Shown: piece by piece, positions 1-60,957 of the stretch | Position numbering within the stretch: position 1 is the stretch's first letter | Layout: the number at the start of each line of letters is the position of its first letter | From: Methanothrix sp. | GTDB lineage: Archaea > Halobacteriota > Methanosarcinia > Methanotrichales > Methanotrichaceae | Assembly: GCF_026419855.1 (NCBI RefSeq) | Contig: NZ_JAOAKP010000004.1 | Location: forward strand, 1-60,957 | DNA length: 60,957 nt | Direction: 5' to 3' | The notes under the pieces: generated by a model | Told to the model about the DNA's origin: nothing | Databases searched by the model: none | The model's input: only the letters and a program-made list of their open reading frames with translations | Position numbers and translations under genes: made by a program

Positions 1-91
1 CATACTGGTTGCTGGATGCACCCATTCATTCGCCAGGAGCACACAGCGGGAACAGTGCCTCCCAAAGCAAGTCATCAAATGGATAAGAGCG
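1..91 (+). repeat. R1 MITE-like repeat, left-truncated by window edge
   Basis: The right part of the R1 dispersed repeat, ending in GGATAAGAGCG at 91. It is nearly identical to the reverse complement of the full copy at 30421-30544, sharing the blocks GGTTGCTGGAT, CATTCATTCGCCAGGAGCACA and AAGCAAGTCATCAAATGG. The left end lies outside the window. The rest of the stretch up to the first gene at 324 is AT-rich and holds no other recognisable gene. Confidence 0.75.
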
Positions 92-323
92 TTGAAGATA
101 TACCTGTGAGCTTTTTAGAACCCATCAAGATCGTCGCATCGCTAATGATATCGGTCATGCGAAAATCTGACATCATCTCAGAGGTGCAGATATCCTTGGT
201 AGACCGTTCAGCAGATATATCTGCATCTGCCTTTGGACAAAAATCTTTTTATCATATCATCTCAGCTACGAGATCTCCCGTTGAGCTTGGAGGAGAATGT
301 TACCGGAACGGAGCAGCCCAATC

Positions 324-1682
324 ATGAATGAACTCAGAGGCATAGTCGGAGCCAGGGTCTCGAACTCGCCAGCCGAGCTCTGCTGCTACTCCTGCGATGC
401 ATCTCAGGTATACGGCCTGCCGGAGTACGTCATTCGACCTCTGACTACAGAGGAGGTCTCCAGGATACTCAGGCTCGCATACGAGCACGCGATACCTGTG
501 ACAGCCAGAGGCGCTGGCACCGGCCTCGCCGGGGGCGCTGTGCCTCTCAGAGGTGGCATGGTCCTCGACATGTCCGGCATGAACAGAATCCTGGAGATAG
601 ATGTGGAGAACCTGCAGGTCCATGTTGAGCCGGGTGTTGTTGTTGAGCATCTCAACAGAGCTCTCAAACCACATGGCTTCTTCTTCCCTCCGAACCCGGG
701 AAGCTCCAGCGTCTGCACAATAGGCGGGCTGATATCAAACAACGGCAGCGGCATGAGGTGCGTTAAGTACGGCACCACCAAGAGCTATGTTCTCGATCTT
801 GAGGTTGTGCTCGCTGACGGCACGGTTATCCGAACAGGCTCTAAAGTACTGAAATCATCTGCCGGATACGATCTGACGCGGCTAATGGTCGGGGCGGAGG
901 GCACGCTTGGGATCATAACAGCCGCGAGGCTCAGGATCGTGCCCCTACCGAAGAGACGGAGGCTGGTCATGGCATCCTTTGAGAGCTCTGAGCTCGCCGG
1001 CATGGCCGTTGTGAAGGCGTTCTCTGCAGGCATCGTGCCGTCCGCATGCGAGATAATGGACAGCACGACTGTTAAGGTGCTCAGAAGATGCGATCCGAAT
1101 ATAGTGCTTCCCGACGGTGATATCATCCTCTTCGAGGTCGATGGAACAGATCTCTCTACGTCAGAGGATGCAAGAAGAATATCAGAGGCCTGTGCAGGCC
1201 TGGCGCAGAGCATCAGAATTGCATCCGATGATAAGGAGATGTCGGAGATCTGGGCTGCCAGGGAGCTGGTCGGCGCTGCGATCTCCAGGCTCGATCCATC
1301 GAAGAGCCGCGTCTATGTCGGAGAGGATGTGGGGGTTCCGATGAAGGAGATTCCCAATCTGATGAGAAAGGTTCAGGAGATATCAGACAGAACCGGCATT
1401 CCGGCGATGAAGTACGGTCATATCGGCGATGGCAACCTGCACGTCGCATGGTTCATAGATGTGAGCAGCGAGGATGAGTGGACCAGGCTCAGGATAGCGG
1501 CGGACATGATCCACAGAGCTGCCATAGAGCTCGGCGGGACTGTGAGCTCGGAGCATGGCATCGGCGGGTCGAGAGCCGGATACATGGAGATGCAGTGGGG
1601 GCCTGCTTTGGAGATCATGCGCGCGATCAAGCGCGCGCTGGATCCGAAGGGGATACTGAACCCGGGCAAGCTGGGTCTGTGA
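324..1682 (+). CDS. FAD-linked oxidase, GlcD/D-lactate dehydrogenase type
   Basis: Flavoprotein of about 452 residues in the GlcD / D-2-hydroxyacid dehydrogenase family, probably oxidising a 2-hydroxy acid such as D-lactate or glycolate. The first half is an FAD-binding PCMH domain with the Gly-rich stretch GAGTGLAGGAVP near residue 60 and PGSSSVCTIGGLISNNGSG near 130. The second half is the FAD-oxidase C-terminal domain with GHIGDGNLH near 362 and SEHGIGG near 407. An in-frame ATG lies at 297, but its GGAGGA is only two bases away; ATG 324 has GGAG ten bases upstream and gives a normal N-terminus. The stop is three bases before the Fe-S partner gene, so the two are cotranscribed. The electron acceptor and exact substrate cannot be read from sequence. 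Confidence 0.88.
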   Translation: MNELRGIVGARVSNSPAELCCYSCDASQVYGLPEYVIRPLTTEEVSRILRLAYEHAIPVTARGAGTGLAGGAVPLRGGMVLDMSGMNRILEIDVENLQVHVEPGVVVEHLNRALKPHGFFFPPNPGSSSVCTIGGLISNNGSGMRCVKYGTTKSYVLDLEVVLADGTVIRTGSKVLKSSAGYDLTRLMVGAEGTLGIITAARLRIVPLPKRRRLVMASFESSELAGMAVVKAFSAGIVPSACEIMDSTTVKVLRRCDPNIVLPDGDIILFEVDGTDLSTSEDARRISEACAGLAQSIRIASDDKEMSEIWAARELVGAAISRLDPSKSRVYVGEDVGVPMKEIPNLMRKVQEISDRTGIPAMKYGHIGDGNLHVAWFIDVSSEDEWTRLRIAADMIHRAAIELGGTVSSEHGIGGSRAGYMEMQWGPALEIMRAIKRALDPKGILNPGKLGL

Positions 1683-1685
1683 GGG

Positions 1686-2744
1686 ATGTCGGTGATCGAT
1701 ATCGATCAGATCAGAAGGTGTGTGAGGTGTGGTGCGTGTCGAGCAGTTTGTCCCAGCTTCGAGGTTCTGGGGTGGGAGACCTTCAACACTCGCGGGAGGA
1801 TGATCCTCATCGGGAAAATCCTAGACGAGGTGGATGGCTCATGGGCACTGGATAGCCTGGGAACGTGCACAACATGCGCCCTCTGCTCCCAGATGTGTCC
1901 TGCGGGTGTCACTCCCTCGAAAGTCGTGGAGGATGCGAGGAGGATTCTCGCATCCAGGAAGATCACAGGATCCTGGCAGATCGAGCTTCGCGACAGGATC
2001 TCATCGACAGGGAACAGTCTTGGGGAGACCGGACGGAGGCATAACTGGCTCAGCATGCTCGGAGCAGATGCATCCCCAGCTGTAAAGGCAGATCAGGTTT
2101 ACTTCGCAGGATGCATGGCCTCCTACAGATATCCGGAGACTGCAGCAAGAACGTTCGGGATTCTGAGAAGATTCGGTGTATCGATTCTCCCCTCTGAGCG
2201 GTGCTGTGGATCGCCACTTCTGAGAACCGGCCTGGATGCGTCGGGATGCATGGAGGAGAACCTGCGTCAGATGAATGAGATGGATGTTGATGTTGTGATA
2301 ACAGGATGCGCCGGATGCTATACGACCCTTAAAAACGATTACGGTCTGAAGGTCATGAGCGTCGCGGAGTTCCTGGCTTCTCGCGTATCCGAGCTTGAGA
2401 TCGGGCCTATGGATTTCACTGTTACCTACCACGATCCGTGCCATCTCGGCCGGGTGAACGGGATCTTCGACCAGCCCAGGAGGGTCATAAGGGAGATCTG
2501 CGATCTCGAGGAGATGAGAAGGAGCAGAGAGCTCGCCAGATGCTGTGGCGGCGGAGGGGGCGTCAGGGCTGGATACAGGAAGGTCTCGCTCGAGATAGCA
2601 AGGAGACGGCTCGCTGATGCCCCACCGGAGGCGAAATATATAGTAACAGCTTGCCCGATGTGCGTCAGGAACCTGAACGAGGCCGGAGGCCACGGCAGGG
2701 TCATCGATCTTGTGGATCTCGTGGCTATGGCGTGCAGGAGATGA
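1686..2744 (+). CDS. Fe-S oxidoreductase with two CCG domains (GlcF/LldE/HdrD-like)
   Basis: 352-residue iron-sulfur subunit, the likely electron-transfer partner of the preceding flavoprotein. The N-terminus carries two [4Fe-4S] ferredoxin motifs: C12-C15-C18-C22P and C61-C64-C67-C71P. The remainder holds two cysteine-rich CCG domains, with SERCCGSP near residue 173 and ARCCGGGGG near 287, as in GlcF, GlpC and heterodisulfide reductase HdrD/HdrB. The gene starts three bases after the flavoprotein stop. The pair resembles bacterial glycolate oxidase GlcDF and archaeal D-lactate dehydrogenase complexes. Electrons might pass to methanophenazine or another membrane carrier, but no membrane segment is visible, so this is only an inference. 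Confidence 0.88.
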   Translation: MSVIDIDQIRRCVRCGACRAVCPSFEVLGWETFNTRGRMILIGKILDEVDGSWALDSLGTCTTCALCSQMCPAGVTPSKVVEDARRILASRKITGSWQIELRDRISSTGNSLGETGRRHNWLSMLGADASPAVKADQVYFAGCMASYRYPETAARTFGILRRFGVSILPSERCCGSPLLRTGLDASGCMEENLRQMNEMDVDVVITGCAGCYTTLKNDYGLKVMSVAEFLASRVSELEIGPMDFTVTYHDPCHLGRVNGIFDQPRRVIREICDLEEMRRSRELARCCGGGGGVRAGYRKVSLEIARRRLADAPPEAKYIVTACPMCVRNLNEAGGHGRVIDLVDLVAMACRR

Positions 2745-2796
2745 GCTGGAGAGCAGGGGCTCGGAAATATTTTGGACAACACCGGCGCCCCGATCT

Positions 2797-2911
2797 CATC
2801 ATCTCTGAGATGCTTTTTCTTATAAGGCACTGATTGTGCTATAGGTTATGGCGGATGAATGCTTCCGGCAGTCAGCGTGCATGCCCTTCAGGTTGCCAAC
2901 ACATAAGAGCG
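2797..2911 (-). repeat. Degenerate R1 repeat copy, minus orientation
   Basis: Read on the minus strand from 2911, the sequence begins CGCTCTTATGTGTTGGCAAC and later has GGAAGCATTCATCCGCC and CAGTGCC, in the same order as in the other R1 copies. The distal end is diverged and its boundary is approximate. Confidence 0.5.
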
Positions 2912-3015
2912 CAAGGAAACAGCTCGTTTGGCCGATCTGCTCAGGGTTCTCCACGGATCAACACAAATTACATCATCAGACCGAATTCTTTTAATATGGA
3001 TTACGTTAATCAACG

Positions 3016-3732
3016 ATGGGGGAATCGGTTATGGATTTGAAGTATGTCGCGATAATGATGCTGATTTCTGTATCTGCTGTATCACTCGCATCTGCAGCTG
3101 ACGTTCCCACGATAACAGTTGTTGGGGAGGGCAGTGTGACAGTGCCTGCGGATATTGTGTACATCTCCGTATCGGCATCAAGCGATAATGAGAACGTGAC
3201 AGAGGCGTACGCGGAGAGCTCTGAGAAGCTGAACATCAGCCTCAATGCTATAAGGGATGCATGCACAAAGAACTGTGAGATACTTCAGGGATACTCAACA
3301 GGTATTCAGAGCACAAAGGTATGCAGCAGAGGCGCATCGAATGAGAGCATATGCGTGAACCAGACCACTGTGACGGTATCTGCTTCGATACGTCTTTCGA
3401 ACCCCACGCAGAGCACCATCGAGAGCATCAAGAAAACTGCAGAGAGCACAGGGGCGTACGCTGCTGTGACGGGCTATGCGCTGAGTGATGCCACAAATGC
3501 AAAGAACGAGGCGCGGAAGAAGGCTGTTGAGAACGCCAGGGCGACAGCAGAGGCGATGGTCAGCGCAGCGGGCGGGAGGCTTGGAAAGATCGTGGACATC
3601 ACAGAGAGCCCGCTATACCTGTGGGACATACCTTTCGGCATCTTCGGACCATCAGTAGAGCCGAGCACTACAGAGCCTGGCATGGTCGAAGTGAAGACGA
3701 CAGTCATGGTCACCTACGAGATCGTGAGCTGA
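3016..3732 (+). CDS. Secreted SIMPL-domain (DUF541) protein
   Basis: 238-residue protein with an N-terminal signal peptide (hydrophobic run after MDLKY, cleavage likely after SLASA) followed by one SIMPL/DUF541 domain. The family hallmark is visible: a start like ITVVGEGSVTVPADIVYISV and a C-terminal half with ARKKAVENARATAEAMVSAAGGRLGKIV. SIMPL proteins are periplasmic or extracytoplasmic and form oligomers; their role is poorly defined (oxidative stress is suggested in bacteria). A TATA box (TTTTAATATGG, about 2990-3000) lies about 25 bp before ATG 3016, which allows a leaderless message. ATG 3031, preceded by GGGGG, is the alternative start and gives a more typical signal peptide. The gene stands alone. 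Confidence 0.85.
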   Translation: MGESVMDLKYVAIMMLISVSAVSLASAADVPTITVVGEGSVTVPADIVYISVSASSDNENVTEAYAESSEKLNISLNAIRDACTKNCEILQGYSTGIQSTKVCSRGASNESICVNQTTVTVSASIRLSNPTQSTIESIKKTAESTGAYAAVTGYALSDATNAKNEARKKAVENARATAEAMVSAAGGRLGKIVDITESPLYLWDIPFGIFGPSVEPSTTEPGMVEVKTTVMVTYEIVS

Positions 3733-3806
3733 TCTGAGATTCCACTGCACATTGGGTTATCGTGACACTGGCTCCAAGGGGGCGAGACGGCAGATCTGGA
3801 AGTCGT

Positions 3807-3822
3807 GGAACATGCTCAATAC
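3807..3822 (+). repeat. Solo copy of a 16-bp MITE terminal repeat
   Basis: GGAACATGCTCAATAC occurs here and again as perfect inverted ends of the small element at 23858-23984. No second, inverted copy is seen nearby, so this is a solitary end or remnant. It lies in the spacer between the convergent SIMPL and mtrH-like genes. Confidence 0.55.
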
Positions 3823-3905
3823 TAGCACAAGAAGCTCGCTCCCATATCTGTTTCTTGACCAGCTGGCGGACTATTGAGATATGAGTGCGTTTATGAGCGC
3901 TCTTC

Positions 3906-4814
3906 TCATACCATTCTGTTCCTCGGGTGTGACCACACCGGCCACACCTCCATCTCCTCCAGCGCCTCTGAAATCATTATATCTGTCATGGCCACAACAG
4001 GAAAAACAGTTTCTGCGTTCTCGATCGGGCCGTAGAGGACAAGGCTGGCACAGAACGATGCTGCAAGGGCTGCTGTGGATGCATCGCATGAGTTCCTCAC
4101 GCTTCTATCCTTCGATCTCAGCCACTCCCACGAGCTTGCAGCATTGTGCATCCCGGAGCAGACTGGCAGGCCGAGCTTCGCCTTTGCGACGATGGCGAAC
4201 CTGAGCGCGGCTCCGGCGCCGCTCCCAAGAGGCGCTACGCCGGGATCCAGCAGCATGTTGTTTATACCCGCATCTCTGGCAACTGCCAGGAGACCACCCT
4301 CACGGCTCAGCAGCTCCATCCTGGATTCAACGCTCGATGCATTCGGGCTGAAGGCGAGCAGTATCGCTGAGTCGATATCCGATTCCATCAGCAAACGCAT
4401 CTCCATCTCATTGGATGCCAGACCTATGCTATTGTAGATCGTGCGATCAGCGTATCCTACCTCTGTCACATGTATTGCCATCTCCGCCCTAGTCCCCGGA
4501 TCGAACGAGTCTATTATCAGGGGTCCATTCCAGATGGGATCGATGAAATCCAGATACTTTTCAAAAGCGCGCCGGGTGCTCGCGAATATGTGCAGCACCC
4601 CCGGATTTCCGGTCTCCTCTGAGATCTCAGCCTGCTTGTTTATGAGCTCCTCAGCCCGCTTCCCATCGAATATGCCCATCTCCTCATTGGAGACTATGTT
4701 ATGACCATGGTAGAACACGGTCCCGGCCAGAGCTGTGGGAAGCTCCCCTGGCTGACCTCCGATGCGAAGGCCTGCGATGTTGATAACCGATTGATCTCTG
4801 GCAAATCTGAACAA
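3906..4814 (-). CDS. mtrH: MtrH-family methyltransferase (tetrahydromethanopterin:corrinoid)
   Basis: 302-residue homologue of MtrH, the subunit of the N5-methyl-tetrahydromethanopterin:coenzyme M methyltransferase that moves the methyl group from methyl-tetrahydro(sarcina)pterin to the corrinoid on MtrA. The start MFRFARDQSVINIAGLRIGG and the segments AGTVFYHGHNIV, LINKQAEISEETGNPG and LLDPGVAPLG match the family's TIM-barrel fold; the length is normal. It follows an mtrA-like gene by 44 bp on the same strand. No mtrB, C, D, E, F or G is nearby, so the pair is not the energy-conserving Mtr operon. It resembles the mtxA-mtxH type paralogues described in Methanosarcina, probably soluble methyltransferases acting with another methyl donor or acceptor. 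Confidence 0.88.
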   Translation of the reverse strand: MFRFARDQSVINIAGLRIGGQPGELPTALAGTVFYHGHNIVSNEEMGIFDGKRAEELINKQAEISEETGNPGVLHIFASTRRAFEKYLDFIDPIWNGPLIIDSFDPGTRAEMAIHVTEVGYADRTIYNSIGLASNEMEMRLLMESDIDSAILLAFSPNASSVESRMELLSREGGLLAVARDAGINNMLLDPGVAPLGSGAGAALRFAIVAKAKLGLPVCSGMHNAASSWEWLRSKDRSVRNSCDASTAALAASFCASLVLYGPIENAETVFPVVAMTDIMISEALEEMEVWPVWSHPRNRMV

Positions 4815-4858
4815 GCTCCATCACCCGCTAATGCATCTATCGAACGTGAATGCTGTTT

Positions 4859-5440
4859 CTACGTTGGTAGAAACACTGCCCATGCATCTACATCCAGATA
4901 CACATCCAGTCCGAGGCTGACGTCGATATCTCCCCGCTGGACTCTTGACCTATGCGTTTTTTTGATGACCTCAAACGGCGGCTCGGGAAATGGCTCTGCT
5001 ATCCCACTGTAGTGCTCAACAACCCTCTCAATCTCAGCGACATCCTCAACCCCTATCATATCCACCACAGCGATCTGCCGGCGGAATCGATCGACGGCCT
5101 CGCGCTGGAGGTTCTGGATGAACGGTATCGCGCCCGCAGCGCCTATGATTTTACCGCTGCTGTCAATGCCGTTCCTGTGCAGGGATACTATCGCATTGCC
5201 AGGCAGGTGACCCCGCGACTCAGCACCGCAGACGATCAGGTACCTTATATTCGGGTTGGAGATCAGGTTAGCAACGATCTTCTCCACCCCGAGATTCTCG
5301 GTCTTGCATGTTCCAACTATGGCTGCTCCTCTGATATCCAGGCTGCTTGCAAGCGTGACCACCGCGACGCCCCGTCTCCTGTCAACAACCCTGTAATCAC
5401 CGCGAACTGGCGGCCAGCCATCATGCCAATCGTCGTCCAT
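4859..5440 (-). CDS. mtrA: MtrA-like corrinoid protein without membrane anchor
   Basis: 193-residue homologue of MtrA, the corrinoid-carrying subunit of the Mtr methyltransferase. Conserved MtrA segments are present: PVRGDY, KTENLGVEKIVANLISNPNI, VCGAESRGHLPGN, IIGAAGAIPFI and RFRRQIAVVDMI. His78 in CGAESRGH corresponds to the histidine that ligates cobalt in MtrA. Genuine membrane MtrA ends in a hydrophobic helix; here the C-terminus (DIDVSLGLDVYLDVDAW) is charged and has no membrane segment, so the protein should be soluble. It heads a two-gene unit with the mtrH-like gene. A TATA-like TGATAAAGG on the minus strand near 5533-5545 may drive it. The methyl source and acceptor are unknown. Confidence 0.85.
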   Translation of the reverse strand: MDDDWHDGWPPVRGDYRVVDRRRGVAVVTLASSLDIRGAAIVGTCKTENLGVEKIVANLISNPNIRYLIVCGAESRGHLPGNAIVSLHRNGIDSSGKIIGAAGAIPFIQNLQREAVDRFRRQIAVVDMIGVEDVAEIERVVEHYSGIAEPFPEPPFEVIKKTHRSRVQRGDIDVSLGLDVYLDVDAWAVFLPT

Positions 5441-5654
5441 GTCTCACGCCCTCAGCATCATGCGGAATGCGGCCGGAGATCTCTCTGTGTGCCCGGGTGC
5501 TGTTCTCCGGACATTCGCTTTTCACAACCTACCTTTATCAAAGCATTGAGGGGCAGCTCGCCCCAATTTGAGGATCAAAGCCCTGCTGTCCGGTATGGAT
5601 GTTTTAAATATAATACGATATAACATCTACGTCGGACCTTAGGGATACCACAGT

Positions 5655-5662
5655 CTATATAT
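5655..5662 (+). promoter_or_regulatory. TATA box for the structured RNA / albA leader
   Basis: CTATATAT lies 22-29 bp before the GGCG at 5684 that forms the 5' side of the outer stem of the structured region downstream. A second AT-rich box (TTTTAAATAT, 5602-5611) lies further upstream and could give a longer transcript. Spacing fits archaeal TATA-to-start distances; no start site was measured. Confidence 0.5.
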
Positions 5663-5683
5663 CTCATGAGATCCATCCTGAAT

Positions 5684-5806
5684 GGCGGTGTCCTATCATA
5701 CCGGCCGTGGAGGCCCTGTCTGGGGCGACCAGCGAGGACCGGGCTCCCGGCCAAGTGATAGTGCCTATTCGCCGGATCAGCGGATTGGTCAGGCATCAGA
5801 TGCTTG
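5684..5806 (+). ncRNA. Putative structured small RNA or long albA leader
   Basis: GC-rich, non-coding and foldable, unlike most spacers here. Outer stem: GGCG (5684-5687) with CGCC (5770-5773), then CTATCA (5693-5698) with TGATAG (5756-5761). Inner stem: GGCCG (5703-5707) with CGGCC (5748-5752), extended by GGAG-g-CCC with GGGCTCC, capped by CTGG-GGCGA-CCAG. A second hairpin pairs CAGGCAT (5790-5796) with ATGCTTG (5800-5806). It sits 50 bp before albA, so it may be an independent RNA or a regulatory 5' leader. It does not show the conserved SRP or RNase P RNA cores. The family is not recognised. Confidence 0.45.
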
Positions 5807-5857
5807 GCTATGATACCATCAAACACTGTGAAGTTAGTTCCAAGGTGGTGACCAACC

Positions 5858-6127
5858 ATGGCAGAAGATGATGTGGTGTTCGTCGGCAATAAACCAGTGA
5901 TGAACTATGTACTGGCTGTAGTGACCCAGTTCAACAGCGGTGCGAAGGAAGTCAGGATAATGGCAAGAGGGCGTGCGATCTCCAGAGCTGTCGATGTCGC
6001 TGAGGTCTCACGCAGCAGGTTCCTGGGCGATGTTGTGGTAAAGGACATAAAGATATCGACCGAGACGTTGAACACGGACAGAGGGGAGACCAACGTCTCT
6101 GCGATAGAGATCGTACTTGGAAAGTGA
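5858..6127 (+). CDS. albA: DNA/RNA-binding protein Alba
   Basis: 89-residue Alba, a small dimeric chromatin and RNA-binding protein of archaea. Family signatures: [20 protein letters not shown] at the N-terminus, [21 protein letters not shown] in the middle and a C-terminal [11 protein letters not shown] strand. The lysine usually acetylated in Sulfolobus Alba (in the GKKP loop) is replaced in the GNKP loop by the Asn-Lys pair. The gene is preceded by GGTGGTGACC and a long structured leader. It overlaps the start of purN by 11 bp, so purN is probably translated by coupling. Confidence 0.95.
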
Positions 6128-6782
6128 TACCTTTACCGGCTCGACGCCCCTTTCGCGCATTGGTGTTATCTCCTCAGGGCGCGGGGAGAATCTCAGGTAC
6201 ATAATAAAGGCCACCAGATCAGGTTACCTGAGGGCAGAGGTGGTGGTCGTCCTGACCAACCAGCCGGATGCTGGAGCTCTCAGAATCGCCGAGGAGTTCG
6301 GTGTTCCGGCTGAGTTCATCGACCCGACAGGCCTGTCCAGAGAGGATTACGACAGGCTGCTCATCAAAAGGCTTGATGATGCAAGGGTCGATCTGGTGGT
6401 CCTGACAGGCTACATGCGCATCCTCTCGCCTGAGTTCGTGCGGCACTACAGGAACAGGATTCTGAACATACATCCTGCTCTCCTGCCCTCTTTCAGGGGA
6501 GTGGATGCCTTCCAGCAGGCTCTGGATTATGGCGTGAGATGGACCGGAACGACGATACACATCGTCGACGAGGAGGTCGATCACGGTCCCATTGTGTATC
6601 AGGTGCCTGTTCCGGTGAAGCCGGATGACACTCATGAGAGCCTCAAGGCGAGGATCCAGAGGGCTGAGTACAGGGCGTATCCAAAGGCAATCAAGATGTT
6701 TCTCGAGGGGAAGCCGAGGATAGTGGGACGGAGGGTGGTGTTTGAGAGGCAGGTATCCGATTGCAAGAGCGTTAGATCTTAG
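6117..6782 (+). CDS. purN: Phosphoribosylglycinamide formyltransferase PurN
   Basis: 221-residue GAR transformylase (purine biosynthesis step 3), using a 10-formyl-folate-type donor. Seen motifs: [13 protein letters not shown] near residue 18 (phosphate loop), the catalytic [12 protein letters not shown] with Asn and His near 119-121, and [13 protein letters not shown] carrying the catalytic Asp. The reading frame begins at TTG 6117, inside the end of albA; no ATG or GTG gives a complete N-terminal beta strand, so TTG is the best start. Many archaea use formate-dependent PurT or PurP instead of PurN, so presence here tells of a folate- or pterin-linked route. It lies in an operon albA-purN-HIT. 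Confidence 0.9.
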
Positions 6783-6839
6783 GGGGTGCAGGATGCAGCG
6801 ACCTGGAAGCAGAGGATCCAGGTGAGAGGGAGGCGACAT

Positions 6840-7328
6840 ATGAACGTCCTGTGGGCGCCGTGGCGCATTGATTATATACTGAGCGAGAAGGGGGAGGGCT
6901 GTATCTTTTGTGAGAAGCCCAGAGAGAACAGGGACCCCGAGAACCTGATACTATACCGTGGAAAAAACCACTTTGTGATAATGAACGCTTTTCCCTACAA
7001 CAACGGCCACATGATGGTTGTTCCTTACCGGCATACATCGACTCTATCAGGATGGAGCGGTGGTGAGCTTCAGGAGTTCCTGGAGCTCGCTGATCTGTGT
7101 GTATCCCTGCTTCAGAGAACCATGCGGCCTGACGGCTTCAATCTGGGAATCAATATGGGAGAGGTTGCAGGTGCAGGCATCGCGGAGCACATCCACCTTC
7201 ACATCGTTCCGAGATGGAAGGGGGATACGAACTTCATGCCTGTTCTGGCCGAGACACGGGTGATACCTGAGCACATCAGGGCGACATATGAGAAGCTTCT
7301 GCAAAACCTGAAACTCATGATGCCGTAG
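6840..7328 (+). CDS. HIT-family nucleotide hydrolase/transferase
   Basis: About 162 residues, HIT superfamily (Ap4A hydrolase / FHIT branch). N-terminal MNVLWAPWRIDYI and GCIFC are typical of archaeal and actinobacterial HIT proteins. The histidine triad is HIHLHIVPRW near residue 120, preceded by NLGINMGEVAGAGIAEH. Earlier landmarks include NAFPYNNGHMMVVPYRH. ATG 6840 is chosen because GGGAGG lies six bases upstream and the homologous N-terminus starts there; an in-frame GTG at 6786 would add a non-conserved tail. Likely hydrolyses dinucleoside polyphosphates or nucleotidyl adducts; the substrate is not determined by sequence. Confidence 0.9.
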   Translation: MNVLWAPWRIDYILSEKGEGCIFCEKPRENRDPENLILYRGKNHFVIMNAFPYNNGHMMVVPYRHTSTLSGWSGGELQEFLELADLCVSLLQRTMRPDGFNLGINMGEVAGAGIAEHIHLHIVPRWKGDTNFMPVLAETRVIPEHIRATYEKLLQNLKLMMP

Positions 7329-7568
7329 AAGTGAAATCAGAGAAGAAGCAGCTCTTGCTATTGGGTCTCTGTCGCACGATTTTAAGAGGCAACTTAGAAA
7401 GAACGATTTTCTTCGGAGCATGATGCAGGTCTCGATAAGACCGCTACTTTAAGAACTCCAGGTAGATCCCATTTCAACCGGCGCTTAAGCTGGTGGTTTA
7501 TGAAGCCATCCATTCCAGGCGCACAGCTGGATTCATAAATTATGAGCAGCGCCCGTCGGGCGCGTACC

Positions 7569-8063
7569 TCACATCCCCACCCCTAACTTTGCGATTATGC
7601 TCTGGGTGATTATCTGCCCCTGAGACTCCTGCGCTGAGGCGCTCCCTGATTCTGCTGTCTGGAAGCTGGAGGGAAGCGAGAGTGGCATGTAAGCTGAGCT
7701 TCTATCGAGGCCGAACTTGTACACAGTCTCCCTCTCGAGCATCATGCTTGTCCAGACCGTCGGGCTGACGTTCTTCGCAGTGAATGTGCCCATTGCGAAT
7801 GTCGACTCTCCGAGCCTAACAGGGCTCTCGAACTTTAGCGGGAATGTGTTAAACCATATGCTCATAGTCTTGCTGGTCTCTGTGCTGCCTGTACCCTTCT
7901 CGATATAGGTGTTCCAGTAATTCTGAACATCCTGCTGGAAGCTGCCTGTGTCCGGGCCGTTGAGGTAAATCAGCTGGTTTCTGCTGTACTGAGGCTCGGA
8001 CATGGCATCCGCAGCTGCCCCCCCAATCAGGCACAGCAGTAATAATAATGCCATACATCTCAT
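7569..8063 (-). CDS. Secreted protein of unknown function
   Basis: About 164 residues. An N-terminal signal peptide (MRCMALLLLLCLIGGAAADA) is clear, so the mature protein is outside the cytoplasm. The mature part contains YSRNQLIYLNGPD, an Asn/Thr/Ser-rich middle and a Gln/Ser-rich C-terminal stretch; no catalytic motif or metal-binding pattern is recognised. Start chosen at ATG 8063, with GGGGG nine bases upstream; an ATG at 8081 and one at 8054 are alternatives. It is divergent from tgtA, sharing a spacer of about 80 bp. A GC-rich hairpin (GCGCCCGTCGGGCGC, about 7545-7560) just after the stop may act in termination. Confidence 0.7.
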   Translation of the reverse strand: MRCMALLLLLCLIGGAAADAMSEPQYSRNQLIYLNGPDTGSFQQDVQNYWNTYIEKGTGSTETSKTMSIWFNTFPLKFESPVRLGESTFAMGTFTAKNVSPTVWTSMMLERETVYKFGLDRSSAYMPLSLPSSFQTAESGSASAQESQGQIITQSIIAKLGVGM

Positions 8064-8146
8064 ATTTTGATGTACCCCCATAATATCTGGCTTTGTATCG
8101 CCATCGGTCCCAACCTATTTATGTCTATCCGTGGAGCCGATTGCAC

Positions 8147-9577
8147 ATGCAGGGCTGCTTTGAGATTCTGCACAAAGACCTGGCCGGCAGGATAGGGAAG
8201 CTTCACACGCCCCACGGCACTGTGGAGACGCCGGCGCTCATGCCTGTGGTGAACCCACACATCCATCTGCTTGACTCCCAGAAGCTGGCGGATCTCGGCG
8301 CTGAGATGATCATAACAAACAGCTACATCATCCACCAGGATCCCATGCTCAGGGAGGCGGCGCTCGAGCGTGGAGTCCACGGGCTTCTGAATTTCGGCGG
8401 GCCAGTTATGACAGACTCGGGCGCATTCCAGCTCTCCGTTTACGGTAGTGTGGACATAGAGCCGCTTGAGATATTTGAGTTCCAGCAGGAGATACGCTCG
8501 GACATCTCCGTGCCGCTGGACATACCAACATCTCCTGATGCTCCCAGGGAGCAGGCTGAGAGGGAGCTCGCGGAGACGGAGAGGCGGCTCAGGGAGGCGG
8601 TGGACCACAGAAGGGATGATCTCCTTCTCGCAGGGCCGGTGCAGGGCGGTATTTACCCTGATCTCAGAGAGTCTGCGGCGCGCAGGTTGAGGAATATGAG
8701 CTTCGATGTGTACCCGATCGGCGCGGTCGTCCCGCTAATGGAGAGCTACAGATTCAGGGAGCTTGTCGATGTGGTGGTTGCATCGAAGACCGGCCTGGGT
8801 CCTGGGGTGCCTGTCCATCTCTTCGGCGCCGGCCATCCGATGATATTTGCACTTGCAGCCGCCCTTGGGTGCGACCTCTTCGATTCCGCGGCGTATGCGC
8901 TTTACGCACGTGATGGAAGATACCTTACACCCACCGGCACATACAGGCTTTCTGAGCTGAGATATCTGCCCTGCTCGTGCGATGTGTGCAGAAAGCACAC
9001 GCCTGAATCCCTCAGCGAGGACCCAAAGAGGGTGGAGCTTCTCGCCCGCCACAACCTCGCGGTATCATTCCAGGAGATCAGGGCCGTGAGGCAGAGCATC
9101 CACGACGGACACCTCTGGGAGCATCTTGAGAGGAGATGCAGATCACATCCGAGGATGTATCAGGCATTAAGGCATCTCTCAAGATACGCGGAGTACCTTG
9201 AGAGGCTTGATCGCGTGTCGAAATCGACACTGTTCTATCTGAGCAACGAGTCTGCGAGGAGGCCAGAGGTCCTGAGGTACAGAAAGCGAATCTGCAGGCT
9301 GGAGCTTAAGGGAAGGGTCCTGGTGACGGACAAGCGTCCTGAAAATGTGGAATGCAACAAATACGATCACATCCTGGGTTTCCTCCCTCCATTCGGGCCG
9401 TATCCGCTGGGCCTGGAGGAGATGTACCCGCTGAACGCCGAGCTGCCTGGTGAGATGGATGAGAATGCGGTAAAGGAGGCGCTTGATACCTTGAGATCAC
9501 TTATCAGAGAGAACCCGGGCGCGGAGTTCCATGTTGAGATAAGCTATCTGGAGGGCTGCAGGGATGAGGTTCTTTGA
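8147..9577 (+). CDS. tgtA: Archaeosine tRNA-guanine transglycosylase (PUA-less)
   Basis: 476 residues. Exchanges guanine-15 of tRNA for preQ0 in archaeosine synthesis. Catalytic barrel: TDSGAFQLSVYGSVDI (active-site Asp, near residue 88) and the nucleophile region DIPTSPDAPREQAE near 124. Zinc site: CSCDVCRKH near 278. Archaeal TgtA of the Pyrococcus type continues into a PUA domain; this protein stops after the C1-like domain, and the PUA domain is found only on the next gene. ATG 8147 is preferred: a TATA-like CCTATTTATG near 8115 sits about 28 bp upstream, suggesting a leaderless message. Overlaps arcS by 14 bp. Confidence 0.93.
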   Translation: MQGCFEILHKDLAGRIGKLHTPHGTVETPALMPVVNPHIHLLDSQKLADLGAEMIITNSYIIHQDPMLREAALERGVHGLLNFGGPVMTDSGAFQLSVYGSVDIEPLEIFEFQQEIRSDISVPLDIPTSPDAPREQAERELAETERRLREAVDHRRDDLLLAGPVQGGIYPDLRESAARRLRNMSFDVYPIGAVVPLMESYRFRELVDVVVASKTGLGPGVPVHLFGAGHPMIFALAAALGCDLFDSAAYALYARDGRYLTPTGTYRLSELRYLPCSCDVCRKHTPESLSEDPKRVELLARHNLAVSFQEIRAVRQSIHDGHLWEHLERRCRSHPRMYQALRHLSRYAEYLERLDRVSKSTLFYLSNESARRPEVLRYRKRICRLELKGRVLVTDKRPENVECNKYDHILGFLPPFGPYPLGLEEMYPLNAELPGEMDENAVKEALDTLRSLIRENPGAEFHVEISYLEGCRDEVL

Positions 9578-11273
9578 GGTTCTCAGAAGGGATGGCCCGG
9601 CGCGACTTGGGAGGCTGATGCTCGATCGGAACATCACGACGCCCTGCATCTTATCGTCAGAGGACTATGTGTGCGCTGGAAGCGTCTTTAGATACAGGAG
9701 CCCACAGGAGGCGAGGGAAGCCACGATCTCCCTGGCGAAATCCCAGCGGGACGGCAGGAAGCTGATAGTTCTTCCATATCCATCTGATGTGGCTCAGGAT
9801 ATCGATATGGATATCGACGCGCCACGGGCTCTGGTTACAGACATTTCATCCGTAAAAAAAGACACTCAAAAAGATGCGGATGTGTATATTCTCAGTGCAG
9901 CCGGGACCATCTCAGGCGGGAGGGATCTCGTCGATACGCTGATAGGAATCCGGGAGTCGATACCCCCTGACTCCGCGCTTTATACCCCTGCGCTTGCAAC
10001 CCCATCGAACCTCTCGCTGCTTGTCTACCTGGGCGTGGACATCGTTGACTCTGTCAGGGTGGAGATGGACGGTCATTACAGCAGGTATCATACGAGGGAT
10101 GGTGTCTTCCAGAGGGAAGAGCTCTCTGAGCTACCTTGCAGGTGCGATCACTGCTCCTCCGGAGATGTAGCGGCGCACAACATCCTTAAGCTCGAGGAGG
10201 AGCTGGTGTGGGTCAGGGAGTGCATAAGGTCCGGCACACTCAGGGAGTATGTGGAGCGTCAGGTCAGATGCGTGCCGTGGATGACCGCGGCGCTCCGGCT
10301 CGCAGATATGCAGGAGCGGTACCTGGAGCGCAGGACGCCGACGCACAGAGGGGGTGTGATGTACGCGAACACCTCGGAGTCGCTGCACAGGGTCGAGGTC
10401 AGGAGGTTTGTGAGCCGGGTGCTCACCAGGTACAGGCCGCCTGAGAGCGATGTTCTTCTCCTCCTGCCATGCTCTGCCCGGAAACCCTACTCAGAGTCGA
10501 GGAGCCACAGGCTGTTTCACTCAGTCATGGGAAGCATGCGGAGATTCGTCCACGAGCTCATCCTTACCTCACCGCTCGCGATAGTCCCAAGGGAGCTTGA
10601 GGATGTATACCCGGCGGCGCACTACGACACGCCCGTGACAGGTGTATGGGATCTGGAGGAGAGGGCCTGGCTCGTGAGCTCTCTCCGATCGTATCTGGAA
10701 AAGCACAGATACACGCGAATCGTTGCGCATATCGAGGGCGAGCTGTGCGATGCACTTCGTGATGGCGGGATTGAGGCGGTGTACACAGGCGGAGGAACAG
10801 GGCCGGGGGAGCTCGAACGGCTCAGGGAGGCGCTGGAGTTCGTTTGCAGAGACGCCAGGCCCATCGGAAACTTCAGGCTCCAGGAGTTCAGGGCGAAGAT
10901 CGATTTCTATTTCGGATCTGGAGCTGGAGATGTCCTCATTCAGGGCGCGAAGGTGAAGGGGAACAGGCTTCTCGATCCAACAGGGAAAGCGCTCGCGTCC
11001 ATCAACAGCGGCAGGATCGCGCTCACGCTGGAGGGCGCGCGGAGGCTGCTGCCGCTCAAAGCTTACACCGTGCGCATAGTTGGTTTCATCCCCAGAGGAT
11101 CCGTGCTGGCGCCAGGTGTGGTCGACGCGGACGAGCAGATCCGGCCCGGGGATGAGGTGATTGTTGTTGGAGATGGTTTCCTCGGGACAGGAAGAGCCAG
11201 GATGAGCGGGTGGGAGATGGTCGCCTCCAGGCGCGGAGTGGCCGTGGAGCTGCGGGAGGGGGCTGAGGTTTGA
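9564..11273 (+). CDS. arcS: Archaeosine synthase ArcS (TgtA2) with PUA domain
   Basis: 569 residues. ArcS converts preQ0-15 in tRNA to archaeosine or its lysine adduct. The N-terminal half is a degenerate TGT-like barrel that still has CRCDHCSSGD near residue 190. The diagnostic ArcS motif PCSARKPYSESRSH lies near 305-318. The C-terminus (about 490-569) is a PUA RNA-binding domain with LPLKAYTVRIVGFIPRGSVLAPGVV and GDEVIVVGDGFLGTGRARMS. Begins inside the end of tgtA, so the two consecutive archaeosine steps are translationally coupled. Length is usual for ArcS. Confidence 0.93.
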   Translation: MRFFEVLRRDGPARLGRLMLDRNITTPCILSSEDYVCAGSVFRYRSPQEAREATISLAKSQRDGRKLIVLPYPSDVAQDIDMDIDAPRALVTDISSVKKDTQKDADVYILSAAGTISGGRDLVDTLIGIRESIPPDSALYTPALATPSNLSLLVYLGVDIVDSVRVEMDGHYSRYHTRDGVFQREELSELPCRCDHCSSGDVAAHNILKLEEELVWVRECIRSGTLREYVERQVRCVPWMTAALRLADMQERYLERRTPTHRGGVMYANTSESLHRVEVRRFVSRVLTRYRPPESDVLLLLPCSARKPYSESRSHRLFHSVMGSMRRFVHELILTSPLAIVPRELEDVYPAAHYDTPVTGVWDLEERAWLVSSLRSYLEKHRYTRIVAHIEGELCDALRDGGIEAVYTGGGTGPGELERLREALEFVCRDARPIGNFRLQEFRAKIDFYFGSGAGDVLIQGAKVKGNRLLDPTGKALASINSGRIALTLEGARRLLPLKAYTVRIVGFIPRGSVLAPGVVDADEQIRPGDEVIVVGDGFLGTGRARMSGWEMVASRRGVAVELREGAEV

Positions 11274-11355
11274 AGGGGTGCAATCAATCAAAGCATGCCA
11301 ATGAGATGCGGTAACGCTCTCGCCGCAAAATAAAAAATGGTCCCCTTCAGGGTCC

Positions 11356-11889
11356 TCAGGATGCACCGTAGAGCTTCTGAATTCCTGCGGTATCTCCACC
11401 GCCCAGTGTCCACCGTGAGGTTCCATCGTTGTATCCGTACATGATCTGGTTCTTGTTGCTGTCAGCGTACAGATCCGCGAGACCCAGCGTGTGTCCGAGC
11501 TCGTGCAGTGCGATTGTGCGGATGTCGAAGCAGTTCGCCTTATTGCCTTCAACCTGATCAATGCGCCAGCTAAGTCTGTTGTTGTACCAGCAGTCTGATT
11601 CAACCGCCTGAGTATACAGCTTGCCGTCGGCACCTGTTACAATCTTTGCCCTTGTGTACCATGTGACTGTCATGGCTATTGTATTATCGGAGAGACGTGT
11701 ATCCGAGGTCCACATGTGCACGTTTTTGTAGTCACGTGTGCCGTAATTTCCAAAGTCACGGTCGAATCCATAGCTTGCTTCCGCAACATTCCCGAAAAGG
11801 GCCTCAGCAGCTACAGTGTCCCAGCTAATTTCTGCAGATGTAATTTGCGATTTCACGCTGTCCACGGAAAGCGAGGATGGTGGATCCAT
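11356..11889 (-). CDS. Matrixin-type zinc metalloprotease, 3' part of a frameshifted gene
   Basis: 177 residues from the first ATG in this frame. Metzincin zinc site HELGHTLGLADLY near residue 129 (HExxHxxGxxD), with Met-turn IMYGYN about 20 residues later, so a peptidase of the matrixin (M10) type. The ATG at 11889 lies inside the catalytic fold: the same frame stays open upstream for about 50 codons and encodes KPAPSEPSYKLSGYRWSRNP, the usual first strand of a matrixin domain. That stretch has no start codon or signal peptide of its own, but it runs on directly from the end of the upstream secreted gene in another frame. The two are probably one secreted protease of about 430 residues interrupted at a C5/G5 run (11984-11988). 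Confidence 0.75.
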   Translation of the reverse strand: MDPPSSLSVDSVKSQITSAEISWDTVAAEALFGNVAEASYGFDRDFGNYGTRDYKNVHMWTSDTRLSDNTIAMTVTWYTRAKIVTGADGKLYTQAVESDCWYNNRLSWRIDQVEGNKANCFDIRTIALHELGHTLGLADLYADSNKNQIMYGYNDGTSRWTLGGGDTAGIQKLYGAS

Positions 11890-11939
11890 TGAGGAAACGG
11901 TTATACCGATACACGGATTCCTGCTCCACCTGTACCCGC

Positions 11940-12614
11940 TCAGCTTGTATGAGGGCTCTGAAGGCGCAGGCTTTGCGCTGGCTCCCCCTTCGCGTTCTGT
12001 GGGACGACCCCGAACTCCTCGATCTTGTTGTCATCTGCGACATACAGCGCATGTACGCTCACAGCAGCATCCTGCCCGATTATCCCCTGCGCCAGCTCCT
12101 CATTTAAGCACTGAGTTCCGAGGGCTGAGGCCTGTCCGGTGGTCATGGCCTGATCAGCAGCGACGGATGTGAGCGAGACGCTCATATCCCCGCCCTCTCC
12201 CACGAATCCCCCAGCCACGCTCATCTCGTTCTCCACACCGCTGGAGACCGTTGAGAACATTCCTATAGATCCGCTGAGCGAGGCCTGCATTCCGGAAGCG
12301 ACTGCTCCCCCAGATGCATCATCACTGGCCGCGTAGCTTAACGCGCTATCTGCTGCCACTCTCCTGATCACGGAGCCGGAGCCGCTGGACACGCCCTCAG
12401 CAATCATGCCGGGTCCGGTAGCCACAGACTGCCTGGAAAGCGCGCCGCCTCCCAGAGCCATGTCCGAGACAAGAGATGCGTCTTTACCGAGACTGTACGT
12501 GCTGTGTGCTGTTGCCCCTCCAGCGCTGCCAGCTGTGCTCGCAGTGACCGATATCGCGCAGGCAGGAGCGACAAACATCATGAGAATAGCAACAAGTGCA
12601 AGCAAAAATTTCAT
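11940..12614 (-). CDS. Secreted Gly/Ser/Ala-rich protein, 5' part of the frameshifted matrixin gene
   Basis: Signal peptide MKFLLALVAILMMFVAPACA, then about 200 residues rich in Ser, Ala, Gly and Val with little complexity (for example GGGALSRQSVATGPG), resembling surface-protein repeats. ATG 12614 has GGGAG eight bases upstream; further in-frame ATGs at 12632 and 12710 are less likely. A minus-strand TATA box (TTATATATAAAA, about 12671-12682) precedes it. In this frame the gene ends after GEPAQSLRLQSPHTS, which looks out of frame: adding one G to the G5 run complementary to 11984-11988 continues smoothly into a Pro-rich linker and the matrixin domain. Alone it has no recognised function. Confidence 0.7.
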   Translation of the reverse strand: MKFLLALVAILMMFVAPACAISVTASTAGSAGGATAHSTYSLGKDASLVSDMALGGGALSRQSVATGPGMIAEGVSSGSGSVIRRVAADSALSYAASDDASGGAVASGMQASLSGSIGMFSTVSSGVENEMSVAGGFVGEGGDMSVSLTSVAADQAMTTGQASALGTQCLNEELAQGIIGQDAAVSVHALYVADDNKIEEFGVVPQNAKGEPAQSLRLQSPHTS

Positions 12615-12762
12615 GAGATCGACTCCCTGCATTGACTCCCACTCATCTGTTATCAAAATGATTGGCTGTTTTATATATAACTTTTGATCGCATGCACCCT
12701 CGCGACGCATTTCCCCTCAGAACGGCCTCTGCCACAGTGCTGAAGTGTATGAGGAGATGCGA

Positions 12763-13320
12763 TCACATCACAGGTCTCGGGTAGATCGTCTCATCCCTTG
12801 AGTAGCGAATCTCGAAGAACCTGCTTTTTTCTGCGGAGCCGGTTGTGGTCGGCGCAGCCTTTGGCTCGACTGCAACCTCATTTTTGTCAGTCATAGACGT
12901 GACGTTGAGGAAGTTGGGATCCGGATTTGTGAGCGTGGCTATGAAGCCGCCCCTCCATGCCCTGCCATCGGATGATGCCGCGATGAAGCTTCCCCTGAGG
13001 ATGCCGGAATCCTGGCTGGTGCCCTTGAGGGAGATTATGAGAATACGCTTCCTGTACATCGTTGCTGTGATCTGGAAGCCATCAGGACCCCAGGTGCCTG
13101 AGATCTTTCCCTCCATATGCTCCGGATCCTCTATGTATGCATCTCCACTTATGGCGCTGCCGTTCTGGACGATCGAGACGATCGTGCTCCCCAGCATCTC
13201 AGATGTGGTCGACCAGGCGACATCGTACCTGAAGTCCCAGAGCCCTGTGATATCTGCATTTGCGGGGAAAACTGAGACCAGGATTATCGCGATCAGAGCA
13301 GCACATCTCCTCGCAGCCAT
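12763..13320 (-). CDS. Secreted protein of unknown function
   Basis: 185 residues. Signal peptide MAARRCAALIAIILVSVFPANA; mature protein starts DITGLWDFRYDV. The body has alternating beta-strand character (GKISGTWGPDGFQITATMY, RGSFIAASSDGRAWRGGFI), as in small beta-barrel lipocalin-like or DUF-type secreted proteins; a specific family is not recognised. ATG 13320 lies about 26 bp from the centre of a TATA box at 13341-13350, so the message is probably leaderless. That TATA box appears to be shared with the divergent HD phosphohydrolase. Confidence 0.75.
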   Translation of the reverse strand: MAARRCAALIAIILVSVFPANADITGLWDFRYDVAWSTTSEMLGSTIVSIVQNGSAISGDAYIEDPEHMEGKISGTWGPDGFQITATMYRKRILIISLKGTSQDSGILRGSFIAASSDGRAWRGGFIATLTNPDPNFLNVTSMTDKNEVAVEPKAAPTTTGSAEKSRFFEIRYSRDETIYPRPVM

Positions 13321-13340
13321 CACCTGATGATGGGATGCTA

Positions 13341-13350
13341 TTATTTATAA
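13341..13350. promoter_or_regulatory. Shared bidirectional TATA box
   Basis: TTATTTATAA reads as a TATA box on both strands (TTATAAATAA on the minus strand). The start codons of the two divergent genes, ATG 13320 (minus) and ATG 13371 (plus), lie symmetrically 25-26 bp from its centre, the archaeal TATA-to-start distance. No Shine-Dalgarno sequence fits either gene at that position, in line with leaderless mRNAs in both directions. Confidence 0.6.
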
Positions 13351-13370
13351 GCTGCACCTTGGATTGATGC

Positions 13371-14558
13371 ATGGTGGAGATCAGGGATCCCGTTCACGGG
13401 TATGTGAAGATAGATGGCCTGTGCCTCTCGCTGCTGGACGCCCCCCAGCTTCAGAGGCTTCGCTGGATCAGGCAGCTCGGGCTTGCGTGTCTTGTCTATC
13501 CAGGAGCGTCTCACTCCAGGTTCGAGCACAGCCTGGGCTCATATCATCTTGCGGTGATCCTCAGCGAGCGGCTGGGTCTCAGCGATGACGACGCGATGAA
13601 AATAAGGGCCGCTGCGCTTCTCCACGACATCGGGCATGGCCCTCTATCACATGTGACAGAGCCGATGCTCTCCAGGTACCTCCGCCGCGGACATGAGAGC
13701 ATAATGGATCAGCTCAGATCTGAGGAGATTCGCGCTCGCCTCGAGCAGTACGGAATAACGCCTGAGGAGATACAGAGGCTCATAAAGGGCGGGACAGAGC
13801 TGGGGAAGATAGTCTCAGGCGAGATAGATGTGGACAGGATGGATTACCTCATAAGAGATGCGCACTACACCGGCGTTGCTTATGGCGTATTCGATCACCT
13901 CAGGCTCATCGAGAGGATGCATCTATCAGCAGGCAGGCTCATGATCGACTCTGGAGGAGTTCATGCAGCCGAGTCTCTCCTGCTATCAAGACTCCTCATG
14001 CAGCCCACCGTCTATCAGCACCACGTCTGCAGGATCTCCGAGTGCATGGTTGCATGTGCGCTGAGATACATGATCGAGGATCTTGGTTTTGATCCGTTAT
14101 CTATTCTGAGACTGGACGACTTCGAGCTCTTTGCAGCCATGAGATCCGCAGGGGGATATGCAGCTGAGATCGCGGAGCGGATCAAGGCCAGAAGGCTCTT
14201 CAAGAGGGCGCTGTACGTCGGCACAGAATTACTGGAGTTCGTGCCAAAGGCCGGAAGCGAGAGGAGGCTTGCAGAGGAGATAGCATCAGAGGCGGGCGTC
14301 GATCCGAGATACGTGCTCCTGGACAGCCCGCCTGCTCCTGAGGTTCCGGAGGGAAGGTTCCCTGTGATGATCAACACGGACGTAATGCAGCTTCGCGAGA
14401 TCTCGCCTGTGATAAGGATGCTTGAGGATGCACACAGGGCGACATGGAGGCTTGGTGTCTACACCCTACCGGAGCACAGGGAGAGGGTCGCAAGAGCTGC
14501 TGAGCGCTGTCTTGGGGTTAGAAAGCCCCCTGTCCAGCATACCCTTGACTTGCTTTGA
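13371..14558 (+). CDS. HD-superfamily phosphohydrolase (dNTPase/SAMHD1-like)
   Basis: 395 residues. N-terminus IRDPVHGYVKIDGLCLSLLD and the metal-binding HD residues are clear: HSRFEHSLGSYHL near residue 48, LLHDIGHGPLSH near 85 (the HD dyad) and DVDRMDYLIRDAHYTG near 155. This is the SAMHD1/YdhJ-type branch that hydrolyses nucleoside triphosphates, commonly dNTPs; the exact substrate is not fixed by sequence. The ATG is about 25 bp from the shared TATA box and is likely leaderless. The C-terminal 150 residues are less conserved. No operon partner. Confidence 0.9.
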   Translation: MVEIRDPVHGYVKIDGLCLSLLDAPQLQRLRWIRQLGLACLVYPGASHSRFEHSLGSYHLAVILSERLGLSDDDAMKIRAAALLHDIGHGPLSHVTEPMLSRYLRRGHESIMDQLRSEEIRARLEQYGITPEEIQRLIKGGTELGKIVSGEIDVDRMDYLIRDAHYTGVAYGVFDHLRLIERMHLSAGRLMIDSGGVHAAESLLLSRLLMQPTVYQHHVCRISECMVACALRYMIEDLGFDPLSILRLDDFELFAAMRSAGGYAAEIAERIKARRLFKRALYVGTELLEFVPKAGSERRLAEEIASEAGVDPRYVLLDSPPAPEVPEGRFPVMINTDVMQLREISPVIRMLEDAHRATWRLGVYTLPEHRERVARAAERCLGVRKPPVQHTLDLL

Positions 14559-14604
14559 GGCTCATAAATGTTAGCCGGCGGATTGGTTAATACCGCATAA
14601 AGAT

Positions 14605-14674
14605 GCGAAGTCGAATGCCTCTGGTTTGGGATGGCAGAGCTCGCCTCTTCCACGATTCAGCCAGATGAGCCTCT
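14605..14674 (+). repeat. R4 dispersed repeat, copy 1
   Basis: About 70 bp, from GCGAAGTCGAATGCC to CCAGATGAGCCTCTTG, aligned with 30343-30414 (GCGAAGTAGAACGCC to CCATATGAGCCTTTGA). Identity is moderate and the ends are approximate. The remaining spacer between the HD gene and the small gene at 14829 contains no gene that I can support. Confidence 0.4.
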
Positions 14675-14828
14675 TGAATGCAGAAAAGCTGGATGGTGTC
14701 TCGTTCGCTGAACAAACCTCGCTTCCGTGGCCAGCGGCATAAGCATGCACCGGTGGCATCTGCACTCAGTGATCACACAAAAGAAAGTGCAGCAATAAAG
14801 TGTAGCTGATGTCAGGGCCGGAGAACCC

Positions 14829-15074
14829 TCACTCCTCTTCCTCAGACATCATGCTCTTCATGCCGTTTGCAAGCTCGCTGATTATCGGCTCCATCGCCTC
14901 TCTGATGTCAGGCCTGTACTTTACGACCATGTCTGTGATCAGCGGTATCCCTATGAACTTGAGTGAGGCATTGATCTCCGACATCTCGTCCGCGATCTCA
15001 GCGAGCAGAGCTGCGATCTCCTCCAGGCTCTCCTTTATGCTCTCTAGGCCCTCATCCTTTGATTGCTTTGCCAT
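14829..15074 (-). CDS. Small acidic coiled-coil protein of unknown function
   Basis: 81 residues. The N-terminal two thirds form a heptad-like helix (SIKESLEEIAALLAEIADEMSEINASL), followed by a short hydrophobic segment FIGIPLITDMVV and a very acidic end (SEEEE). No catalytic motif. AGGTGA lies four bases before the ATG, a good ribosome binding site, which supports that the gene is real. It stands alone; likely a small oligomerising or partner-binding protein, but the function is unknown. Confidence 0.65.
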   Translation of the reverse strand: MAKQSKDEGLESIKESLEEIAALLAEIADEMSEINASLKFIGIPLITDMVVKYRPDIREAMEPIISELANGMKSMMSEEEE

Positions 15075-15283
15075 ATATTCACCTTAGCTGTGGCCTTTGG
15101 GGGTATGGTATATGTATCTGACGAATGTCTCTGACCTTTTACATCTGATGGATGCGAGAGACAGGGCAGAAGCAACGGCTGCATCGATCTGGGTCCGGCG
15201 AGCAGGCCAACAATGGGTGAAACTTGCTGAAACAATACAGGGAGCAGTCAAAACTGAAGAAACAGCGTAGTGCAATTCATCGA

Positions 15284-15325
15284 GTGACCTCCTCTATGGC
15301 ATGAAGACCGGCATTTGCGCACTCC
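15284..15325 (+). repeat. Decayed IS200/IS605-like end hairpin
   Basis: TGACCTCCTCTATGGCATGA... followed by GACCGGCATTTGCGCACTCC. It aligns with the clearer copy at 26249-26287, in which CCGGCCTGAAGGCCGGAGTTTGCG forms the hairpin typical of IS200/IS605 right ends. Here the hairpin is mutated. No tnpA or tnpB gene is present. Confidence 0.35.
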
Positions 15326-15334
15326 TGCACACTA

Positions 15335-15868
15335 TCATGTCATCCTGGAGAAGCACTCCTTGCAGACGATCTTGCCGTTCACAACCCTGCCACTGATCTC
15401 CATGAAGCTCTCGCCGCACTCCTGGCATTTTATCGACGGGTATATCCTCGCTCTCGGCGGCTCTGGGATAGCCACCTCCCTCACAGAAAGTATCGCCTCA
15501 TCGGGAGCGCTCAGAATCGCCTCGATGGCCCTCGATCTCGCCTCCTCATCTCTTCCTGCGCTGAATATCTCCTGCAGGATGTCGTCCCTGAAGTAGATCC
15601 TTATGGCCCTTCCCTCACCTCTGTGGTGAAATGTGAATACCTGTTTGCCGTTGTCGATGAACATCAGGTTTCCCTTGCCGAAGGTGCATCCGAGCATTTG
15701 CTGTATCGCATCGACGCTGCATGAGTTGTTCTCGACCACAGCCACGAGCTCCTCGTCCTCGGATCTGCGGTAGTGGCTCTTCACGTATTTCGCCACCCTG
15801 TAGCCGATCGCCAGACCCGGGCACATATGGCCGTGAAACTCGACCGCTCTTTTTAAATCATCTTCCAT
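15335..15868 (-). CDS. FmdE-family protein with C-terminal zinc ribbon
   Basis: 177 residues. FmdE/FwdE family domain with FHGHMCPGLAIGYRVAKY near residue 9 (conserved His and Cys), ENNSCSVDAIQQMLGCTFGKGNL near 46 and FHHRGEGRAIRIYF. The C-terminus is a zinc ribbon, C-x2-C (KCQECGE) and C-x2-C (VCKECFS). FmdE was first found copurifying with molybdenum formylmethanofuran dehydrogenase, but family members occur away from it and probably bind metal or a cofactor. This gene is not next to fmd/fwd genes. The stop is followed by a decayed transposon end. Function is inferred from family only. Confidence 0.85.
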   Translation of the reverse strand: MEDDLKRAVEFHGHMCPGLAIGYRVAKYVKSHYRRSEDEELVAVVENNSCSVDAIQQMLGCTFGKGNLMFIDNGKQVFTFHHRGEGRAIRIYFRDDILQEIFSAGRDEEARSRAIEAILSAPDEAILSVREVAIPEPPRARIYPSIKCQECGESFMEISGRVVNGKIVCKECFSRMT

Positions 15869-16106
15869 GTGTGTTAACTGATCACATCCATGACTTCAAT
15901 CTGGCGATGGTTCTTCAGAGCGAGCGCAGACTGTTGAATTCAGCGAAGAACACATGCAGGCTGCACCGCCGGCATGGTGCAGGTGGAAATCCACGCAATC
16001 ACATCACAAGATCACGCTGTGACCGGGATTGTGTACATGGTGTACCTGCACCGAGATCTCGCAGCTTCCTGAAGACCCCTCCAGATGGTTCTGATTTCCG
16101 ATCTCT

Positions 16107-17219
16107 TCAGCGATCCGGGCCCACAACGTATGTTCGCCTATTCCGCTGAACACTACTGACGAGCGCATCTCTTCTGTCTTTCAGAGCGCTCATCACTGCC
16201 TCTCTCCTTGAGCCGATCGCGAGAATCGAGAGCACGGGCTCACCCATTCCGATCACCGACCCGGGCGCAGGAACATCTGCTATGCAGGAGGTTATCCTTC
16301 TGAGATCGCAATCTATACGTATGTGCTCACTGGAGTAGAGGACCGCCCTGCCTGCGAAGCGCAACCCTCTCCCCTCCTCCGGTAACTTCTCAGGTAAACG
16401 CCCATCGAATGCGTTGAGGTGCGCCTGGAATACAGAGATCCCTGTGGAGAGCTCCACAGAATCAAGGCTGCCCTGGAATCGTGGGTTCACTTCAATGACC
16501 ACCGGTCCATCTTCAGCCAGAATGAAGTCGACGCCGTTCGAGCCGACGAGCTCGAGCCCTGCGGCGATCTCCTCGGCGGTGCGGGCGATGCACCTTATCG
16601 TATCCCCATCCACATCTAGTGGCGTTATGTTTCCGCAGTACCTGAACTCATTCGCGTTCAGCCATCCTGTTCCGGAGAGCAGCTCGTTAACCGCGATGGT
16701 TCTCGCATCTGAGCCATCGGATATCACAGAGGCGCTTGCAGGAATTCCCTCCACGAACTCCTGGACTATGTATCCCGGGGGGACTGCTCCACCTTTAAAG
16801 ATCCTGCATCCGAGACCCCCGGCGCCTCTCCTCGGCTTCAGTATCATCCTGCGATCATACGGTGGGTCTCTCTCCCAGGTGGATGGGTGAGGATACCCTC
16901 GCGCCTCAAGCCATCTGGCAAGCCAGAGCTTGTCCGAGACTCTGAGAATTCGAGAAGGGCTGTTGTTCATAACACTGTATCCGTTTATGCGTACGGTCTC
17001 AATGCCAGGCCCCAGGACCACTCCATCGGGATCCACACCCTCGACGATCGCATTTATCCTCTCAGCATTCGAGAGATCCTCGATATGGAGCCTGTGAGTC
17101 TCCACAGCCTCGACAAGATCTAGGTCGCAGTAGCAGTCCGCAGCGACCACAGAGTGGCCTGCCCTGAGCGCTGAGAACGCGATGTTCCGGACGCTCTGGC
17201 CTATCACCAGGATGCGCAT
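16107..17219 (-). CDS. ATP-grasp enzyme, substrate unknown
   Basis: About 370 residues. An N-terminal Rossmann-like part (MRILVIGQSVRNIAFSALRAG) precedes an ATP-grasp domain with a phosphate loop MILKPRRGAGGLGCRIF near residue 120 and the metal-binding VVIEVNPRFQGSLD near 240. The protein resembles archaeal carboligase-like ATP-grasp proteins (COG2232 type), which couple ATP cleavage to ligation of a carboxylate to an amine or thiol. ATG 17219 gives the canonical first beta strand; an upstream in-frame extension to 17306 looks spurious. Ninety bases downstream of trm56 on the same strand, so possibly cotranscribed. Cofactor biosynthesis (for example methanofuran-type ligations) is possible but unsupported. 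Confidence 0.8.
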   Translation of the reverse strand: MRILVIGQSVRNIAFSALRAGHSVVAADCYCDLDLVEAVETHRLHIEDLSNAERINAIVEGVDPDGVVLGPGIETVRINGYSVMNNSPSRILRVSDKLWLARWLEARGYPHPSTWERDPPYDRRMILKPRRGAGGLGCRIFKGGAVPPGYIVQEFVEGIPASASVISDGSDARTIAVNELLSGTGWLNANEFRYCGNITPLDVDGDTIRCIARTAEEIAAGLELVGSNGVDFILAEDGPVVIEVNPRFQGSLDSVELSTGISVFQAHLNAFDGRLPEKLPEEGRGLRFAGRAVLYSSEHIRIDCDLRRITSCIADVPAPGSVIGMGEPVLSILAIGSRREAVMSALKDRRDALVSSVQRNRRTYVVGPDR

Positions 17220-17312
17220 TCGATTCTCTCCGGTTCTACTTACACATCGTCGAATACCTGGGTGATTGGGGCCTCGGGTGTGAGCAGGCTGGAGCGCAAG
17301 CCGCATGGATCT

Positions 17313-17837
17313 TCATGATCTCCTCCCCAGAACCACCTTCCCTCTGGCAGCCGGTATGACCTCCAGCCTTCCCCCGAAATCCCTGTTCAGCTCCTTGCCC
17401 ATGAAGAGACGATCCAGAAATACTGCGAGAGCTGCAACCTCAGAGTGCGGCTGATTTCCTACTGCCACATTCCAGTCCGCCATGTTGTAAACATCAGGCG
17501 GGACCTTCTCAGCGCCGACCACGACCATTATTCTTTCACAGGATCTTATCTCCTCGATCACATCATCGATTCTGCTACCGTACATCGTGAGGTGCACTAT
17601 CTTTCCCCCGGAATCCCTGAACCTTCTGAGCTCGTCCCTCCAGACGATGCCGTCTGCAACACTGAACGATCCTCCCCATCGGTTCACAACATCTCTGAGA
17701 CTCTCAACAACGCCCTCATCTCTTCCATCGATGAGAATCTCATCGGCGCCGAATGCTCTCGCCACCAGCCCCACATGAGTCGTGATCCTCTTGTCCCTCT
17801 CGGGGCGGTGGCCCAGACGGAGGACGGTTATTCGCAT
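17313..17837 (-). CDS. trm56: tRNA (cytidine-56-2'-O)-methyltransferase aTrm56
   Basis: 174 residues, SPOUT-class methyltransferase that adds a 2'-O-methyl to C56 in the T-loop of archaeal tRNAs. Family signatures: start [28 protein letters not shown], and the knotted SAM-binding region [20 protein letters not shown] near residue 110 with [19 protein letters not shown]. The start is ATG 17837; the frame stays open upstream but is not conserved. The spacer of about 150 bp to the divergent small gene at 17990 should hold both promoters. Confidence 0.93.
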
Positions 17838-17957
17838 GATTTCAAATCCGAAGATCGGGTTTATAGAGATTGGGGTGTGGAACTGCTCCACAGACTGGAG
17901 AGCGGCGCTCTGTGAATTGGCATCAAGGCATTCGCGACTCTTCCATGCTCTCGATAG

Positions 17958-17965
17958 CTTTAAAT
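17958..17965 (+). promoter_or_regulatory. TATA box before leaderless small gene
   Basis: CTTTAAAT centred about 28 bp before ATG 17990. No Shine-Dalgarno sequence lies before that ATG, so translation is likely leaderless. Confidence 0.5.
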
Positions 17966-17989
17966 GGTCCTCCACCCAAGTAAACAAAG

Positions 17990-18124
17990 ATGTACGAAGA
18001 TCTTGATGAGGATTTGCCTGAGATCTACCTGGCCATTCTCGAGGATGAGCGTAGGCGTAGGTATCTCAAGGAGATCAGCGAGTGGCTTGTGGAGGAGTAT
18101 TACACCCCTGATCAGGCGTCGTGA
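17990..18124 (+). CDS. 44-residue acidic protein of unknown function
   Basis: Small gene encoding 44 residues that begins [20 protein letters not shown] and continues with [18 protein letters not shown]. Highly charged and helical. Codon use is like that of neighbours, the TATA box is at the right distance for a leaderless message, and the stop codon is eight bases before the next gene's ATG. These points make it likely real. No function is recognised; it may be an adaptor or toxin/antitoxin-size peptide, but nothing in the sequence shows that. Confidence 0.55.
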
Positions 18125-18132
18125 TATGGAGT

Positions 18133-18456
18133 ATGGAGCTTTTTGGAATATGTGCCGGATGTGGCAGGGCTGCAAAGCTCTACACATGCCAGCTTTGCGG
18201 CGGGCTCTTCTGTATTGATTGCTTCACCCCCGAGCTGGGTGTGTGTAAGAGGTGTGCTAGAGGACGAAGAACTGGAAAAAACTATTTTTATAGACATTTC
18301 TCAGCGTTGCTGTCGTGCCCTGGGCATGCCACTGCATTTAACAGCTGTGCGAGTGAATCCACATATCTGTCGCGAAGCTCTCGTGAAGCGAACGTTCGCG
18401 AAAACATATGCATTTCACAGGTGTCGATTCACATTGTGCTGAGTGTGAATGAATGA
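18133..18456 (+). CDS. Small zinc-finger protein (B-box/HIT-like cysteine pattern)
   Basis: About 107 residues. The first 45 residues hold a compact zinc-binding array: C-x2-C (ICAGCGR), C-x2-C (YTCQLCGG), C-x2-C (LFCIDCF) and C-x2-C (GVCKRCARG), eight cysteines for two zinc ions. The pattern is like small archaeal cross-brace zinc fingers. The C-terminal 60 residues are compositionally different (Ser/Cys/His-rich, AT-rich DNA) and may not be an original part of the gene. ATG 18133 follows the 44-residue gene by eight bases; GTG 18121 and ATG 18127 are alternatives. Probably cotranscribed with it. Confidence 0.6.
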   Translation: MELFGICAGCGRAAKLYTCQLCGGLFCIDCFTPELGVCKRCARGRRTGKNYFYRHFSALLSCPGHATAFNSCASESTYLSRSSREANVRENICISQVSIHIVLSVNE

Positions 18457-18581
18457 ACCTACAATTGATCTGGTCTGTGAATACTATTAAGACTACTAAT
18501 AGGAATTTTAAGGCTCTGAATACAAAAAAGACGAATTAAAAACTGTATTTAACCCTTGAATACAGCTTAGCACTCTCGTAA

Positions 18582-18607
18582 ACTTTATATACCATCATGC
18601 CATGATG
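18582..18607 (+). promoter_or_regulatory. TATA box with adjacent perfect palindrome (operator-like)
   Basis: ACTTTATATA (18582-18591) is followed at once by CATCATG-C-CATGATG (18593-18607), a perfect 7-bp inverted repeat with one central base. A further inverted pair, CTGTATT (18543-18549) with AATACAG (18559-18565), lies upstream. Position between TATA and predicted start is typical of an archaeal repressor site. The unit it would drive is the unassigned stretch 18610-18880. Confidence 0.5.
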
Positions 18608-18609
18608 TT

Positions 18610-18880
18610 TGAGTGTTAAGAAGGGACTAAAATACTGCCTGATGAACGTGATAGCATTCGATTTGAATGCCATCACGGGGCATAAAAGGGGTAGCAAGCC
18701 TGGGGAGGTGCACAGTTAATTATTATAGACTGGACTTTCTGGAAGAAGGGAGCCTGAAGGTCTGCTTTGTATGCGGAAGGGAGTAGCAATGAATGTCCGC
18801 TTTGAAGGGGGCGGACAGCGGGAAAGCGACCTCGTGCTGCGGTATACACTGTGGTGTGTCCACTGTGGATGTTGAAGGTC
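18610..18880 (+). other. Unassigned transcribed-looking stretch with strong hairpin
   Basis: No gene above 40 codons is convincing here. It contains a 13-base hairpin, arms 18647-18659 and 18665-18677 with one A-C mismatch and loop GATTT. Further on, short frames encode cysteine pairs (VCFVCGRE before a stop near 18784; WCVHCGC near 18870), which could be remnants of a zinc-finger gene. It may be a small RNA, very short peptides or a decayed gene; the sequence does not decide. Confidence 0.3.
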
Positions 18881-18895
18881 ATCCACTCGTATACT

Positions 18896-18916
18896 TTAAC
18901 TCAGTATTTGAGTTAA
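18896..18916 (+). promoter_or_regulatory. Inverted repeat upstream of regulator operon
   Basis: TTAACTCA (18896-18903), spacer GTATT, TGAGTTAA (18909-18916): perfect 8-bp arms. It overlaps an AT-rich TATA-like stretch (GTATACTTTAA) and lies just before the small gene at 18930 and the winged-helix gene at 19143. A plausible autoregulatory operator. Confidence 0.5.
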
Positions 18917-18929
18917 GGTACAATCTTAC

Positions 18930-19133
18930 GTGTGTGTATTTATTGGGATAAGACATACAGGGGCTTGGATCTCGATGAGAGGCCGTATCAAGCTGTTCAC
19001 AATACCAGTCGATCTTGAGAATGCAGCAAAGTATAATATACAGGTTGGTGCAGACCACATTGTGAATTACCGAAGTGTATGTAACAGGGACAAGCCCCGT
19101 CAGATGATACATGCACTCCAGATCCACATGTGA
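18930..19133 (+). CDS. Small protein of unknown function upstream of wHTH regulator
   Basis: 67 residues from GTG 18930 (an in-frame ATG follows at 18975). Sequence includes RGRIKLFTIPVDLENAAKY and GADHIVNYRSV; basic and partly hydrophobic, no known motif. The reading frame ends nine bases before the GTG start of the winged-helix gene, and the GAGGT over its stop codon serves as the next gene's ribosome binding site, which supports translational coupling. Codon use is less GC-biased than in neighbours. Moderate to low confidence that it is translated. Confidence 0.4.
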   Translation: MCVFIGIRHTGAWISMRGRIKLFTIPVDLENAAKYNIQVGADHIVNYRSVCNRDKPRQMIHALQIHM

Positions 19134-19142
19134 GGTCTGTCT

Positions 19143-19589
19143 GTGAAAATCGCAATAGAGATCGACGATAATGGTCTCAAGGCCAACATGTCGTTTGAGT
19201 TCGACAAGAAGTGCATGGATGTAGCGGCGTTACGTGAGATGTTGGCGGACAAGATTGTGGATTTTCTTAACATCCCTGGCGTGATCTCTGAGAGGGCACA
19301 GCCGGTTTCGGAAGATCAGCCGAAGACACTGATGGACAGCCTCGCTGAGTTCATAAAGTATGAGTTCCGCGATCAGTGGTTCACATCACAGCAGCTCAGG
19401 GAGCGGTATGAGACTGTGCGGGATGACATCAAGCTGAGCACGGTCTCGACCTACCTCTCCAGGATGCATCAGGATGGGCTCCTCGACAGGAGGGGGAACA
19501 GAAACAACAGAGAGTATCGCCTGCTTCCTGCACCATCTATGGAAAGCGTGGATTACGGCAGAAAGAAACAATCGGCTTCAAAGCCGTAG
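19143..19589 (+). CDS. Winged-helix DNA-binding protein
   Basis: 148 residues. The C-terminal half is a winged helix: WFTSQQLRERYE, then the likely recognition helix KLSTVSTYLSRMHQDGLL and a wing RRGNRNNREYRL. The N-terminal half begins MKIAIEIDDNGLKANMSFEF and holds ALREMLADKIVDFL, perhaps a dimerisation or sensing domain. Start GTG 19143 with GAGGT six bases upstream. A transcriptional regulator is likely; nearby palindromes at 18593-18607 and 18896-18916 are candidate sites. The ligand is unknown. Confidence 0.75.
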   Translation: MKIAIEIDDNGLKANMSFEFDKKCMDVAALREMLADKIVDFLNIPGVISERAQPVSEDQPKTLMDSLAEFIKYEFRDQWFTSQQLRERYETVRDDIKLSTVSTYLSRMHQDGLLDRRGNRNNREYRLLPAPSMESVDYGRKKQSASKP

Positions 19590-19865
19590 AATTCTCTTCA
19601 GATGTCCCTATCCTCGTTCAGAGGAAGCAGATTTCATTTGCTATAAAAAATATGCTCTGGATCATTTCCATTCACATGAATGGAACTGCGCCATGAGCGT
19701 TTACAATGGATCTCAGCGGATTTGATTTTGAATCGCGTTCAGAGGAGCATGCTTCCATCGAGTAGAACAACCTCACTCTCCCTGCCGTAATTTGCATACC
19801 CACCTGGATCTCCCTGATGGGGAAGAGTTTATACCATCCCTCCCATCTCTCATCGGGGGCAGTCT

Positions 19866-22457
19866 GTGTCGTACGATCCTGTCTCAAAATGGGAGGAGTT
19901 CATCCGCTCCAGGTACTGGGACGATCTCCTGAAGCTTGCGGAGTCGTATCCATCGACAAGAAGCCTGATCGTGGATTTTGCGGATCTCGACAGATACGAC
20001 ACAGAGTTCGCGGACGACCTTCTCGAGAATCCTGATGTTATGCTCGATGCCGCTCACACCGCTCTTCAGGATATAGTGCTTCCTGTGGATGTGGATCTGA
20101 GCGGGGCGCATGTGAGGGTTGTGAACCTGCCGCAGCACCTAAAGACGAGAGATCTCAGAAGCGATCACATCGGGAAGCTCATAGCCATCGAGGGCCAGGT
20201 CAGGACAGCGACAGAGGTCAGGCCGAAGATAGTCAGGGCAGCATATGAGTGCCAGCGATGCGGACATGTCTTTTATGTTGAGCAGTCAGGGACGAAGTTC
20301 ATAGAGCCGTATGAGTGTCCAAACGAGGCCTGCGACAGAAGAGGGCCGTTCAGGTTGCTCCCCAAGAGATCGCAATTTGTCGACGCGCAGAAGGTCCGCG
20401 TTCAGGAATCGCCCGAGGACCTCAGGGGAGGAGAGCAGCCTCAGACCCTGGATGTAGAGCTCGGCGACGATCTTGTGGGCAGAATCTTCCCGGGAGACAG
20501 GGTGATAATCAACGGGATCCTGAGATCTTATCAGAGGACAACACAGAGCGGGAAGAGCACGTACTTCGATCTCTTTCTCGATGGAATCAGCATCGAGATG
20601 ATGGAGCAGGAGTTCGAGGAGATCGAGATATCGCCGGAGGATGAGAAAAGAATTCTGGAGCTGAGCAGGGATCCAGATATCTACGGAAAGATCGTGAGAT
20701 CGATCGCCCCATCCATATACGGCTACGAGGATGTGAAGGAGGCCCTGGCCCTGCAGCTCGTCTCCGGTTTCTCAAAGCGTCTTCCCGATGGGGCAAGGAT
20801 CAGGGGTGACATCCATATACTCCTGGTGGGAGATCCTGGGGTCGCGAAATCGCAGCTTCTCAGGTACATGGCGAAGCTATCCCCACGGGGCATATACACA
20901 TCTGGAAAGAGCTCGACATCTGCCGGTCTCACGGCTACTGCGATAAAGGATGAACTCGGTGATGGGAGGTGGACCATAGAGGCCGGGGCGCTGGTGCTCG
21001 CTGATAAAGGCATCGCAGCAGTGGACGAGATGGACAAGATGAGCCCGGACGACCGCTCAGCTCTGCACGAGGCCATGGAGCAGCAGAGTTACCACCCCCT
21101 CACAGAGATACAGCTTTCCGACGGCCGCAAGATTCGCATCGGCGAGTTTGTAGATTGCCTGATGAAGGATCGTCATGATGAAATCATCCGCGGAGTAGAT
21201 TGTGAGATACTGCCTCTGAATGGAGATATCAAAGTATGGAGCACCGATTTAAGTAGGATCTTCGAGCTGCCGGTGGATAGAGTGAGCAGGCATCGTGCTC
21301 CAGATCATTTCATCAAGATAACGTACTCCAACGGCCGGGAAATCATCGTCACTCCAGAGCACCCTGTGTATATCGCCATGGACGGTATCGCTTGCATCCC
21401 AGCGTGTGATGTCACTAAAGGAAACCTTGTGCCTGCGCCTAGATCGATTCAATGCAGCACAAATGAGCCCGAGCCGATAAAGTACCTGGAAGTCGTGGAA
21501 GTAGAACTCATACCCAACGAGGGAGAGTACTCGGCGGATTATGTTTATGACTTAACAGTTGAGCCTACCCACACCTTCATCTCCCAGGGTCTCGTGCTCC
21601 ACAACACGATCAGCGTTGCGAAGGCGGGTGTCATGGCAACTTTGAAATCGAGGTGCGCGCTGCTCGCAGCGGCGAACCCGAAGATGGGGAGGTTCGATAA
21701 GTACGAACCGATAGCGCCGCAGATAAACCTCACCCCAGCCCTGATGTCCAGGTTCGACCTGATTTTCGTTCTGACAGATGAGCCGAATGCTGAGAGGGAT
21801 GCGCACATAGCCACACACATACTGAGGAGCAACTACGCTGGAGAGCTATCGAGCCAGAGGAGCATCAATCCATCGATAAACGATGAGGACATCGAGAGCG
21901 CCACCGAGATCATAAAGCCTGAGATAGAGCCGGAGCTGCTCAGGAAGTATGTGGCCTATGCGAGGAAGAACATATTCCCGACACTTACAGAGTTGGCAAT
22001 GGAGCGATTCAAGGAGTATTACATCAATCTCAGGAGCCAGGGGCAGGATGGAAACAAGCCTGTGCCTGTCACAGCGAGACAGCTCGAGGCCCTCATACGT
22101 CTCGGGGAGGCCAGCGCCAGGCTGAGGCTCAGCAACCAGATCACCGAAGAGGATGTCGATCGGGTTATAAGAATCGTTGAGTCCTGCCTGAAGAAGGTGG
22201 GCGTCGATCCTGAGACAGGGATGCTGGATGCGGATGTGATCAGCATAGGGATGAGCAAGAGCACCAGGGACAAGACAAAGCTGATGCTGAACATAGTCAG
22301 GGAGCTCGGAGGTAAGGAGGGTGCCCAGATCGATGACGTCCTCGACAGGGCTGAGGCCGAGGGCATAGACAGGGAGAGGGCTGAGGAGATAATCACGCGC
22401 CTGAGGCAGGAGGGCTCCCTGATACAGACGAGCAGGGGAACTCTAAGGGCTGTCTGA
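19866..22457 (+). CDS. mcm: Replicative helicase MCM containing a mini-intein
   Basis: 863 codons; 690 residues after removal of the intein at residues 408-580. Archaeal MCM hexamer, the replication-fork helicase. N-terminal domain with zinc motif CQRCG near 129 and CPNEACD near 150; AAA+ core with Walker A GDPGVAKSQ near 320, Walker B VDEMDKM near 385, sensor 1 AAANPK and arginine finger MSRFDL; a C-terminal winged helix with REEGSL-type ending (RLRQEGSLIQTSRG). Starts with GTG 19866; a TATA box TTTATACC lies near 19828. The intein sits between EQQ and TISVAKAG, a conserved segment of the ATPase core. The host protein is otherwise intact, so splicing must occur for function. Confidence 0.96.
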   Translation: MSYDPVSKWEEFIRSRYWDDLLKLAESYPSTRSLIVDFADLDRYDTEFADDLLENPDVMLDAAHTALQDIVLPVDVDLSGAHVRVVNLPQHLKTRDLRSDHIGKLIAIEGQVRTATEVRPKIVRAAYECQRCGHVFYVEQSGTKFIEPYECPNEACDRRGPFRLLPKRSQFVDAQKVRVQESPEDLRGGEQPQTLDVELGDDLVGRIFPGDRVIINGILRSYQRTTQSGKSTYFDLFLDGISIEMMEQEFEEIEISPEDEKRILELSRDPDIYGKIVRSIAPSIYGYEDVKEALALQLVSGFSKRLPDGARIRGDIHILLVGDPGVAKSQLLRYMAKLSPRGIYTSGKSSTSAGLTATAIKDELGDGRWTIEAGALVLADKGIAAVDEMDKMSPDDRSALHEAMEQQSYHPLTEIQLSDGRKIRIGEFVDCLMKDRHDEIIRGVDCEILPLNGDIKVWSTDLSRIFELPVDRVSRHRAPDHFIKITYSNGREIIVTPEHPVYIAMDGIACIPACDVTKGNLVPAPRSIQCSTNEPEPIKYLEVVEVELIPNEGEYSADYVYDLTVEPTHTFISQGLVLHNTISVAKAGVMATLKSRCALLAAANPKMGRFDKYEPIAPQINLTPALMSRFDLIFVLTDEPNAERDAHIATHILRSNYAGELSSQRSINPSINDEDIESATEIIKPEIEPELLRKYVAYARKNIFPTLTELAMERFKEYYINLRSQGQDGNKPVPVTARQLEALIRLGEASARLRLSNQITEEDVDRVIRIVESCLKKVGVDPETGMLDADVISIGMSKSTRDKTKLMLNIVRELGGKEGAQIDDVLDRAEAEGIDRERAEEIITRLRQEGSLIQTSRGTLRAV
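21087..21605 (+). other. Mini-intein within MCM (Ser1, no homing endonuclease)
   Basis: 173 residues inserted in frame in mcm. N-terminal splicing block A: SYHPLTEIQLSDGRKIRIGE, with Ser in place of the usual Cys1. Block B: VTPEHPVYIA (T-x2-H). Block F: YVYDLTVEPTHTFISQG. Block G: LVLHN, followed by Thr+1 of the C-extein. Between B and F there are only about 60 residues and no LAGLIDADG motif, so no DOD homing endonuclease. The extein junction EQQ/TIS matches uninterrupted MCM proteins exactly. Confidence 0.93.
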
Positions 22458-22579
22458 TGAAGGCTGATATATTTTTCCTCAAATGATAAAGTCAGCAGAC
22501 GGATCGCTGGACATTCTGGATTTATGAAGCGGAACATCTGAGCGATAGTCTTAATATTTACGAAGTGCCACCCGGTTTT

Positions 22580-23842
22580 ATGCCACCGCCGGTCATAGCA
22601 ACAGTCGGCGGAGGGGGCACACGATTATACCCTCTCACGCTCTGCCAGCCAAAGCCCCTGGTGGAGGTATGTGACACTGCGATAATAGCAGTCCTCTTCA
22701 GAGTTCTCGCCATCCAGGGGTGCAGGAGGTTCATACTGGGCAGCAAGGGATTCGAGAACACGCTTGCTCTTTCGAACTACTTCAAGGCGGGAGAGGGGTT
22801 CTTCAAGCGTCTTGGCATAGATGACCACGAGGAGTTCAGCTACCAGCCGCAGTACGAGGACCACGGCAGCGCAGATTCGCTCCGATACTGCATGCGGTAC
22901 TTCTCCATCGACGAGGATGTCCTGGTCGTCTCCGGAGATAACCTCATAGATATCGACCTGGAGGACTTCATAGCATATCACAGGCGCAGGAATCCGATTC
23001 TCACAGTGGCACTGAAGGAGCTTCCCAGCGAGGAAAGCGTCTCACAGTACGGAGTGGCTGAGCTGGAGAGCGATATGCGCATAAGGCGGTTCATCGAGAA
23101 GCCGAAGGCAGGCACAGAGCCGAGCAGGATGATAAACACAGCCTTCTACATATTCTCCCCTGAGATAAGAGAGGTACTCGCAGAGATGGGCGACAAGTCC
23201 CGCGATATCGGAGGCGATCTCATACCGTATCTCACCGAGAACGGCTACGATGTCTACGGCTATCCTCTCAGAGGCTACTGGATAGACATCGGCACCCCTG
23301 AAAGGCTTCTCCAGGCCACCATGAATGTCCTCTCTGGAAATGTGCGGCACTTCACATTCCGGCACCCGTACAGGGAGAATCAGTGGATACATCCATCGAC
23401 CCTGAAGCGCATAGGCCGGATGCTGGAGCGTGGCGATATCGAACTCAGGGGCAGCGTCTTCATAGGGAGGGACTGCCGCATCGAGCCCGGGGTCGTCATA
23501 GAGAACTCACATGTCGGACACACATGCATGATCGAGAGGGATGTTGAGATACGAAACAGCGCGGTCATGAGCTTCTCCAACATAATGCATGGCGTTCGCC
23601 TGAACCGCGCTGTTGTGGGCAGATACTCCACAATCGAGGCGCACAGCGTGCTGGACGCGGATCAGTCCAACGGGCGGAAGGGCATACCTGTGGTCGGCGA
23701 TAATGTACGGCTGCAGAAAGAGTCTGTTGTGGGTCCTGGCACCAGGGTTGCGCCTCTGAGGTACAGCCACATGATACTAGCAACTGGCAAGTTCCTCGAG
23801 CTCGGCTCGGACGAGAGAAACATCTACTTCGCCTCCAGATGA
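22580..23842 (+). CDS. Sugar-1-phosphate nucleotidyltransferase with LbH repeat domain
   Basis: About 420 residues. The N-terminal 240 residues are a nucleotidyltransferase (RmlA/GlmU/GMP-pyrophosphorylase fold) with VGGGGTRLYPLTLCQPKPLVEV, where GxGTRLxPLT binds the NTP, and VVSGDNLIDIDL for metal binding. The C-terminal half is a left-handed beta helix with hexapeptide turns (IGRDCRIEPGVVIENSHVG). Makes an activated sugar such as dTDP-, UDP- or GDP-sugar for surface glycans or compatible solutes; the base and sugar are not determined. TATA CTTAATATTTA at about 22549-22559 puts ATG 22580 at leaderless distance; GTG 22565 is the alternative. Confidence 0.88.
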   Translation: MPPPVIATVGGGGTRLYPLTLCQPKPLVEVCDTAIIAVLFRVLAIQGCRRFILGSKGFENTLALSNYFKAGEGFFKRLGIDDHEEFSYQPQYEDHGSADSLRYCMRYFSIDEDVLVVSGDNLIDIDLEDFIAYHRRRNPILTVALKELPSEESVSQYGVAELESDMRIRRFIEKPKAGTEPSRMINTAFYIFSPEIREVLAEMGDKSRDIGGDLIPYLTENGYDVYGYPLRGYWIDIGTPERLLQATMNVLSGNVRHFTFRHPYRENQWIHPSTLKRIGRMLERGDIELRGSVFIGRDCRIEPGVVIENSHVGHTCMIERDVEIRNSAVMSFSNIMHGVRLNRAVVGRYSTIEAHSVLDADQSNGRKGIPVVGDNVRLQKESVVGPGTRVAPLRYSHMILATGKFLELGSDERNIYFASR

Positions 23843-23857
23843 TCTGCAGTCCGATGT

Positions 23858-23984
23858 GGAACATGCTCAATACGTTGAGGAAAATCGCATTCTTAGCAAG
23901 GGTATCTGATGGGTGAACGATTTGGATGATGGCGATTTCGTTTGATCTGTAATTCAGGGACCATCAAGGTATTGAGCATGTTCC
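23858..23984. mobile_element. 127-bp MITE-like element with perfect 16-bp inverted ends
   Basis: Left end GGAACATGCTCAATAC (23858-23873) and right end GTATTGAGCATGTTCC (23969-23984) are perfect inverted repeats. The interior is AT-rich and non-coding. CGATG occurs next to both ends (23853-23857 and 23985-23989), a possible target duplication offset by one base. A solitary copy of the same end lies at 3807-3822. No transposase is present. Confidence 0.6.
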
Positions 23985-24007
23985 CGATGAGTCATCACAA
24001 ATTGGGA

Positions 24008-24442
24008 TCAGATCCTCACGACCTCTATCCCCGCCTGCTCCAGAAACCGCAGAGCCCCCTCATCGGGGTACTGGTTCCTGTACACCACCTTGCGTATCCT
24101 CGCGTTTATCATCATCTTGGCGCAGAGTATGCATGGCTGGTGAGTGCAGTAGAGCGTCGCGCCCTCAATGCTCACCCCGTGGAGGGCGGCCTGTATGATG
24201 GCGTTCTGCTCCGCATGGACCGCCCGGCAGAGCTCATGCCTGGTCCCGCTCTCCACCTTTTCCCTCAGGCAGCCCACAACATCGCAGTGCTCCAGCCCTG
24301 TTGGAGCTCCGTTGTAGCCTGTCGAGAGGATGCGCTTGTCCCGCACTATCACCGCGCCCACCCTGGTTCTGAGACATGTGGATCGCTTTGACACAACCAC
24401 TGCAATCTCCATGAAGTACTCGTCCAGGCCTGGTCTGTCCAT
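24008..24442 (-). CDS. dCMP/cytidine deaminase family (ComEB-like)
   Basis: 144 residues. Zinc-dependent deaminase: catalytic HAEQNAI with the zinc His and proton-shuttle Glu near residue 76, and PCILCAKMM with the two zinc cysteines near 100. The N-terminal [21 protein letters not shown] and [13 protein letters not shown] are typical of deoxycytidylate deaminase, which makes dUMP for thymidylate synthesis. ATG 24442 matches the family start; ATG 24496 is an upstream alternative. Stands alone between a MITE and the UbiA gene. Confidence 0.9.
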
Positions 24443-24649
24443 TGCTTTGAGGTTGCAGGGAGGAATTGATATTGCTTCCGGTCGCTGGGATATCATGCGC
24501 TTAAGCTTTCAGGAAAAATGTTTGTGGAGTGAGGTATCAGTTAACCCTGCATGGAGGAGAGAACATGGCTCTCAGAGCGTCTGATGTGAAGCCCGCTGAT
24601 CTTGATCGATGATCTGAAATCCGGTGATCATTCACCTGGAATCGCACCG

Positions 24650-25546
24650 CTAAGCAGCATTCAGCATGTACAGCACCACACATGCCATCATCCACTCCCC
24701 CTCGACGAGCATATCGAGAACAGCAGGGTTCCGTCTTCTCCTCAGATATGCGATGTATGCGTATCCGTAGAAGGTTAGCGCCAGAGCGATCTCTCTTCCA
24801 TATCCTGGAAGGAGCAGCGAGACCGGCAGGATCGTTGTGTTCAGGAGGAGCAGCAGAAGAACCGTCGGCGTCTCTCCGAGGATAACAGGCATCGTGCGCA
24901 CGCCGCTGATCCTGTCGCCAGCTACATCGCGTATGTCGTAGAGAACTGTGTCGATGAACGTCTTGATGAATATGAAGTACAGCACCGGCATGCACGAAGT
25001 GGTGTGACCGCTATGGATCACTGGAATCAGCACCGTTACCACCGCCCATGCAGACCCCACCACGATGTTCTTCATCACCGGTATGTCCTTCAGCCTCGGC
25101 AGCCATGGAAGGAGACGCGTGCCGTAAAACGCGTTTGCGACCACCGGCACGAATACCAGAGGCAGCGCTGCAGGTCTCACGTAAGCCATTATGAAAGTGG
25201 CTGCGAGATAAGCGGAGAGCGCCAGGATCAGGAAGATCCTCCTTCGCGAGTAGAGGAACTGCTTCCTCGCAGGCATGTTCGAGACGTCCCGATCGAGATC
25301 CACGAGCTTGTCCAGCGTGTAAACACTGAAGGAGATAAGAAAGACCGCAAGGCATATTGACATGCTCGGCTCGATGCCAAGAAGAATGCTCGCCATGTAT
25401 GTTTTGAAGAAGCCTGTTCCCCCGATGAATAGAGAGGTCACTGCCAGGAAGGCGAGCAGCCCCTCCGCAGCATCTATCGCATCTCTACACACCAGATAAA
25501 AAAACTTAAATGGATTTACCTCTCGAAACTGGTTGCTCCATGTCAT
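24650..25546 (-). CDS. UbiA-family prenyltransferase
   Basis: 298-residue integral membrane protein with about eight to nine hydrophobic segments. The two Asp-rich motifs of UbiA enzymes are visible: DKLVDLDRD near residue 80 (NDxxDxxxD type) and DIRDVAGDRISG near 200 (DxxxD). UbiA proteins transfer a prenyl group to a lipid or aromatic acceptor; in archaea these include digeranylgeranylglyceryl-phosphate synthase and enzymes for menaquinone- or methanophenazine-like lipids. The first motif has a Lys-Leu insertion relative to DGGGP synthase, so the acceptor is left open. A long AT-rich spacer precedes it. Confidence 0.85.
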   Translation of the reverse strand: MTWSNQFREVNPFKFFYLVCRDAIDAAEGLLAFLAVTSLFIGGTGFFKTYMASILLGIEPSMSICLAVFLISFSVYTLDKLVDLDRDVSNMPARKQFLYSRRRIFLILALSAYLAATFIMAYVRPAALPLVFVPVVANAFYGTRLLPWLPRLKDIPVMKNIVVGSAWAVVTVLIPVIHSGHTTSCMPVLYFIFIKTFIDTVLYDIRDVAGDRISGVRTMPVILGETPTVLLLLLLNTTILPVSLLLPGYGREIALALTFYGYAYIAYLRRRRNPAVLDMLVEGEWMMACVVLYMLNAA

Positions 25547-25963
25547 AAATCAAGGTGATATTGGACTGAATTTGAAAATTATCTATTTTAATCGGTAAAT
25601 TTTGCTCGAAAATAGCTAAATTGCGTTATTTGAGCAAAAATCAGTGAGGCGTGTTGTATAATCCTGATTAAGCTCAAATTTAAGTTTATCTGTGTGTTGC
25701 CTCTACTGTATATACTTACGAAAACTGAGAAGTTCACAGATCATCTCTTGTTAATCTCTCACAGAAGTTTGTGATCCGATGCTTTTCCTCAGCAACTTCT
25801 TCGAGCCGTAAGATGATCGCGAGCCGGTTTGCCTGAGAGCGAAGGATTTCGAAGTCTGATCCCATGCTTGCGCGGAATGGTAAAACCAGACTCATCTCAA
25901 AATGGCCGTGCTCCTATGGGCTCAGCAGCTTGGATGGCGTGCAGGCTGGGTGATGTGATAACT

Positions 25964-26095
25964 CATCCATCGCCATGAATGCGCAGCAGTACCATCGTCT
26001 CTATGGGCAAGATCAGGCAGATGAGATCGACGCTCTTATGTGGTTGGCAACTTGCAGGCCAAGCAGGCTGGCTGCAGGAAGCATTTGGACTGCAC
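25964..26095 (+). repeat. R1 repeat, rearranged copy
   Basis: The right half of one R1 unit (CATCCATCGCC ... ATGAGATCGA, 25964-26030) is joined to the left half of another (CGCTCTTATGTGGTTGGCAA ... GCAGGAAGCAT, 26031-26092). It looks like two truncated units head to tail. The rest of the 790-bp spacer 25547-26340 holds the R2 and IS605-like repeats below; the AT-rich part 25547-25760 contains nothing I can name. Confidence 0.55.
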
Positions 26096-26126
26096 CCCTA
26101 ATAGTGGACAGGTAGTTAAGCAACAG

Positions 26127-26240
26127 TATTTATAGTCCTTTGCATCACTTCATATAAGCTAATTTAAAAGTTGCTGGACATATCACACTTCATACACGAT
26201 TTTATGTAATATGCAATATTATATCAACTTATGCGGAATA
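26127..26240 (+). repeat. R2 AT-rich repeat, copy 1
   Basis: 114 bp from TATTTATAGTCCTTTGC to CTTATGCGGAATA. Aligned over its whole length with 32187-32300 and, inverted, with 45033-45147; shared blocks include CACTTCATATAAGCTAATTT, TATCACACTTCATAC and GATTTTATGTAATAT. No coding capacity. It follows an R1 copy by about 32 bp, as does copy 2. Confidence 0.75.
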
Positions 26241-26248
26241 CCATAAAT

Positions 26249-26287
26249 GACCTCCTCTCCGGCCTGAAGGCCGGAGTTTGCGCCCTG
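26249..26287 (+). repeat. IS200/IS605-like right-end hairpin
   Basis: GACCTCCTCTCCGGCCTGAA then GGCCGGAGTTTGCGCCCTG; TCCGGCC pairs with GGCCGGA around a TGAA loop. Hairpins of this kind mark right ends of archaeal IS200/IS605 elements. A related sequence is at 33403-33435 and a decayed one at 15284-15325. No tnpA or tnpB reading frame is nearby, so this is a scar or small non-autonomous element. Confidence 0.45.
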
Positions 26288-26340
26288 CTAATCTCTATCA
26301 CGTATGCACGGGCAGGGTACTGAAGTGGCAGCTCTTCCGC

Positions 26341-26952
26341 CTATCTCAGCCCTCTCCGCATGGCCTCAAGCCTTCTGATGCTGGAGTAGTATCCCGCAGC
26401 CAGGAATATCCCAGCAGCCAGGAGAAGCACAAAGAAGTAGCTGAGGATCTGTGGGGCATCATTTCTGTAGAAGCCTACCTCGACGATTGAATCCCTCTCG
26501 AGCCTCCATACAACAACCGTGCGGTTCCCCCTGATGATCTCATACGGCTCAGGTCGGGGAATTCCAAGAGCCCTGGCGCCAGTTGTGTACCCCTCCGGAA
26601 TCATGAGAGCAACCGTTCCGTTGAGAATGACAGGAGATACGAACTGCTGGCCCTTCAGTGGCGACTCATACCTCAAAGTACCGGATACTGGCTCTTCAGC
26701 TGTGATCCTGTACCTGTAAACGCCCCTCCAGAAACTCTCGTCCACGCTGCATCTCACAGTGTGTGAATTGCGAATCACAGAGATGTTCTCGATTCTGGCG
26801 ATTGCTGTGATATTGAATGTCTTTCCGGACACAGGCTGCTCTATAACAGCTCTGCCTCCGTACAGATCCACGAGTGTAGCGTTGTTCAGATCAAGGGACC
26901 GCGAGCCGGATGTGAGGATGAGAAGGGATACAGCAAGCGCGAAAAGCGCCAT
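26341..26952 (-). CDS. Membrane-anchored protein of unknown function
   Basis: About 203 residues from ATG 26952. An N-terminal hydrophobic signal or anchor (MALFALAVSLLILTSG), a largely beta extracytoplasmic part (FNITAIARIENISV, PVILNGTVALMIPEGYTTGAR) and a C-terminal membrane helix (ILSYFFVLLLAAGIFLAAGYY) followed by basic residues. This topology suits a type I membrane protein with its bulk outside; it resembles an uncharacterised euryarchaeal family (DUF5803-like). An earlier ATG at 27036 would overlap rtcA by 44 bp. It is the last gene of the minus-strand RNA cluster, perhaps only by position. Confidence 0.7.
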   Translation of the reverse strand: MALFALAVSLLILTSGSRSLDLNNATLVDLYGGRAVIEQPVSGKTFNITAIARIENISVIRNSHTVRCSVDESFWRGVYRYRITAEEPVSGTLRYESPLKGQQFVSPVILNGTVALMIPEGYTTGARALGIPRPEPYEIIRGNRTVVVWRLERDSIVEVGFYRNDAPQILSYFFVLLLAAGIFLAAGYYSSIRRLEAMRRGLR

Positions 26953-26992
26953 GCGATCGAAGCGGGATGATGAATCTCTTCCTGCCTGATAA

Positions 26993-28006
26993 TCACCCTG
27001 AGCCGGTGCTGTGTATCCTGAAGACATCTCCCTCATCGATATCTATCCTGCACCCAAGGATCCTCTCCGCCGTCCAGATGTTAGTTCTCGTATGGCTCGA
27101 GATCTCACGTGTCGTGTACTCTCCGCCGGCGAGCGCGATATAAGGTATGAGCTGATCTGCGAGATGCACGTCCACCGATGCCCCCGCTATTATCTCCTGC
27201 ATGAGAAGATTCGCGGCCTCTCTCCCGACGTCCTCTGCGCGCACCCCCCTCTCGCCGAGCGCACTCGATCCCCTGAACCCGGACCAGAGTGTTATTCCGC
27301 TGCCAGGAGACGACGAGCTCACGGTCTGTACATCTATCTTTGCATCATGCCCATTCTCCCTCAGGAGCTCGAGTGCTGCATCAGCCTGACGCCTTGCCAC
27401 GTGCTCCGGAAGGGAGCCGCAATGTGATATACCGCGGATGTTCTTATCACCGACATCCACCCTGGCAGCCCTGAGCCTGGACGGCCTGGTGGTCAGAACA
27501 ACCACACCTCCGCCCCTCGGATAGTACCCGCGCCGCTCGCACCTGAAGCTTGCAGTGACACCGAAGAGCCGCATCGCTGGAAGTGCCACATGCTCCAGAT
27601 AGTCGACGGTCGGGCTCCACCGGACGTCTGTGCCGCCCCTGACCGTCATTGAGACAGGCCCCTCTGCAGCGGTAAGCGCAGGAAGCACGCATTGTATAAG
27701 CAGCGTGACGCTTCCAGCGGTGCCTATATCCACATCATAGCTTCCTGCAGATATCCTGCCCGGGATGAACTCGATCTCTTCAGATTCGAGCTGCACCCCT
27801 CTAGTCTCAGCCCTCGATATCCTTGCCAGGGCCTCGATGGCCCTCACATGCTGGGCTGCAAGCCCAGGCTTCGGCCTGTTCCGGCGGATATTCTTTATTC
27901 TTACGGGGATGCCGGTGAGAGCTGACAGCGCCACAGAGGTCCTCACGATCTGGCCGCCGCCCTCGCCGTACGAGCCATCGATCTCTATCATCTGCGGCTT
28001 TTTCAT
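26993..28006 (-). CDS. rtcA: RNA 3'-terminal phosphate cyclase
   Basis: 337 residues. Uses ATP to turn an RNA 3'-phosphate into a 2',3'-cyclic phosphate. Motifs: [20 protein letters not shown] at the N-terminus, [17 protein letters not shown] near 95, [12 protein letters not shown] near 160 and the catalytic His in [16 protein letters not shown] near 310, which is adenylated. Overlaps the end of rpoL by four bases (ATGA type), so it belongs to a cotranscribed set methyltransferase-csl4-rpoL-rtcA. Length is normal. Confidence 0.95.
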
Positions 28007-28278
28007 CTCACTGCTTCATCGTACTCTTTTAGAAATTCTTCGCAGAGATCCGCTATCCTGGCAGATGCATCTCTGATCACATCAAGAGGATCCGCGCCTC
28101 TCGTCCTGAGTCTGAAGATTGGGTTGTCCATTATCGGGAACTTCGCGTCGTAGGTGGCTATCACAACCCTCTCATCCCTCAACAGCTCGCTTCTCAGGAG
28201 GTTGAGCAGCGTATGCCGCTCCCCCTCGAACTCTATCCTGAGCTCATCCTCAGTCTTCTTCAGAACCTTCAGATTCAA
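28003..28278 (-). CDS. rpoL: DNA-directed RNA polymerase subunit L (Rpo11)
   Basis: 91 residues. Archaeal Rpo11, partner of Rpo3 in the alpha-like assembly platform of RNA polymerase. Recognised by [30 protein letters not shown] and the segment [18 protein letters not shown]. The start is TTG 28278: AGGAGG lies six bases upstream, a perfect ribosome binding site, and the start matches family N-termini (MNLKVL). An upstream TTG at 28296 would add HA-type residues not found in the family. Lies 10 bp after csl4 and overlaps rtcA. Confidence 0.94.
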
Positions 28279-28288
28279 TGCATGCCTC

Positions 28289-28882
28289 CTAAACAAGCCC
28301 TGTGCCGTAGTAGGTGCTCAGCTTTCTCATCTCCGTCCGCTTGCATTCAGGGCACTCCAGACGACTATCTTTTTTTACAAGAGGTGTCGTGCAGCTGCTG
28401 CAGTAAGCCTTTATCACTCCCATGTCCTCCGGCTCCGTCGAGAGCCGCATCTGTCTCGCATCTATGACCTTTGCCCTGACGATATCTCTGAGACTGAACA
28501 TCTGCTTCAGGTCCTTGACATAGGAGCTCTTTACATTTGATATGTGTATGGTCGCGTCCAGCTCCGGAAGCGGCCTGGACTCGTAGCCCTTCTTGAACGC
28601 AAGCGCCAGTATCACGAGATTTTCCTTTATATCAACAACCTCTCCGACGACGATATCACCGTTCTCCACCCTGGGCAGGGCGTTGCTTCTCGGTATCACA
28701 CTCGCAAGGCGGCTCTCGGGATCGATATCCACCACGCCGGTTGTCGAGGCGTATATGTTGCCGCCGGAGACATATGTATCGTGCCCCGGGACGAACTCCT
28801 CGGCCGAGCCTATCCTGTCGCCCGGCAGGACCAGGGCTCCACCCATCTGCTTATCCTTGACCTCATCGGTTGTGCCTGACAT
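28289..28882 (-). CDS. csl4: Exosome RNA-binding subunit Csl4
   Basis: About 197 residues. Cap subunit of the archaeal exosome. Domains in order: N-terminal strand-rich domain with VLPGDRIGSAEEFVPGH, an S1 RNA-binding domain (VENGDIVVGEVVDIKENLVIL ... LRDIVRAKVID) and a C-terminal zinc ribbon with C-x2-C (YCSSCTT) and C-x2-C (ECPECKR). ATG 28882 is preceded by GTGAT and gives the usual N-terminus; the frame extends to 28918 within the upstream methyltransferase gene. Linked to rpoL and an RNA methyltransferase, as in other euryarchaea. Confidence 0.94.
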   Translation of the reverse strand: MSGTTDEVKDKQMGGALVLPGDRIGSAEEFVPGHDTYVSGGNIYASTTGVVDIDPESRLASVIPRSNALPRVENGDIVVGEVVDIKENLVILALAFKKGYESRPLPELDATIHISNVKSSYVKDLKQMFSLRDIVRAKVIDARQMRLSTEPEDMGVIKAYCSSCTTPLVKKDSRLECPECKRTEMRKLSTYYGTGLV

Positions 28883-28886
28883 CTTA

Positions 28887-29486
28887 TCACTGTTTGCACA
28901 CAATCCTATATAACTCAACCTCTATCCATTCGACGTCTTTCCTGTGGAAATCGAACATCCTTTTAATTGGAATTCTTGCTTTATAGACCTCCTCAACCCT
29001 GCAGGGAGAGACAAAGCTGCGAACGAAGTTCAGGCTCCCTGCATTGTGGATGGTGTATATAACATCCGCGATCTCCATGGCCTTCCTGAGAAACGCCCGA
29101 TCGCCGCGGCTGGCGTGCTGTGCGCCAAAAGGGGGGTTCATGATGACTGTTTTCACCCGGCGGAACGCGATGCGCTCGATGTCCCCCAGGATAAAATCCA
29201 CATGCACACCGAGCATCTCCGCGTTCTCACGTGCGATCCTAAGCGCATGGAGATCGATATCAACTCCGTATGCCCGCGCTCCCAGAAGCGCAGCCCCGAT
29301 CGCCAGGATGCCTGTGCCACAGCCGAGATCCAGAACCTGGGATAGCTCATTCCTCATGTAAGCGATGTGAAGCAGATCCGATGCAAGCGACGGAGGGGTC
29401 ATGTACTGCTCCATCGCCGCAGAGGGGCTCGGGAAGTCCCTCACACGCTGGAGCAGGATCTCAAGCTGCCTCTTCCTCATTGTCAT
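28887..29486 (-). CDS. METTL5-like RNA N6-adenine methyltransferase
   Basis: 199 residues. Class I SAM methyltransferase with motif [21 protein letters not shown] near residue 52 and the N6-adenine catalytic motif [14 protein letters not shown] near 116. The second motif plus the RGD after it is typical of archaeal COG2263 proteins related to human METTL5, which methylates an adenine of small-subunit rRNA. The C-terminal [18 protein letters not shown] also fits. First gene of the csl4-rpoL-rtcA set; four bases separate it from csl4. The RNA target is an inference from the family. Confidence 0.88.
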
Positions 29487-29701
29487 GGATTTTGTCTGAG
29501 GCCATATTTATCCGATCCTGCGATTTCCATCATGCATCGACGGTGAGACAACCGGAACCCTCCAGAGCAAATATATCAATATTTGTCGATATCATATACC
29601 GGCTAAGTAATAGCAGGTGATCGTATAGACCTCATATAGATCTGAGATGAACACAAATCTTTTTTAATTTATAGGGGTCATCAGGGCATGAGGTGTTTGG
29701 T

Positions 29702-30265
29702 TTGAAGCTTGTCTATGCAACACTGATGCTTTTCCTGCTGCTGGGGTCGGCCTTTGCTGGCACATTCACGGCAGGTCTTGATGCTGATACATATGTGGAC
29801 AGAGACAATCCGGATGCAACGTTCGGGGATGCAACCACGCTGTGGGTTGCATCAGGTGCAGGTGAGCCGGTGAAGATCGCGTACATCGGATTCATCAATG
29901 CGTTCGGCAACCAGGGCATCAGCTCTCCTGATCAGATCTCCACAGCAACACTGAAGCTGACGGTCTCTGAGGTGGAGAAACCTGGCATCATAAAGGTGTA
30001 CTTCGTCCATGGATATGTCAGCCCCGAGATCACATGGGAGGACGCCCCTGAGGGTGTGGAGAATGTATCTGCAGAGATCGAGATCGACTCCCCAGGTGAG
30101 TACACGCTTGACGTCACCGACATCGTCAAGGAGGCTGTGAGGACATGCACAGAGGGCTGTCCGTATGGTCTGAAGATCGTCGCTGAAGGGGATGCGTCGA
30201 TAGGCCTGGCCTCCTCGGAGGTTTCAAGGGACTCAACAGAGCTCAGGTATGTCGGCGGAATGTAG
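29702..30265 (+). CDS. Secreted DNRLRE-domain protein
   Basis: About 187 residues. Signal peptide MKLVYATLMLFLLLGSAFA then a single DNRLRE/CBM96-like beta sandwich: ADTYVDRDNPDATFGDATTL, KIAYIGFI, and a C-terminal YTLDVTDIVKEAVR. Such domains occur in surface proteins of Methanosarcinales and probably serve adhesion or sheath and wall structure. Start is TTG 29702 with GAGGTG about eight bases upstream; GTG 29693 is the alternative. It carries two cysteines (TCTEGC) that may form a disulfide outside the cell. No neighbour in an operon. Confidence 0.8.
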   Translation: MKLVYATLMLFLLLGSAFAGTFTAGLDADTYVDRDNPDATFGDATTLWVASGAGEPVKIAYIGFINAFGNQGISSPDQISTATLKLTVSEVEKPGIIKVYFVHGYVSPEITWEDAPEGVENVSAEIEIDSPGEYTLDVTDIVKEAVRTCTEGCPYGLKIVAEGDASIGLASSEVSRDSTELRYVGGM

Positions 30266-30342
30266 CTCACCGGGCTGCATATCCTATTTTTTGAGATAGC
30301 TCATCTCCGTGATCTGGTGGATCTGTAAAACTTACAGAAAGA

Positions 30343-30414
30343 AGCGAAGTAGAACGCCGCTGGCTGTATCATCAGATCTCGCCTCCCGGCGGATTCAACC
30401 ATATGAGCCTTTGA
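30343..30414 (+). repeat. R4 dispersed repeat, copy 2
   Basis: About 70 bp aligned with 14605-14674: GCGAAGTAGAACGCC, CATCAGATCTCGCCTC and GATTCAACCATATGAGCC. It directly abuts the target duplication of the R1 element. The spacer 30266-30663 holds nothing else recognisable. Confidence 0.4.
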
Positions 30415-30420
30415 GATAAT

Positions 30421-30544
30421 CGCTCTTATCCATTTGATGACTTGCTTGGAGAGGCACTGTTCCCGTTATGTGCTCCTGGTGAATGAATGAGTGAATCCAG
30501 CAACCGGTGCGTTTGCCCCCTAAGTTCCTGAACACACAAGAGCG
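30421..30544 (-). mobile_element. R1 MITE, complete copy with perfect 8-bp target duplication
   Basis: 124 bp bounded by CGCTCTT (30421-30427) and AAGAGCG (30538-30544). GAGATAAT lies directly on both sides (30413-30420 and 30545-30552), an exact 8-bp direct repeat, which shows transposition into this site. The interior is non-coding. Same length as the copy at 49537-49660. Confidence 0.8.
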
Positions 30545-30663
30545 GAGATAATTTCGCTACGATCCACAGGCAGGGCATCTGTTGCTCTCAGGTTAGGACA
30601 GAAACCTCCAAATCCCATACCAATATCATGATCTACTGTGATGTTCAGCGATGGAGGTTTCTT

Positions 30664-31329
30664 ATGCGGCTGCTTTGCATAGCTGATGTTCATGATGCAC
30701 CCTCGAGGCTGGAGTTTCTGAAAGGATGCTCTGCAGATCTGATGGTGATAGCAGGAGATCTTCACGATGATGGGACACCGGAGGATGCTGTACATGTTCT
30801 CGATGAGCTCTCCCGTTTTCCGCAGATGAAGCTCATAGTCCCTGGCAATATGGATCCCAGGACATTCGCAGAGGATCTCTGGCGCAGCTATGGTCTCATA
30901 CCGATCCACAGATCCTCTTTCATAGTGGGAAACGTGGGGTTTGTTGGCATGGGCGGGATGGTGGCGAGGAATCCCAGGAGGATCGGGGATCCGACAAGGT
31001 ACTACCACAGCGATGAGGATCTCTACAGGACACTGACAGATCTGCTTCGATCCCTTCGCGATCTCGATCGTCGGGTGGTGGTGGTCCATCAGCCGCCTAG
31101 AGGCGTGAGAGATCGCCTGTACAACGGAGAGCTGTCTGGGAGCTTTGGCCTGAGGCGGGTGATCGAGGAGCATCAGCCTGATCTGGTGATATGCGGCCAC
31201 ATCCACGAGGATCGGGGCGCCTCTGGTCTCGGGGGCACACTGGTGGTGAACGTGGGAGAGGGGCGCATGGGGCATGCTGCGCTTATAGATCTTGATGGTC
31301 TTGATGTGGAATGGCTGAGGGCAGAATAG
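30664..31329 (+). CDS. Calcineurin-like metallophosphoesterase (YfcE/MPP type)
   Basis: About 221 residues. Metal ligands of the calcineurin-like fold in order: CIADVHDAP (DxH) near residue 5, MVIAGDLHDDG (GDxHD), IVPGNMDP (GN[HM]D), VVVVHQPPRG near 140 and CGHIHEDRG (GHxH) near 175. The protein is of the small archaeal phosphodiesterase/phosphatase type. GGAGGT is five bases before ATG 30664, which fixes the start. The physiological substrate is unknown. A CBS-domain gene follows after about 50 bp. Confidence 0.9.
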   Translation: MRLLCIADVHDAPSRLEFLKGCSADLMVIAGDLHDDGTPEDAVHVLDELSRFPQMKLIVPGNMDPRTFAEDLWRSYGLIPIHRSSFIVGNVGFVGMGGMVARNPRRIGDPTRYYHSDEDLYRTLTDLLRSLRDLDRRVVVVHQPPRGVRDRLYNGELSGSFGLRRVIEEHQPDLVICGHIHEDRGASGLGGTLVVNVGEGRMGHAALIDLDGLDVEWLRAE

Positions 31330-31382
31330 ATTCAGTATTTATAGGCGTGTTGCCAAAATGAATGCGTGGCGGAAGTGGTGAT

Positions 31383-31769
31383 ATGCCTGCCAGGGTTATG
31401 GATTTGATGAGCTATCCGGTGCTCACAGTGCCGCCGAATGCGAAGGTCATAGATGCGATAAGGCTTATGGCAAGTGGCCCAAAGGGCTGCGTGATCGTCG
31501 CAGAGGGGGGCCTTCTCAAGGAGGTAAAGGGCATCGTCACAACAAGTCGCATATTCAAGAAGGTATTTGCAGCCGGCTTGGACCCTGAGAAGGTCTGCGT
31601 AGCGGATATAATGACACCAGCTCCGCTTGTCACGATTTCTCCAGAAGCAACCACAAGAGAGGCGGCTGAGCTCATGGTGCGCCACAATATACGCCGACTC
31701 CCAGTGATCCAGGACGGCGCGCTTGTCGGCATAATCACAAGCAAGGACCTCCTGCGCTGCGTGAAGTGA
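31383..31769 (+). CDS. Two-CBS-domain protein
   Basis: About 128 residues forming one Bateman pair: CBS1 from VMDLMSYPVLTVPPNAKVID and CBS2 from VADIMTPAPLVTISPEATTREA to VGIITSKDLLRCV. CBS pairs bind adenosyl ligands (AMP, ATP, SAM) and act as sensors. No catalytic domain is attached, so it may regulate a partner in trans. Start ATG 31383 with GGTGAT just before; GTG 31362 is possible. Same strand as the phosphoesterase and tRNA-Ser. Confidence 0.88.
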   Translation: MPARVMDLMSYPVLTVPPNAKVIDAIRLMASGPKGCVIVAEGGLLKEVKGIVTTSRIFKKVFAAGLDPEKVCVADIMTPAPLVTISPEATTREAAELMVRHNIRRLPVIQDGALVGIITSKDLLRCVK

Positions 31770-31903
31770 TCAACGATATCTATTTATGGTAAGGTGGAGA
31801 CGCATACTCTTGCAGCGGGTGCTTCTGCCGTGAGCAGCGGCGCGGAGCCGGTGCGCGAGATGTGGCGCGACGTCGCACGGGTGGTATGATTTAATAGTAC
31901 TGT

Positions 31904-31988
31904 GTCGAGGTAGCCTAGCCAGGTAGGGCGCAGGTTTGCTAAACCTGTTCCCCTTCGGGGATCGAGGGTTCGAATCCCTCCCTCGGCG
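31904..31988 (+). tRNA. tRNA-Ser (anticodon GCU)
   Basis: 85 nt. Acceptor GTCGAGG pairs with CCTCGGC (one T-G). Anticodon arm AGGTT-TGCTA-AACCT presents GCT in loop TTGCTAA. A long variable arm (CCCCTTCGGGG) identifies a class II tRNA, and the T-arm is GAGGG-TTCGAAT-CCCTC. Discriminator G at 31988, no encoded CCA and no intron. Reads AGC/AGU codons. An R1 element has inserted 15 bp beyond its 3' end. Confidence 0.96.
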
Positions 31989-32003
31989 CTCAATTTTACA
32001 GAA

Positions 32004-32124
32004 CACTCTTGTGTTTGGCAACTTGAGTTTGTGCAGTATGGCTGCTGGAAGCACCCCATCATTCGCCAAGAACGCACAGCAGAGTCGGTGCCTCTCTGAG
32101 CAGGTAATCAGCTGGATAAGAGCG
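32004..32124 (+). mobile_element. R1 MITE copy with near-perfect 8-bp target duplication
   Basis: 121 bp bounded by CACTCTT (32004-32010) and AAGAGCG (32118-32124). Flanks TTACAGAA (31996-32003) and TTACAGAT (32125-32132) match at seven of eight bases. Interior matches the other R1 copies (GGCTGCTGGAAGCACCCCAT, CATTCGCCAAGAACGCACAG). Lies directly after tRNA-Ser. Confidence 0.75.
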
Positions 32125-32186
32125 TTACAGATCTCAGCTGCTGAGGGATGTGAACGAGATCGGGAAAGCATGTGAAGGTATCGTGC

Positions 32187-32300
32187 TTTTATAGTCCTTT
32201 GCGCCACTTCATATAAGCTAATTTAAAATCTTCTGGATGTATCACACTTCATACATGATTTTATGTAATATACAATATTATATAAACTTATGCGGAATAA
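32187..32300 (+). repeat. R2 AT-rich repeat, copy 2
   Basis: 114 bp from TTTTATAGTCCTTTGCG to CTTATGCGGAATA, closely matching 26127-26240 in length and order. It follows an R1 copy by 62 bp and precedes the 3' end of a minus-strand gene, as copy 1 does. Confidence 0.75.
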
Positions 32301-32364
32301 TATAAATGGACCTGAGCAGTTCGACTGAATGACGCAATCTTTGCTTGCAGAACGAAATGGTGGC

Positions 32365-33279
32365 TCACATACACATTCTCATCAGCGGCTCTTGTATGCC
32401 GAATCCTCTTAGGCAGATCTCATCGTCTGTGAGTATCAGGTACGTGTCATCGCCGCCATCTGCGAGCGAGCCCGCGTTTGCGATCAGCAGCTCCTCATCC
32501 CTCCTGTAGATTGCAGCCTGATGCGTATCGCCGTAGATGAAGCAATCGACCCTGCCCGGATGTCGCTCTCTGATGAACCTGAGGATGGCATCGTACTGAG
32601 ACTCAACAGGGCTGTATCTCAGCGTCCTGAGCACTCCAGATCTCACCCTTTCAAATATTCCGGTGACCCTCCAGAGCGACTCCTCGATCTCCACAGCCTC
32701 CCCCAGGTAGCAGGACCTGTAGATGCTCTCATATGCATATGCCATCATCCTCTCGAGATCCGCAGGAAGCACAGGCTCTCCAGAGAGCCAGCGTATGCCC
32801 TCAAAGATCTGCACAGGCAGCGATTTGATCCCATCCAGATGGTGTCCATGTGTAAACAGAAGACGCCTGCCCCCCACCACCATCTCATACGTGGGATAAT
32901 GGAATGTCATCTTAAGTCCCGCAAGATTCATCGACCATCTCAGGTTGGGAAGGTAAACTGCGAACGGCTCGCCCCTCGCAGCCCTCTCGAGAAGGGATAG
33001 CTCCTGGCGTATGATCGTCATGTGATGATCATGATTCCCCACCACATAGCTCACCCTCACGCCCAGCTCGTCCAGCCGCCTGAAGAAATAGGTGGCATCG
33101 CGAATGGCGCTCTCCATCCGTACCCGCCAGAGATCGAGGATATCGCCGAGAAGCACGACCTCATCGACGCCATCTCCATACCTCCAGAGCTCCCATATGA
33201 GGTAATCGACATTCTCGCGCCTTGAAAGAGCAGAGCACTTTGAGCCGAAATGCGTATCAGAGATCACAGCAATTGACAT
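32365..33279 (-). CDS. Metallophosphoesterase (LpxH/Mre11-like fold)
   Basis: 304 residues. Calcineurin-like ligands: AVISDTHFGS near 4, LLGDILDLWR near 44, YVVGNHDHHM (GNHD) near 79, LLFTHGHHLDG near 142 and IYGDTHQAA (GDTH) near 250. The GDILDLW motif and long helical insert resemble UDP-2,3-diacylglucosamine hydrolase-type proteins, but archaea lack lipid A, so another phosphoester is cleaved. Start ATG 33279 matches family starts (MSIAVISDTHFG). Single-gene unit; the downstream side carries R2. Confidence 0.88.
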   Translation of the reverse strand: MSIAVISDTHFGSKCSALSRRENVDYLIWELWRYGDGVDEVVLLGDILDLWRVRMESAIRDATYFFRRLDELGVRVSYVVGNHDHHMTIIRQELSLLERAARGEPFAVYLPNLRWSMNLAGLKMTFHYPTYEMVVGGRRLLFTHGHHLDGIKSLPVQIFEGIRWLSGEPVLPADLERMMAYAYESIYRSCYLGEAVEIEESLWRVTGIFERVRSGVLRTLRYSPVESQYDAILRFIRERHPGRVDCFIYGDTHQAAIYRRDEELLIANAGSLADGGDDTYLILTDDEICLRGFGIQEPLMRMCM

Positions 33280-33402
33280 AAGAGCTACACCCCTTCAGCT
33301 ACCCCCACTTCAGTGCTAACACATGATTATGATTCAAACCCAGTAATACTTTAACTTGTTGGTGGACGCAGGTAGATGCGCCATATATGCAATCGTGTCA
33401 AC

Positions 33403-33435
33403 TGCTCCGGCCTGGAGACTGGAGTTTGCACCCTG
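33403..33435 (+). repeat. IS200/IS605-like end remnant
   Basis: TGCTCCGGCCTGGAGACTGG then AGTTTGCACCCTG, matching 26249-26287 but with a damaged hairpin arm. Lies just past the hel308 stop codon. Confidence 0.35.
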
Positions 33436-33445
33436 ATGCTCACTG

Positions 33446-35527
33446 TCACACCTGGACATCGGATTCTTTCAGCTGTGAAATCACCATCTCCGCTATCTTC
33501 GGGCCGAGGATCTCTGAAAGGGAGGATTTATCCGCGGCTCTGAGGCTCTCCAGGCTCCTGTAGCCTGCCTGGTAGAGCTTCCTGGCCCTGACCCTGCCTA
33601 TGCCCTTCAGCTCCAGCAGCTGAAGGAGCTCATCGCCTGCGCCGTAGTGTATCCTGAGCGCCAGCCTCTCAGCCATATACGTGACCCCGAGATCCATATG
33701 CTTCGATATCCTGTGCAGCGCGCTCATGAGCCACTCCGCGGTCTCAGCTATCCTCATGACATCTCCCGGGCCGATGTTGTACATGTCTGCGATCCTGTCT
33801 TCATGAACCTCGTTTATCCACTCCAGGAGCATGGAGGCCGTCTTCACCTCCCTCAGGAGCCAGTCGAGGTTCTCCTCGCTCCCAAGCTCTGAGGAATGCT
33901 CGGAGATGAAATCCCAGAGCCAGTTATCGCTCTGCTGAACGAAGAGGAGCTCCATATCAGGTGTCATCGTTATTACATGCAAGAGCGTGAGCTCAGAGGG
34001 CCTGCGAACGCCTCTGATCCCCTTGATCATCACCACGGCGCTCAGCGGATCGAGATAAAGCCTGGAGACCAGAGCGCCGAGGGAGGTTGGCTCGAGATCC
34101 TCCTCGATCATATCGCTCCTCACCAGAAAATCAAGGACAGAAGAGATGGTCTCTCCCAGATGCGATGGATCCTGCTGGCGGGCGTAGAATGTGGAGGCCA
34201 TGAGCCTGCTCAGGGACTCGATAGAATCTGCGAATCCGGAGGCAATCGCTGCAAGCACATGAGTCCGAAGCGCTCTCTCGCTTGCAAGCTTCGACCATAT
34301 CTCTTCAGGCTTGCCAAGGATGTAGTGTTCCATGAGCTTTTGGAGTTCGTCCTCGCTTCTGGCCATGATGAGAGACTCGCCGTAAGGATCAAGCCCCGGT
34401 CTGCCGGCTCTTCCAGCCATCTGCCTGTACTCCATTACCGGAATCGGGCGGGTTCCAAGACCTGCCTCATACCTCTTGTAGCTCCTTATGAGAACCCTGC
34501 GTGCAGGCAGGTTCAATCCTGCAGCAAGGGTCGGGGTGCATGCTATGACCTTTATGATGTTCTGCCTGAACCCGCGCTCTATCAGATGTCTCTGCTCAGG
34601 GAGAAGGCCCGCATGATGGAACGCTGCTCCACGCCTCAGGCACACTGCGAGCCTCTTCGAGGTCTCGCCCTCGCCGCTCAGCCTCTCAGCAATCTCTATC
34701 GTCTCCCCGGATTCCCTGAGAGATCCAGCGAGCTTCTGAGCCATCGACTCAGCATTCCTCCTGGTGCTCTCGAATATCAGCATCTGGCCGCCCTGATCAA
34801 CTGTATCCATGACCAGGTTCAGCACAGGATCCCTGCTCCGATTCTTGAGCTTTGACTCTCCATCCGGGAACACAAGGCGGTCCTCCAGCAGCACGCCTTC
34901 CCGGAGCCTGACAGGCCGCCAGTCGCTCGAGATCAGCTCCCCTCTGATCCAGTCCGCGATCTCCATTCCATTGGCTATCGTCGCGCTGAGCCCGATCACC
35001 TGCATCCCGGGATTGAGATGCATGAGCTTCGTCATCGTCATCTCCAGCGTTGGCCCTCTGTTTGTTGAATCCAGAAGGTGAATCTCGTCCACGACAAGAA
35101 CGCCGATCCTGTGTATCCACGAGGCCCCATTTCGTATCAGCGAGTCCGCCTTCTCGGATGTCGCTATGATAATGTCGTTCCTGCCCAGACGCTCGTCCTT
35201 TCTGTCAAAGTCTCCGGTGCTGATGCCTATCCTCAGGCCGAGCTTGGAGAACCTGCTGAAGCTCTCGAACTTCTCCGAGGCGAGTGCGCGCAGCGGGACT
35301 ATGTAAAGAGCCCTTTTCCCTGAGAGCGCACCTCTGAGCATCGCAAGCTCCGCCAGAAGTGTTTTTCCCGCGGCAGTCGGCACTGATATGATCATGTTCC
35401 TGCCATCGAGAAGCCCGCGTTCTATTGCATCCGCCTGCGGTGGGTACAGCTCATCTATCCCCCAGGCCTCGTAAAGCTCTATGACGCTCTCCGGCAGCCA
35501 TCTTATCAGATCTCTGATCGTTAGCAT
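33446..35527 (-). CDS. hel308: Ski2-like DNA helicase Hel308
   Basis: 693 residues. SF2 helicase that unwinds stalled replication forks. Q-like YPPQADAIERG near 28, Walker A VPTAAGKTLLAELAML near 50, motif Ia PLRALASEKFE, DEIH box VVDEIHLLD near 145, motif III LSATIANG, motif VI QMAGRAGRPGLD near 360. C-terminal winged-helix, ratchet domain and helix-hairpin-helix (ELKGIGRVRARKLYQAGYRSL near 635). Start ATG 35527; a minus-strand TATA (TATATAAGG, about 35542-35550) lies close upstream and is shared with the divergent dapL. Length is normal for Hel308. Confidence 0.95.
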   Translation of the reverse strand: MLTIRDLIRWLPESVIELYEAWGIDELYPPQADAIERGLLDGRNMIISVPTAAGKTLLAELAMLRGALSGKRALYIVPLRALASEKFESFSRFSKLGLRIGISTGDFDRKDERLGRNDIIIATSEKADSLIRNGASWIHRIGVLVVDEIHLLDSTNRGPTLEMTMTKLMHLNPGMQVIGLSATIANGMEIADWIRGELISSDWRPVRLREGVLLEDRLVFPDGESKLKNRSRDPVLNLVMDTVDQGGQMLIFESTRRNAESMAQKLAGSLRESGETIEIAERLSGEGETSKRLAVCLRRGAAFHHAGLLPEQRHLIERGFRQNIIKVIACTPTLAAGLNLPARRVLIRSYKRYEAGLGTRPIPVMEYRQMAGRAGRPGLDPYGESLIMARSEDELQKLMEHYILGKPEEIWSKLASERALRTHVLAAIASGFADSIESLSRLMASTFYARQQDPSHLGETISSVLDFLVRSDMIEEDLEPTSLGALVSRLYLDPLSAVVMIKGIRGVRRPSELTLLHVITMTPDMELLFVQQSDNWLWDFISEHSSELGSEENLDWLLREVKTASMLLEWINEVHEDRIADMYNIGPGDVMRIAETAEWLMSALHRISKHMDLGVTYMAERLALRIHYGAGDELLQLLELKGIGRVRARKLYQAGYRSLESLRAADKSSLSEILGPKIAEMVISQLKESDVQV

Positions 35528-35537
35528 GAATCCCCTT

Positions 35538-35550
35538 ACCCTTATATACT
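35538..35550. promoter_or_regulatory. TATA-rich core between hel308 and dapL
   Basis: CCCTTATATACTA is AT-rich on both strands and is the only clear TATA-like site in the 80-bp divergent spacer. Toward hel308 it is about 20 bp from ATG 35527; toward dapL a start near 35570 would leave a 40-nt leader with GGAGAG before ATG 35610. Confidence 0.4.
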
Positions 35551-35609
35551 AAACAGCGCTAGTAGATGCGGCAGCATCTGGATCCTCCAGCATCTTCGGA
35601 GAGATATGA

Positions 35610-36764
35610 ATGTACGCTGATCGGATAAAATCCCTTCCTCCCTATCTGTTCGCTGAGATCGATGGAATCAAGAGGAGAGCGAGAGAAAGGGGCGTTGACG
35701 TCATAGATCTGAGTGTGGGCGACCCGGACATCCCAACGCCTGAGCATATCGTTAAAGAGATGTGCGAGGCTGTGAAGAGGCCTGCAAACCATCAGTATCC
35801 GTCATACGAGGGAAAGATCGAGTTCAGAGAGGCTGTGGCTGAGTGGTATCGCAATCTCTTCGGTGTCGATCTGGACCCCTCCACAGAGATACTGACCCTC
35901 ATAGGATCGAAGGAGGGGCTCGCGCACGCTCCGCTGGCATTCGTAAACCCCGGTGACAGGGTCCTCGTCCCGGATCCGGCATATACAGTTTACAGCACAG
36001 CTGTGATGTTTGCCGGTGGCATCCCCGAGAGGATGCCTCTACTGAAGAAGAACTCATTTCTCCCTGATCTCGAAAGCATAAGAGCGAGGCTGGAGCAGGA
36101 CCCGAGCTGGAGGCCCAGGCTGGTCTTCCTGAACTACCCGAACAATCCGACCAGCGCGGTCGCTGGACTTGATTTCTTCCGGCAGCTGGTGGATCTTGCC
36201 CGTGAGTACGGAATTATGGTGATGCATGATAACCCCTACTCTGAGATATACTTCGACGGGCGACCTCCCAGCATACTCCAGGTACCCGGAGCGAAGGATG
36301 TGGCCGTCGAGTTTCATTCGCTTTCCAAGACGTACAACATGACAGGCTGGCGCATAGGCATGGTCTCAGGAAGCTCCAGAATCATAGAGGGCATCGGCAA
36401 GGTCAAGTCAAACATAGACTCCGGAAACTTCGGTGCAGTCCAGGACGCGGGGATCGCTGCTCTCAGAAGCCCGCCGGAGATCGTTGATGAGTTGAGGTCT
36501 GTGTACAGGGAGAGGATAGAGATCCTGTACTCAGCGCTCTGCGATATCGGTCTTGAGCTATCGAAGCCGAAGGCGACGTTCTACCTCTGGGCATGTACCG
36601 GCGGGGACTCCAGGGAGTACGCCAAGATGCTTCTCGAAAGGACGGGAATAGTCGTGACGCCAGGCGTCGGATTCGGCGAGCATGGCGAAGGTTACATAAG
36701 GCTCTCTGTGACCCAGCCCACAGAGAGGATAGAGATGGCGGCTGAAAGGCTGAGGTGTCTCTGA
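35610..36764 (+). CDS. dapL: LL-diaminopimelate aminotransferase (class I aminotransferase)
   Basis: 384 residues. PLP enzyme of the DapL branch that converts tetrahydrodipicolinate directly to LL-diaminopimelate in lysine synthesis; methanogens use this route. Seen: IDLSVGDPDIPTPEHIV near 30, YPSYEGKIEFREAVAEWY, GSKEGLAHAPLAFVNPGD, NYPNNPTSAVA near 178, and the PLP-lysine in HSLSKTYNMTGWRIGMVSG near 238. GGAGAG lies six bases before ATG 35610. Overlaps the longer leuS frame by 10 bp but not its chosen start. Related aspartate or glutamate aminotransferases cannot be wholly excluded. Confidence 0.88.
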   Translation: MYADRIKSLPPYLFAEIDGIKRRARERGVDVIDLSVGDPDIPTPEHIVKEMCEAVKRPANHQYPSYEGKIEFREAVAEWYRNLFGVDLDPSTEILTLIGSKEGLAHAPLAFVNPGDRVLVPDPAYTVYSTAVMFAGGIPERMPLLKKNSFLPDLESIRARLEQDPSWRPRLVFLNYPNNPTSAVAGLDFFRQLVDLAREYGIMVMHDNPYSEIYFDGRPPSILQVPGAKDVAVEFHSLSKTYNMTGWRIGMVSGSSRIIEGIGKVKSNIDSGNFGAVQDAGIAALRSPPEIVDELRSVYRERIEILYSALCDIGLELSKPKATFYLWACTGGDSREYAKMLLERTGIVVTPGVGFGEHGEGYIRLSVTQPTERIEMAAERLRCL

Positions 36765-36775
36765 GAGGAGTGTGC

Positions 36776-39628
36776 ATGTTGCGTAACGAGTATTCAGCGC
36801 ATGAGATCGAGGCGAAGTGGCAGAGGATATGGGAAGAGGAGGGAGTATTTCACGCGGAGCCTGATTCGAGAAAGAAGTTCTTCCTGACGATACCATATCC
36901 ATACCTCAACGGCAACCTTCACGCTGGACATACACGCACCTTTACGATTGGCGATGCCATAGCGCGGTACCACAGGATGCTGGGCGAGAACGTTCTCTTC
37001 CCGATGGCATTCCACGCGACAGGTACCCCGATAGTCGGGCTCAGCGAGCTGATCGCGAACCGCGATCCGCTGATATGGGATGTCTACACCAGGCTGCACG
37101 GAATACCGGAGGAGGAACTGGAGCAGCTGACCACTCCTGAGGCCATAGTCGATTACTTCAAGAAGCAGGCGAAGCTCGCCATGAGGAGCATAGGCTACTC
37201 CATAGACTGGAGGAGGGAGTTCACAACAACAGATCCAGCGTACAACAGGTTCATCGAGTGGCAGTTCGGAATACTCAAGGAGAAGGGATACGTCACGAAG
37301 GGCTCGCATCCTGTGAGGTGGTGTCCAAACGATCAGAATCCAGTAGAGGATCACGATATACTGAGGGGAGAGGATGCGACAATACTGGACTTCACACTGA
37401 TAAAGTTCAGGATCGATGACAGGGTGCTTCCATGCGCAACTCTTCGCCCCGAGACGGTCTTCGGCGTTACGAACCTCTGGGTGAATCCGAATGTTATCCA
37501 CTACGTGGCAAGGGTGAATGATGAGATCTGGATAGTGAGCCCGCAGGCGTATCACAAGCTCACATTCACTGACAGATCCGTGGAGAAGATCAGCGAGATA
37601 TCTGGGGAGGAGCTGATCGGCAAAAAGGCCAGAAATCCTGTGACGGGCGATGAGATCATCATCCTGCCGGCCACGTTCGTCGATCCGGACAGCGGCTCCG
37701 GCATAGTCATGTCCGTGCCTGCGCATGCTCCTCTGGACTACCTCGCGCTAAGAGATCTCTACGATGCAGATCTGAGCAGGTATGGCATAACAGAGGATCT
37801 TCGCAGCATAAAATTCATCTCTCTTATATCTGTGCCGGAGTACGGGGAGTTTCCGGCGGTGGATGCTGTTAACGAGCTGGGTGTTAAGGACCAGAACGAT
37901 CCTAAAGCCGAGGAGGCGACGAAGCTCGTCTACCGCAGGGAGTTTCACAACGGCGTGCTGAAGGAGATCACCGGAAGATACGCTGGAACCCCGGTGCATA
38001 GAATAAAGGACATCCTGCTCCAGGACCTCATCGATCAGGGGGTTGCCGAGATCTTCTACGAGTTCAGCGAGACTCCGGTGATCTGCAGATGTGGGACGCG
38101 GTGTGTCGTTAAGATGGTTCGCGATCAGTGGTTCCTGGAATACTCAGATCCCGTCTGGAAGTCCAGGGTGCTTGAGTGCCTTGCTGGCATGAGAATCATA
38201 CCTGAGGAGATGCGCGCGGAGTTCATCAACAAGATCGACTGGCTCAAGGACAAGGCGTGTGCAAGGCGAAAGGGCCTGGGGACAAGGCTTCCCTGGGATA
38301 AGGAGTGGCTGATAGAGTCGCTGGCTGACAGCACGATCTACATGGCGTTCTACATCCTGGCGAAGTATGTCAACGCTGGCATGAAGATCGACAGACTGAT
38401 CCCGCAGTTCTTCGACTACATCTTTCTCGGAAAGGGCTCGCCTGGGGAGGTCGCATCCCTGACAGGAGTGGATGTGGAGACTGTGAAGCGGATACGCGAG
38501 GACTTCGAGTACTGGTATCCCGTGGACCTCAGGACCTCAGGAAAGGATCTGGTGGCGAATCACCTGCTGTTCTTCCTTTACCACCACGTGGCGATATTTC
38601 CTGAGAGACTCTGGCCCAGGGCGATAGCCGTTAACGGTTTTGTTTCTCTGGAGGGCCAGAAGATGTCGAAGTCCAGAGGGCCTATACTCACGCTTAAGCA
38701 GGCGGTTGCAGAGAACGGCGCTGATGTGACCAGGCTTTACATACTTGCGAATGCGGAGTACACCCAGGATGCGGACTGGAGAAATGACGGTGCGCAGGCG
38801 ACACGCGGGCAGGTCGAGAGGTTCTACGCGCTCGCCAGGGAGATCATTGAGAGAAACGACATAGATGAGAGCGCGGAGCCGACGCTGATCGACAGGTGGA
38901 TGTTATCGCGGCTTCAGCGCAGGATCATCGAGACGACAGATGCGCTGAACAACATCCAGACCAGAAGGGCGCTTCAGAGCGCGTTCTACCACATGCTCAA
39001 CGATCTTAGGTGGTATGAGAGGAGGGGCGGAAAGAACCAGCTCCTGAGGATACTGAATGTGTGGGTCAGACTGATGGCTCCATTCACCCCGCACATCTGC
39101 GAGGAGATCTGGCAGAACATAGGCGAGGGATATGTTTCAAGGGCACCCTGGCCGGTTCCGGAGATGTCGCTCATAGATGAGCATGCTGAGCGGGCAGAGG
39201 CCTACCTGGAGCAGACACAGAGGGATATCGAGGAGATCATAAGGGTGACGAAAACGAAGCCCGGGAGGATCGTGCTTTACACAACTCCCTCCTGGAAGAA
39301 AGAGATGCTCCGCCTGGCTCTGGAGGTATCGAAGGGCGGGAAACTTGATATGAGCGCTCTGATGAAATCGGCCATGAGTCACCCCGAGATCCAGAACCAC
39401 AAGAAGGATGCTCCAAAGTATGGAGGCAGGCTTGCGAAGTCGGCGCATGCTCTGAGCGGAGATGTGCTCGCCCTGGACGAATTCGGAATACTCTCCAGGG
39501 AGAAGGGGTATCTCTCACAGGTGTTTGGCTGCACGGTTGAGGTCTACTCCGCCGATAACCCCACATACGATCCAAAGGGCAGGGCACAGAATGCAGAGCC
39601 TGGGAGGCCTGCTATATACATAGAGTGA
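36776..39628 (+). CDS. leuS: Leucyl-tRNA synthetase (archaeal type)
   Basis: About 950 residues. Class Ia synthetase. HIGH-like motif PYPYLNGNLHAGH near residue 42, KMSKS loop as QKMSKSRGP near 630, a large CP1 editing domain between (TGTPIVGLSELI, and LRPETVFGVTN with the editing Thr region). The C-terminal end (IYIE) follows the archaeal/eukaryal LeuRS pattern. ATG 36776 has GAGAGGAG upstream; the frame opens slightly earlier at 36755 within the end of dapL. Immediately downstream GGCCGCTGGAGGCC (39628-39645) forms a GC-rich hairpin, a possible terminator. Confidence 0.95.
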   Translation: MLRNEYSAHEIEAKWQRIWEEEGVFHAEPDSRKKFFLTIPYPYLNGNLHAGHTRTFTIGDAIARYHRMLGENVLFPMAFHATGTPIVGLSELIANRDPLIWDVYTRLHGIPEEELEQLTTPEAIVDYFKKQAKLAMRSIGYSIDWRREFTTTDPAYNRFIEWQFGILKEKGYVTKGSHPVRWCPNDQNPVEDHDILRGEDATILDFTLIKFRIDDRVLPCATLRPETVFGVTNLWVNPNVIHYVARVNDEIWIVSPQAYHKLTFTDRSVEKISEISGEELIGKKARNPVTGDEIIILPATFVDPDSGSGIVMSVPAHAPLDYLALRDLYDADLSRYGITEDLRSIKFISLISVPEYGEFPAVDAVNELGVKDQNDPKAEEATKLVYRREFHNGVLKEITGRYAGTPVHRIKDILLQDLIDQGVAEIFYEFSETPVICRCGTRCVVKMVRDQWFLEYSDPVWKSRVLECLAGMRIIPEEMRAEFINKIDWLKDKACARRKGLGTRLPWDKEWLIESLADSTIYMAFYILAKYVNAGMKIDRLIPQFFDYIFLGKGSPGEVASLTGVDVETVKRIREDFEYWYPVDLRTSGKDLVANHLLFFLYHHVAIFPERLWPRAIAVNGFVSLEGQKMSKSRGPILTLKQAVAENGADVTRLYILANAEYTQDADWRNDGAQATRGQVERFYALAREIIERNDIDESAEPTLIDRWMLSRLQRRIIETTDALNNIQTRRALQSAFYHMLNDLRWYERRGGKNQLLRILNVWVRLMAPFTPHICEEIWQNIGEGYVSRAPWPVPEMSLIDEHAERAEAYLEQTQRDIEEIIRVTKTKPGRIVLYTTPSWKKEMLRLALEVSKGGKLDMSALMKSAMSHPEIQNHKKDAPKYGGRLAKSAHALSGDVLALDEFGILSREKGYLSQVFGCTVEVYSADNPTYDPKGRAQNAEPGRPAIYIE

Positions 39629-39789
39629 CCGGCCGCTGGAGGCCGGGGCTCTGTGAGCAGCTCCTTTCCGGGCTCGTATTCTCACCATCACCGCCGTGGA
39701 TGCTATGTGATTATCTACCCAGCATGCGGACCGAAGTCTCCGCGATTCTTATGCCCCAAAGAGATCTCATGAATGCCCAAGCGGATCGG

Positions 39790-40338
39790 CTACTTCAGGA
39801 CCAGCGTCTCTCTCCCGACCTTGAGCATGGCCTCCCTTCCGGCGAGCAGCTCGACGAGCTTCAGGGCGAAGTCCATGGCTGTGCCCGGACCCTGGCTCGT
39901 GATCACATTCCCGTCCACCACAACCCGCTCGTCCATGTACCGTGCGCAGGCAGCCACCTCCTCTTTTCCGGCTGGATGGACCGTGGCCATTCGACCGCTC
40001 AGCACGCCAGCCTTCACCAGGACAGACGGAGCGCCGCATATTGCGGCCACGTACTTGCCAGCAGCAGACATCCTCCGGACAGCATCGAGCACGCGTTCGT
40101 CTTTTCCAAGATTGATGAAGCCAGGATTCCCTCCCGGAAGCACTATCGCATCCGCCCTGCTGAGATCCACACGGTCAAAGGTGGTATCCGGAATAACCCT
40201 CACACCATGCGAGCCCTGGACCGGACCATCCTTTAGACCGGCGACCTCTACATCGACTCCTGCGCGCCTGAGAATATCAACCACTGTCACAAACTCGATC
40301 TCCTCAAAGCCCTCAGCAAGCGGCACCACAACCTTCAT
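39790..40338 (-). CDS. DJ-1/PfpI superfamily protein
   Basis: 182 residues. N-terminus VVVPLAEGFEEIEFVTVVDI with the conserved Glu of DJ-1 proteins; nucleophile elbow VAAICGAPSVLVKAGVL near residue 100 with the reactive Cys. Family members are glyoxalases, chaperones or deglycases, and PfpI types are called proteases. The missing His directly after Cys argues against a PfpI-type protease triad. ATG 40338 matches the family start. The 160-bp spacer to leuS is GC-rich and gene-free. Confidence 0.88.
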   Translation of the reverse strand: MKVVVPLAEGFEEIEFVTVVDILRRAGVDVEVAGLKDGPVQGSHGVRVIPDTTFDRVDLSRADAIVLPGGNPGFINLGKDERVLDAVRRMSAAGKYVAAICGAPSVLVKAGVLSGRMATVHPAGKEEVAACARYMDERVVVDGNVITSQGPGTAMDFALKLVELLAGREAMLKVGRETLVLK

Positions 40339-40467
40339 GGCAGAACCTCCACATTTAATATGATTGCAGAGCACATATATTTGATGGGCGCATATTTGCA
40401 AATTATTGTTTCTCCCATGGGAAACCCTTATATTGCAGCTGGGCGAAGTCAAGCCAGCCTGAATCTT

Positions 40468-40540
40468 GGGGCCATAGGGTAGCCTGGTATCCTACAGGAC
40501 TGGGGGTCCTGTGACTCGCGTTCAAATCGCGATGGCCCCA
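40468..40540 (+). tRNA. tRNA-Pro (anticodon GGG)
   Basis: 73 nt. Acceptor GGGGCCA pairs with TGGCCCC; anticodon stem CAGGA/TCCTG with loop CTGGGGG presents GGG; T-arm GCG-TTCAAAT-CGC within CTCGCGTTCAAATCGCGA. Discriminator A at 40540. No encoded CCA and no intron. Reads CCC/CCU codons. The 200-bp spacer after it contains one hairpin, ATCTCCG/CGGAGAT near 40640-40662, and no gene. Confidence 0.95.
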
Positions 40541-40735
40541 CTGGGGATTGCTTTTGCACGGGGCCTCGTCCAGTTGAATTAGCGGGTTGATAGAGAAGAA
40601 GAGTCTCCAAAGATCCCAAAGAAACCCGGCTCAATCCAGATCTCCGGTAATTCGCGGAGATGAGTCTGCACGGTTTTACATAAGGATGACCTAGATGCCC
40701 AAGATATCAGCCTACAGAGATGCCGTGGGATATCC

Positions 40736-41902
40736 ATGAGACGGATGAAGTTCGACGTTGCTGTTGTCGGCGCCTCTCCCGCCGGGCTCTCCGCTGCGGC
40801 AGGCTCTGCTCGCACCGGCGCAAGGACCGTGCTAGTTGACAGAAATCTCGCACTGGTGCCGAATGCCAACACAATATTCGATGGGATGGCATCTGCTGCA
40901 TCTCTGAATGTGGATCAGTTCTCCATCCACCAGGTCAGAGGCATGCGGCTCGTATCCCCCTCAGGGCACATTCTTGAGATAGATGCTAGAGGCCACTTTC
41001 TGGACAGGAAGAGGTTTTATGCCCATTATCTGAATTCAGCTGCCAGCTGCGGAGCTGAGATCGTTGAATCTGAAGTGAGATCTGTATCAAGATCCGCAGA
41101 TGGCATAGAGCTTTCGCTCTCCTCCGGAGATGTGATCGATGCCATGATCGTCATAGATGCTGGAGGGGTGGATTCCCGGCTTGCTTCATCTATGGGATTC
41201 AAAACCATGCGTCATCCAGAGGATATCGCCTGGGCTCTCGAGGTCGATGTGCGCCATCCGGGCATCGGGGAGGAGGATCGCTTCGAGTACTGGGTGGGGA
41301 GCACAGCTCCTGGGTGGAAGGCCACGTTCTCTCCGGCAGGCGACGAAATGGCAACGCTGGGCGTCTTTGTGAGGCGGCATGGTAGAGATGTCCAGAGGTT
41401 TCTGGATTTGTTCATCAGGAAGTTCATCAACAGAAGGACTGGTTCATACCCCGCCATCGAGCGGATGAGGATCCTGGAGACCAGGCGCGGAGGAGACCCG
41501 ATCGCAGCGCTTCCCGGGAGGATTGTTGGCAATGGCGTTATGGTCACGGGCGGGGCTGCAGCTCAGAGCGGGCTTGCGTACTCGATGCGAGCAGGTGCGA
41601 TATGCGGAGAGGTTGCGGGCAGAGCTGCACTCACCGGGGATGCATCAAGAAAGCGCCTTTCCGCGTACAGCAGGAGATGGTGGAGAGAGCTCGGGCCGGA
41701 GTACCTGCTTGGGAGGGCATCGCTTGAGACATTGAGATCTATGAGCGATGCTGAGATCGACAGGCTCTTTCTCTCTCTATCCGGCCGCAATCTGCTGGTA
41801 CCAGGCGGTTTGTGGAGAAAGAGCGCAACTGCAGCTTTGAATGTGACAAGAGCCATGCCACGCATGCTGCCGCGATTTCTTCTCAATCTGCTGCGCTTTT
41901 GA
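40736..41902 (+). CDS. Geranylgeranyl-reductase-family flavoprotein
   Basis: 388 residues from ATG 40736 (ATG 40745 is also possible). FAD-dependent oxidoreductase of the geranylgeranyl reductase family. FAD dinucleotide fold KFDVAVVGASPAGLSAAAGS at the N-terminus, MIVIDAGGVDSRLA near 140, and the second FAD motif GNGVMVTGGAAAQSGLAYSMRAG near 264. In archaea these enzymes saturate isoprenoid chains of ether lipids or of quinone-like carriers. Absence of the linked UbiA or lipid genes means the exact substrate is unknown. The C-terminal 90 residues are basic and helical. Confidence 0.85.
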   Translation: MRRMKFDVAVVGASPAGLSAAAGSARTGARTVLVDRNLALVPNANTIFDGMASAASLNVDQFSIHQVRGMRLVSPSGHILEIDARGHFLDRKRFYAHYLNSAASCGAEIVESEVRSVSRSADGIELSLSSGDVIDAMIVIDAGGVDSRLASSMGFKTMRHPEDIAWALEVDVRHPGIGEEDRFEYWVGSTAPGWKATFSPAGDEMATLGVFVRRHGRDVQRFLDLFIRKFINRRTGSYPAIERMRILETRRGGDPIAALPGRIVGNGVMVTGGAAAQSGLAYSMRAGAICGEVAGRAALTGDASRKRLSAYSRRWWRELGPEYLLGRASLETLRSMSDAEIDRLFLSLSGRNLLVPGGLWRKSATAALNVTRAMPRMLPRFLLNLLRF

Positions 41903-41923
41903 AGATCTCCTGAGTAATATCGC

Positions 41924-42373
41924 TCACTTGCGGCTCACTTCTTCCCACCAGCCGATCTTTGCATCCGGAACGCAATCGATTCCCGGAGAGTATGGCTTTA
42001 TGTCTATCAGCGGCGTGCCATTGAGTGCATCCAGGCCCCTCACCCGCAGCCTTCTCCCATCCACAGATAATAGCTCTGCGACGCTGAATGCAACAGGATT
42101 CGGCCTGTCCGGGGACCGCGTCGCGAAGACACCATGAACACGACCGTCATGAGGCGGTACGGCCCTGAGCCTGGTTCTGTCTGCCCTGTCCAGCCAGTAG
42201 AGAACTATGATATGCGTGCACTTATCCAGATCCATAAGTCCATCCTCGAACTCGGGGAAGATCTCGATCTCGCAGATCTCCCTTGAGCCCCTGCCCTGAT
42301 GCGGCGCCTCGGCCCTGCTGCTGAAGGGAGTGTGAATCACCCCAATGGGTCTAAGTAACATCTCGCTCTCCAT
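41924..42373 (-). CDS. TrmO-family tRNA methyltransferase (UPF0066)
   Basis: 149 residues. Single-domain TrmO/YaeB/VirR beta-barrel protein; bacterial TrmO methylates N6 of t6A37 in tRNA-Thr using SAM. Hallmarks: LRPIGVIHTPFSSR at the N-terminus, FEDGLMDLDKCTHIIVLYWLDRA, GVFATRSPDRPNPVAFSVAELL near 85 and LNGTPLIDIKPYSPG. The archaeal members lack the C-terminal domain of E. coli TrmO, as here. Function in archaea is inferred. Convergent with the flavoprotein gene. Confidence 0.88.
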   Translation of the reverse strand: MESEMLLRPIGVIHTPFSSRAEAPHQGRGSREICEIEIFPEFEDGLMDLDKCTHIIVLYWLDRADRTRLRAVPPHDGRVHGVFATRSPDRPNPVAFSVAELLSVDGRRLRVRGLDALNGTPLIDIKPYSPGIDCVPDAKIGWWEEVSRK

Positions 42374-42411
42374 ATCTTCGCCATCCAGATATTTTGCTCA
42401 CATCACATGAT

Positions 42412-43167
42412 TCATGCTTTTAACAGCCTGTCGGCGATCTCTTCCACGATCCCTGCATCTGGCAGTGCCACGCCGGTCAGGCTCGCTCTGAAGAGGTCCT
42501 TTCTCTTTGGTATCATGCCGATGACTCTGTTCCTGTCGATCATATCCAGGATATCCTCAGACTCCTCATCGATCCTGTTCACTATGAACACCACATCTTT
42601 TCCAATCTTCTTGCCCATCTCAGCTATCTTCCCGGATAGCTGTACAGACTCGCAGCATGGATCTATTACAGCCACGATCTTATCGCAGCCGGCCTCCACA
42701 CCCCTGCCGAAGTGCTCTATTCCAGCGTCTGTATCGACAATCACATGCTCTCCATCGGTTCTGAGCTTCTCCAGAAACTCCCGGGCAAGGGCGCCCATTG
42801 GACATGCACATCCCTCGCCGAAGTCGTGGATCTTGCCTATCGCCACGAGCTTTATCATGTCATCTCCAACCAAGACATCCGGTGGTATATCGCTCACCCC
42901 GAACTCCTCAGGAATTATGCTGAGCGCCTCTCTCCTTTCAGATCTGATGAAACGCATCAGCCTCTCGCTTAGCGCCCTCTTTCCTCCCAGAGATTCCATG
43001 AAGTCTCTCGGCTGATCAAACCCGAGCATCCTGTAGATACCGAAGTTCGACTCATCGGCATCGACCACAAGAACCCTTGTGCCCCTCCTGGCAATTTCTC
43101 TTGAGAGAAGAGCTGCAACAGTGCTCTTGCCGCTACCGCCCTTGCCGCATATCAGTATCTTCATCAT
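42412..43167 (-). CDS. cooC: CooC-type nickel-insertion ATPase
   Basis: 251 residues. P-loop ATPase of the MinD/ParA group: deviant Walker A CGKGGSGKSTVAALLSREI at the N-terminus, VVDADESNFGIYRML, VDTDAGIEHFGRGVEAGCD near 140. The cysteine pair GCACPMGAL near 117 is a CooC signature; bacterial CooC dimerises through such cysteines, binds nickel and matures carbon monoxide dehydrogenase. In acetoclastic methanogens CODH/ACS is central. GGAGGT precedes ATG 43167. The next gene upstream on this strand, 17 bp away, encodes a nickel/peptide-type binding protein, strengthening a link to nickel. Confidence 0.88.
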   Translation of the reverse strand: MMKILICGKGGSGKSTVAALLSREIARRGTRVLVVDADESNFGIYRMLGFDQPRDFMESLGGKRALSERLMRFIRSERREALSIIPEEFGVSDIPPDVLVGDDMIKLVAIGKIHDFGEGCACPMGALAREFLEKLRTDGEHVIVDTDAGIEHFGRGVEAGCDKIVAVIDPCCESVQLSGKIAEMGKKIGKDVVFIVNRIDEESEDILDMIDRNRVIGMIPKRKDLFRASLTGVALPDAGIVEEIADRLLKA

Positions 43168-43184
43168 CCACCTCCAAAAAAAGT

Positions 43185-44717
43185 TCAGGCCAGGAAGGCC
43201 ATCTTGTTCAGCGGAATCGGCACGCCGCTACCAACACCGTTCTTGGTGTAGAAGAGGTTGACCTTCCCGTCATGCGCCCAGTACGTTGTTGGATAGTACA
43301 GCGGAAGCGCTGGAAGTTCTCGTGCATAGAGTTCCTGTATCTCGTTCACCAGCTCTCTCCTCTTCTCCTGGTCCATCTCTGCGATCTCTCTCTTCAGAAG
43401 ATCGCTCAGCTCCGGATCATCGTATCTTGCGCTGTTGAACCCAGCTCCCGTGATCACCTTGTTCAGTATCGCCGGATCTCCACCCATACCGCCATGGCCA
43501 CTGAGCGCCAGATCAAAGTTCCACTCGTTGACCGCGTTATCCAGCGTCTTCGAGTCGACGCTGCGCATGTTGACCTTTATACCTGCTGCCTCCAGGTCAT
43601 TCTTTATGAGCTCGCCGGCGCGCTCGTTGCTGGATGTCACAAGAAGCTCCACTTCCAGGGTCTTCCCGTCCTTCTCGAAAAAGACTCCCTTCTTCTCATA
43701 GCCCATCTCCTTCAGGAGATCGCCAGCTTTCTCCGGATCGTGGGCGTACTGCTCCACATCCGGATTGTACCACTCGCTGTCGGGCGCGAAGAGGCCGGGG
43801 CTTGCAGGAACACCATATCCGCGCTGGGCTATCCCGACGAGCTTCTCCCTGTCTATGGCGTATGCAAGAGCCTGTCTGAACCTGACATCAGAGAAAGGCT
43901 CTTTCTTGTGGTTTATCATCAGCTTCGCGAGCCAGTCATGAGCGCCCTCGAGAACTACGAAGCTGTTCCTGAGCCCTTCAGCGACCTCTGGAGGTACAGA
44001 AGCAGCATTGATCTCGCCGCGCCTGAGTGCCGGGCCGGCCATCTCTTCGCTCAGCTTTACGAACTTCAGCTGCTTCACATTCGGAGCACCCTGGTAGTAG
44101 TCCTCATTTGCCTCGTAGAGGTAGGTGCCCTGTGCCTTGTTGTAATCGACAAGCCTGAACGGACCTGTGCCTGTTAGGGCTTTCTTATCCTGGAACTCCT
44201 CAGGGCTGGTCACACCGCTGTATATGTGCGCCGGCAGAATAGGCAGTGTGCCTGCAACCTGGTCCAGGAAGGGCGCATAGGGCTTCGCCACGTAGATCTT
44301 CACAGTGTGATCATCGATCTTCTCAGCTCTATCAACGCTGCTGCTGTCGACCCACTGGTACGGATGCTCTTTTATGTAGTTGACCGTGAAGACAACATCA
44401 TCCGCTGTGAATGGTTCGCCATCATGCCATTTCGCATTCGGATTCAGCCTGAAGAGATACGCGTTCTCATCCTTCAGATACTCCCAGCTCTCTGCAAGCG
44501 CAGGCACGAAGCCATTCTGATCCTTCCAGACCAGGGTATCGAAGATGAAGCTCATACGCACATAACCCGGACCTCTGGAATAATGGAGATACGGCGATGG
44601 GTACCCCCAGTCCCCGGTTGCGTCCGCTATCGTGTATACCGGAATATCCTCTGCAACTGCAGGCAGAAGAAGCGATATCATTATGGCGGTGCAAAGGATC
44701 TTGATCGATTCGCTCAT
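43185..44717 (-). CDS. ABC transporter substrate-binding protein, family 5 (peptide/nickel type)
   Basis: About 510 residues. Signal peptide MSESIKILCTAIMISLLLPA, then an SBP_bac_5 fold: FIFDTLVWKD, LAESWEYLKDENAYLFRL, WHDGEPFTADDVVFTVNYI (strong family signature) near 100, and FSDVRFRQALAYAIDREKLV near 275. This family binds oligopeptides or nickel complexes (OppA, NikA). The cooC gene lies 17 bp downstream, so nickel capture is the favoured role. No permease or ATPase gene is beside it, unusual for this family; the transporter core must be elsewhere. AAAAGGAG precedes ATG 44717. Confidence 0.88.
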   Translation of the reverse strand: MSESIKILCTAIMISLLLPAVAEDIPVYTIADATGDWGYPSPYLHYSRGPGYVRMSFIFDTLVWKDQNGFVPALAESWEYLKDENAYLFRLNPNAKWHDGEPFTADDVVFTVNYIKEHPYQWVDSSSVDRAEKIDDHTVKIYVAKPYAPFLDQVAGTLPILPAHIYSGVTSPEEFQDKKALTGTGPFRLVDYNKAQGTYLYEANEDYYQGAPNVKQLKFVKLSEEMAGPALRRGEINAASVPPEVAEGLRNSFVVLEGAHDWLAKLMINHKKEPFSDVRFRQALAYAIDREKLVGIAQRGYGVPASPGLFAPDSEWYNPDVEQYAHDPEKAGDLLKEMGYEKKGVFFEKDGKTLEVELLVTSSNERAGELIKNDLEAAGIKVNMRSVDSKTLDNAVNEWNFDLALSGHGGMGGDPAILNKVITGAGFNSARYDDPELSDLLKREIAEMDQEKRRELVNEIQELYARELPALPLYYPTTYWAHDGKVNLFYTKNGVGSGVPIPLNKMAFLA

Positions 44718-44876
44718 ATCATGCATCTCCTTTTTTGCCACCTTAGTATGAGAATTTCTTTACATATATTAAGTCTTGTGTCAATAAATAGTACCTTTTA
44801 TGAAACATCTTATAATAAGTCTGGCCCAGCAATTTGATTTAGCGAATAAAGTATATTGATTATTGGGCTGCATCAT

Positions 44877-44948
44877 AACCTAAGCTCCCCCTAATTTAGG
44901 CATGTGGATCGCAGCATACTGATTATTTGTGAGCAATGGCACAGTTAT
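44877..44948 (+). repeat. R3 dispersed repeat, copy 1
   Basis: AACCTAAGCTCCCCCTAATT onward through GATTATTTGTGAGCAATGGC and ACAGTTAT, matching the last 73 bp of the window (60885-60957) with few differences. It lies in the 450-bp AT-rich spacer 44718-45168, which otherwise holds only R2 and a likely promoter for the binding-protein gene (minus-strand TATA-like near 44765-44785). Confidence 0.65.
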
Positions 44949-45032
44949 CTTCTAAGAAAAGCAGCATCATTCGCCACATTTCCGTTTCACCTTGCCTAAA
45001 TGATGAGGAGTTCAGGTCATAAGGCTATATAG

Positions 45033-45147
45033 TATTCCGCATAAGTCAATTTAATATTGCATATTAAATAAAATCATGTGCGAAGTGTGACATATCCAGC
45101 AAATTTTAAATTGATTTATATGAAGTGACGCAAGTGACTATAAATAG
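45033..45147 (-). repeat. R2 AT-rich repeat, copy 3 (inverted)
   Basis: The reverse complement runs TATTTATAGTCACTTGCG to CTTATGCGGAATA, with the same block order as copies at 26127 and 32187. It is the most diverged copy and lies just past the 3' end of the secreted FmdE-domain gene. Confidence 0.7.
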
Positions 45148-45168
45148 ATGGGAGTGAAGCTCTTCGCC

Positions 45169-46260
45169 TCACATAACTCCTGCAACCTTGAGCGGATGCA
45201 TGCCAGAGTTCTGGAGCTGAGATAGCCTGTTCTGATCGACCTGGAACCTCTTTATCACGCTCACCGCGACCTCCGGCTCATCCCAGTAGTCCATCATGCG
45301 AACATCCATGACAAGCTTCGGTGCCCAGGACGGACCCTTCCAGTCCTTTGTCCCTGTGAGCTCATACATCCTGGTCCAGTTGAAGGTCAGAACCAGTGCG
45401 TCTCCCTGCTTTGCAGTATCGTTCCATCTCACGAATATCCCTGCGACGTCGCTCTGGTTGTACCTCGCCTTGAGCGCGTTCTTCTCTGTGTCAGTAAGAG
45501 CCATGACGAAGATGCCGCTCTTCCCGACCGTCGCATCCCATAGTATCTGAAGAGCATCGTCCTTGCACCATGGAGGCACTGCTATCACCCTGTAGGTCTC
45601 AGCACTGCTGTTTATCGGCAGCTCCCTCTCCACATACTTCGCGATCATGTACCCACTGGTGACTCCAGGGCAGAGATGATCGTGGAATGACGCTGCCTGA
45701 ATGAAGTCGAAGCTGGCGTTCCTGGCCCACACGTTCGATATGCCCACAAGTGAGAACTCGTTCCCGCTGAAGATCTTCTCATCGAACGTCCTGTTGCCCT
45801 CATCGCTGTTGTTCAGCATGTAATCAAGATCCACGTTTGCCTTTGAGATCCTGGAGAACACAGCATCATCAGCTGCAGCTTTCAGCTCCTCCGAACTCAT
45901 CGAGAGTGCCTCAGACTTCACCTCAAGATACAGTGCCTCTCCGTTATCCCTGTTGAAGAAGTAGAACCAGAGCGGCTTCCAGTGCGCCCTCAGAACCTGA
46001 AAGAGGTTTCCGTCGCCATTCGAGCAGCCTGTGGCCTCTGAGAGGCCCTTCAATGCCTTCTGTGTGGTCATGCCCGAGACGATCGCATAACCTGCATTCG
46101 TCAGAACAAGAATACTCTCATCGCCTTTCTCGAAGGATAGCTCCTTCATCGCCTTCTCCGCAGCTTTGACACCAATCCCACGAATCGCGGCATCGTCTGC
46201 AAGCGCATACGATGATAAAATAAAGACGATGCAAATACTACATAAAATAAATCTTATCAT
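45169..46260 (-). CDS. Secreted FmdE-domain protein
   Basis: 363 residues. Signal peptide MIRFILCSICIVFILSSYALA. The N-terminal part contains GYAIVSGMTTQKALKGLSEATGCSNGDGNL, and the C-terminal part is an FmdE-type domain with FHDHLCPGVTSGYMIAKYVE near 193 and CKDDALQILWDATVGKSGI near 230, echoing the cytoplasmic FmdE protein at 15335-15868 (FHGHMCPGLAIGYRVAKY). Conserved His and Cys residues suggest metal or cofactor binding outside the membrane. It lies upstream of the nickel-type binding protein and cooC on the same strand, but 450 bp of spacer separates them. GGTGAT precedes ATG 46260. Confidence 0.85.
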   Translation of the reverse strand: MIRFILCSICIVFILSSYALADDAAIRGIGVKAAEKAMKELSFEKGDESILVLTNAGYAIVSGMTTQKALKGLSEATGCSNGDGNLFQVLRAHWKPLWFYFFNRDNGEALYLEVKSEALSMSSEELKAAADDAVFSRISKANVDLDYMLNNSDEGNRTFDEKIFSGNEFSLVGISNVWARNASFDFIQAASFHDHLCPGVTSGYMIAKYVERELPINSSAETYRVIAVPPWCKDDALQILWDATVGKSGIFVMALTDTEKNALKARYNQSDVAGIFVRWNDTAKQGDALVLTFNWTRMYELTGTKDWKGPSWAPKLVMDVRMMDYWDEPEVAVSVIKRFQVDQNRLSQLQNSGMHPLKVAGVM

Positions 46261-46542
46261 ATTATCACCGATCTTATTGCTTTAATTATAACTACTATTT
46301 AAGATTAACTCTAAAAATTGTAGCAAAATAAATGATCCGGTTTGATCCGGAGGTGCTGTGCCACCGAGTTGCATTCCGGCCATATCGCCAAGCAGTTCAA
46401 TGTGGCCAGGCATCCGCGCAAACATGCCTATCTGAATCGATCTGATATAGAGTAGCGATATGCAACTCCGGCCGGAGAGGAAGTCACCTTCAAGTAGCGC
46501 CGATCGCCAAAGCTTTTTATGTTCCCGGACAGACTCGCTCCC

Positions 46543-47760
46543 ATGGAGATACTCGCAGATGTTGGCGGCAGGCCCGGCATCGATTGCGGTGGCTTCTGTG
46601 CCTACTGCTACTTCAGGGGCGTGAAGCCAGTTCCGCCCTTTGGCTGCAAGCACTGCCTTCCGTTCAGGAAGGGCTGCGATTACTGCACCAGGGCCATAAT
46701 CGAGGGCTACCCGGGCTTCAAGCCGCTTGATGCAGTGGTATTCGATGTCGCCCAGGCATCCTATGGTGTCACGCCGGACAAGGTGACCATAAGCGGTGGC
46801 GGCGACCTCAGCTGCTACCCGGATCTTCTGAAGCTCGTGAGAATTCTCGGCCAGAAGAACGTCCCTGTGCATCTGGGCTACACCAGCGGCAAGGGCTTCA
46901 GGCGGGGAGATGAGGCAGATGAGCTTGTGGACGCGGGCGTCAGAGAGGTCTCCTTCACGGTATTCGCCACAGATCCTGAGCTGAGGCGCAAATACATGCA
47001 TGATAAGCATCCTGATGCGGCGCTCTCGAATCTCAGGATATTCTGCGAGAGGTGCGATGTGTACGCGGCTGCGGTCCTGCTGAAGGGTGTGAACGATGGA
47101 AAGGTCCTCGAGAAAACATGCCAGGATCTCGAGGATATGGGGGCAAAGGGTCTGATCCTGATGAGGTTTGCAAACCATCCTGAGCAGGGATTGATACTGG
47201 GAAACGCGCCCATAATCCCCGGGCAGGATGTTCACACCGTCGAGGAGTTCAGGGATACTGTCACCGAGATGAACCAGAGATACAGGATCAGGATAACCGG
47301 AACTCCGCTGTGGGATCCAGAGACGAAGGCGCCATTCTCCCTGGCTCACAATACTGATAGACTGAAATCACTTCCAGAGCTGAGGAGATCTGCGACGATC
47401 ATCACAGGATCAATAGCTGCTCCGCTGCTCGAGAGGATATTCTCCGCACTAGGTGGAGATGTGAATGTTGTTCCCACAAAAAAAGACGTCGCATGCCTCA
47501 TGACTATCGATGATCTCAGAGACATAGATCTCTCCAGGGTCAAGAGGACTGTCGTCATTCCGGGGAGGATGCTTGCGCACGAGAGGGAGGTGAAAAAGGA
47601 GCTCTCGAAGGATGGTATTGACAGGCTTATAGTGAGAGGTCCGGACAGGCTCACGGTCGATGGCGAGATGAGCATCTCCATGACAGAGGAGGAGGTCATA
47701 GAGCTCGAGCTCGAGGCCTTCGCTGAGCTGATCGATGAGATCAACGCGCTCGGCGTGTAA
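46543..47760 (+). CDS. mmp10: Mmp10, McrA arginine C-methyltransferase (radical SAM)
   Basis: About 405 residues. Methanogenesis marker 10, a cobalamin-using radical SAM enzyme that installs 5-C-(S)-methylarginine in McrA. The N-terminus ILADVGGRPGIDCGGFCAYC holds the C-x3-C-x2-C cluster site, followed by a family-specific cysteine-rich stretch, PPFGCKHCLPFRKGCDYC. SAM-binding KVTISGGGDLSCYPDL and PVHLGYTSGKG follow. TATA GCTTTTTATG at 46512-46521 lies about 27 bp before ATG 46543, giving a leaderless start; ATG 46519 would be inside the TATA region. The mcr operon is not in the window. Confidence 0.94.
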   Translation: MEILADVGGRPGIDCGGFCAYCYFRGVKPVPPFGCKHCLPFRKGCDYCTRAIIEGYPGFKPLDAVVFDVAQASYGVTPDKVTISGGGDLSCYPDLLKLVRILGQKNVPVHLGYTSGKGFRRGDEADELVDAGVREVSFTVFATDPELRRKYMHDKHPDAALSNLRIFCERCDVYAAAVLLKGVNDGKVLEKTCQDLEDMGAKGLILMRFANHPEQGLILGNAPIIPGQDVHTVEEFRDTVTEMNQRYRIRITGTPLWDPETKAPFSLAHNTDRLKSLPELRRSATIITGSIAAPLLERIFSALGGDVNVVPTKKDVACLMTIDDLRDIDLSRVKRTVVIPGRMLAHEREVKKELSKDGIDRLIVRGPDRLTVDGEMSISMTEEEVIELELEAFAELIDEINALGV

Positions 47761-47804
47761 CAAGAATCACGTAACAAGAATCACGAATGTGGAGAAGATC
47801 GTGG

Positions 47805-48224
47805 ATGCGGGGCATTTACACCCTCATACTGGACCTAGAGCATGGGATCAGAATAAGGGTGGGCTCAATTGGCGAGATTCTGTTCCATGCGGGCTCCTAC
47901 GCTTACACCGGCTCTGCCCGCGGCCCGGGAGGATTCAGGCGGATAAATCGCCATGTTGCGGTGATGAATGGCGAGAACACCACGCGCCGCTGGCATATCG
48001 ATTATCTTCTTCCATACGTCACTCTGAGGGATGTGATCACCACGGCAACTGATATGGATCTCGAATGTGAGGCCGCCAGGAGGATCGGCATAAATTGCGT
48101 ACCTGTGCCGCGTTTTGGATGCACCGATTGCAGATGTACGAGCCACCTGCATTACAGCGCGAGTTACACGGAGGTGCTGTCTGCGTGCAGGGAAGCCCAC
48201 AGATCTCTGCTTAGGGATCTCTGA
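47805..48224 (+). CDS. DUF123 (GIY-YIG-like) protein
   Basis: 139 residues. GIYTLILDLEHGIRIRVGSIG and HAGSYAYTGSARGPGGFRRINRH match the DUF123 family, a GIY-YIG nuclease-fold group common in archaea. Further HWHIDYLLPYV-like segment (RRWHIDYLLPYVTLRDVI) and a C-terminal CVPVPRFGCTDCRCTSHLHY with cysteines and His probably bind metal. In some genomes the domain is fused to endonuclease III. Start at ATG 47805 (frame open from 47787). It is 45 bp after mmp10 and could be cotranscribed. Confidence 0.85.
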   Translation: MRGIYTLILDLEHGIRIRVGSIGEILFHAGSYAYTGSARGPGGFRRINRHVAVMNGENTTRRWHIDYLLPYVTLRDVITTATDMDLECEAARRIGINCVPVPRFGCTDCRCTSHLHYSASYTEVLSACREAHRSLLRDL

Positions 48225-48448
48225 GCCATCATCAAATTGAGGTCTTGCAGGATTGGATCCTCATTCGCAGCTAATAAGACCGGACAAACACCATGGGGCG
48301 CAGGGCAGAACCACCTGCATTCGCCTCAGCTCAGCTACAATGATTTCAGGATGGTAGCGTTTGGCACAAATTTTGGTACCGGATCACCGGCAGCTGCGCT
48401 TCGATATCCCTCATGCACAAAGACCGGAGCTTGTGCCCAGATTTTCCG

Positions 48449-48781
48449 TCAGGATAGCCTTCTCAGCTCCTCCAGCAGCAACGCCTCTTCATCGCTGAGC
48501 GGCGGCTCCTCATCATCCTGGATCGTATCGACGACCTGACGTATGGCTATTCCCACCAGGAGCCCTTTGAGGAATGATACTCTCTCCTCCTCAACGATGG
48601 ATGACACCACCCTGTGGATGTATCTCTCCAGAGTGGTGCCAGGTATCGTTCTGTACGAGTTCAGCTCGTAGACAACGCTGAAGATCTCGTCCTCGAGGAA
48701 TCCGAGACTTCTGAGGAAATCGGCGATATCCACCTCATCCGAGCCCTGCATGGCCACATAGCCCGTGTAGCCATAGTTCAT
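48449..48781 (-). CDS. Acidic helical protein of unknown function
   Basis: 110 residues. Starts MNYGYTGYVAMQGSDEVD, then ADFLRSLGFLEDEIFSVVYEL and a helical C-terminus ending EEALLLEELRRLS. No known motif. Minus-strand TATA TTATATAC (48806-48813) lies about 28 bp before ATG 48781, so the message is probably leaderless and the gene real. Possibly a lineage-specific regulator-size protein. Confidence 0.6.
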   Translation of the reverse strand: MNYGYTGYVAMQGSDEVDIADFLRSLGFLEDEIFSVVYELNSYRTIPGTTLERYIHRVVSSIVEEERVSFLKGLLVGIAIRQVVDTIQDDEEPPLSDEEALLLEELRRLS

Positions 48782-49158
48782 GCTTAATCATTAAGTTTTT
48801 AATGTATATAACCTTAGCTGAGGCTTGAGAGTGTAAGAGCATCATATTGCTCATAGCATGCTGCATAGATGGTCTCTTCTCTCATGACTTCATGTAGGCG
48901 CAGCTTGCTTTCGTCGCTGCAGCTTGGTGCCGGCTGTGTACCTCCATCTCACCGATCAGCAGCGTTCATCCTGCAATGGTATCGATTGCCTCCTGTTCGA
49001 GCCCGGGACAGTTCGCGATATTTTTCAGCTCTCAGCGCATCTCCTCCGCATGCTGTCGGTTGTTTGAGTTCAACATGCATAATCAGCCGGAAGGTTTAAG
49101 TAAATAAAGTTGTTTATACTCAAAATATCTGGATAAATCCAGAGGCCATATAGCACCC

Positions 49159-49201
49159 GGTGAGAGGGTCTCCTCCCTGGATCGGCGTCCAACCTCTCAC
49201 C
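49159..49201 (+). other. Perfect 9-bp stem hairpin in a gene-free spacer
   Basis: GGTGAGAGG (49159-49167) pairs with CCTCTCACC (49193-49201); the loop contains GGATCGGCGTCC, able to form a small inner stem. TATA-like TTTATAC (49113-49119) lies about 25 bp before 49142. The spacer 48782-49851 is otherwise AT-rich with no supported gene; it also carries R1 at 49537-49660. Could be a small RNA. Confidence 0.35.
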
Positions 49202-49536
49202 CGCTTCCAAATATTATGTGGAGCTTGGCGTTCTGTCGAGAGCTTGAGTCAATTTATATTGCTGAGATCAATAGCAGGGTCGTGTACTCAGATCATCGAA
49301 CCCATCAGCAGGTGGCATCGAATGATTTGTGATCTGTTGTGCTGTGGGTGCTGATTCCTGAAATTCCATTCGTTGATCAAGTATACGACCAATAGCAAGT
49401 GCCGAATTCAAATGATTCAGACGCAATACCACCCCCATTGCTCGAAATGTGTAAGAGCGTATCCATGTGTCATCGGTTAAGGCCAATTGGTGAAAGAATC
49501 AAATCAACAATCTTTACATTGGTATTATCTCGAAGT

Positions 49537-49660
49537 CGCTCTTATCCGTATGATGACTTACCAGAAGGAGCACTGTTCCTTCTATGCGTTCTCGAAAAAT
49601 GAATGTGCGATTCCAGCAACCTGCTTGCTAGACATCTAAGTTGCTAAAGAAACAAGAGCG
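49537..49660 (-). mobile_element. R1 MITE, complete copy
   Basis: 124 bp bounded by CGCTCTT (49537-49543) and AAGAGCG (49654-49660). Interior blocks TGATGACTTACCAGAAGGAG and CACTGTTCCTTC align with the copy at 30421-30544. No target duplication is visible at this copy, so it is probably older or rearranged. Confidence 0.7.
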
Positions 49661-49851
49661 ATTGTTAAATGCACATCGTATTATGTTGCATGCGATTCCT
49701 CAACCGATGACGTATGAAGAGCATATCACAAAGGGCGTATGCGCTGGTCACAAGAATGCGGTTGCACCACGCAGCTGGATGCACCGGGCGCACCCAGCTC
49801 TTTTGCCGACTCCAACACCTATTTTAATATAGATGTTTTAACTGGACTACC

Positions 49852-50175
49852 ATGGAAGTCTCTATAGAGGTAACAAGGAGCCCTGCATTCCGGCAGGTCT
49901 ACGCGATAGGAGCCATTGGCGGTCACAGCCCGTATGATTTCAGAATATCATTCTACAACGATTCGCCGAGAGCTTTCATAGAGGGTGGCAAGCAGCTGAG
50001 CGCGGTCGAGAGGAGCATGGAGGTTGAGGTCATACTCTCACCTCTGGCAGCAAAGGAGCTTGCTGAGTGGCTTATGAACCACATAAGGGAGTATGAGATG
50101 CTCTTCGGGGAGATCAAGCGCCCCGGGAAGCCGAAGGAGCCTGAGAGATCGTCGCAGCTCCAGGGTTACCTGTAG
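49852..50175 (+). CDS. DUF3467-family protein
   Basis: 107 residues. VTRSPAFRQVYAIGAIGGHS, PYDFRISFYNDSP and VILSPLAAKELAEWLMNHIREYE are characteristic of DUF3467, a small conserved archaeal and bacterial family of unknown function. TATA CCTATTTTAATATAG near 49818-49832 lies about 27 bp before ATG 49852, giving a leaderless message. It begins a same-strand run of four genes: DUF3467, TPR, Lrp-type effector domain and MFS transporter. Confidence 0.85.
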   Translation: MEVSIEVTRSPAFRQVYAIGAIGGHSPYDFRISFYNDSPRAFIEGGKQLSAVERSMEVEVILSPLAAKELAEWLMNHIREYEMLFGEIKRPGKPKEPERSSQLQGYL

Positions 50176-50185
50176 GGGGAGCGGG

Positions 50186-50698
50186 ATGCACACCAAGGAG
50201 AAGATCCTCATACACAAGGGCATAGACATGGTGAAGAGGGGTATGTATGAGAAGGCCCTGGAGTACTATGACAGAGCGCTTGAGATCAACCCGAACAGTT
50301 CAGATGCCTGGAACAACAAGGGGGTCGCACTCTACCGCCTGGACAGGGTTGATGAGGCGCTCCAGTGCTACAGCAGAGCTCTGGAAATCGATCCCGGTAA
50401 CCTTGATGCGATGAGGAACATCGCGTTCGTTCACCGCGCCCTTGGCGATCTGGAAAAAGCCCTGGAGCTCTACGAGACCGTTATGGAGAGGGGAGGGGAT
50501 GCCTACGATCTGGAGGCAAAGGCGACCGTACTCGTGGCGCTGGGCAGGTTCCAGGAGGCGATCGAATGTATCGGGAGGGCCTATGAGATGACTCCTGACC
50601 CAAGATTTGAGGTCGAGATGGCGGCGATAATCGGAAAAGTCCAGGCGATGGAGGATCTCGCTCAGGAAAGCAGCAGCTCTGAGCAGGGTGGGGGATGA
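50186..50698 (+). CDS. TPR-repeat protein
   Basis: About 170 residues with four tetratricopeptide repeats; the clearest are ALEYYDRALEINPNSSDAWN and ALQCYSRALEIDPGNLDAMR. TPR proteins are protein-binding scaffolds. ATG 50186 follows GGGGGAGCGGG; the frame is open further upstream within the preceding gene, but TPR homology starts here. It overlaps the open frame, not the start, of the next gene. Partner unknown. Confidence 0.85.
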   Translation: MHTKEKILIHKGIDMVKRGMYEKALEYYDRALEINPNSSDAWNNKGVALYRLDRVDEALQCYSRALEIDPGNLDAMRNIAFVHRALGDLEKALELYETVMERGGDAYDLEAKATVLVALGRFQEAIECIGRAYEMTPDPRFEVEMAAIIGKVQAMEDLAQESSSSEQGGG

Positions 50699-50732
50699 GA
50701 TCAGTTCGAAGTTCGGGCTATGGAGGGCGCAC

Positions 50733-50966
50733 ATGAAAGGATTCATAATGATAAATGTCGAGCCAGGCTCTGAGAAGCAGGTTTTCGACTCCCTTCAGAG
50801 GATCAGAGACATACGGGAGGTCGTGCCAGTTTACGGTGAGTACGACTTCATAGCGATAGCAGATGTAGAGGCGATATCTGATCTTAACAGAATAGTTCTA
50901 TCGGTTCGCGAGATACCCAGCGTGACGAACACAAGAACGATACTCGGCATGGAGCTAAAGTTCTAG
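50733..50966 (+). CDS. Stand-alone Lrp/AsnC effector (RAM) domain protein
   Basis: 77 residues. Only the ligand-binding RAM domain of the Lrp/AsnC family: GFIMINVEPGSEKQVFDSLQ, VVPVYGEYDFIAIADV and a C-terminal VTNTRTILGMELKF. No DNA-binding helix. Such proteins form oligomers that bind amino acids and may modulate full-length Lrp proteins. ATG 50733 gives the family start (MKGFIMINV). Its stop abuts the ATG of the MFS gene. Confidence 0.88.
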   Translation: MKGFIMINVEPGSEKQVFDSLQRIRDIREVVPVYGEYDFIAIADVEAISDLNRIVLSVREIPSVTNTRTILGMELKF

Positions 50967-52121
50967 ATGGCAGATCTTCCCAGGAGCATATTCCCACTGT
51001 ACCTGTCCGTATTCGTCTCAGTACTGGGATTCTCGCTGGTGGCGCCGATATTCCCTTTGTACGTCCTGGATCTGGGGGCAACCCACCTCATGCTGGGGAT
51101 AATAGTCTCCGTTTACGGTGCGGTTCAGCTGCTGACGCAGATGCCTGCCGGCAGGCTCTCAGATCTCAGGGGGAGAAAGCCGGTTCTTCTCATCGGTCTC
51201 CTGACGTTTGCGATAATGCCGCTGCTCTACATTTATGCATCAAATGCGTATCAGCTCCTCCTGATAAGAATCTTCGGCGGCATAGGGGCTTCGATGGTCT
51301 GGCCGGTCGCCATGGCCCTCATAGTGGACTGTGTTGATCCATCCCACAGAGGTCTTGCGATGGGCTGGTACAACGCATCATTCTACTCCGCCGTTGCTGT
51401 GGGCCCGGTCATCGGAAGTCTCCTCTATGGAAGCTTTGGAATAAAAGCGCCATTCGTCTTCTGGAGCGTGTTCGCAGCCGTAGCTCTTCTCATAGTGGTT
51501 TTTGTCGTCAGAGAGCCGCCAGTCAGGAGCGGTATGCTGTCCACAAATCCACGAAGATCTAGGCTGATCATAGATGGATCCATGATCACATTCATCATAT
51601 GCTGCAGCGTGGTGATGCTCCCAGGCCTGATAGGAGGATTCAACATGACGCTGCTGCCGGAGCTGGCGCTGAGCGTGGGGGTGGGCGTCTCTCATCTGGG
51701 CATCCTGTATCTGGCATACGCTGGCACCAATGCTCTTTCCAATATTTACTTCGGAAGGGCAGCAGATACCGGCCATCGCAGGCTTCTCATAAGCGGTGGA
51801 TGCATCGGCTGCGCTCTTGGATTCGCCGCGCTCGGCCATGGCCCAGGCCTTCTTCCGCAGTTCTTTGCTATGGCGCTTCTCGGCCTGAGCTCCGGCATGT
51901 GCACACCCGCAGCAGCTGTGGTGGTCTCAGATGTCACAAGCCCCGAAAGGAGGGGGGAGATCTTTGGGATCTTCAACACCTCCAGGATGCTGGGGGTTGT
52001 CATAGGCCCGATAATAGCCGGCCTCACAGCAGATCTCAGCGGCCTGGCGGGGGCCCTAATGGCATTCCTGATTGTGACACTGATGATCTCAGCCATGACG
52101 CTGAGCCTGAGGGAGATATGA
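50967..52121 (+). CDS. MFS transporter
   Basis: 384 residues, twelve predicted hydrophobic segments. The MFS signature between helices 2 and 3 reads GRLSDLRGRKPVLLIG near residue 67, with a related copy in the second half, GRAADTGHRRLLISGG near 258. Probably a drug- or metabolite-efflux type proton-coupled carrier; the substrate is unknown. It directly follows the RAM-domain gene, which may mean amino-acid-linked control. Confidence 0.9.
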   Translation: MADLPRSIFPLYLSVFVSVLGFSLVAPIFPLYVLDLGATHLMLGIIVSVYGAVQLLTQMPAGRLSDLRGRKPVLLIGLLTFAIMPLLYIYASNAYQLLLIRIFGGIGASMVWPVAMALIVDCVDPSHRGLAMGWYNASFYSAVAVGPVIGSLLYGSFGIKAPFVFWSVFAAVALLIVVFVVREPPVRSGMLSTNPRRSRLIIDGSMITFIICCSVVMLPGLIGGFNMTLLPELALSVGVGVSHLGILYLAYAGTNALSNIYFGRAADTGHRRLLISGGCIGCALGFAALGHGPGLLPQFFAMALLGLSSGMCTPAAAVVVSDVTSPERRGEIFGIFNTSRMLGVVIGPIIAGLTADLSGLAGALMAFLIVTLMISAMTLSLREI

Positions 52122-52485
52122 CATTCGGAACAGGTTTACCAGCCTGCGGGCTGCTGGGGTTCCTGTTTACATATTGATGCCCCTTCGGGAGGCAGGTCCG
52201 TCTCCTTCAGGGGGCGAGGGGCCGCACAGATCGACAGAGATAAATTGCGTGAAGGTTCATAACATTTTAAGAATCTGATCGTGGGTTTGATAACCGAAAA
52301 GATCTGTCAGGAACTGCCATTGCATGAATCCTGCGATGCAACCTGCTCCAGAGGAGTGCTGAGCGTACATGGCCCAGAATGCATGGCTGGCAATAAACCA
52401 TATGAGTCTTAACGAGAGGATCATCGCAGGGCATGAAAATTCTGGGAGCTCTGTGGCGGGCGTCTGATAAAATAGGGGTGATGGC
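52122..52485. other. Gene-free spacer
   Basis: 364 bp between the MFS gene and ubiX. It contains small GC hairpins (GCCCCTTCGGGAGGC near 52180-52195 and CCCTTCAGGGGG near 52210-52225), which could end transcription of the MFS unit. I see no gene or known repeat in the rest. Confidence 0.4.
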
Positions 52486-53076
52486 GTGGAGATCGTTCTG
52501 GGGATAAGTGGCGCATCTGGTGTTGTGTATGGAACAAGGCTGCTTGAGGTTCTGCGTGAGCGCTGCTTTGTAAACCTCATAGTCACCGAGGCCGCAAGAA
52601 AGATCCTAGAGATAGAGGGCGATCGACCCTACAGAGATGTGATCTCTCTGGCGGATCGCGTATTCGAGCCGGACGATCTCACATCGCCCATCGCAAGTGG
52701 CTCCTATCTTTTCGACGCGATGGTTGTGGCCCCATGCAGCATGAGAACGATGGCTGCGATAGCCTGCGGCATATCGGACACGCTCATCGTCAGGGTGGCT
52801 GATGTCTGCTTAAAGCAAAGGAGACCGCTTGTCCTGGTGCCAAGGGAGTCTCCGCTGAGCATCATACACCTCAGAAACATGCTCGCAGTCTCAGAGGCAG
52901 GAGGCATCGTACTTCCGGCATCGCCATCATTCTACTCCAGGCCCAGAAGCGTTGAGAACCTGGTGGACACGGTGGTCTGCAGAATTCTGGACGTTCTGGG
53001 TATAGATAACAGCATATCGCCCAGATGGCGCGGTTCCGGTGGAAATGCTTATAATGATACGGGTGAAGAGCGGTAG
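52486..53076 (+). CDS. ubiX: Flavin prenyltransferase UbiX
   Basis: 196 residues. Makes prenylated FMN, the cofactor of UbiD decarboxylases. Family motifs: IVLGISGASGVVYGTRLLEVL at the N-terminus (FMN phosphate loop), GSYLFDAMVVAPCSMRTMAAIACG near 75 and LVLVPRESPLSIIHLRNML near 118. Starts with GTG 52486 with GGGGTGAT four bases upstream. No ubiD is in the window. The tail after residue 180 is Gly/Asn-rich and not conserved. Confidence 0.94.
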   Translation: MEIVLGISGASGVVYGTRLLEVLRERCFVNLIVTEAARKILEIEGDRPYRDVISLADRVFEPDDLTSPIASGSYLFDAMVVAPCSMRTMAAIACGISDTLIVRVADVCLKQRRPLVLVPRESPLSIIHLRNMLAVSEAGGIVLPASPSFYSRPRSVENLVDTVVCRILDVLGIDNSISPRWRGSGGNAYNDTGEER

Positions 53077-53088
53077 TGGGTGAATTGA

Positions 53089-53274
53089 ATGAAGTGTCAA
53101 CTCTGTGGGGTGGAGAAGGAGACATTTCCTGTAAAGGCTAAGCAGGTGACGATCTTTGGTCCCAAGGATACTACGTTCTACATCTGCCAGGAGTGTCTGG
53201 AGCTGAGCCATCAGGCATACCTCGACAAGGAGTTCCTGCTGGTAAAGGCAGGGACAGGCGGAAAGGGACACTGA
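53089..53274 (+). CDS. Small zinc-ribbon protein
   Basis: 61 residues with two C-x2-C knuckles: KCQLCGVEK at the start and YICQECLELS near 32, which together would bind one zinc ion. The rest is basic at the C-terminus (KAGTGGKGH). GGTGA is five bases before ATG 53089. Twelve bases separate it from the ubiX stop, so it is likely cotranscribed. Function unknown; the size suits a nucleic-acid or protein adaptor. Confidence 0.75.
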   Translation: MKCQLCGVEKETFPVKAKQVTIFGPKDTTFYICQECLELSHQAYLDKEFLLVKAGTGGKGH

Positions 53275-53386
53275 TGCATCTCCAGCCCAGCGCCCGCCTA
53301 TGGAACATGCCAGGGGAATGCAATTGTTAACAATAAACTTAAGTATGATTCAGTCCTGGAGACCGAATGCAATCTTATAAATCACC

Positions 53387-55003
53387 ATGGGGATTGATAC
53401 TTTGACACCTTTTATAGAGATCAAGGATCTGACCGTTCGGTTCGGTGATCTTGAGGTTCTGAGCAATATAAATCTCGAGATCGAGGAGGGTGAGTCTGTA
53501 GGGATCCTGGGCAGGAGCGGCGCGGGCAAGAGCGTTCTGATGCACGTCCTGAGAGGGGTCGAGGTATTTCCAGGCATAAGCGGGAGTGTTGTTTACAACA
53601 TCGCAATCTGCGACCGCTGCAGCTATGTCGAGCCGCCGAGCAGGGTGGGCAGGCAGTGCAGGTGTGGTGGCACTTTTAAGGCATCCAAGGCAGATTTCGC
53701 AAAGCTTGGGCTGAACGATCCTCTCAGGAGGGCGGTTGCCAGGCGAATCGCCATAATGCTCCAGAGGACATTTGCACTCTATGGCGATGAGAGGGTGATC
53801 GTGAACGTAATGAGGGCTGTGGAGGACACCGGCGAGACGATCAGCGTTCACAAGGCAGCAGATCTCCTCGACGAGGTCAATCTCTCGCACAGGATGATGC
53901 ACGTTGCGAGGGAGCTCAGCGGCGGCGAGAAGCAGAGGGTCGTGCTGGCAAGACAGCTCGCAAAATCGCCGATGCTTCTCCTCGCGGATGAGCCGACAGG
54001 GACCCTGGATCCGGCGACCGCAGCTCTGGTCCATGACTCCATAAAAAGGGCTGTCAGGGATTTCAAGATGACCATGGTCATCACCAGCCACTGGCAGGAT
54101 GTCATGGTGGATCTGGCGGACAGGGCGATACTTCTCGATCACGGGAAGATACAGGCCATAGGTGAGCCCAGAAAGATAGCCGATCAGTTCATCGCCATGG
54201 CAGGAGAGGTCGGGAAGAGAGAGCCGGTCGCTGTCGGCGAGCCGATAATCCGGGCCGTAAACCTCTCCAAGAGATACATCAGCATAGATCGCGGCGTGGT
54301 CAAGGCTGTAGATAATGTCTCCTTTGAGGTCTATGAGAGGGAGATCTTCGGCATAGTGGGCGTTAGCGGCGGCGGAAAGACGACGCTCTCGAAGATAATC
54401 AGCGGGCTCATAACTCCTACTAGCGGGTTCGCGTTTGTCAGGGTCGGAGATGAATGGGTGGATATGACTCTGCTTGGGGCAGATGGCCGGGGCAGGGCCA
54501 CGAAGTATATCGGTGTCCTGCACCAGGAGTACACACTCTACCCATACAGGACCGTCATAGAGAACCTGACAGAAGCCATAGGGCTCTCGCTTCCGTATGA
54601 GCTGGGCGAGAGGAAAGCGATTCACACGCTCACAACCGTCGGATTCACAGAGGACGAGGCCGAGATGGTCCTGAACAAGTATCCGGACGAGCTGAGTGAG
54701 GGTGAGCGCCACAGGGTCGCCATGGCTCAGGTCCTCATTAAGGAGCCCAGGATAGTTGTTCTCGATGAGCCCACTGGCACGATGGATCCCATAACGAAGA
54801 TAGAGGTGAGCAAGTCCATTCTCAGCGCAAGGGAGGAGCTGGAGGAGACCTTTGTCATAGTGAGCCATGACATGGACTTCGTCAACAACGTGTGCGATCG
54901 CGCTATGCTTATGAGGAACGGAAGGGTGGTATCTATCGGCGCTCCGGCAGATGTCCTGAAGCTGCTCACAAAAGAGGAGGAGCGCGAGATGCTGGGGAGC
55001 TGA
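53387..55003 (+). CDS. atwA: Methyl-coenzyme M reductase activation component A2
   Basis: 538 residues. Two ABC ATPase domains in one chain, no membrane part. NBD1: Walker A LGRSGAGKSVLMHVL near 41, signature ELSGGEKQRVVLARQLA near 180, Walker B LLLADEPTGTLDP. NBD2: Walker A VGVSGGGKTTLSKII near 325, signature ELSEGERHRVAMAQVLI, Walker B IVVLDEPTGTMDP. A cysteine insert in NBD1 (CDRCSY ... CRCGG, residues about 74-94) looks like a zinc or Fe-S knuckle. Component A2 (AtwA) is required for ATP-dependent reductive activation of MCR. First gene of the marker operon; mmp3 follows after 42 bp. Confidence 0.95.
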   Translation: MGIDTLTPFIEIKDLTVRFGDLEVLSNINLEIEEGESVGILGRSGAGKSVLMHVLRGVEVFPGISGSVVYNIAICDRCSYVEPPSRVGRQCRCGGTFKASKADFAKLGLNDPLRRAVARRIAIMLQRTFALYGDERVIVNVMRAVEDTGETISVHKAADLLDEVNLSHRMMHVARELSGGEKQRVVLARQLAKSPMLLLADEPTGTLDPATAALVHDSIKRAVRDFKMTMVITSHWQDVMVDLADRAILLDHGKIQAIGEPRKIADQFIAMAGEVGKREPVAVGEPIIRAVNLSKRYISIDRGVVKAVDNVSFEVYEREIFGIVGVSGGGKTTLSKIISGLITPTSGFAFVRVGDEWVDMTLLGADGRGRATKYIGVLHQEYTLYPYRTVIENLTEAIGLSLPYELGERKAIHTLTTVGFTEDEAEMVLNKYPDELSEGERHRVAMAQVLIKEPRIVVLDEPTGTMDPITKIEVSKSILSAREELEETFVIVSHDMDFVNNVCDRAMLMRNGRVVSIGAPADVLKLLTKEEEREMLGS

Positions 55004-55045
55004 TCTCCAGCATTATTGCCGGCATTCCCGGCGGCAAGGAGGCGT

Positions 55046-56575
55046 ATGAGGGTCAGAGTAGATGGGTCGGAGATTGCTCTAAGGGATGGGGCCACTCTGA
55101 GGGAGGCGCTTGAGGCCGCGAACTCCGCAGTATCGCCAGGAGCTGTGATCGGTATAATAAAAGGGCGGGGCGAGAAAGCAAGGGTCACAGACTCCTACTG
55201 GCTTGTCACGACCAAGGGCAGGATAAGGATCGATCTACTGGATACAGGCCTTAAGGACGCATGGCATGAGGCTGTCGAGAGGATAGCGGGTCTGGAGGGG
55301 AGATGGTCTGATTCAGGTGCGGTTGCATTTGGAAACTTTTCATCGTCGATATCTCCGGGCAGAGGCGCATACGAGTACAGCAGATTTGATGTGCTTCTGG
55401 GCGCCAGCGGCTTTGAGAGCGATAAGTCCCAGCTGATATTCATAAAGCGGAGGCACTCCGCAGTCTACGGTGTACCATCTGAGAGCAGGGGTATCCTCGC
55501 AAGGGTCGTCGGCGGGAAGAACATACTTGACAGGCTGGAGAAGAGCGACCGCATAATCAAGGTGGAGCCGATAGTCGAGTGGGAGGATCTGACCGAGAAG
55601 CTTGTCACAGCTGATATGTCGTATCCCCTTGCTGATGGGATGGAGATCTACTCCAGGTTCGAGGTCGATCTGATCCAGGATGCCCCCAAAGGGGCGGAGT
55701 TCTTCCTTGCAGCGACAAAGGATGGAACTCTGAAGATAGACGCGGTCTCGAGCTCCTACATCTCCTCGCATGTCCTCAGGGGCGAGCCTATAGAGTTTGA
55801 GCACAGGGAGCCGCGGCTTGAGGGCGCTGTTACGGTGAGGATCTCCGGGCGTGGACTTGGTCACATATTCATCTACAAGGCCGACAGGACATCCAATCCG
55901 AGCCATTCTGTCGTTGGGAGGGTCACAGCAGGTCTGGACCTGGTGAAGCTCGCATCCCCCGGCCAGCGCATCACTGCGAGGGTCAGACCTGAAAGGTTCA
56001 TGGTGCTGGGCATGCCGCTCAGCGATGCGATGGAGCTTGCCAGGTCGAGGGGCATAGAGCCATCGGTCGATGGCTATACTGGAGATGATGCGGTCGTCAT
56101 CGAGCAGAACCCGCCAACGACCATGGAGGTTTTGAAGGCCGGTAAGGTATCCCTTAAGGCGATACAGTCCTCGAGACTGGTGAGGATAGAACTCTACGAC
56201 GATCTGGCCCCGAAGACCCTGGACTATTTCAGGCATGTTGTGGGGCTCAAGGAGCGGCCGGTGGGACCTCTGCCGGTGTTCTTTGTTTATGAGAACACGG
56301 TTCTGTTCAAGCCGGTGATAGACGCACTAAAGTACAAGGAGCTGCTGCCGGAGAACAAGCCCACGGGTCCCGTGCCTGCAGGATCGATAGGCGTCACAAA
56401 CCAGGTTGCCAAGAGGACAGGACTGGTTGGGGTGAAGTTCGTTGAGGACCGGAGATACGGCCCCTCCGGGGAGAAGTTCGAGGGAACGAATATCATCGGC
56501 AGGGTTATAGATCTTGACAAGCTCAGGGATGTGAAGGAGGGGGAGATCGTGTACGTCATGGAGGAGAAGAGATGA
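55046..56575 (+). CDS. mmp3: Methanogenesis marker protein 3
   Basis: About 509 residues. Mmp3 is found in essentially all methanogens and is a subunit of the purified MCR activation complex in recent structural work. Begins MRVRVDGSEIALRDGATL (ubiquitin-like start). Internally it has cyclophilin-like pieces: ELYDDLAPKTLDYFRHVVGL near 380 and three segments of the form G-x-V ... D near 170 (ILARVVGGKNILDRLEKSDR), 290 (SVVGRVTAGLDLVKLASPGQ) and 485 (NIIGRVIDLDKLRDVKEGE). I find no cysteine in the whole protein, so it should not bind Fe-S itself. ATGA overlap with mmp6. Confidence 0.93.
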   Translation: MRVRVDGSEIALRDGATLREALEAANSAVSPGAVIGIIKGRGEKARVTDSYWLVTTKGRIRIDLLDTGLKDAWHEAVERIAGLEGRWSDSGAVAFGNFSSSISPGRGAYEYSRFDVLLGASGFESDKSQLIFIKRRHSAVYGVPSESRGILARVVGGKNILDRLEKSDRIIKVEPIVEWEDLTEKLVTADMSYPLADGMEIYSRFEVDLIQDAPKGAEFFLAATKDGTLKIDAVSSSYISSHVLRGEPIEFEHREPRLEGAVTVRISGRGLGHIFIYKADRTSNPSHSVVGRVTAGLDLVKLASPGQRITARVRPERFMVLGMPLSDAMELARSRGIEPSVDGYTGDDAVVIEQNPPTTMEVLKAGKVSLKAIQSSRLVRIELYDDLAPKTLDYFRHVVGLKERPVGPLPVFFVYENTVLFKPVIDALKYKELLPENKPTGPVPAGSIGVTNQVAKRTGLVGVKFVEDRRYGPSGEKFEGTNIIGRVIDLDKLRDVKEGEIVYVMEEKR

Positions 56576-56997
56576 GGGTTACAAAGTATGTGATAACATC
56601 TCCGGAGTCTGAGATCCTCCCCTCTGATATCGCCATGCACATCTACGGATCGAAGCGCGACGTCCATGTGAAGGAGACATGCTTCGGAGTGATCATAAAC
56701 GGTGAGAAGGACGAGATCGATGATCTCGTAAAGGAGATACGGGCCATGGATCCGAACGGGATCTTCATAAAGGACCGTGGATTTCCACCAGGAGATCCGA
56801 GAAGATGCCGTGGGCACCGTGGTGGCGGGCCGAGGCCTGGCTTCTTCATGCTGGAGTGCGAGTCGAAGATGCTACCAATGATATCAAGAGCACTCGAGGC
56901 AGAGAGCAGGAACGAGCCCATCCCAGAGGCTGCCCCTAAGAAGATGCCCGTGAGCATGGAAAGACTTGTAGAGATTATTAAGGATGAGTTTGCCTGA
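56572..56997 (+). CDS. mmp6: Methanogenesis marker protein 6
   Basis: 141 residues. Recognised by TKYVITSPESEILPSDIA, KETCFGVIINGEKDEID, MDPNGIFIKDRGFPPGDPRR and the basic RRCRGHRGGGPRPGFFMLE segment near 78. Three cysteines (TCF, RRCRG, LECES) may matter for metal or redox work, but no standard cluster motif is formed. Starts by a 4-base ATGA overlap with mmp3 and is 9 bp before mmp5, so strictly cotranscribed. Molecular role not known; its context points to MCR maturation. Confidence 0.92.
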   Translation: MRVTKYVITSPESEILPSDIAMHIYGSKRDVHVKETCFGVIINGEKDEIDDLVKEIRAMDPNGIFIKDRGFPPGDPRRCRGHRGGGPRPGFFMLECESKMLPMISRALEAESRNEPIPEAAPKKMPVSMERLVEIIKDEFA

Positions 56998-57006
56998 GGT
57001 ATCCTG

Positions 57007-57444
57007 ATGGTCAAAGTCATTGTCTACCCCCCCACAAGCACAATCCTCGCGGATCTCGTCGACAGGATGGGGCACGAGCCCCTTGTGATAGCGAACGAGA
57101 TCAGAAAGAAGATAGACACGCCGAGCCTTGAATCCCCTCCGCTGAACATCACACCCGAGGACCCGAAGAAGGGCTTGAAATACGCTGCTGTAGATGTTCC
57201 ATCAGGTGTTCGCGGGCGGATGTCTCTGATAGGCCCGATGATAGATGAGGCAGAGGCTGCGATAATAGTTGAGGATAACAACTGTCTCGTGGGATGCACT
57301 GGATGTGCCAGGACGAATGAGCTCACCAGGCTGCTGATAAAGATCAAGGGCATCCCGTTCATAGAGCTGAAGTACCCGAGAGACGATGGAGAGGCCAGGC
57401 GATTCGTTCATGAGATCAGGATGTTCCTGGAGGGGCTCAAATGA
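57007..57444 (+). CDS. mmp5: Methanogenesis marker protein 5
   Basis: 145 residues. Family segments [30 protein letters not shown]-type stretch ([20 protein letters not shown]) and [23 protein letters not shown]. The last contains C-x3-C-x2-C, which could hold an iron-sulfur cluster, although the protein is not a radical SAM barrel. Lies 9 bp after mmp6 and overlaps mmp15 by four bases. Role unproven; neighbours suggest electron transfer or cofactor handling in MCR activation. Confidence 0.92.
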
Positions 57445-58667
57445 TCAGAATTGCCCAGCTTTCATGCGGCGCTGAGTACAGCGGCATCCAGAGTGAGCTC
57501 GAGCGGGCTGCAGAGATCGTGGGCGCGAAGATGATTTCGCCCGAGGTCTCGCTCGATGATGTGATGGATGTGGAGAGGCGCTTCGGCGTATCGGTTCCGA
57601 GTGGGGACCTCAATCTGATCATGGCAAGAGCGACCAGGCTGGTACAGAACCCGGAGCTCGCAGATGCTGTTTTCATCGCGACATGCTTCAGGTGCGCGGA
57701 GGGCGCTATTGTCCGGGGCGAGGTGAGACGTTACATCCATGAGCATTCCAGGCTACCGGTATTGAGCTACTCGTTCACAGAGAGGACAACAGCAGAGACT
57801 CTTCTGACGAGAATGGAGGCTCTGGTGACGACGGCCAGGATGAGAGGACTGCTTGCCAGGGAGCGGCAGACAGGTCTCACAGCCGGCATAGACTCCGGCT
57901 CGACCACCACAAAGGCAGTGATAATGCGCGACAACCAGATCATAGGCACCGGCTGGGTCCCCACAACAGAGGTCATAAAGAGCGCAGAGGAGGCATTCCA
58001 GCAGGCTCTCCAGGAGTCGGGGGTGAAGCGCGAGGAGATCCAGGGCATAGGTGTCACAGGCTACGGCAGATTCCTCGTCGGCAAGCACTTCGATGCAAAG
58101 CTGGTCCAGGAGGAGATCACGGTTAACTCCAAGGGTGCTGTCTTCCTGGCGAACGCCCAGAAGGGGCCTGCCACTGTGATCGACATTGGCGGGATGGATA
58201 ACAAGGCGATATCTGTGCAGGACGGCGTGCCCGGAAGCTTCACGATGGGCGGGATATGTGCAGGTGCCTCCGGAAGATTCCTTGAGCTCACCGCGAGGAG
58301 GCTGGGCGTGAACATAACAGACCTGGGCAAGCTCGCGTTGAAGGGATCGTACAAGAACGTGCCTATGAACAGCTACTGCATAGTCTTCGGCACGCAGAGC
58401 CTGGTCAACAGCCTCTCGAAGGGCGCGCGGCCGGAGGATGTCGCGATGGCTGCCTGCCACAGCGTAGCAGAGCAGGTCTTCGAGCAGCAGCTCCAGGAGG
58501 TGGAAGTTAAGCAGCCGGTGATCATGGTCGGCGGCACATCACTCATTGAGGGGCTGCCAAGAGCGATGGAGGATCTGCTGGGGATAGATGTCATCGTTCC
58601 GAGCCATGCCCAGTACATCGGCGCTGTCGGTGCCGCGCTGCTCGTCTCCGGCATGCTGGAGGTCTGA
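57441..58667 (+). CDS. mmp15: Methanogenesis marker protein 15 (HgdC/BadF-type ATPase)
   Basis: 408 residues. The C-terminal 260 residues are an ASKHA-fold ATPase like the activators of 2-hydroxyacyl-CoA dehydratase and benzoyl-CoA reductase: [15 protein letters not shown] near 150, [38 protein letters not shown] near 275 and [12 protein letters not shown] near 315, [11 protein letters not shown] near 365. The two cysteines sit where HgdC dimers bind a bridging [4Fe-4S] cluster. The N-terminal 145 residues are methanogen-specific, with ATCFRCAEG near 74. A low-potential, ATP-gated electron donor role is an inference. Confidence 0.93.
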
Positions 58668-58668
58668 T

Positions 58669-59238
58669 ATGGATCCTCTCGAGGTCTACAAGGTGGAGGC
58701 TCCGGGAGAGGAGTTCGGCGCTGCTAAGTACCGCGAGATCATACTCGACATACTCCAGGACCTCGGCCTGGTCAGATCCATAGGCAGGCTCTATGTTTAC
58801 ATCGATATAGAAAAGCCGTATTTTGCCGTTTACGGCATGCTGCGCGGCTCGCTTCCGCCTCTGCGTGTTGGCGATGTTGCCGATGTTGTCAGGACTCAGG
58901 AAGGTTATCAGGTAAAGGTGAACGAGGAGGAGCATCTCGCCGACATGCTCAGGGTACTGTGGGAGAAGTACGGGCGCGACAAGGTGGAGCAGCCGGACAG
59001 GGATCTCCTCACAATATCTTCTGATGTAAGCCCGGCAGATCTGATCGTGACGGATGTGGATGCTGAGTTCAGAAGAGACCTCACCGATGCCCTGATAAGA
59101 ATAGCGCCTGAGGGCTTCAGGAACAGGCGGAACGAGATGACAGAGAACTCCTTCCTCTTCATCGCCTCTGAGGAGACGATAACACCGGAGCTGATCGAGG
59201 AGGTCAGGGAGAAGATAAGGGGTATGGAGAATGCTTGA
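58669..59238 (+). CDS. mmp17: Methanogenesis marker protein 17
   Basis: 189 residues. Begins MDPLEVYKVEAPGEEFGAAK; further segments LRVGDVADVVRTQEGYQVKV, VSPADLIVTDVDAEFRRDL and GFRNRRNEMTENSFLFIASEE. No cysteine and no known catalytic motif. A subunit of the MCR activation complex seen in recent structures, by family identity. One base separates it from the mmp15 stop; it overlaps mmp7 by eight bases, so stoichiometric translation with its partners is likely. Confidence 0.92.
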   Translation: MDPLEVYKVEAPGEEFGAAKYREIILDILQDLGLVRSIGRLYVYIDIEKPYFAVYGMLRGSLPPLRVGDVADVVRTQEGYQVKVNEEEHLADMLRVLWEKYGRDKVEQPDRDLLTISSDVSPADLIVTDVDAEFRRDLTDALIRIAPEGFRNRRNEMTENSFLFIASEETITPELIEEVREKIRGMENA

Positions 59239-60154
59239 GCCTGTGATGTTTACCGGTGGCGTCTACAAGCACGACCTGGTCATAGAGCTTGTCGAGGATC
59301 TGGGCGGTTACCTGCTTCAGAAGAACGTGACACAGAGCGAGGTGATACTGCTTCTGCTCGTGCCTGCTGAGGACCTCAGGATCCTGGAGGATCTCACAAA
59401 AGAGCTCCGCGGAGAGCTCACCAGAGCACCGCTCGCCGGAACAGAGGTTGCTGTGGTGACCCCGACACTGGCGATACACCACCTGCCGCACACAGCATGT
59501 GATGTCGCTGAGTACCTGAGGCGGAACGGCGCGAAGAGCAACATGATCGGCCTGGCCCGGGGGGTGGGGCGTGAGATAGCCCAGATAAATGAGTACGAGA
59601 CAGCTCTGATAAACGAGCATGACGCAGCTGTCTTTCTCTTCGGGAACTTCGCGAGATGCATAATCAAGAAGGAGGAGCTGTACAAGGGCATAAACATCCC
59701 CGTGGTCGTAACAGGCGGTCCTGAGATTCCGAAGGGGGAGATGCCTTACGCCTTCGAGTACGTCTCATCTGTGGGGAGGATAGCACACAGATCCAAGAAG
59801 GCGAACGAGATCGGGAATCTGGACAGGATCATCGCAGCCGTGGGCAGGGCTCTCGACAAGATGCGTGCGGATATAGAGAAGGACCCGCTGACGACATCTC
59901 CTCCAAGAGTCATGGATGCGGTTCGTGAGCAGGTTCCTGATATCGAGAGGTCGTACTCACCGCTCCCGATCGCTCTGAACCTGACGGGATGCAGAATAAA
60001 GTTACCATACGAAGAGTATCACGATGCGATCGGGGCTGTACGGTTTGATGAGGGTGTCAAGCTCAAAGAGATCGCGAGAATAATTCCCTCAAGAATGAAG
60101 AGCTACACGCTTGTCAGGATTCTTCCGGAGTCTGAGACTGGGATGGTGTTTTAG
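59231..60154 (+). CDS. mmp7: Methanogenesis marker protein 7
   Basis: 307 residues. Family segments: MFTGGVYKHDLVIELVEDLG, HHLPHTACDVAEYLRRNGAK near 80, GLARGVGREIAQINEYE, VFLFGNFARCIIKKEELY near 137, VVVTGGPEIPKGEMPYAFEY and LNLTGCRIKLPYEEYHDAIG near 255. Three conserved-looking cysteines (TAC, ARC, TGC) are candidates for cluster binding. Mmp7 belongs to the MCR activation complex together with McrC, Mmp3, Mmp17 and A2. Overlaps mmp17 by 8 bp. Confidence 0.93.
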   Translation: MLEPVMFTGGVYKHDLVIELVEDLGGYLLQKNVTQSEVILLLLVPAEDLRILEDLTKELRGELTRAPLAGTEVAVVTPTLAIHHLPHTACDVAEYLRRNGAKSNMIGLARGVGREIAQINEYETALINEHDAAVFLFGNFARCIIKKEELYKGINIPVVVTGGPEIPKGEMPYAFEYVSSVGRIAHRSKKANEIGNLDRIIAAVGRALDKMRADIEKDPLTTSPPRVMDAVREQVPDIERSYSPLPIALNLTGCRIKLPYEEYHDAIGAVRFDEGVKLKEIARIIPSRMKSYTLVRILPESETGMVF

Positions 60155-60158
60155 GGAT

Positions 60159-60596
60159 ATGCTAGAGGAAGAGCTGAAGGGGATACTGGAGAAGGGTGTG
60201 GAGAGGTCTGCTGAGGAAATGCTAAAAACCATCGAGGAGCTCTACGGAGAGGTTCCTTACATATTTCACTTCATGAAGGACAGCCCGGAGCTTCTCGTGA
60301 CAAAGGTCCTTCACAACAACGCGATCGTGCGCAGCTCAAAGCTCGACATGAAGACGATCGAGCTGATATCCATCGCTGTCAGCGCTGCCATAAGGTGCAG
60401 CCACTGCCTGGAGATGCACATCCGTGTCGCATCGAGGATGGGGATAAGCGATGAGGAGATCGCTGCTGCGATGTTCCTCGCGGCGAATCTCGTTAATGCG
60501 AGTGTCCTAGCAACCGCCACCCGGGAGCTCGATGAGGAGAGGGAGATCTGCAGGGCATGCCAGATCGGAACGTGCGAGGTTCATGAGAAGAAGTAG
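60159..60596 (+). CDS. AhpD/carboxymuconolactone decarboxylase-family protein
   Basis: About 145 residues. All-helical AhpD-like fold with the redox pair CSHC in AAIRCSHCLEMHIRVASRMG near residue 83, followed by the His used as proton relay in AhpD. C-terminal tail has a further C-x2-C (ICRACQ) plus TCEVH. Four bases after mmp7, so it belongs to the same operon. A thiol-disulfide or peroxide-protection role for the oxygen-sensitive MCR activation machinery is plausible but inferred. ATG 60159 is preferred over the longer frame inside mmp7. Confidence 0.88.
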   Translation: MLEEELKGILEKGVERSAEEMLKTIEELYGEVPYIFHFMKDSPELLVTKVLHNNAIVRSSKLDMKTIELISIAVSAAIRCSHCLEMHIRVASRMGISDEEIAAAMFLAANLVNASVLATATRELDEEREICRACQIGTCEVHEKK

Positions 60597-60773
60597 ATCT
60601 CATAGGCCCTGAAATACAGTCTCCTTTATTTTCGCTGATTCAGCTGGTTGCATCTGAGTGTATGCTTGAACCGTCTGCTGGCAATTGGGTCTTGTACACG
60701 ATAAACAGCTCTTGAGGACCAGCATGCTCCGGCATAACACTGCATGAATCCCGCGAGAAAGCATGCCTCTGCT

Positions 60774-60883
60774 CGCCCTTATATGCTTAGCAACTTGGAG
60801 ACCATTCAGGTTGAGTTGCTGTAAGCACTCATCCATCTTCCAGGAGCGCATAGCAGGATCAATGCATCTACGGGCAGGTTATC
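60774..60883 (+). repeat. R1 repeat, right-truncated by R3
   Basis: Left end CGCCCTTATATGCTTAGCAA, interior GTTGCTGTAAGCACTCATCC and CAGGAGCGCATAGCAGGATC, ending at GGGCAGGTTATCA where R3 begins. The expected ATAAGAGCG end is missing. The spacer 60597-60773 after the AhpD gene shows nothing else I can name. Confidence 0.6.
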
Positions 60884-60884
60884 A

Positions 60885-60957
60885 AACCTAAGCTCCCCAT
60901 AATTTAGGCATATGGATCCGCAGCACACTGATTATTTGTGGGTAATGGCACAGTTAT
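60885..60957 (+). repeat. R3 dispersed repeat, copy 2, cut by window end
   Basis: AACCTAAGCTCCCCATAATT through GATTATTTGTGGGTAATGGC and ACAGTTAT, matching 44877-44948. It abuts the truncated R1 copy and continues beyond the window, so its full size is unknown. Confidence 0.65.

Follow-up and report, generated by a model that had tools for sequence, protein, structure and literature searches.

What does a pair of MtrA and MtrH homologs do away from the Mtr complex, and between which donor and acceptor might it carry methyl groups? The question is raised by two minus-strand genes at positions 3906 to 5440 of the window, the 60,957-nucleotide stretch of a Methanothrix sp. contig (NZ_JAOAKP010000004.1) analyzed here. 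The initial annotation described them as an orphan soluble MtrA-MtrH pair, and the observation itself is confirmed. Mtx genes of this kind have been in print since 1997 (cited in PMC4632066), and the soluble MtrA families of Methanosarcinales, including mtxXAH, were described by Wang et al. in 2015 (PMC4632066). The family is already described, and no demonstrated function was found in the literature; the window pair is its Methanothrix version. The new details are Ser75 next to the cobalt ligand of MtxA, His75 in the pterin pocket of MtxH, and a C-terminal β module that replaces the membrane helix in MtxA.

The gene pair and its genome

The upstream gene (mtxA-like; 4859 to 5440, minus strand) encodes a 193-residue soluble MtrA homolog, a predicted corrinoid (B12) carrier that matches Pfam family PF04208 with an E value of 3.7e-57 (193.2 bits; cut-off, 25). 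The downstream gene (mtxH-like; 3906 to 4814, minus strand) encodes a 302-residue MtrH homolog, a predicted TIM-barrel pterin:corrinoid methyltransferase that matches PF02007 with an E value of 9.6e-97 (324.1 bits; cut-off, 22.8) and TIGR01114 with 329.8 bits, over the cut-off of 271.4. As annotated, it directly follows its partner on the same strand, after a gap of 44 bp (4815 to 4858), with the small correction that its start codon is a TTG at 4814, preceded by GGTGAT. A promoter scan gave nothing above chance, using a sigma-70 pattern that is unsuited to archaea.

The genome (1.9 Mb in 147 contigs, 99.88% complete) encodes two MtrA and two MtrH proteins in all. The canonical copies lie in a full mtr operon, which the annotation had proposed to look for and which is found on contig C114. 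The window proteins are 54% (MtrA, over 134 residues) and 43% (MtrH, over 296 residues) identical to these canonical subunits. None of mtrB to mtrG is encoded nearby, as claimed: when MtrA to MtrH of a sister genome were compared with the whole window by tblastn (E ≤ 1e-3), only the mtxA-like and mtxH-like genes were matched.

Family placement and related systems

In the MtrA tree (67 rows), the Mtx clade comprises 38 rows (support, 98/92) and is separate from the canonical clade of 22 rows (100/99) and from the 7 rows (100/96) of Mtr2, a complete Mtr that ANME-2 archaea have in addition to the first one (Chadwick et al. 2022; PMC9012536). Its members come from Methanotrichaceae, Methanosarcinaceae, ANME-2-type archaea, and Methanocellales-like archaea. 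The MtrH tree (67 rows) recovers an MtxH clade of the same set with weaker support (94/74), with the Methanotrichaceae at 100/100 and the canonical proteins apart at 100/100; it carries a warning on the long Mtr2 branch, places row L112 among the canonical proteins, and includes JdFR-19 (L170) as a long, unstable row. Judged from these trees, the window pair groups with Methanosarcina MtxA and MtxH, apart from canonical Mtr and Mtr2. Either a genome devoid of other mtr genes or a canonical grouping would have refuted the annotation, and neither is observed.

The resemblance to Methanosarcina mtxA-mtxH that had been suggested holds in both trees, and only in part elsewhere. Like mtxXAH of Methanosarcina (group II mtrA and subgroup II mtrH in PMC4632066; NF010654), the window locus combines a soluble MtrA that retains the histidine with an adjacent MtrH, and the two MtxA proteins share the same C-terminal module. 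It differs in its next genes, in the long branch formed by the window's genus, and in the MtxA score on NF010654, which at 213.2 bits is below the cut-off of 279, yet the best of its NCBIfam matches; M. acetivorans MtxA passes this model with 374.7 bits. In addition, mtxX is located on another contig (C136:25870-26430), so that the window genome has an Mtx-clade pair but no mtxXAH operon.

Canonical Mtr (mtrEDCBAFGH) has a homologous corrinoid domain and MtrH, with the pterin and cobalt residues conserved; the window pair differs from it by the missing membrane helix, the absence of mtrB to mtrG nearby, and the separate clades. Mtr2 also provides divergent MtrA and MtrH copies in the same class (PMC9012536), but it keeps the membrane subunits and the helix, and the window pair neither belongs to a second operon with membrane subunits nor groups with Mtr2. 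The cytoplasmic MtrA of Methanothermus fervidus (5laa) is another soluble MtrA domain that binds cobalamin. It is 97% identical to the membrane MtrA of that organism (PMC4915002), which makes it a separate, near-copy case, and it has Val where Mtx has Ser75. MtgA, the methylcorrinoid:H4F methyltransferase of Desulfitobacterium (6sj8), shares the MtrH-family TIM barrel and has pterin residues equivalent to the ones in MtrH (PMC12774963). However, it is an H4F enzyme of glycine betaine use, and the window MtxH scores 205.1 bits on NF047990, where the cut-off is 550. The name MtxA has a different meaning in PMC10805028 and PMC6855144.

Further MtrA-type genes are found in the class. A second complete mtrEDCBA-H operon of the Mtr2 type, followed by genes for a Mer-like protein, an aldehyde ferredoxin oxidoreductase, and DUF2193, is present in two Methanotrichaceae genomes (L104/L105; G048 and G049) and in a third genome (L103; G050); Mtr2 has been described from ANME-2 and Argoarchaeum (PMC9012536). 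Many Methanosarcina-like genomes (genus g31) have at least three MtrA-type matches, the third copy perhaps being group III of PMC4632066.

Sequence and structural features of MtxA

The annotation held that MtxA keeps the cobalt-ligating histidine at position 78 and has lost the membrane helix, and both statements stand. His78 (codon at 5207 to 5209, minus strand), the predicted lower axial cobalt ligand, aligns with His84 of Methanothermobacter marburgensis MtrA (8q3v_A; also 5laa_A) and is invariant in the soluble homologs, in 30 of 30 sequences of one alignment and in 32 of 32 of another. The peak 19-residue hydropathy of MtxA is 1.55, at residue 25 within the core, compared with 2.15 at the C-terminal helix of the genome's own canonical MtrA; by this measure, MtxA is predicted to have no membrane helix. 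Its AlphaFold2 model (32-row alignment; pLDDT, 88.1) has the solved MtrA domain 5l8x_A as its best PDB match (TM score, 0.74/0.83; E value, 3.8e-16). Three residues ahead of the cobalt-binding histidine, Ser75 is present in all 38 MtxA sequences, whereas Val is found there in all 22 canonical and all 7 Mtr2 MtrA proteins.

Where canonical MtrA has its membrane helix, MtxA has a small C-terminal module (about residues 172 to 193; 4862 to 4927, minus strand). It is carried on a flexible linker (block pLDDT, 54) and modeled by AlphaFold2 as three short strands (residues 174 to 177, 180 to 183, and 188 to 190; pLDDT, about 70 to 76). Its residues Asp173 and Asp183 are conserved in Mtx and have no counterpart in canonical MtrA. 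In the Mtr complex, a three-strand sheet at the N terminus of MtrB carries MtrH (PMC12774963). The resemblance of the MtxA module to this sheet is suggestive only. Profile comparison gives a score of 14.9 over 21 columns with a probability of 5%, a score reached by 1 of 200 column shuffles, and the MtrB profile scores 10.5 on the best MtxA tail; of 1,000 shuffles, 886 were scored, and the highest value among these is 8.3. The reverse search did no better than shuffles, and Pfam found no MtrB in 10 tail queries covering 9 MtxA tails (one tail was given twice). The module is missing in both fused MtxA-MtxH chains, which are encoded in L087 (9118 to 10689, plus strand) and in L202 of Methanococcoides alaskense (9950 to 11434, plus strand).

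The pterin pocket of MtxH

Residues D102, N128, D190, and N224 of MtxH are invariant in all 65 aligned MtrH sequences (36 Mtx, 22 canonical, and 7 Mtr2), and their equivalents surround the pterin in two papers on Mtr structures (PMC10998594 and PMC12774963). Residue 75 sets MtxH apart: it is His in 35 of the 36 MtxH sequences and Gln in all 22 canonical and all 7 Mtr2 MtrH proteins. Gln75 lines the pterin pocket of M. mazei MtrH (PMC12774963), and MtgA, a structurally known H4F enzyme, has Asp at this position, as read from the alignment. The annotated role of a soluble pterin:corrinoid methyltransferase pair fits the retained His78 and the four pterin-binding residues, and on this sequence evidence the pair very probably has that activity.

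Phyletic distribution

Soluble MtrA is found in 32 of the 33 Methanotrichaceae genomes that are at least 90% complete. By our own count, it is present in 90 of the 155 genomes of the class with the same completeness, namely, these 32 of 33 in family f1, 8 of 8 in f3, and 50 in f6. Seven Mtr2-type matches (in G048:C129, G049:C179, G050, G059, G062, G070, and G071) were left out of this count, the first five because the operon was read, G070 on the basis of mtr genes on two separate contigs (L110 and L118), and G071 on the basis of a truncated match. The word orphan is too strong for a pair that the family as a whole conserves and whose soluble MtrA occurs in this many genomes of the class.

MtxH adjoins MtxA in 71 of 80 named loci; in the others, the two are fused (1 locus), cut by a contig edge (5 loci), or unlinked (3 loci, of the M. 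harundinacea type). In one genome of the latter type (G011), MtxH is encoded some 230 kb from MtxA and has the same neighbors, the aconitase X and mtd genes. This adjacency, the fusions, and the retention of MtxH in G011 indicate that MtxA and MtxH most likely work together, whether or not their genes are linked.

MtxAH is not tied to mtxX or to methanogenesis. The mtxX gene, unlinked to the pair in the window genome, is split in two in G016 and was not found in G006, G175, G182, or G188; a broken mtxX has been noted in M. concilii GP6 (PMC4153887). The last three of these, small archaeal genomes (L212, L213, and L214), encode MtxAH, and searches of them found no canonical MtrA (E ≤ 1e-20), no McrA, and no MtxX.

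Gene neighborhoods

In the window's genus, the pair is on its own, and alba and purN are oriented divergently from it. The purN gene (phosphoribosylglycinamide formyltransferase; 6117 to 6782, plus strand; TIGR00639, 215.3 bits; cut-off, 150.1), a neighbor outside the operon, lies beside mtxAH in all six genomes of the genus that were read, possibly as a vestige of the association with C1 biosynthesis that relatives show. Elsewhere in the Methanotrichaceae, the genes after mtxAH are mostly those for the two aconitase X parts, and often mtd and an aminotransferase gene follow as well. In G011, where mtxA lies elsewhere, and in G048, where a TPR gene separates mtxA from mtxH, mtxH still precedes the aconitase X genes (L113, L114, and L038 to L052).

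Clusters of C1 genes are found in two other clades. Five of the 13 ANME-2-type loci that were read have the order mtxAH, a DHH-like gene, purN, glyA, folD, a folP-like gene for a pterin-binding protein, metV, and metF (L095, L158, L163, and L165, with L155 cut by the contig end); L160 and L161 end just past the DHH-like gene. The names purN, glyA, and folD in these loci come from sequence reading and from the cluster in PMC9012536, whereas metF, metV, and the pterin-binding protein were identified by family models, as were MesA, marker 14, ThyA, and Mch. Among the nine Methanocellales-like genomes read, five have mtxAH clustered with marker 14 and MesA, and four of these five also with ThyA, the fifth being cut by a contig end. 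The full order, on one strand, is mtxAH, a DHH-like gene, marker 14, MesA, ThyA, and Mch in L171, L179, and L182, and the same up to the contig end in L184; L212 (G175) has mtxAH, marker 14, MesA, and ThyA. The MesA of L171 scores 333.4 bits on NF002119 (cut-off, 258). In L167, marker 14 and ThyA are present without MesA, and the C1 cluster is absent in three of the nine genomes (L159/L214, which are the same contig and counted once, L164, and L213). On the opposite side, past rfcL, L159, L164, and L214 carry genes that by eye resemble those of CODH/ACS. The linkage to C1 clusters was noticed post hoc, comes from two clades other than that of the window, and in neither of them extends to more than about half of the loci that were read. 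The next genes in most Methanotrichaceae are the aconitase X parts rather than C1 genes, which counts against a biosynthetic reading.

Methyl donor and acceptor

Methyl-H4SPT is the probable donor in the Mtx family; several Methanotrichaceae have mtd, which belongs to the H4SPT pathway, a few genes away from mtxH. A biosynthetic role has a somewhat better than even chance, and a methionine synthase is a plausible, if slightly less than even, candidate for the acceptor. The only methionine synthase found in the window genome is a single MesC (C11:2404-3315, 305.9 bits), which is encoded on a different contig from mtxAH, among neighbors that by eye are not C1 genes. The queries were two M. acetivorans proteins identified by motif and place, with residues that match the MesC positions given in PMC7857596. 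Two such MesC-type synthases are encoded in tandem in M. acetivorans (L210:4488-6779) and are missed by Pfam family PF01717. This model has no match in the window genome either and misses the MesC of that genome as well, so that the lack of a PF01717 match does not indicate that methionine synthase is missing. MesC is found in 150 of the 155 class genomes, including 62 of the 65 without MtxA. MesC therefore does not require MtxAH, and, as it is nearly universal, their co-occurrence is uninformative.

MesA, linked to mtxAH in the Methanocellales-like genomes listed above, is absent from G182 and G188. In G175, the gene of MtxA, the sole MtrA-type protein detected there, is next to that of MesA. 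This arrangement is the strongest single pointer to methionine, a role that for the window genome is inferred. CoFeSP, rather than MtxA, has been predicted as the donor for MesC, and MtrA as the donor for MesA (PMC7857596); which corrinoid methyl donor methanogens use for methionine has been stated to be unknown (PMC9012536). A literature search by titles and abstract openings, with most subscription journals outside its scope, found no tie between Mtx and methionine.

Proposed function and alternatives

We give an even chance to the overall reading that the window pair is a soluble methyltransferase pair of the Mtx clade whose methyl-MtxA serves biosynthesis, most likely that of methionine. 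MtxH would bind a methylated pterin, most likely methyl-tetrahydrosarcinapterin derived from acetate, and transfer its methyl group onto the Co(I) of a corrinoid held by MtxA through His78. Without a membrane helix and MtrCDE, methyl-MtxA would stay in the cytosol, and the transfer would be uncoupled from sodium export. The methyl group might then pass to homocysteine via a core methionine synthase, MesC in the window genome and MesA in some relatives, so that MtxH, MtxA, and MesC would work like a split MetH.

The donor could instead be methyl-tetrahydrofolate, with the pair linking the folate C1 pool to methionine. This donor was favored at first for the linkage of the pair to metF, glyA, and folD, part of the glyA-folD-metV-metF group in 5 of the 13 ANME-2-type loci read, and the His at position 75 of MtxH, in place of the canonical Gln and the Asp of MtgA, also speaks for it. 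It was weakened by the absence of MetF from all 33 Methanotrichaceae genomes, 32 of which encode MtxA. Methyl-H4F is therefore an unlikely donor in the window genome; MetF is present in 118 of the 122 other genomes of the class, among them 60 of the 65 without MtxA, which also speaks against the folate link, and we consider that link improbable. Another reading reverses the direction: some unknown methyltransferase would load methyl groups from methylated substrates on MtxA, from which MtxH would transfer them to H4SPT. In principle, the reaction can run both ways. For Methanosarcina, an earlier proposal had methanol and trimethylamine enter by such a route (PMC4632066, citing Harms and Thauer 1997), and MtrAH of other archaea has been suggested to feed methyl groups into the Wood-Ljungdahl pathway (PMC9635834). 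However, no gene for a substrate:corrinoid methyltransferase was seen by eye beside the pair, either in the window or in the conserved clusters, and MtxA is found in none of the 26 genomes of genus g28, from context the methylotrophic Methanolobus. Methanothrix is not known to be a methylotroph, and we consider entry through MtxA to have a low probability.

Acetate-grown cells need methyl-coenzyme M, and methyl-MtxA might supply it via a soluble coenzyme M methyltransferase, forming methyl-CoM without sodium export. The chemistry of the second half of this bypass is known from MtaA/MtbA. It would waste the sodium-pumping step, though, and MtxAH is kept in three genomes without McrA, which leaves it very unlikely. 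There is a similarly slight chance that the two proteins are accessory or spare subunits of canonical Mtr, serving in assembly, exchange, or stress response. The Mtr complex holds its MtrH loosely (PMC10998594), and the soluble M. fervidus MtrA, 97% identical to its membrane form (PMC4915002), indicates that spare copies exist in other methanogens. The Mtx proteins, by contrast, form long, separate clades, are only 43 to 54% identical to the canonical subunits of the same genome, and are kept as a pair in three genomes without canonical MtrA.

If the biosynthetic role is correct, acetate-derived methyl groups of Methanothrix would reach biosynthesis by a dedicated soluble branch rather than through the sodium pump. 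The linkage to MesA, ThyA, and Mch and the presence of MtxAH without Mcr or canonical MtrA make this a testable role in a tractable host, Methanosarcina. A further, rather unlikely proposal is that methionine synthesis in these archaea obtains its missing corrinoid methyl donor in MtxAH, which would form with MesA or MesC a three-part synthase that is fed by methyl-H4SPT and unlinked from sodium pumping and methanogenesis, and that MtxA imitates, with its C-terminal module, the β sheet by which the N terminus of MtrB holds MtrH. As a copy of this sheet, the module would make MtxA carrier and dock in one chain.

Other genes in the window

Two further loci of the window contain paired genes. At positions 297 to 2744, a GlcD-like FAD oxidase and an adjacent iron-sulfur protein most similar to TfrB are encoded on the same strand. 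In this acetate specialist, they are candidates for a 2-hydroxyacid or glycolate dehydrogenase. At positions 8093 to 11273, two overlapping genes appear, by eye, to encode an archaeal tRNA-guanine transglycosylase and a second paralog.

Follow-up and report, generated by a model that had tools for sequence, protein, structure and literature searches.

The 124-bp repeat at positions 30421-30544 of a Methanothrix sp. contig raises two questions, what kind of element it is and what moves it. The window, the whole 60,957-nucleotide stretch analysed, is contig C92 of a 1.9-Mb genome in 147 contigs (G000 below). A sequence-only reading had described the repeat as a MITE (miniature inverted-repeat transposable element) with exact 124-bp copies at 30421-30544 and 49537-49660 and a 121-bp copy at 32004-32124, and all three pairs of coordinates proved exact. 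A sequence profile of 30 diverse copies, run against the window, detects eight in total (E 3e-30 to 7e-9). The features are as follows.

1-91, minus strand: copy cut by the contig start, about element positions 1-90
2800-2911, plus strand: decayed copy, element positions 7-124
25910-26028, minus strand: decayed near-full copy
26031-26085, minus strand: right half (70-124) of a further copy, abutting the copy at 25910-26028
30413-30420, no strand: left 8-bp target duplication GAGATAAT
30421-30544, plus strand: complete 124-bp MITE of the main G000 subfamily, with an 8/8 duplication GAGATAAT
30421-30444, plus strand: left terminal inverted repeat, bipartite, with CGCTCTTAT (1-9) and GACTTG (19-24)
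30498-30505, plus strand: internal CAGCAACC motif, element positions 78-85
30521-30544, plus strand: right terminal inverted repeat; its reverse complement begins CGCTCTT, and the family consensus has AGCAACTTG
30545-30552, no strand: right 8-bp target duplication GAGATAAT
31996-32003, no strand: target duplication TTACAGAA of the copy at 32004-32124
32004-32124, minus strand: 121-bp copy adjoining a tRNA-Ser gene (31904-31989), duplication 7/8
32125-32132, no strand: target duplication TTACAGAT (7/8) of the copy at 32004-32124
49537-49660, plus strand: complete 124-bp copy of a second subfamily, duplication absent (2/8)
60774-60886, minus strand: decayed copy, element positions 13-124

Two of the copies that had been read as truncated, at 2797-2911 and 60774-60883, stand as decayed copies with slightly different limits (2800-2911 and 60774-60886). 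The contig begins inside the copy at 1-91, whose truncation therefore need not be biological, and the supposed single truncated copy at 25964-26095 resolves into the two abutting decayed copies at 25910-26028 and 26031-26085. Seven copies had been counted and taken as a high load. The eight now found are nothing special for this genome, since the left-end pattern has three sites in the 61-kb window versus 86 in the 1.9 Mb of G000. Further G000 contigs start or stop within copies (C114, C108 and C75, for example), and the repeat thus breaks the draft assembly. Elsewhere in the window, an MCM helicase gene at 19866-22457 has an intein-splicing domain match within its protein.

The ends are imperfect 24-bp inverted repeats with a bipartite layout, in which CGCTCTTAT is followed by nine bases and RACTTG. 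Between subfamilies, the 9 outermost bp of both ends, the inner RACTTG/AAGTTGC blocks and the internal CAGCAACC motif (78-85) are near-invariant, the motif being as conserved as the terminal repeats, while most of the remaining interior varies freely. This pattern suggests that the terminal blocks are transposase contacts, and CAGCAACC may possibly be an extra transposase site. The element itself is short, multicopy and carries no transposase gene, and it has no match in a viral collection.

The evidence for movement comes from the lengths and flanks of the copies. In a first sample of 118 distinct full copies, from stretches of G000 and sister genomes, 63 are exactly 124 bp long and 26 more are 123 or 125 bp. 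An 8-bp duplication matching at seven or eight positions flanks 75 of the 118, a match that 0.1% of shuffled flanks reach, and comparing the flanks at 7, 9 or 10 bp yields almost no duplications. The two flanking repeats claimed for the window (8/8 at 30421-30544 and 7/8 at 32004-32124) are present as described. In a second sample (20 stretches of G002, 397 kb), 69 copies are full, and 45 of these have duplications of 7/8 or better. Roughly one full copy in three has no recognizable duplication, which would fit age and recombination.

At insertion sites, the two bases bordering the 8-bp target on either side are A or T (W), and copies are depleted from ORFs (11/70 versus 65% of random points). 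One copy, in G003, lies inside a transposase gene of IS256 type and is flanked on either side by TAAGGGTA. When its flanks are joined at the duplication, they read VVSDAHKGIQKAVESSF (a short translation made by eye), and the frame is that of VVSDGHKGIQSAVESSF in the intact G004 relative. This restored frame pins down the ends and shows that the element moves as a unit. The site orthologous to that of the window element, in locus L031, has no copy, and the diverged intergenic DNA there is not alignable base by base.

In the 50 genomes searched, the family is confined to one genus. With at most three mismatches allowed, the six genomes of the genus have 86 (G000), 3 (G001), 134, 176, 20 and 64 (G005) intact left ends, and the pattern has no site in 44 Methanotrichaceae genomes from ten further genera; the reversed pattern, as a control, has none in any genome. 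A full-length DNA search agrees, with matches in 6 of 50 genomes, all of this genus, and the family is a large one. Copies in other species mostly share 75-83% identity with the main subfamily. Of nine subfamily consensuses, seven have a length of exactly 124, one of 123 and one of 120. The subfamilies are skewed by species, and the displayed members of the largest one all come from G000. Together with the divergence between species, these subfamilies indicate that amplification was repeated and lineage-specific.

Two genomes deserve separate mention. G001 has only 3 left ends versus 20-176 in the other five species, a case of near-loss or of no amplification that makes it a natural control in the search for the gene that mobilises the family. 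In G005 (locus L060, 1640000-1659500), a 6,885-bp segment is copied head-to-tail with three MITE copies in each, and two of the segment copies contain a DDE_Tnp_1 match.

Copies in G002 (L192-L211) and G005 (L046, L055, L071) also include a long form of about 148-200 bp, in which 26-76 bp of TTCGAC palindromes are added at one fixed internal site near element position 57. The form is also seen at L032 3926-4075, a locus whose sequence corresponds to part of the G002 stretches sampled. Perfect 8-bp duplications flank several of the long copies. Of the 27 TTCGAC palindromes in the G002 sample, 23 fall inside MITE hits or no more than 60 bp away; this zone makes up 5.7% of the sequence. Since the insert occurs in at least two subfamilies (and in two species), the options are an old origin, exchange between copies or repeated insertion at one site. 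The window has no such insert.

Copy number, constant ends, duplications far above chance, the lack of a gene and the clean nested insertion secure the assignment as a MITE, and the reading survived a check of other genomic copies for inconsistent ends or missing duplications. The elements have transposed repeatedly, with exact ends and 8-bp duplications. We are highly confident of the wider explanation, a non-autonomous DNA transposon mobilised in trans by a DDE-type transposase and amplified separately in different species. Such a transposase would recognise the bipartite ends, with CGCTCTTAT as the outer and RACTTG as the inner part, and would insert the element where the rim of the target is A/T-rich; an 8-bp staggered cut followed by fill-in would leave the duplication. 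The species of the Methanothrix-like genus have kept the family and amplified it independently of one another. The partner IS would then have been lost from these genomes or be of a type outside the scan described below.

Several transposase families were considered as partner. DDE_Tnp_1 (IS4/IS5) is absent from G000, and the elements of this type in G005 were rejected on their boundaries, which differ from the MITE ends. The sole IS1595 gene of the genus, in G003, is broken over two ORFs and has no CGCTCTT sites around it. All six genomes of the genus lack an IS1 transposase, and two IS1-like elements of sister genera end in GGTCGTG. An IS256 element in G004 is bounded by GTGCCGAATTTTCTGTAATTT-type repeats, and an IS6/IS240-like element in G000 (C65) has the ends GGACCTGTCCGAATAA; neither shares the MITE ends. 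MITE copies at L170 1193-1313 and L171 948-1068 lie within about 0.5 kb of IS6-like transposase matches (two of the three in the genus), probably by chance or through a shared preference for intergenic DNA.

The ends themselves were also followed. When no more than one mismatch is allowed, the end pattern occurs at 98 sites in the complete sister genome G005 (1,879,471 bp), all of them listed. Nearly all of the apparently unpaired sites were read and proved to be MITEs, MITEs that are truncated or interrupted by another repeat, or chance matches, with no IS among them; the others either have a matching end in the list or fall on full copies. This argues against any full-length element in G005. 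Left ends in G000 were counted at 72 and 86, and among the majority that were examined none opens an IS. A pool of 169 left ends from G000, G005 and further loci includes 151 that run on to a right end, and the others are contig-cut, truncated or interrupted. All 104 TIR-like sites in the G002 sample (397 kb) are in or beside MITE hits; a possible 560-bp paired element there holds nested short copies and no transposase gene. Among the TIR-like sites examined in G005, most of G000 and 397 kb of G002, no autonomous element sharing the ends was found, and the transposase gene with matching ends that the sequence-only reading had proposed to look for did not turn up in the stretches and families scanned. 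The case for absence is strong in G005 and fair in G000 but weak in the other genomes, because families such as IS66, ISH6 and ISM1, and most of G001, G003 and G004, lay outside the scan. An autonomous partner would normally supply the final proof, but a missing one does not bar the MITE class, since partnerless MITE-like repeats have already been described (PMC3852290).

It is possible, but improbable, that there is no mobile partner, and that a fixed (domesticated) single-copy host transposase of the genus, with no matching ends at its flanks, keeps moving the 124-bp elements, as a DDE counterpart of RAYT and REP. The high copy numbers in several species and the lack of a full-length element with matching ends in the DNA scanned would agree with such an arrangement, but no candidate gene was identified, and loss of an autonomous IS, the usual explanation for orphan MITEs (PMC3852290), gives the same pattern. 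If true, a fixed transposase would explain the genus-wide persistence, the conserved length and the conserved CAGCAACC.

A partner of the ISL3 family, the guess made from sequence alone, is somewhat less probable still. ISL3 elements typically have 8-bp duplications and a GCTCTT-like end, and the element resembles them in both, the 8-bp duplication being a feature common to several other families. However, ISL3 ends begin with GG, and the element begins with C. The ISL3 transposase (PF01610) is also absent from all six near-complete genomes of the genus, the complete G005 included, in a search that found matches in four control genomes. An ISL3-derived archaeal MITE does exist, related to ISMac21 of Methanosarcina acetivorans (PMC3852290, an entry of Table 4).

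That the copies are immobile regulatory or RNA-coding repeats spread by recombination can practically be dismissed: the interior is partly conserved and the copies are mostly intergenic, but the exact 8-bp duplications and the insertion into a transposase gene contradict it, and there is neither a conserved RNA structure (folding energy of the family consensus -1.15 kcal/mol) nor an Rfam match, on which grounds an RNA element was dropped.

Similar elements are known from archaea. Kamoun et al. (2013; PMC3852290) catalogued archaeal MITEs, including 19 MITE-like repeats with no partner IS, and put the orphan cases down to loss of the IS or to an IS not yet known. Like those elements, the Methanothrix family is short, gene-less and multicopy, with inverted ends and direct repeats. 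Among the entries of their Table 4, new archaeal MITEs have 2-34 copies in one genome, whereas this family reaches 176 intact left ends per genome, six species and many subfamilies. It is real, ordinary in kind, unusually abundant, genus-wide and orphan. In the same table, a Haloquadratum walsbyi MITE related to ISHwa6 (IS1595) is 165 bp long with IR 25 and DR 8 (PMC3852290), comparable in size, inverted-repeat length and 8-bp duplication. That MITE has a known partner, whereas the only IS1595-type gene of the Methanothrix genus is split and has no CGCTCTT ends.

Two other systems share some of its features. The ends of E. coli IS1 contain CCAACTT, and the MITE has a similar inner CAACTT in ends of about 24 bp and a duplication within the 8-9 bp range of IS1, but the genus has no IS1 transposase and the IS1-like ends of sister genera are of the GGTCGTG type. 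REP elements, which are hairpins and depend on Y1 transposases for their movement, do not duplicate 8 bp of target. Like the MITE, they are short, high-copy and non-autonomous, with no full-length IS of the same kind; unlike them, the MITE makes an 8-bp duplication, which implies a DDE-type reaction.

A 2024 review (PMC10969869) lists few archaea with MITEs, and the text of PMC3852290 names neither Methanosaeta nor Methanothrix. The family appears undescribed in the literature searched on MITEs or repeats of these genera; ISfinder and most subscription papers, which lay outside its scope, may record it. The host genus comprises ecologically major acetate-using methanogens, for which no MITE description was found in that literature. 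The present data add a well-documented high-copy family with defined ends, a target rule and subfamilies. With many recognizable duplications in several species and no partner seen, it is a case for asking how such elements outlive or forgo an autonomous partner.

Other short repeats were also seen. One is a second repeat of MITE type, whose ends resemble G(T/C)GCCGAATTTGCTGTAAATT; it occurs at L163 1385-2685 (G004, C1), at L059 near 2900 (G005) and at L169 about 2960-3060 (G000, C65), and is absent from the window. Since an IS256-family element of G004 has similar ends, it is the likely partner of this second repeat. At L094 7386 and L188 2481 (G000), truncated MITEs are joined to a GTGTACT-containing sequence, which at L188 reads GGTCGTGTACT and resembles the GGTCGTG ends of the IS1-like elements of sister genera. 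It is possible that this sequence represents a third short repeat family.
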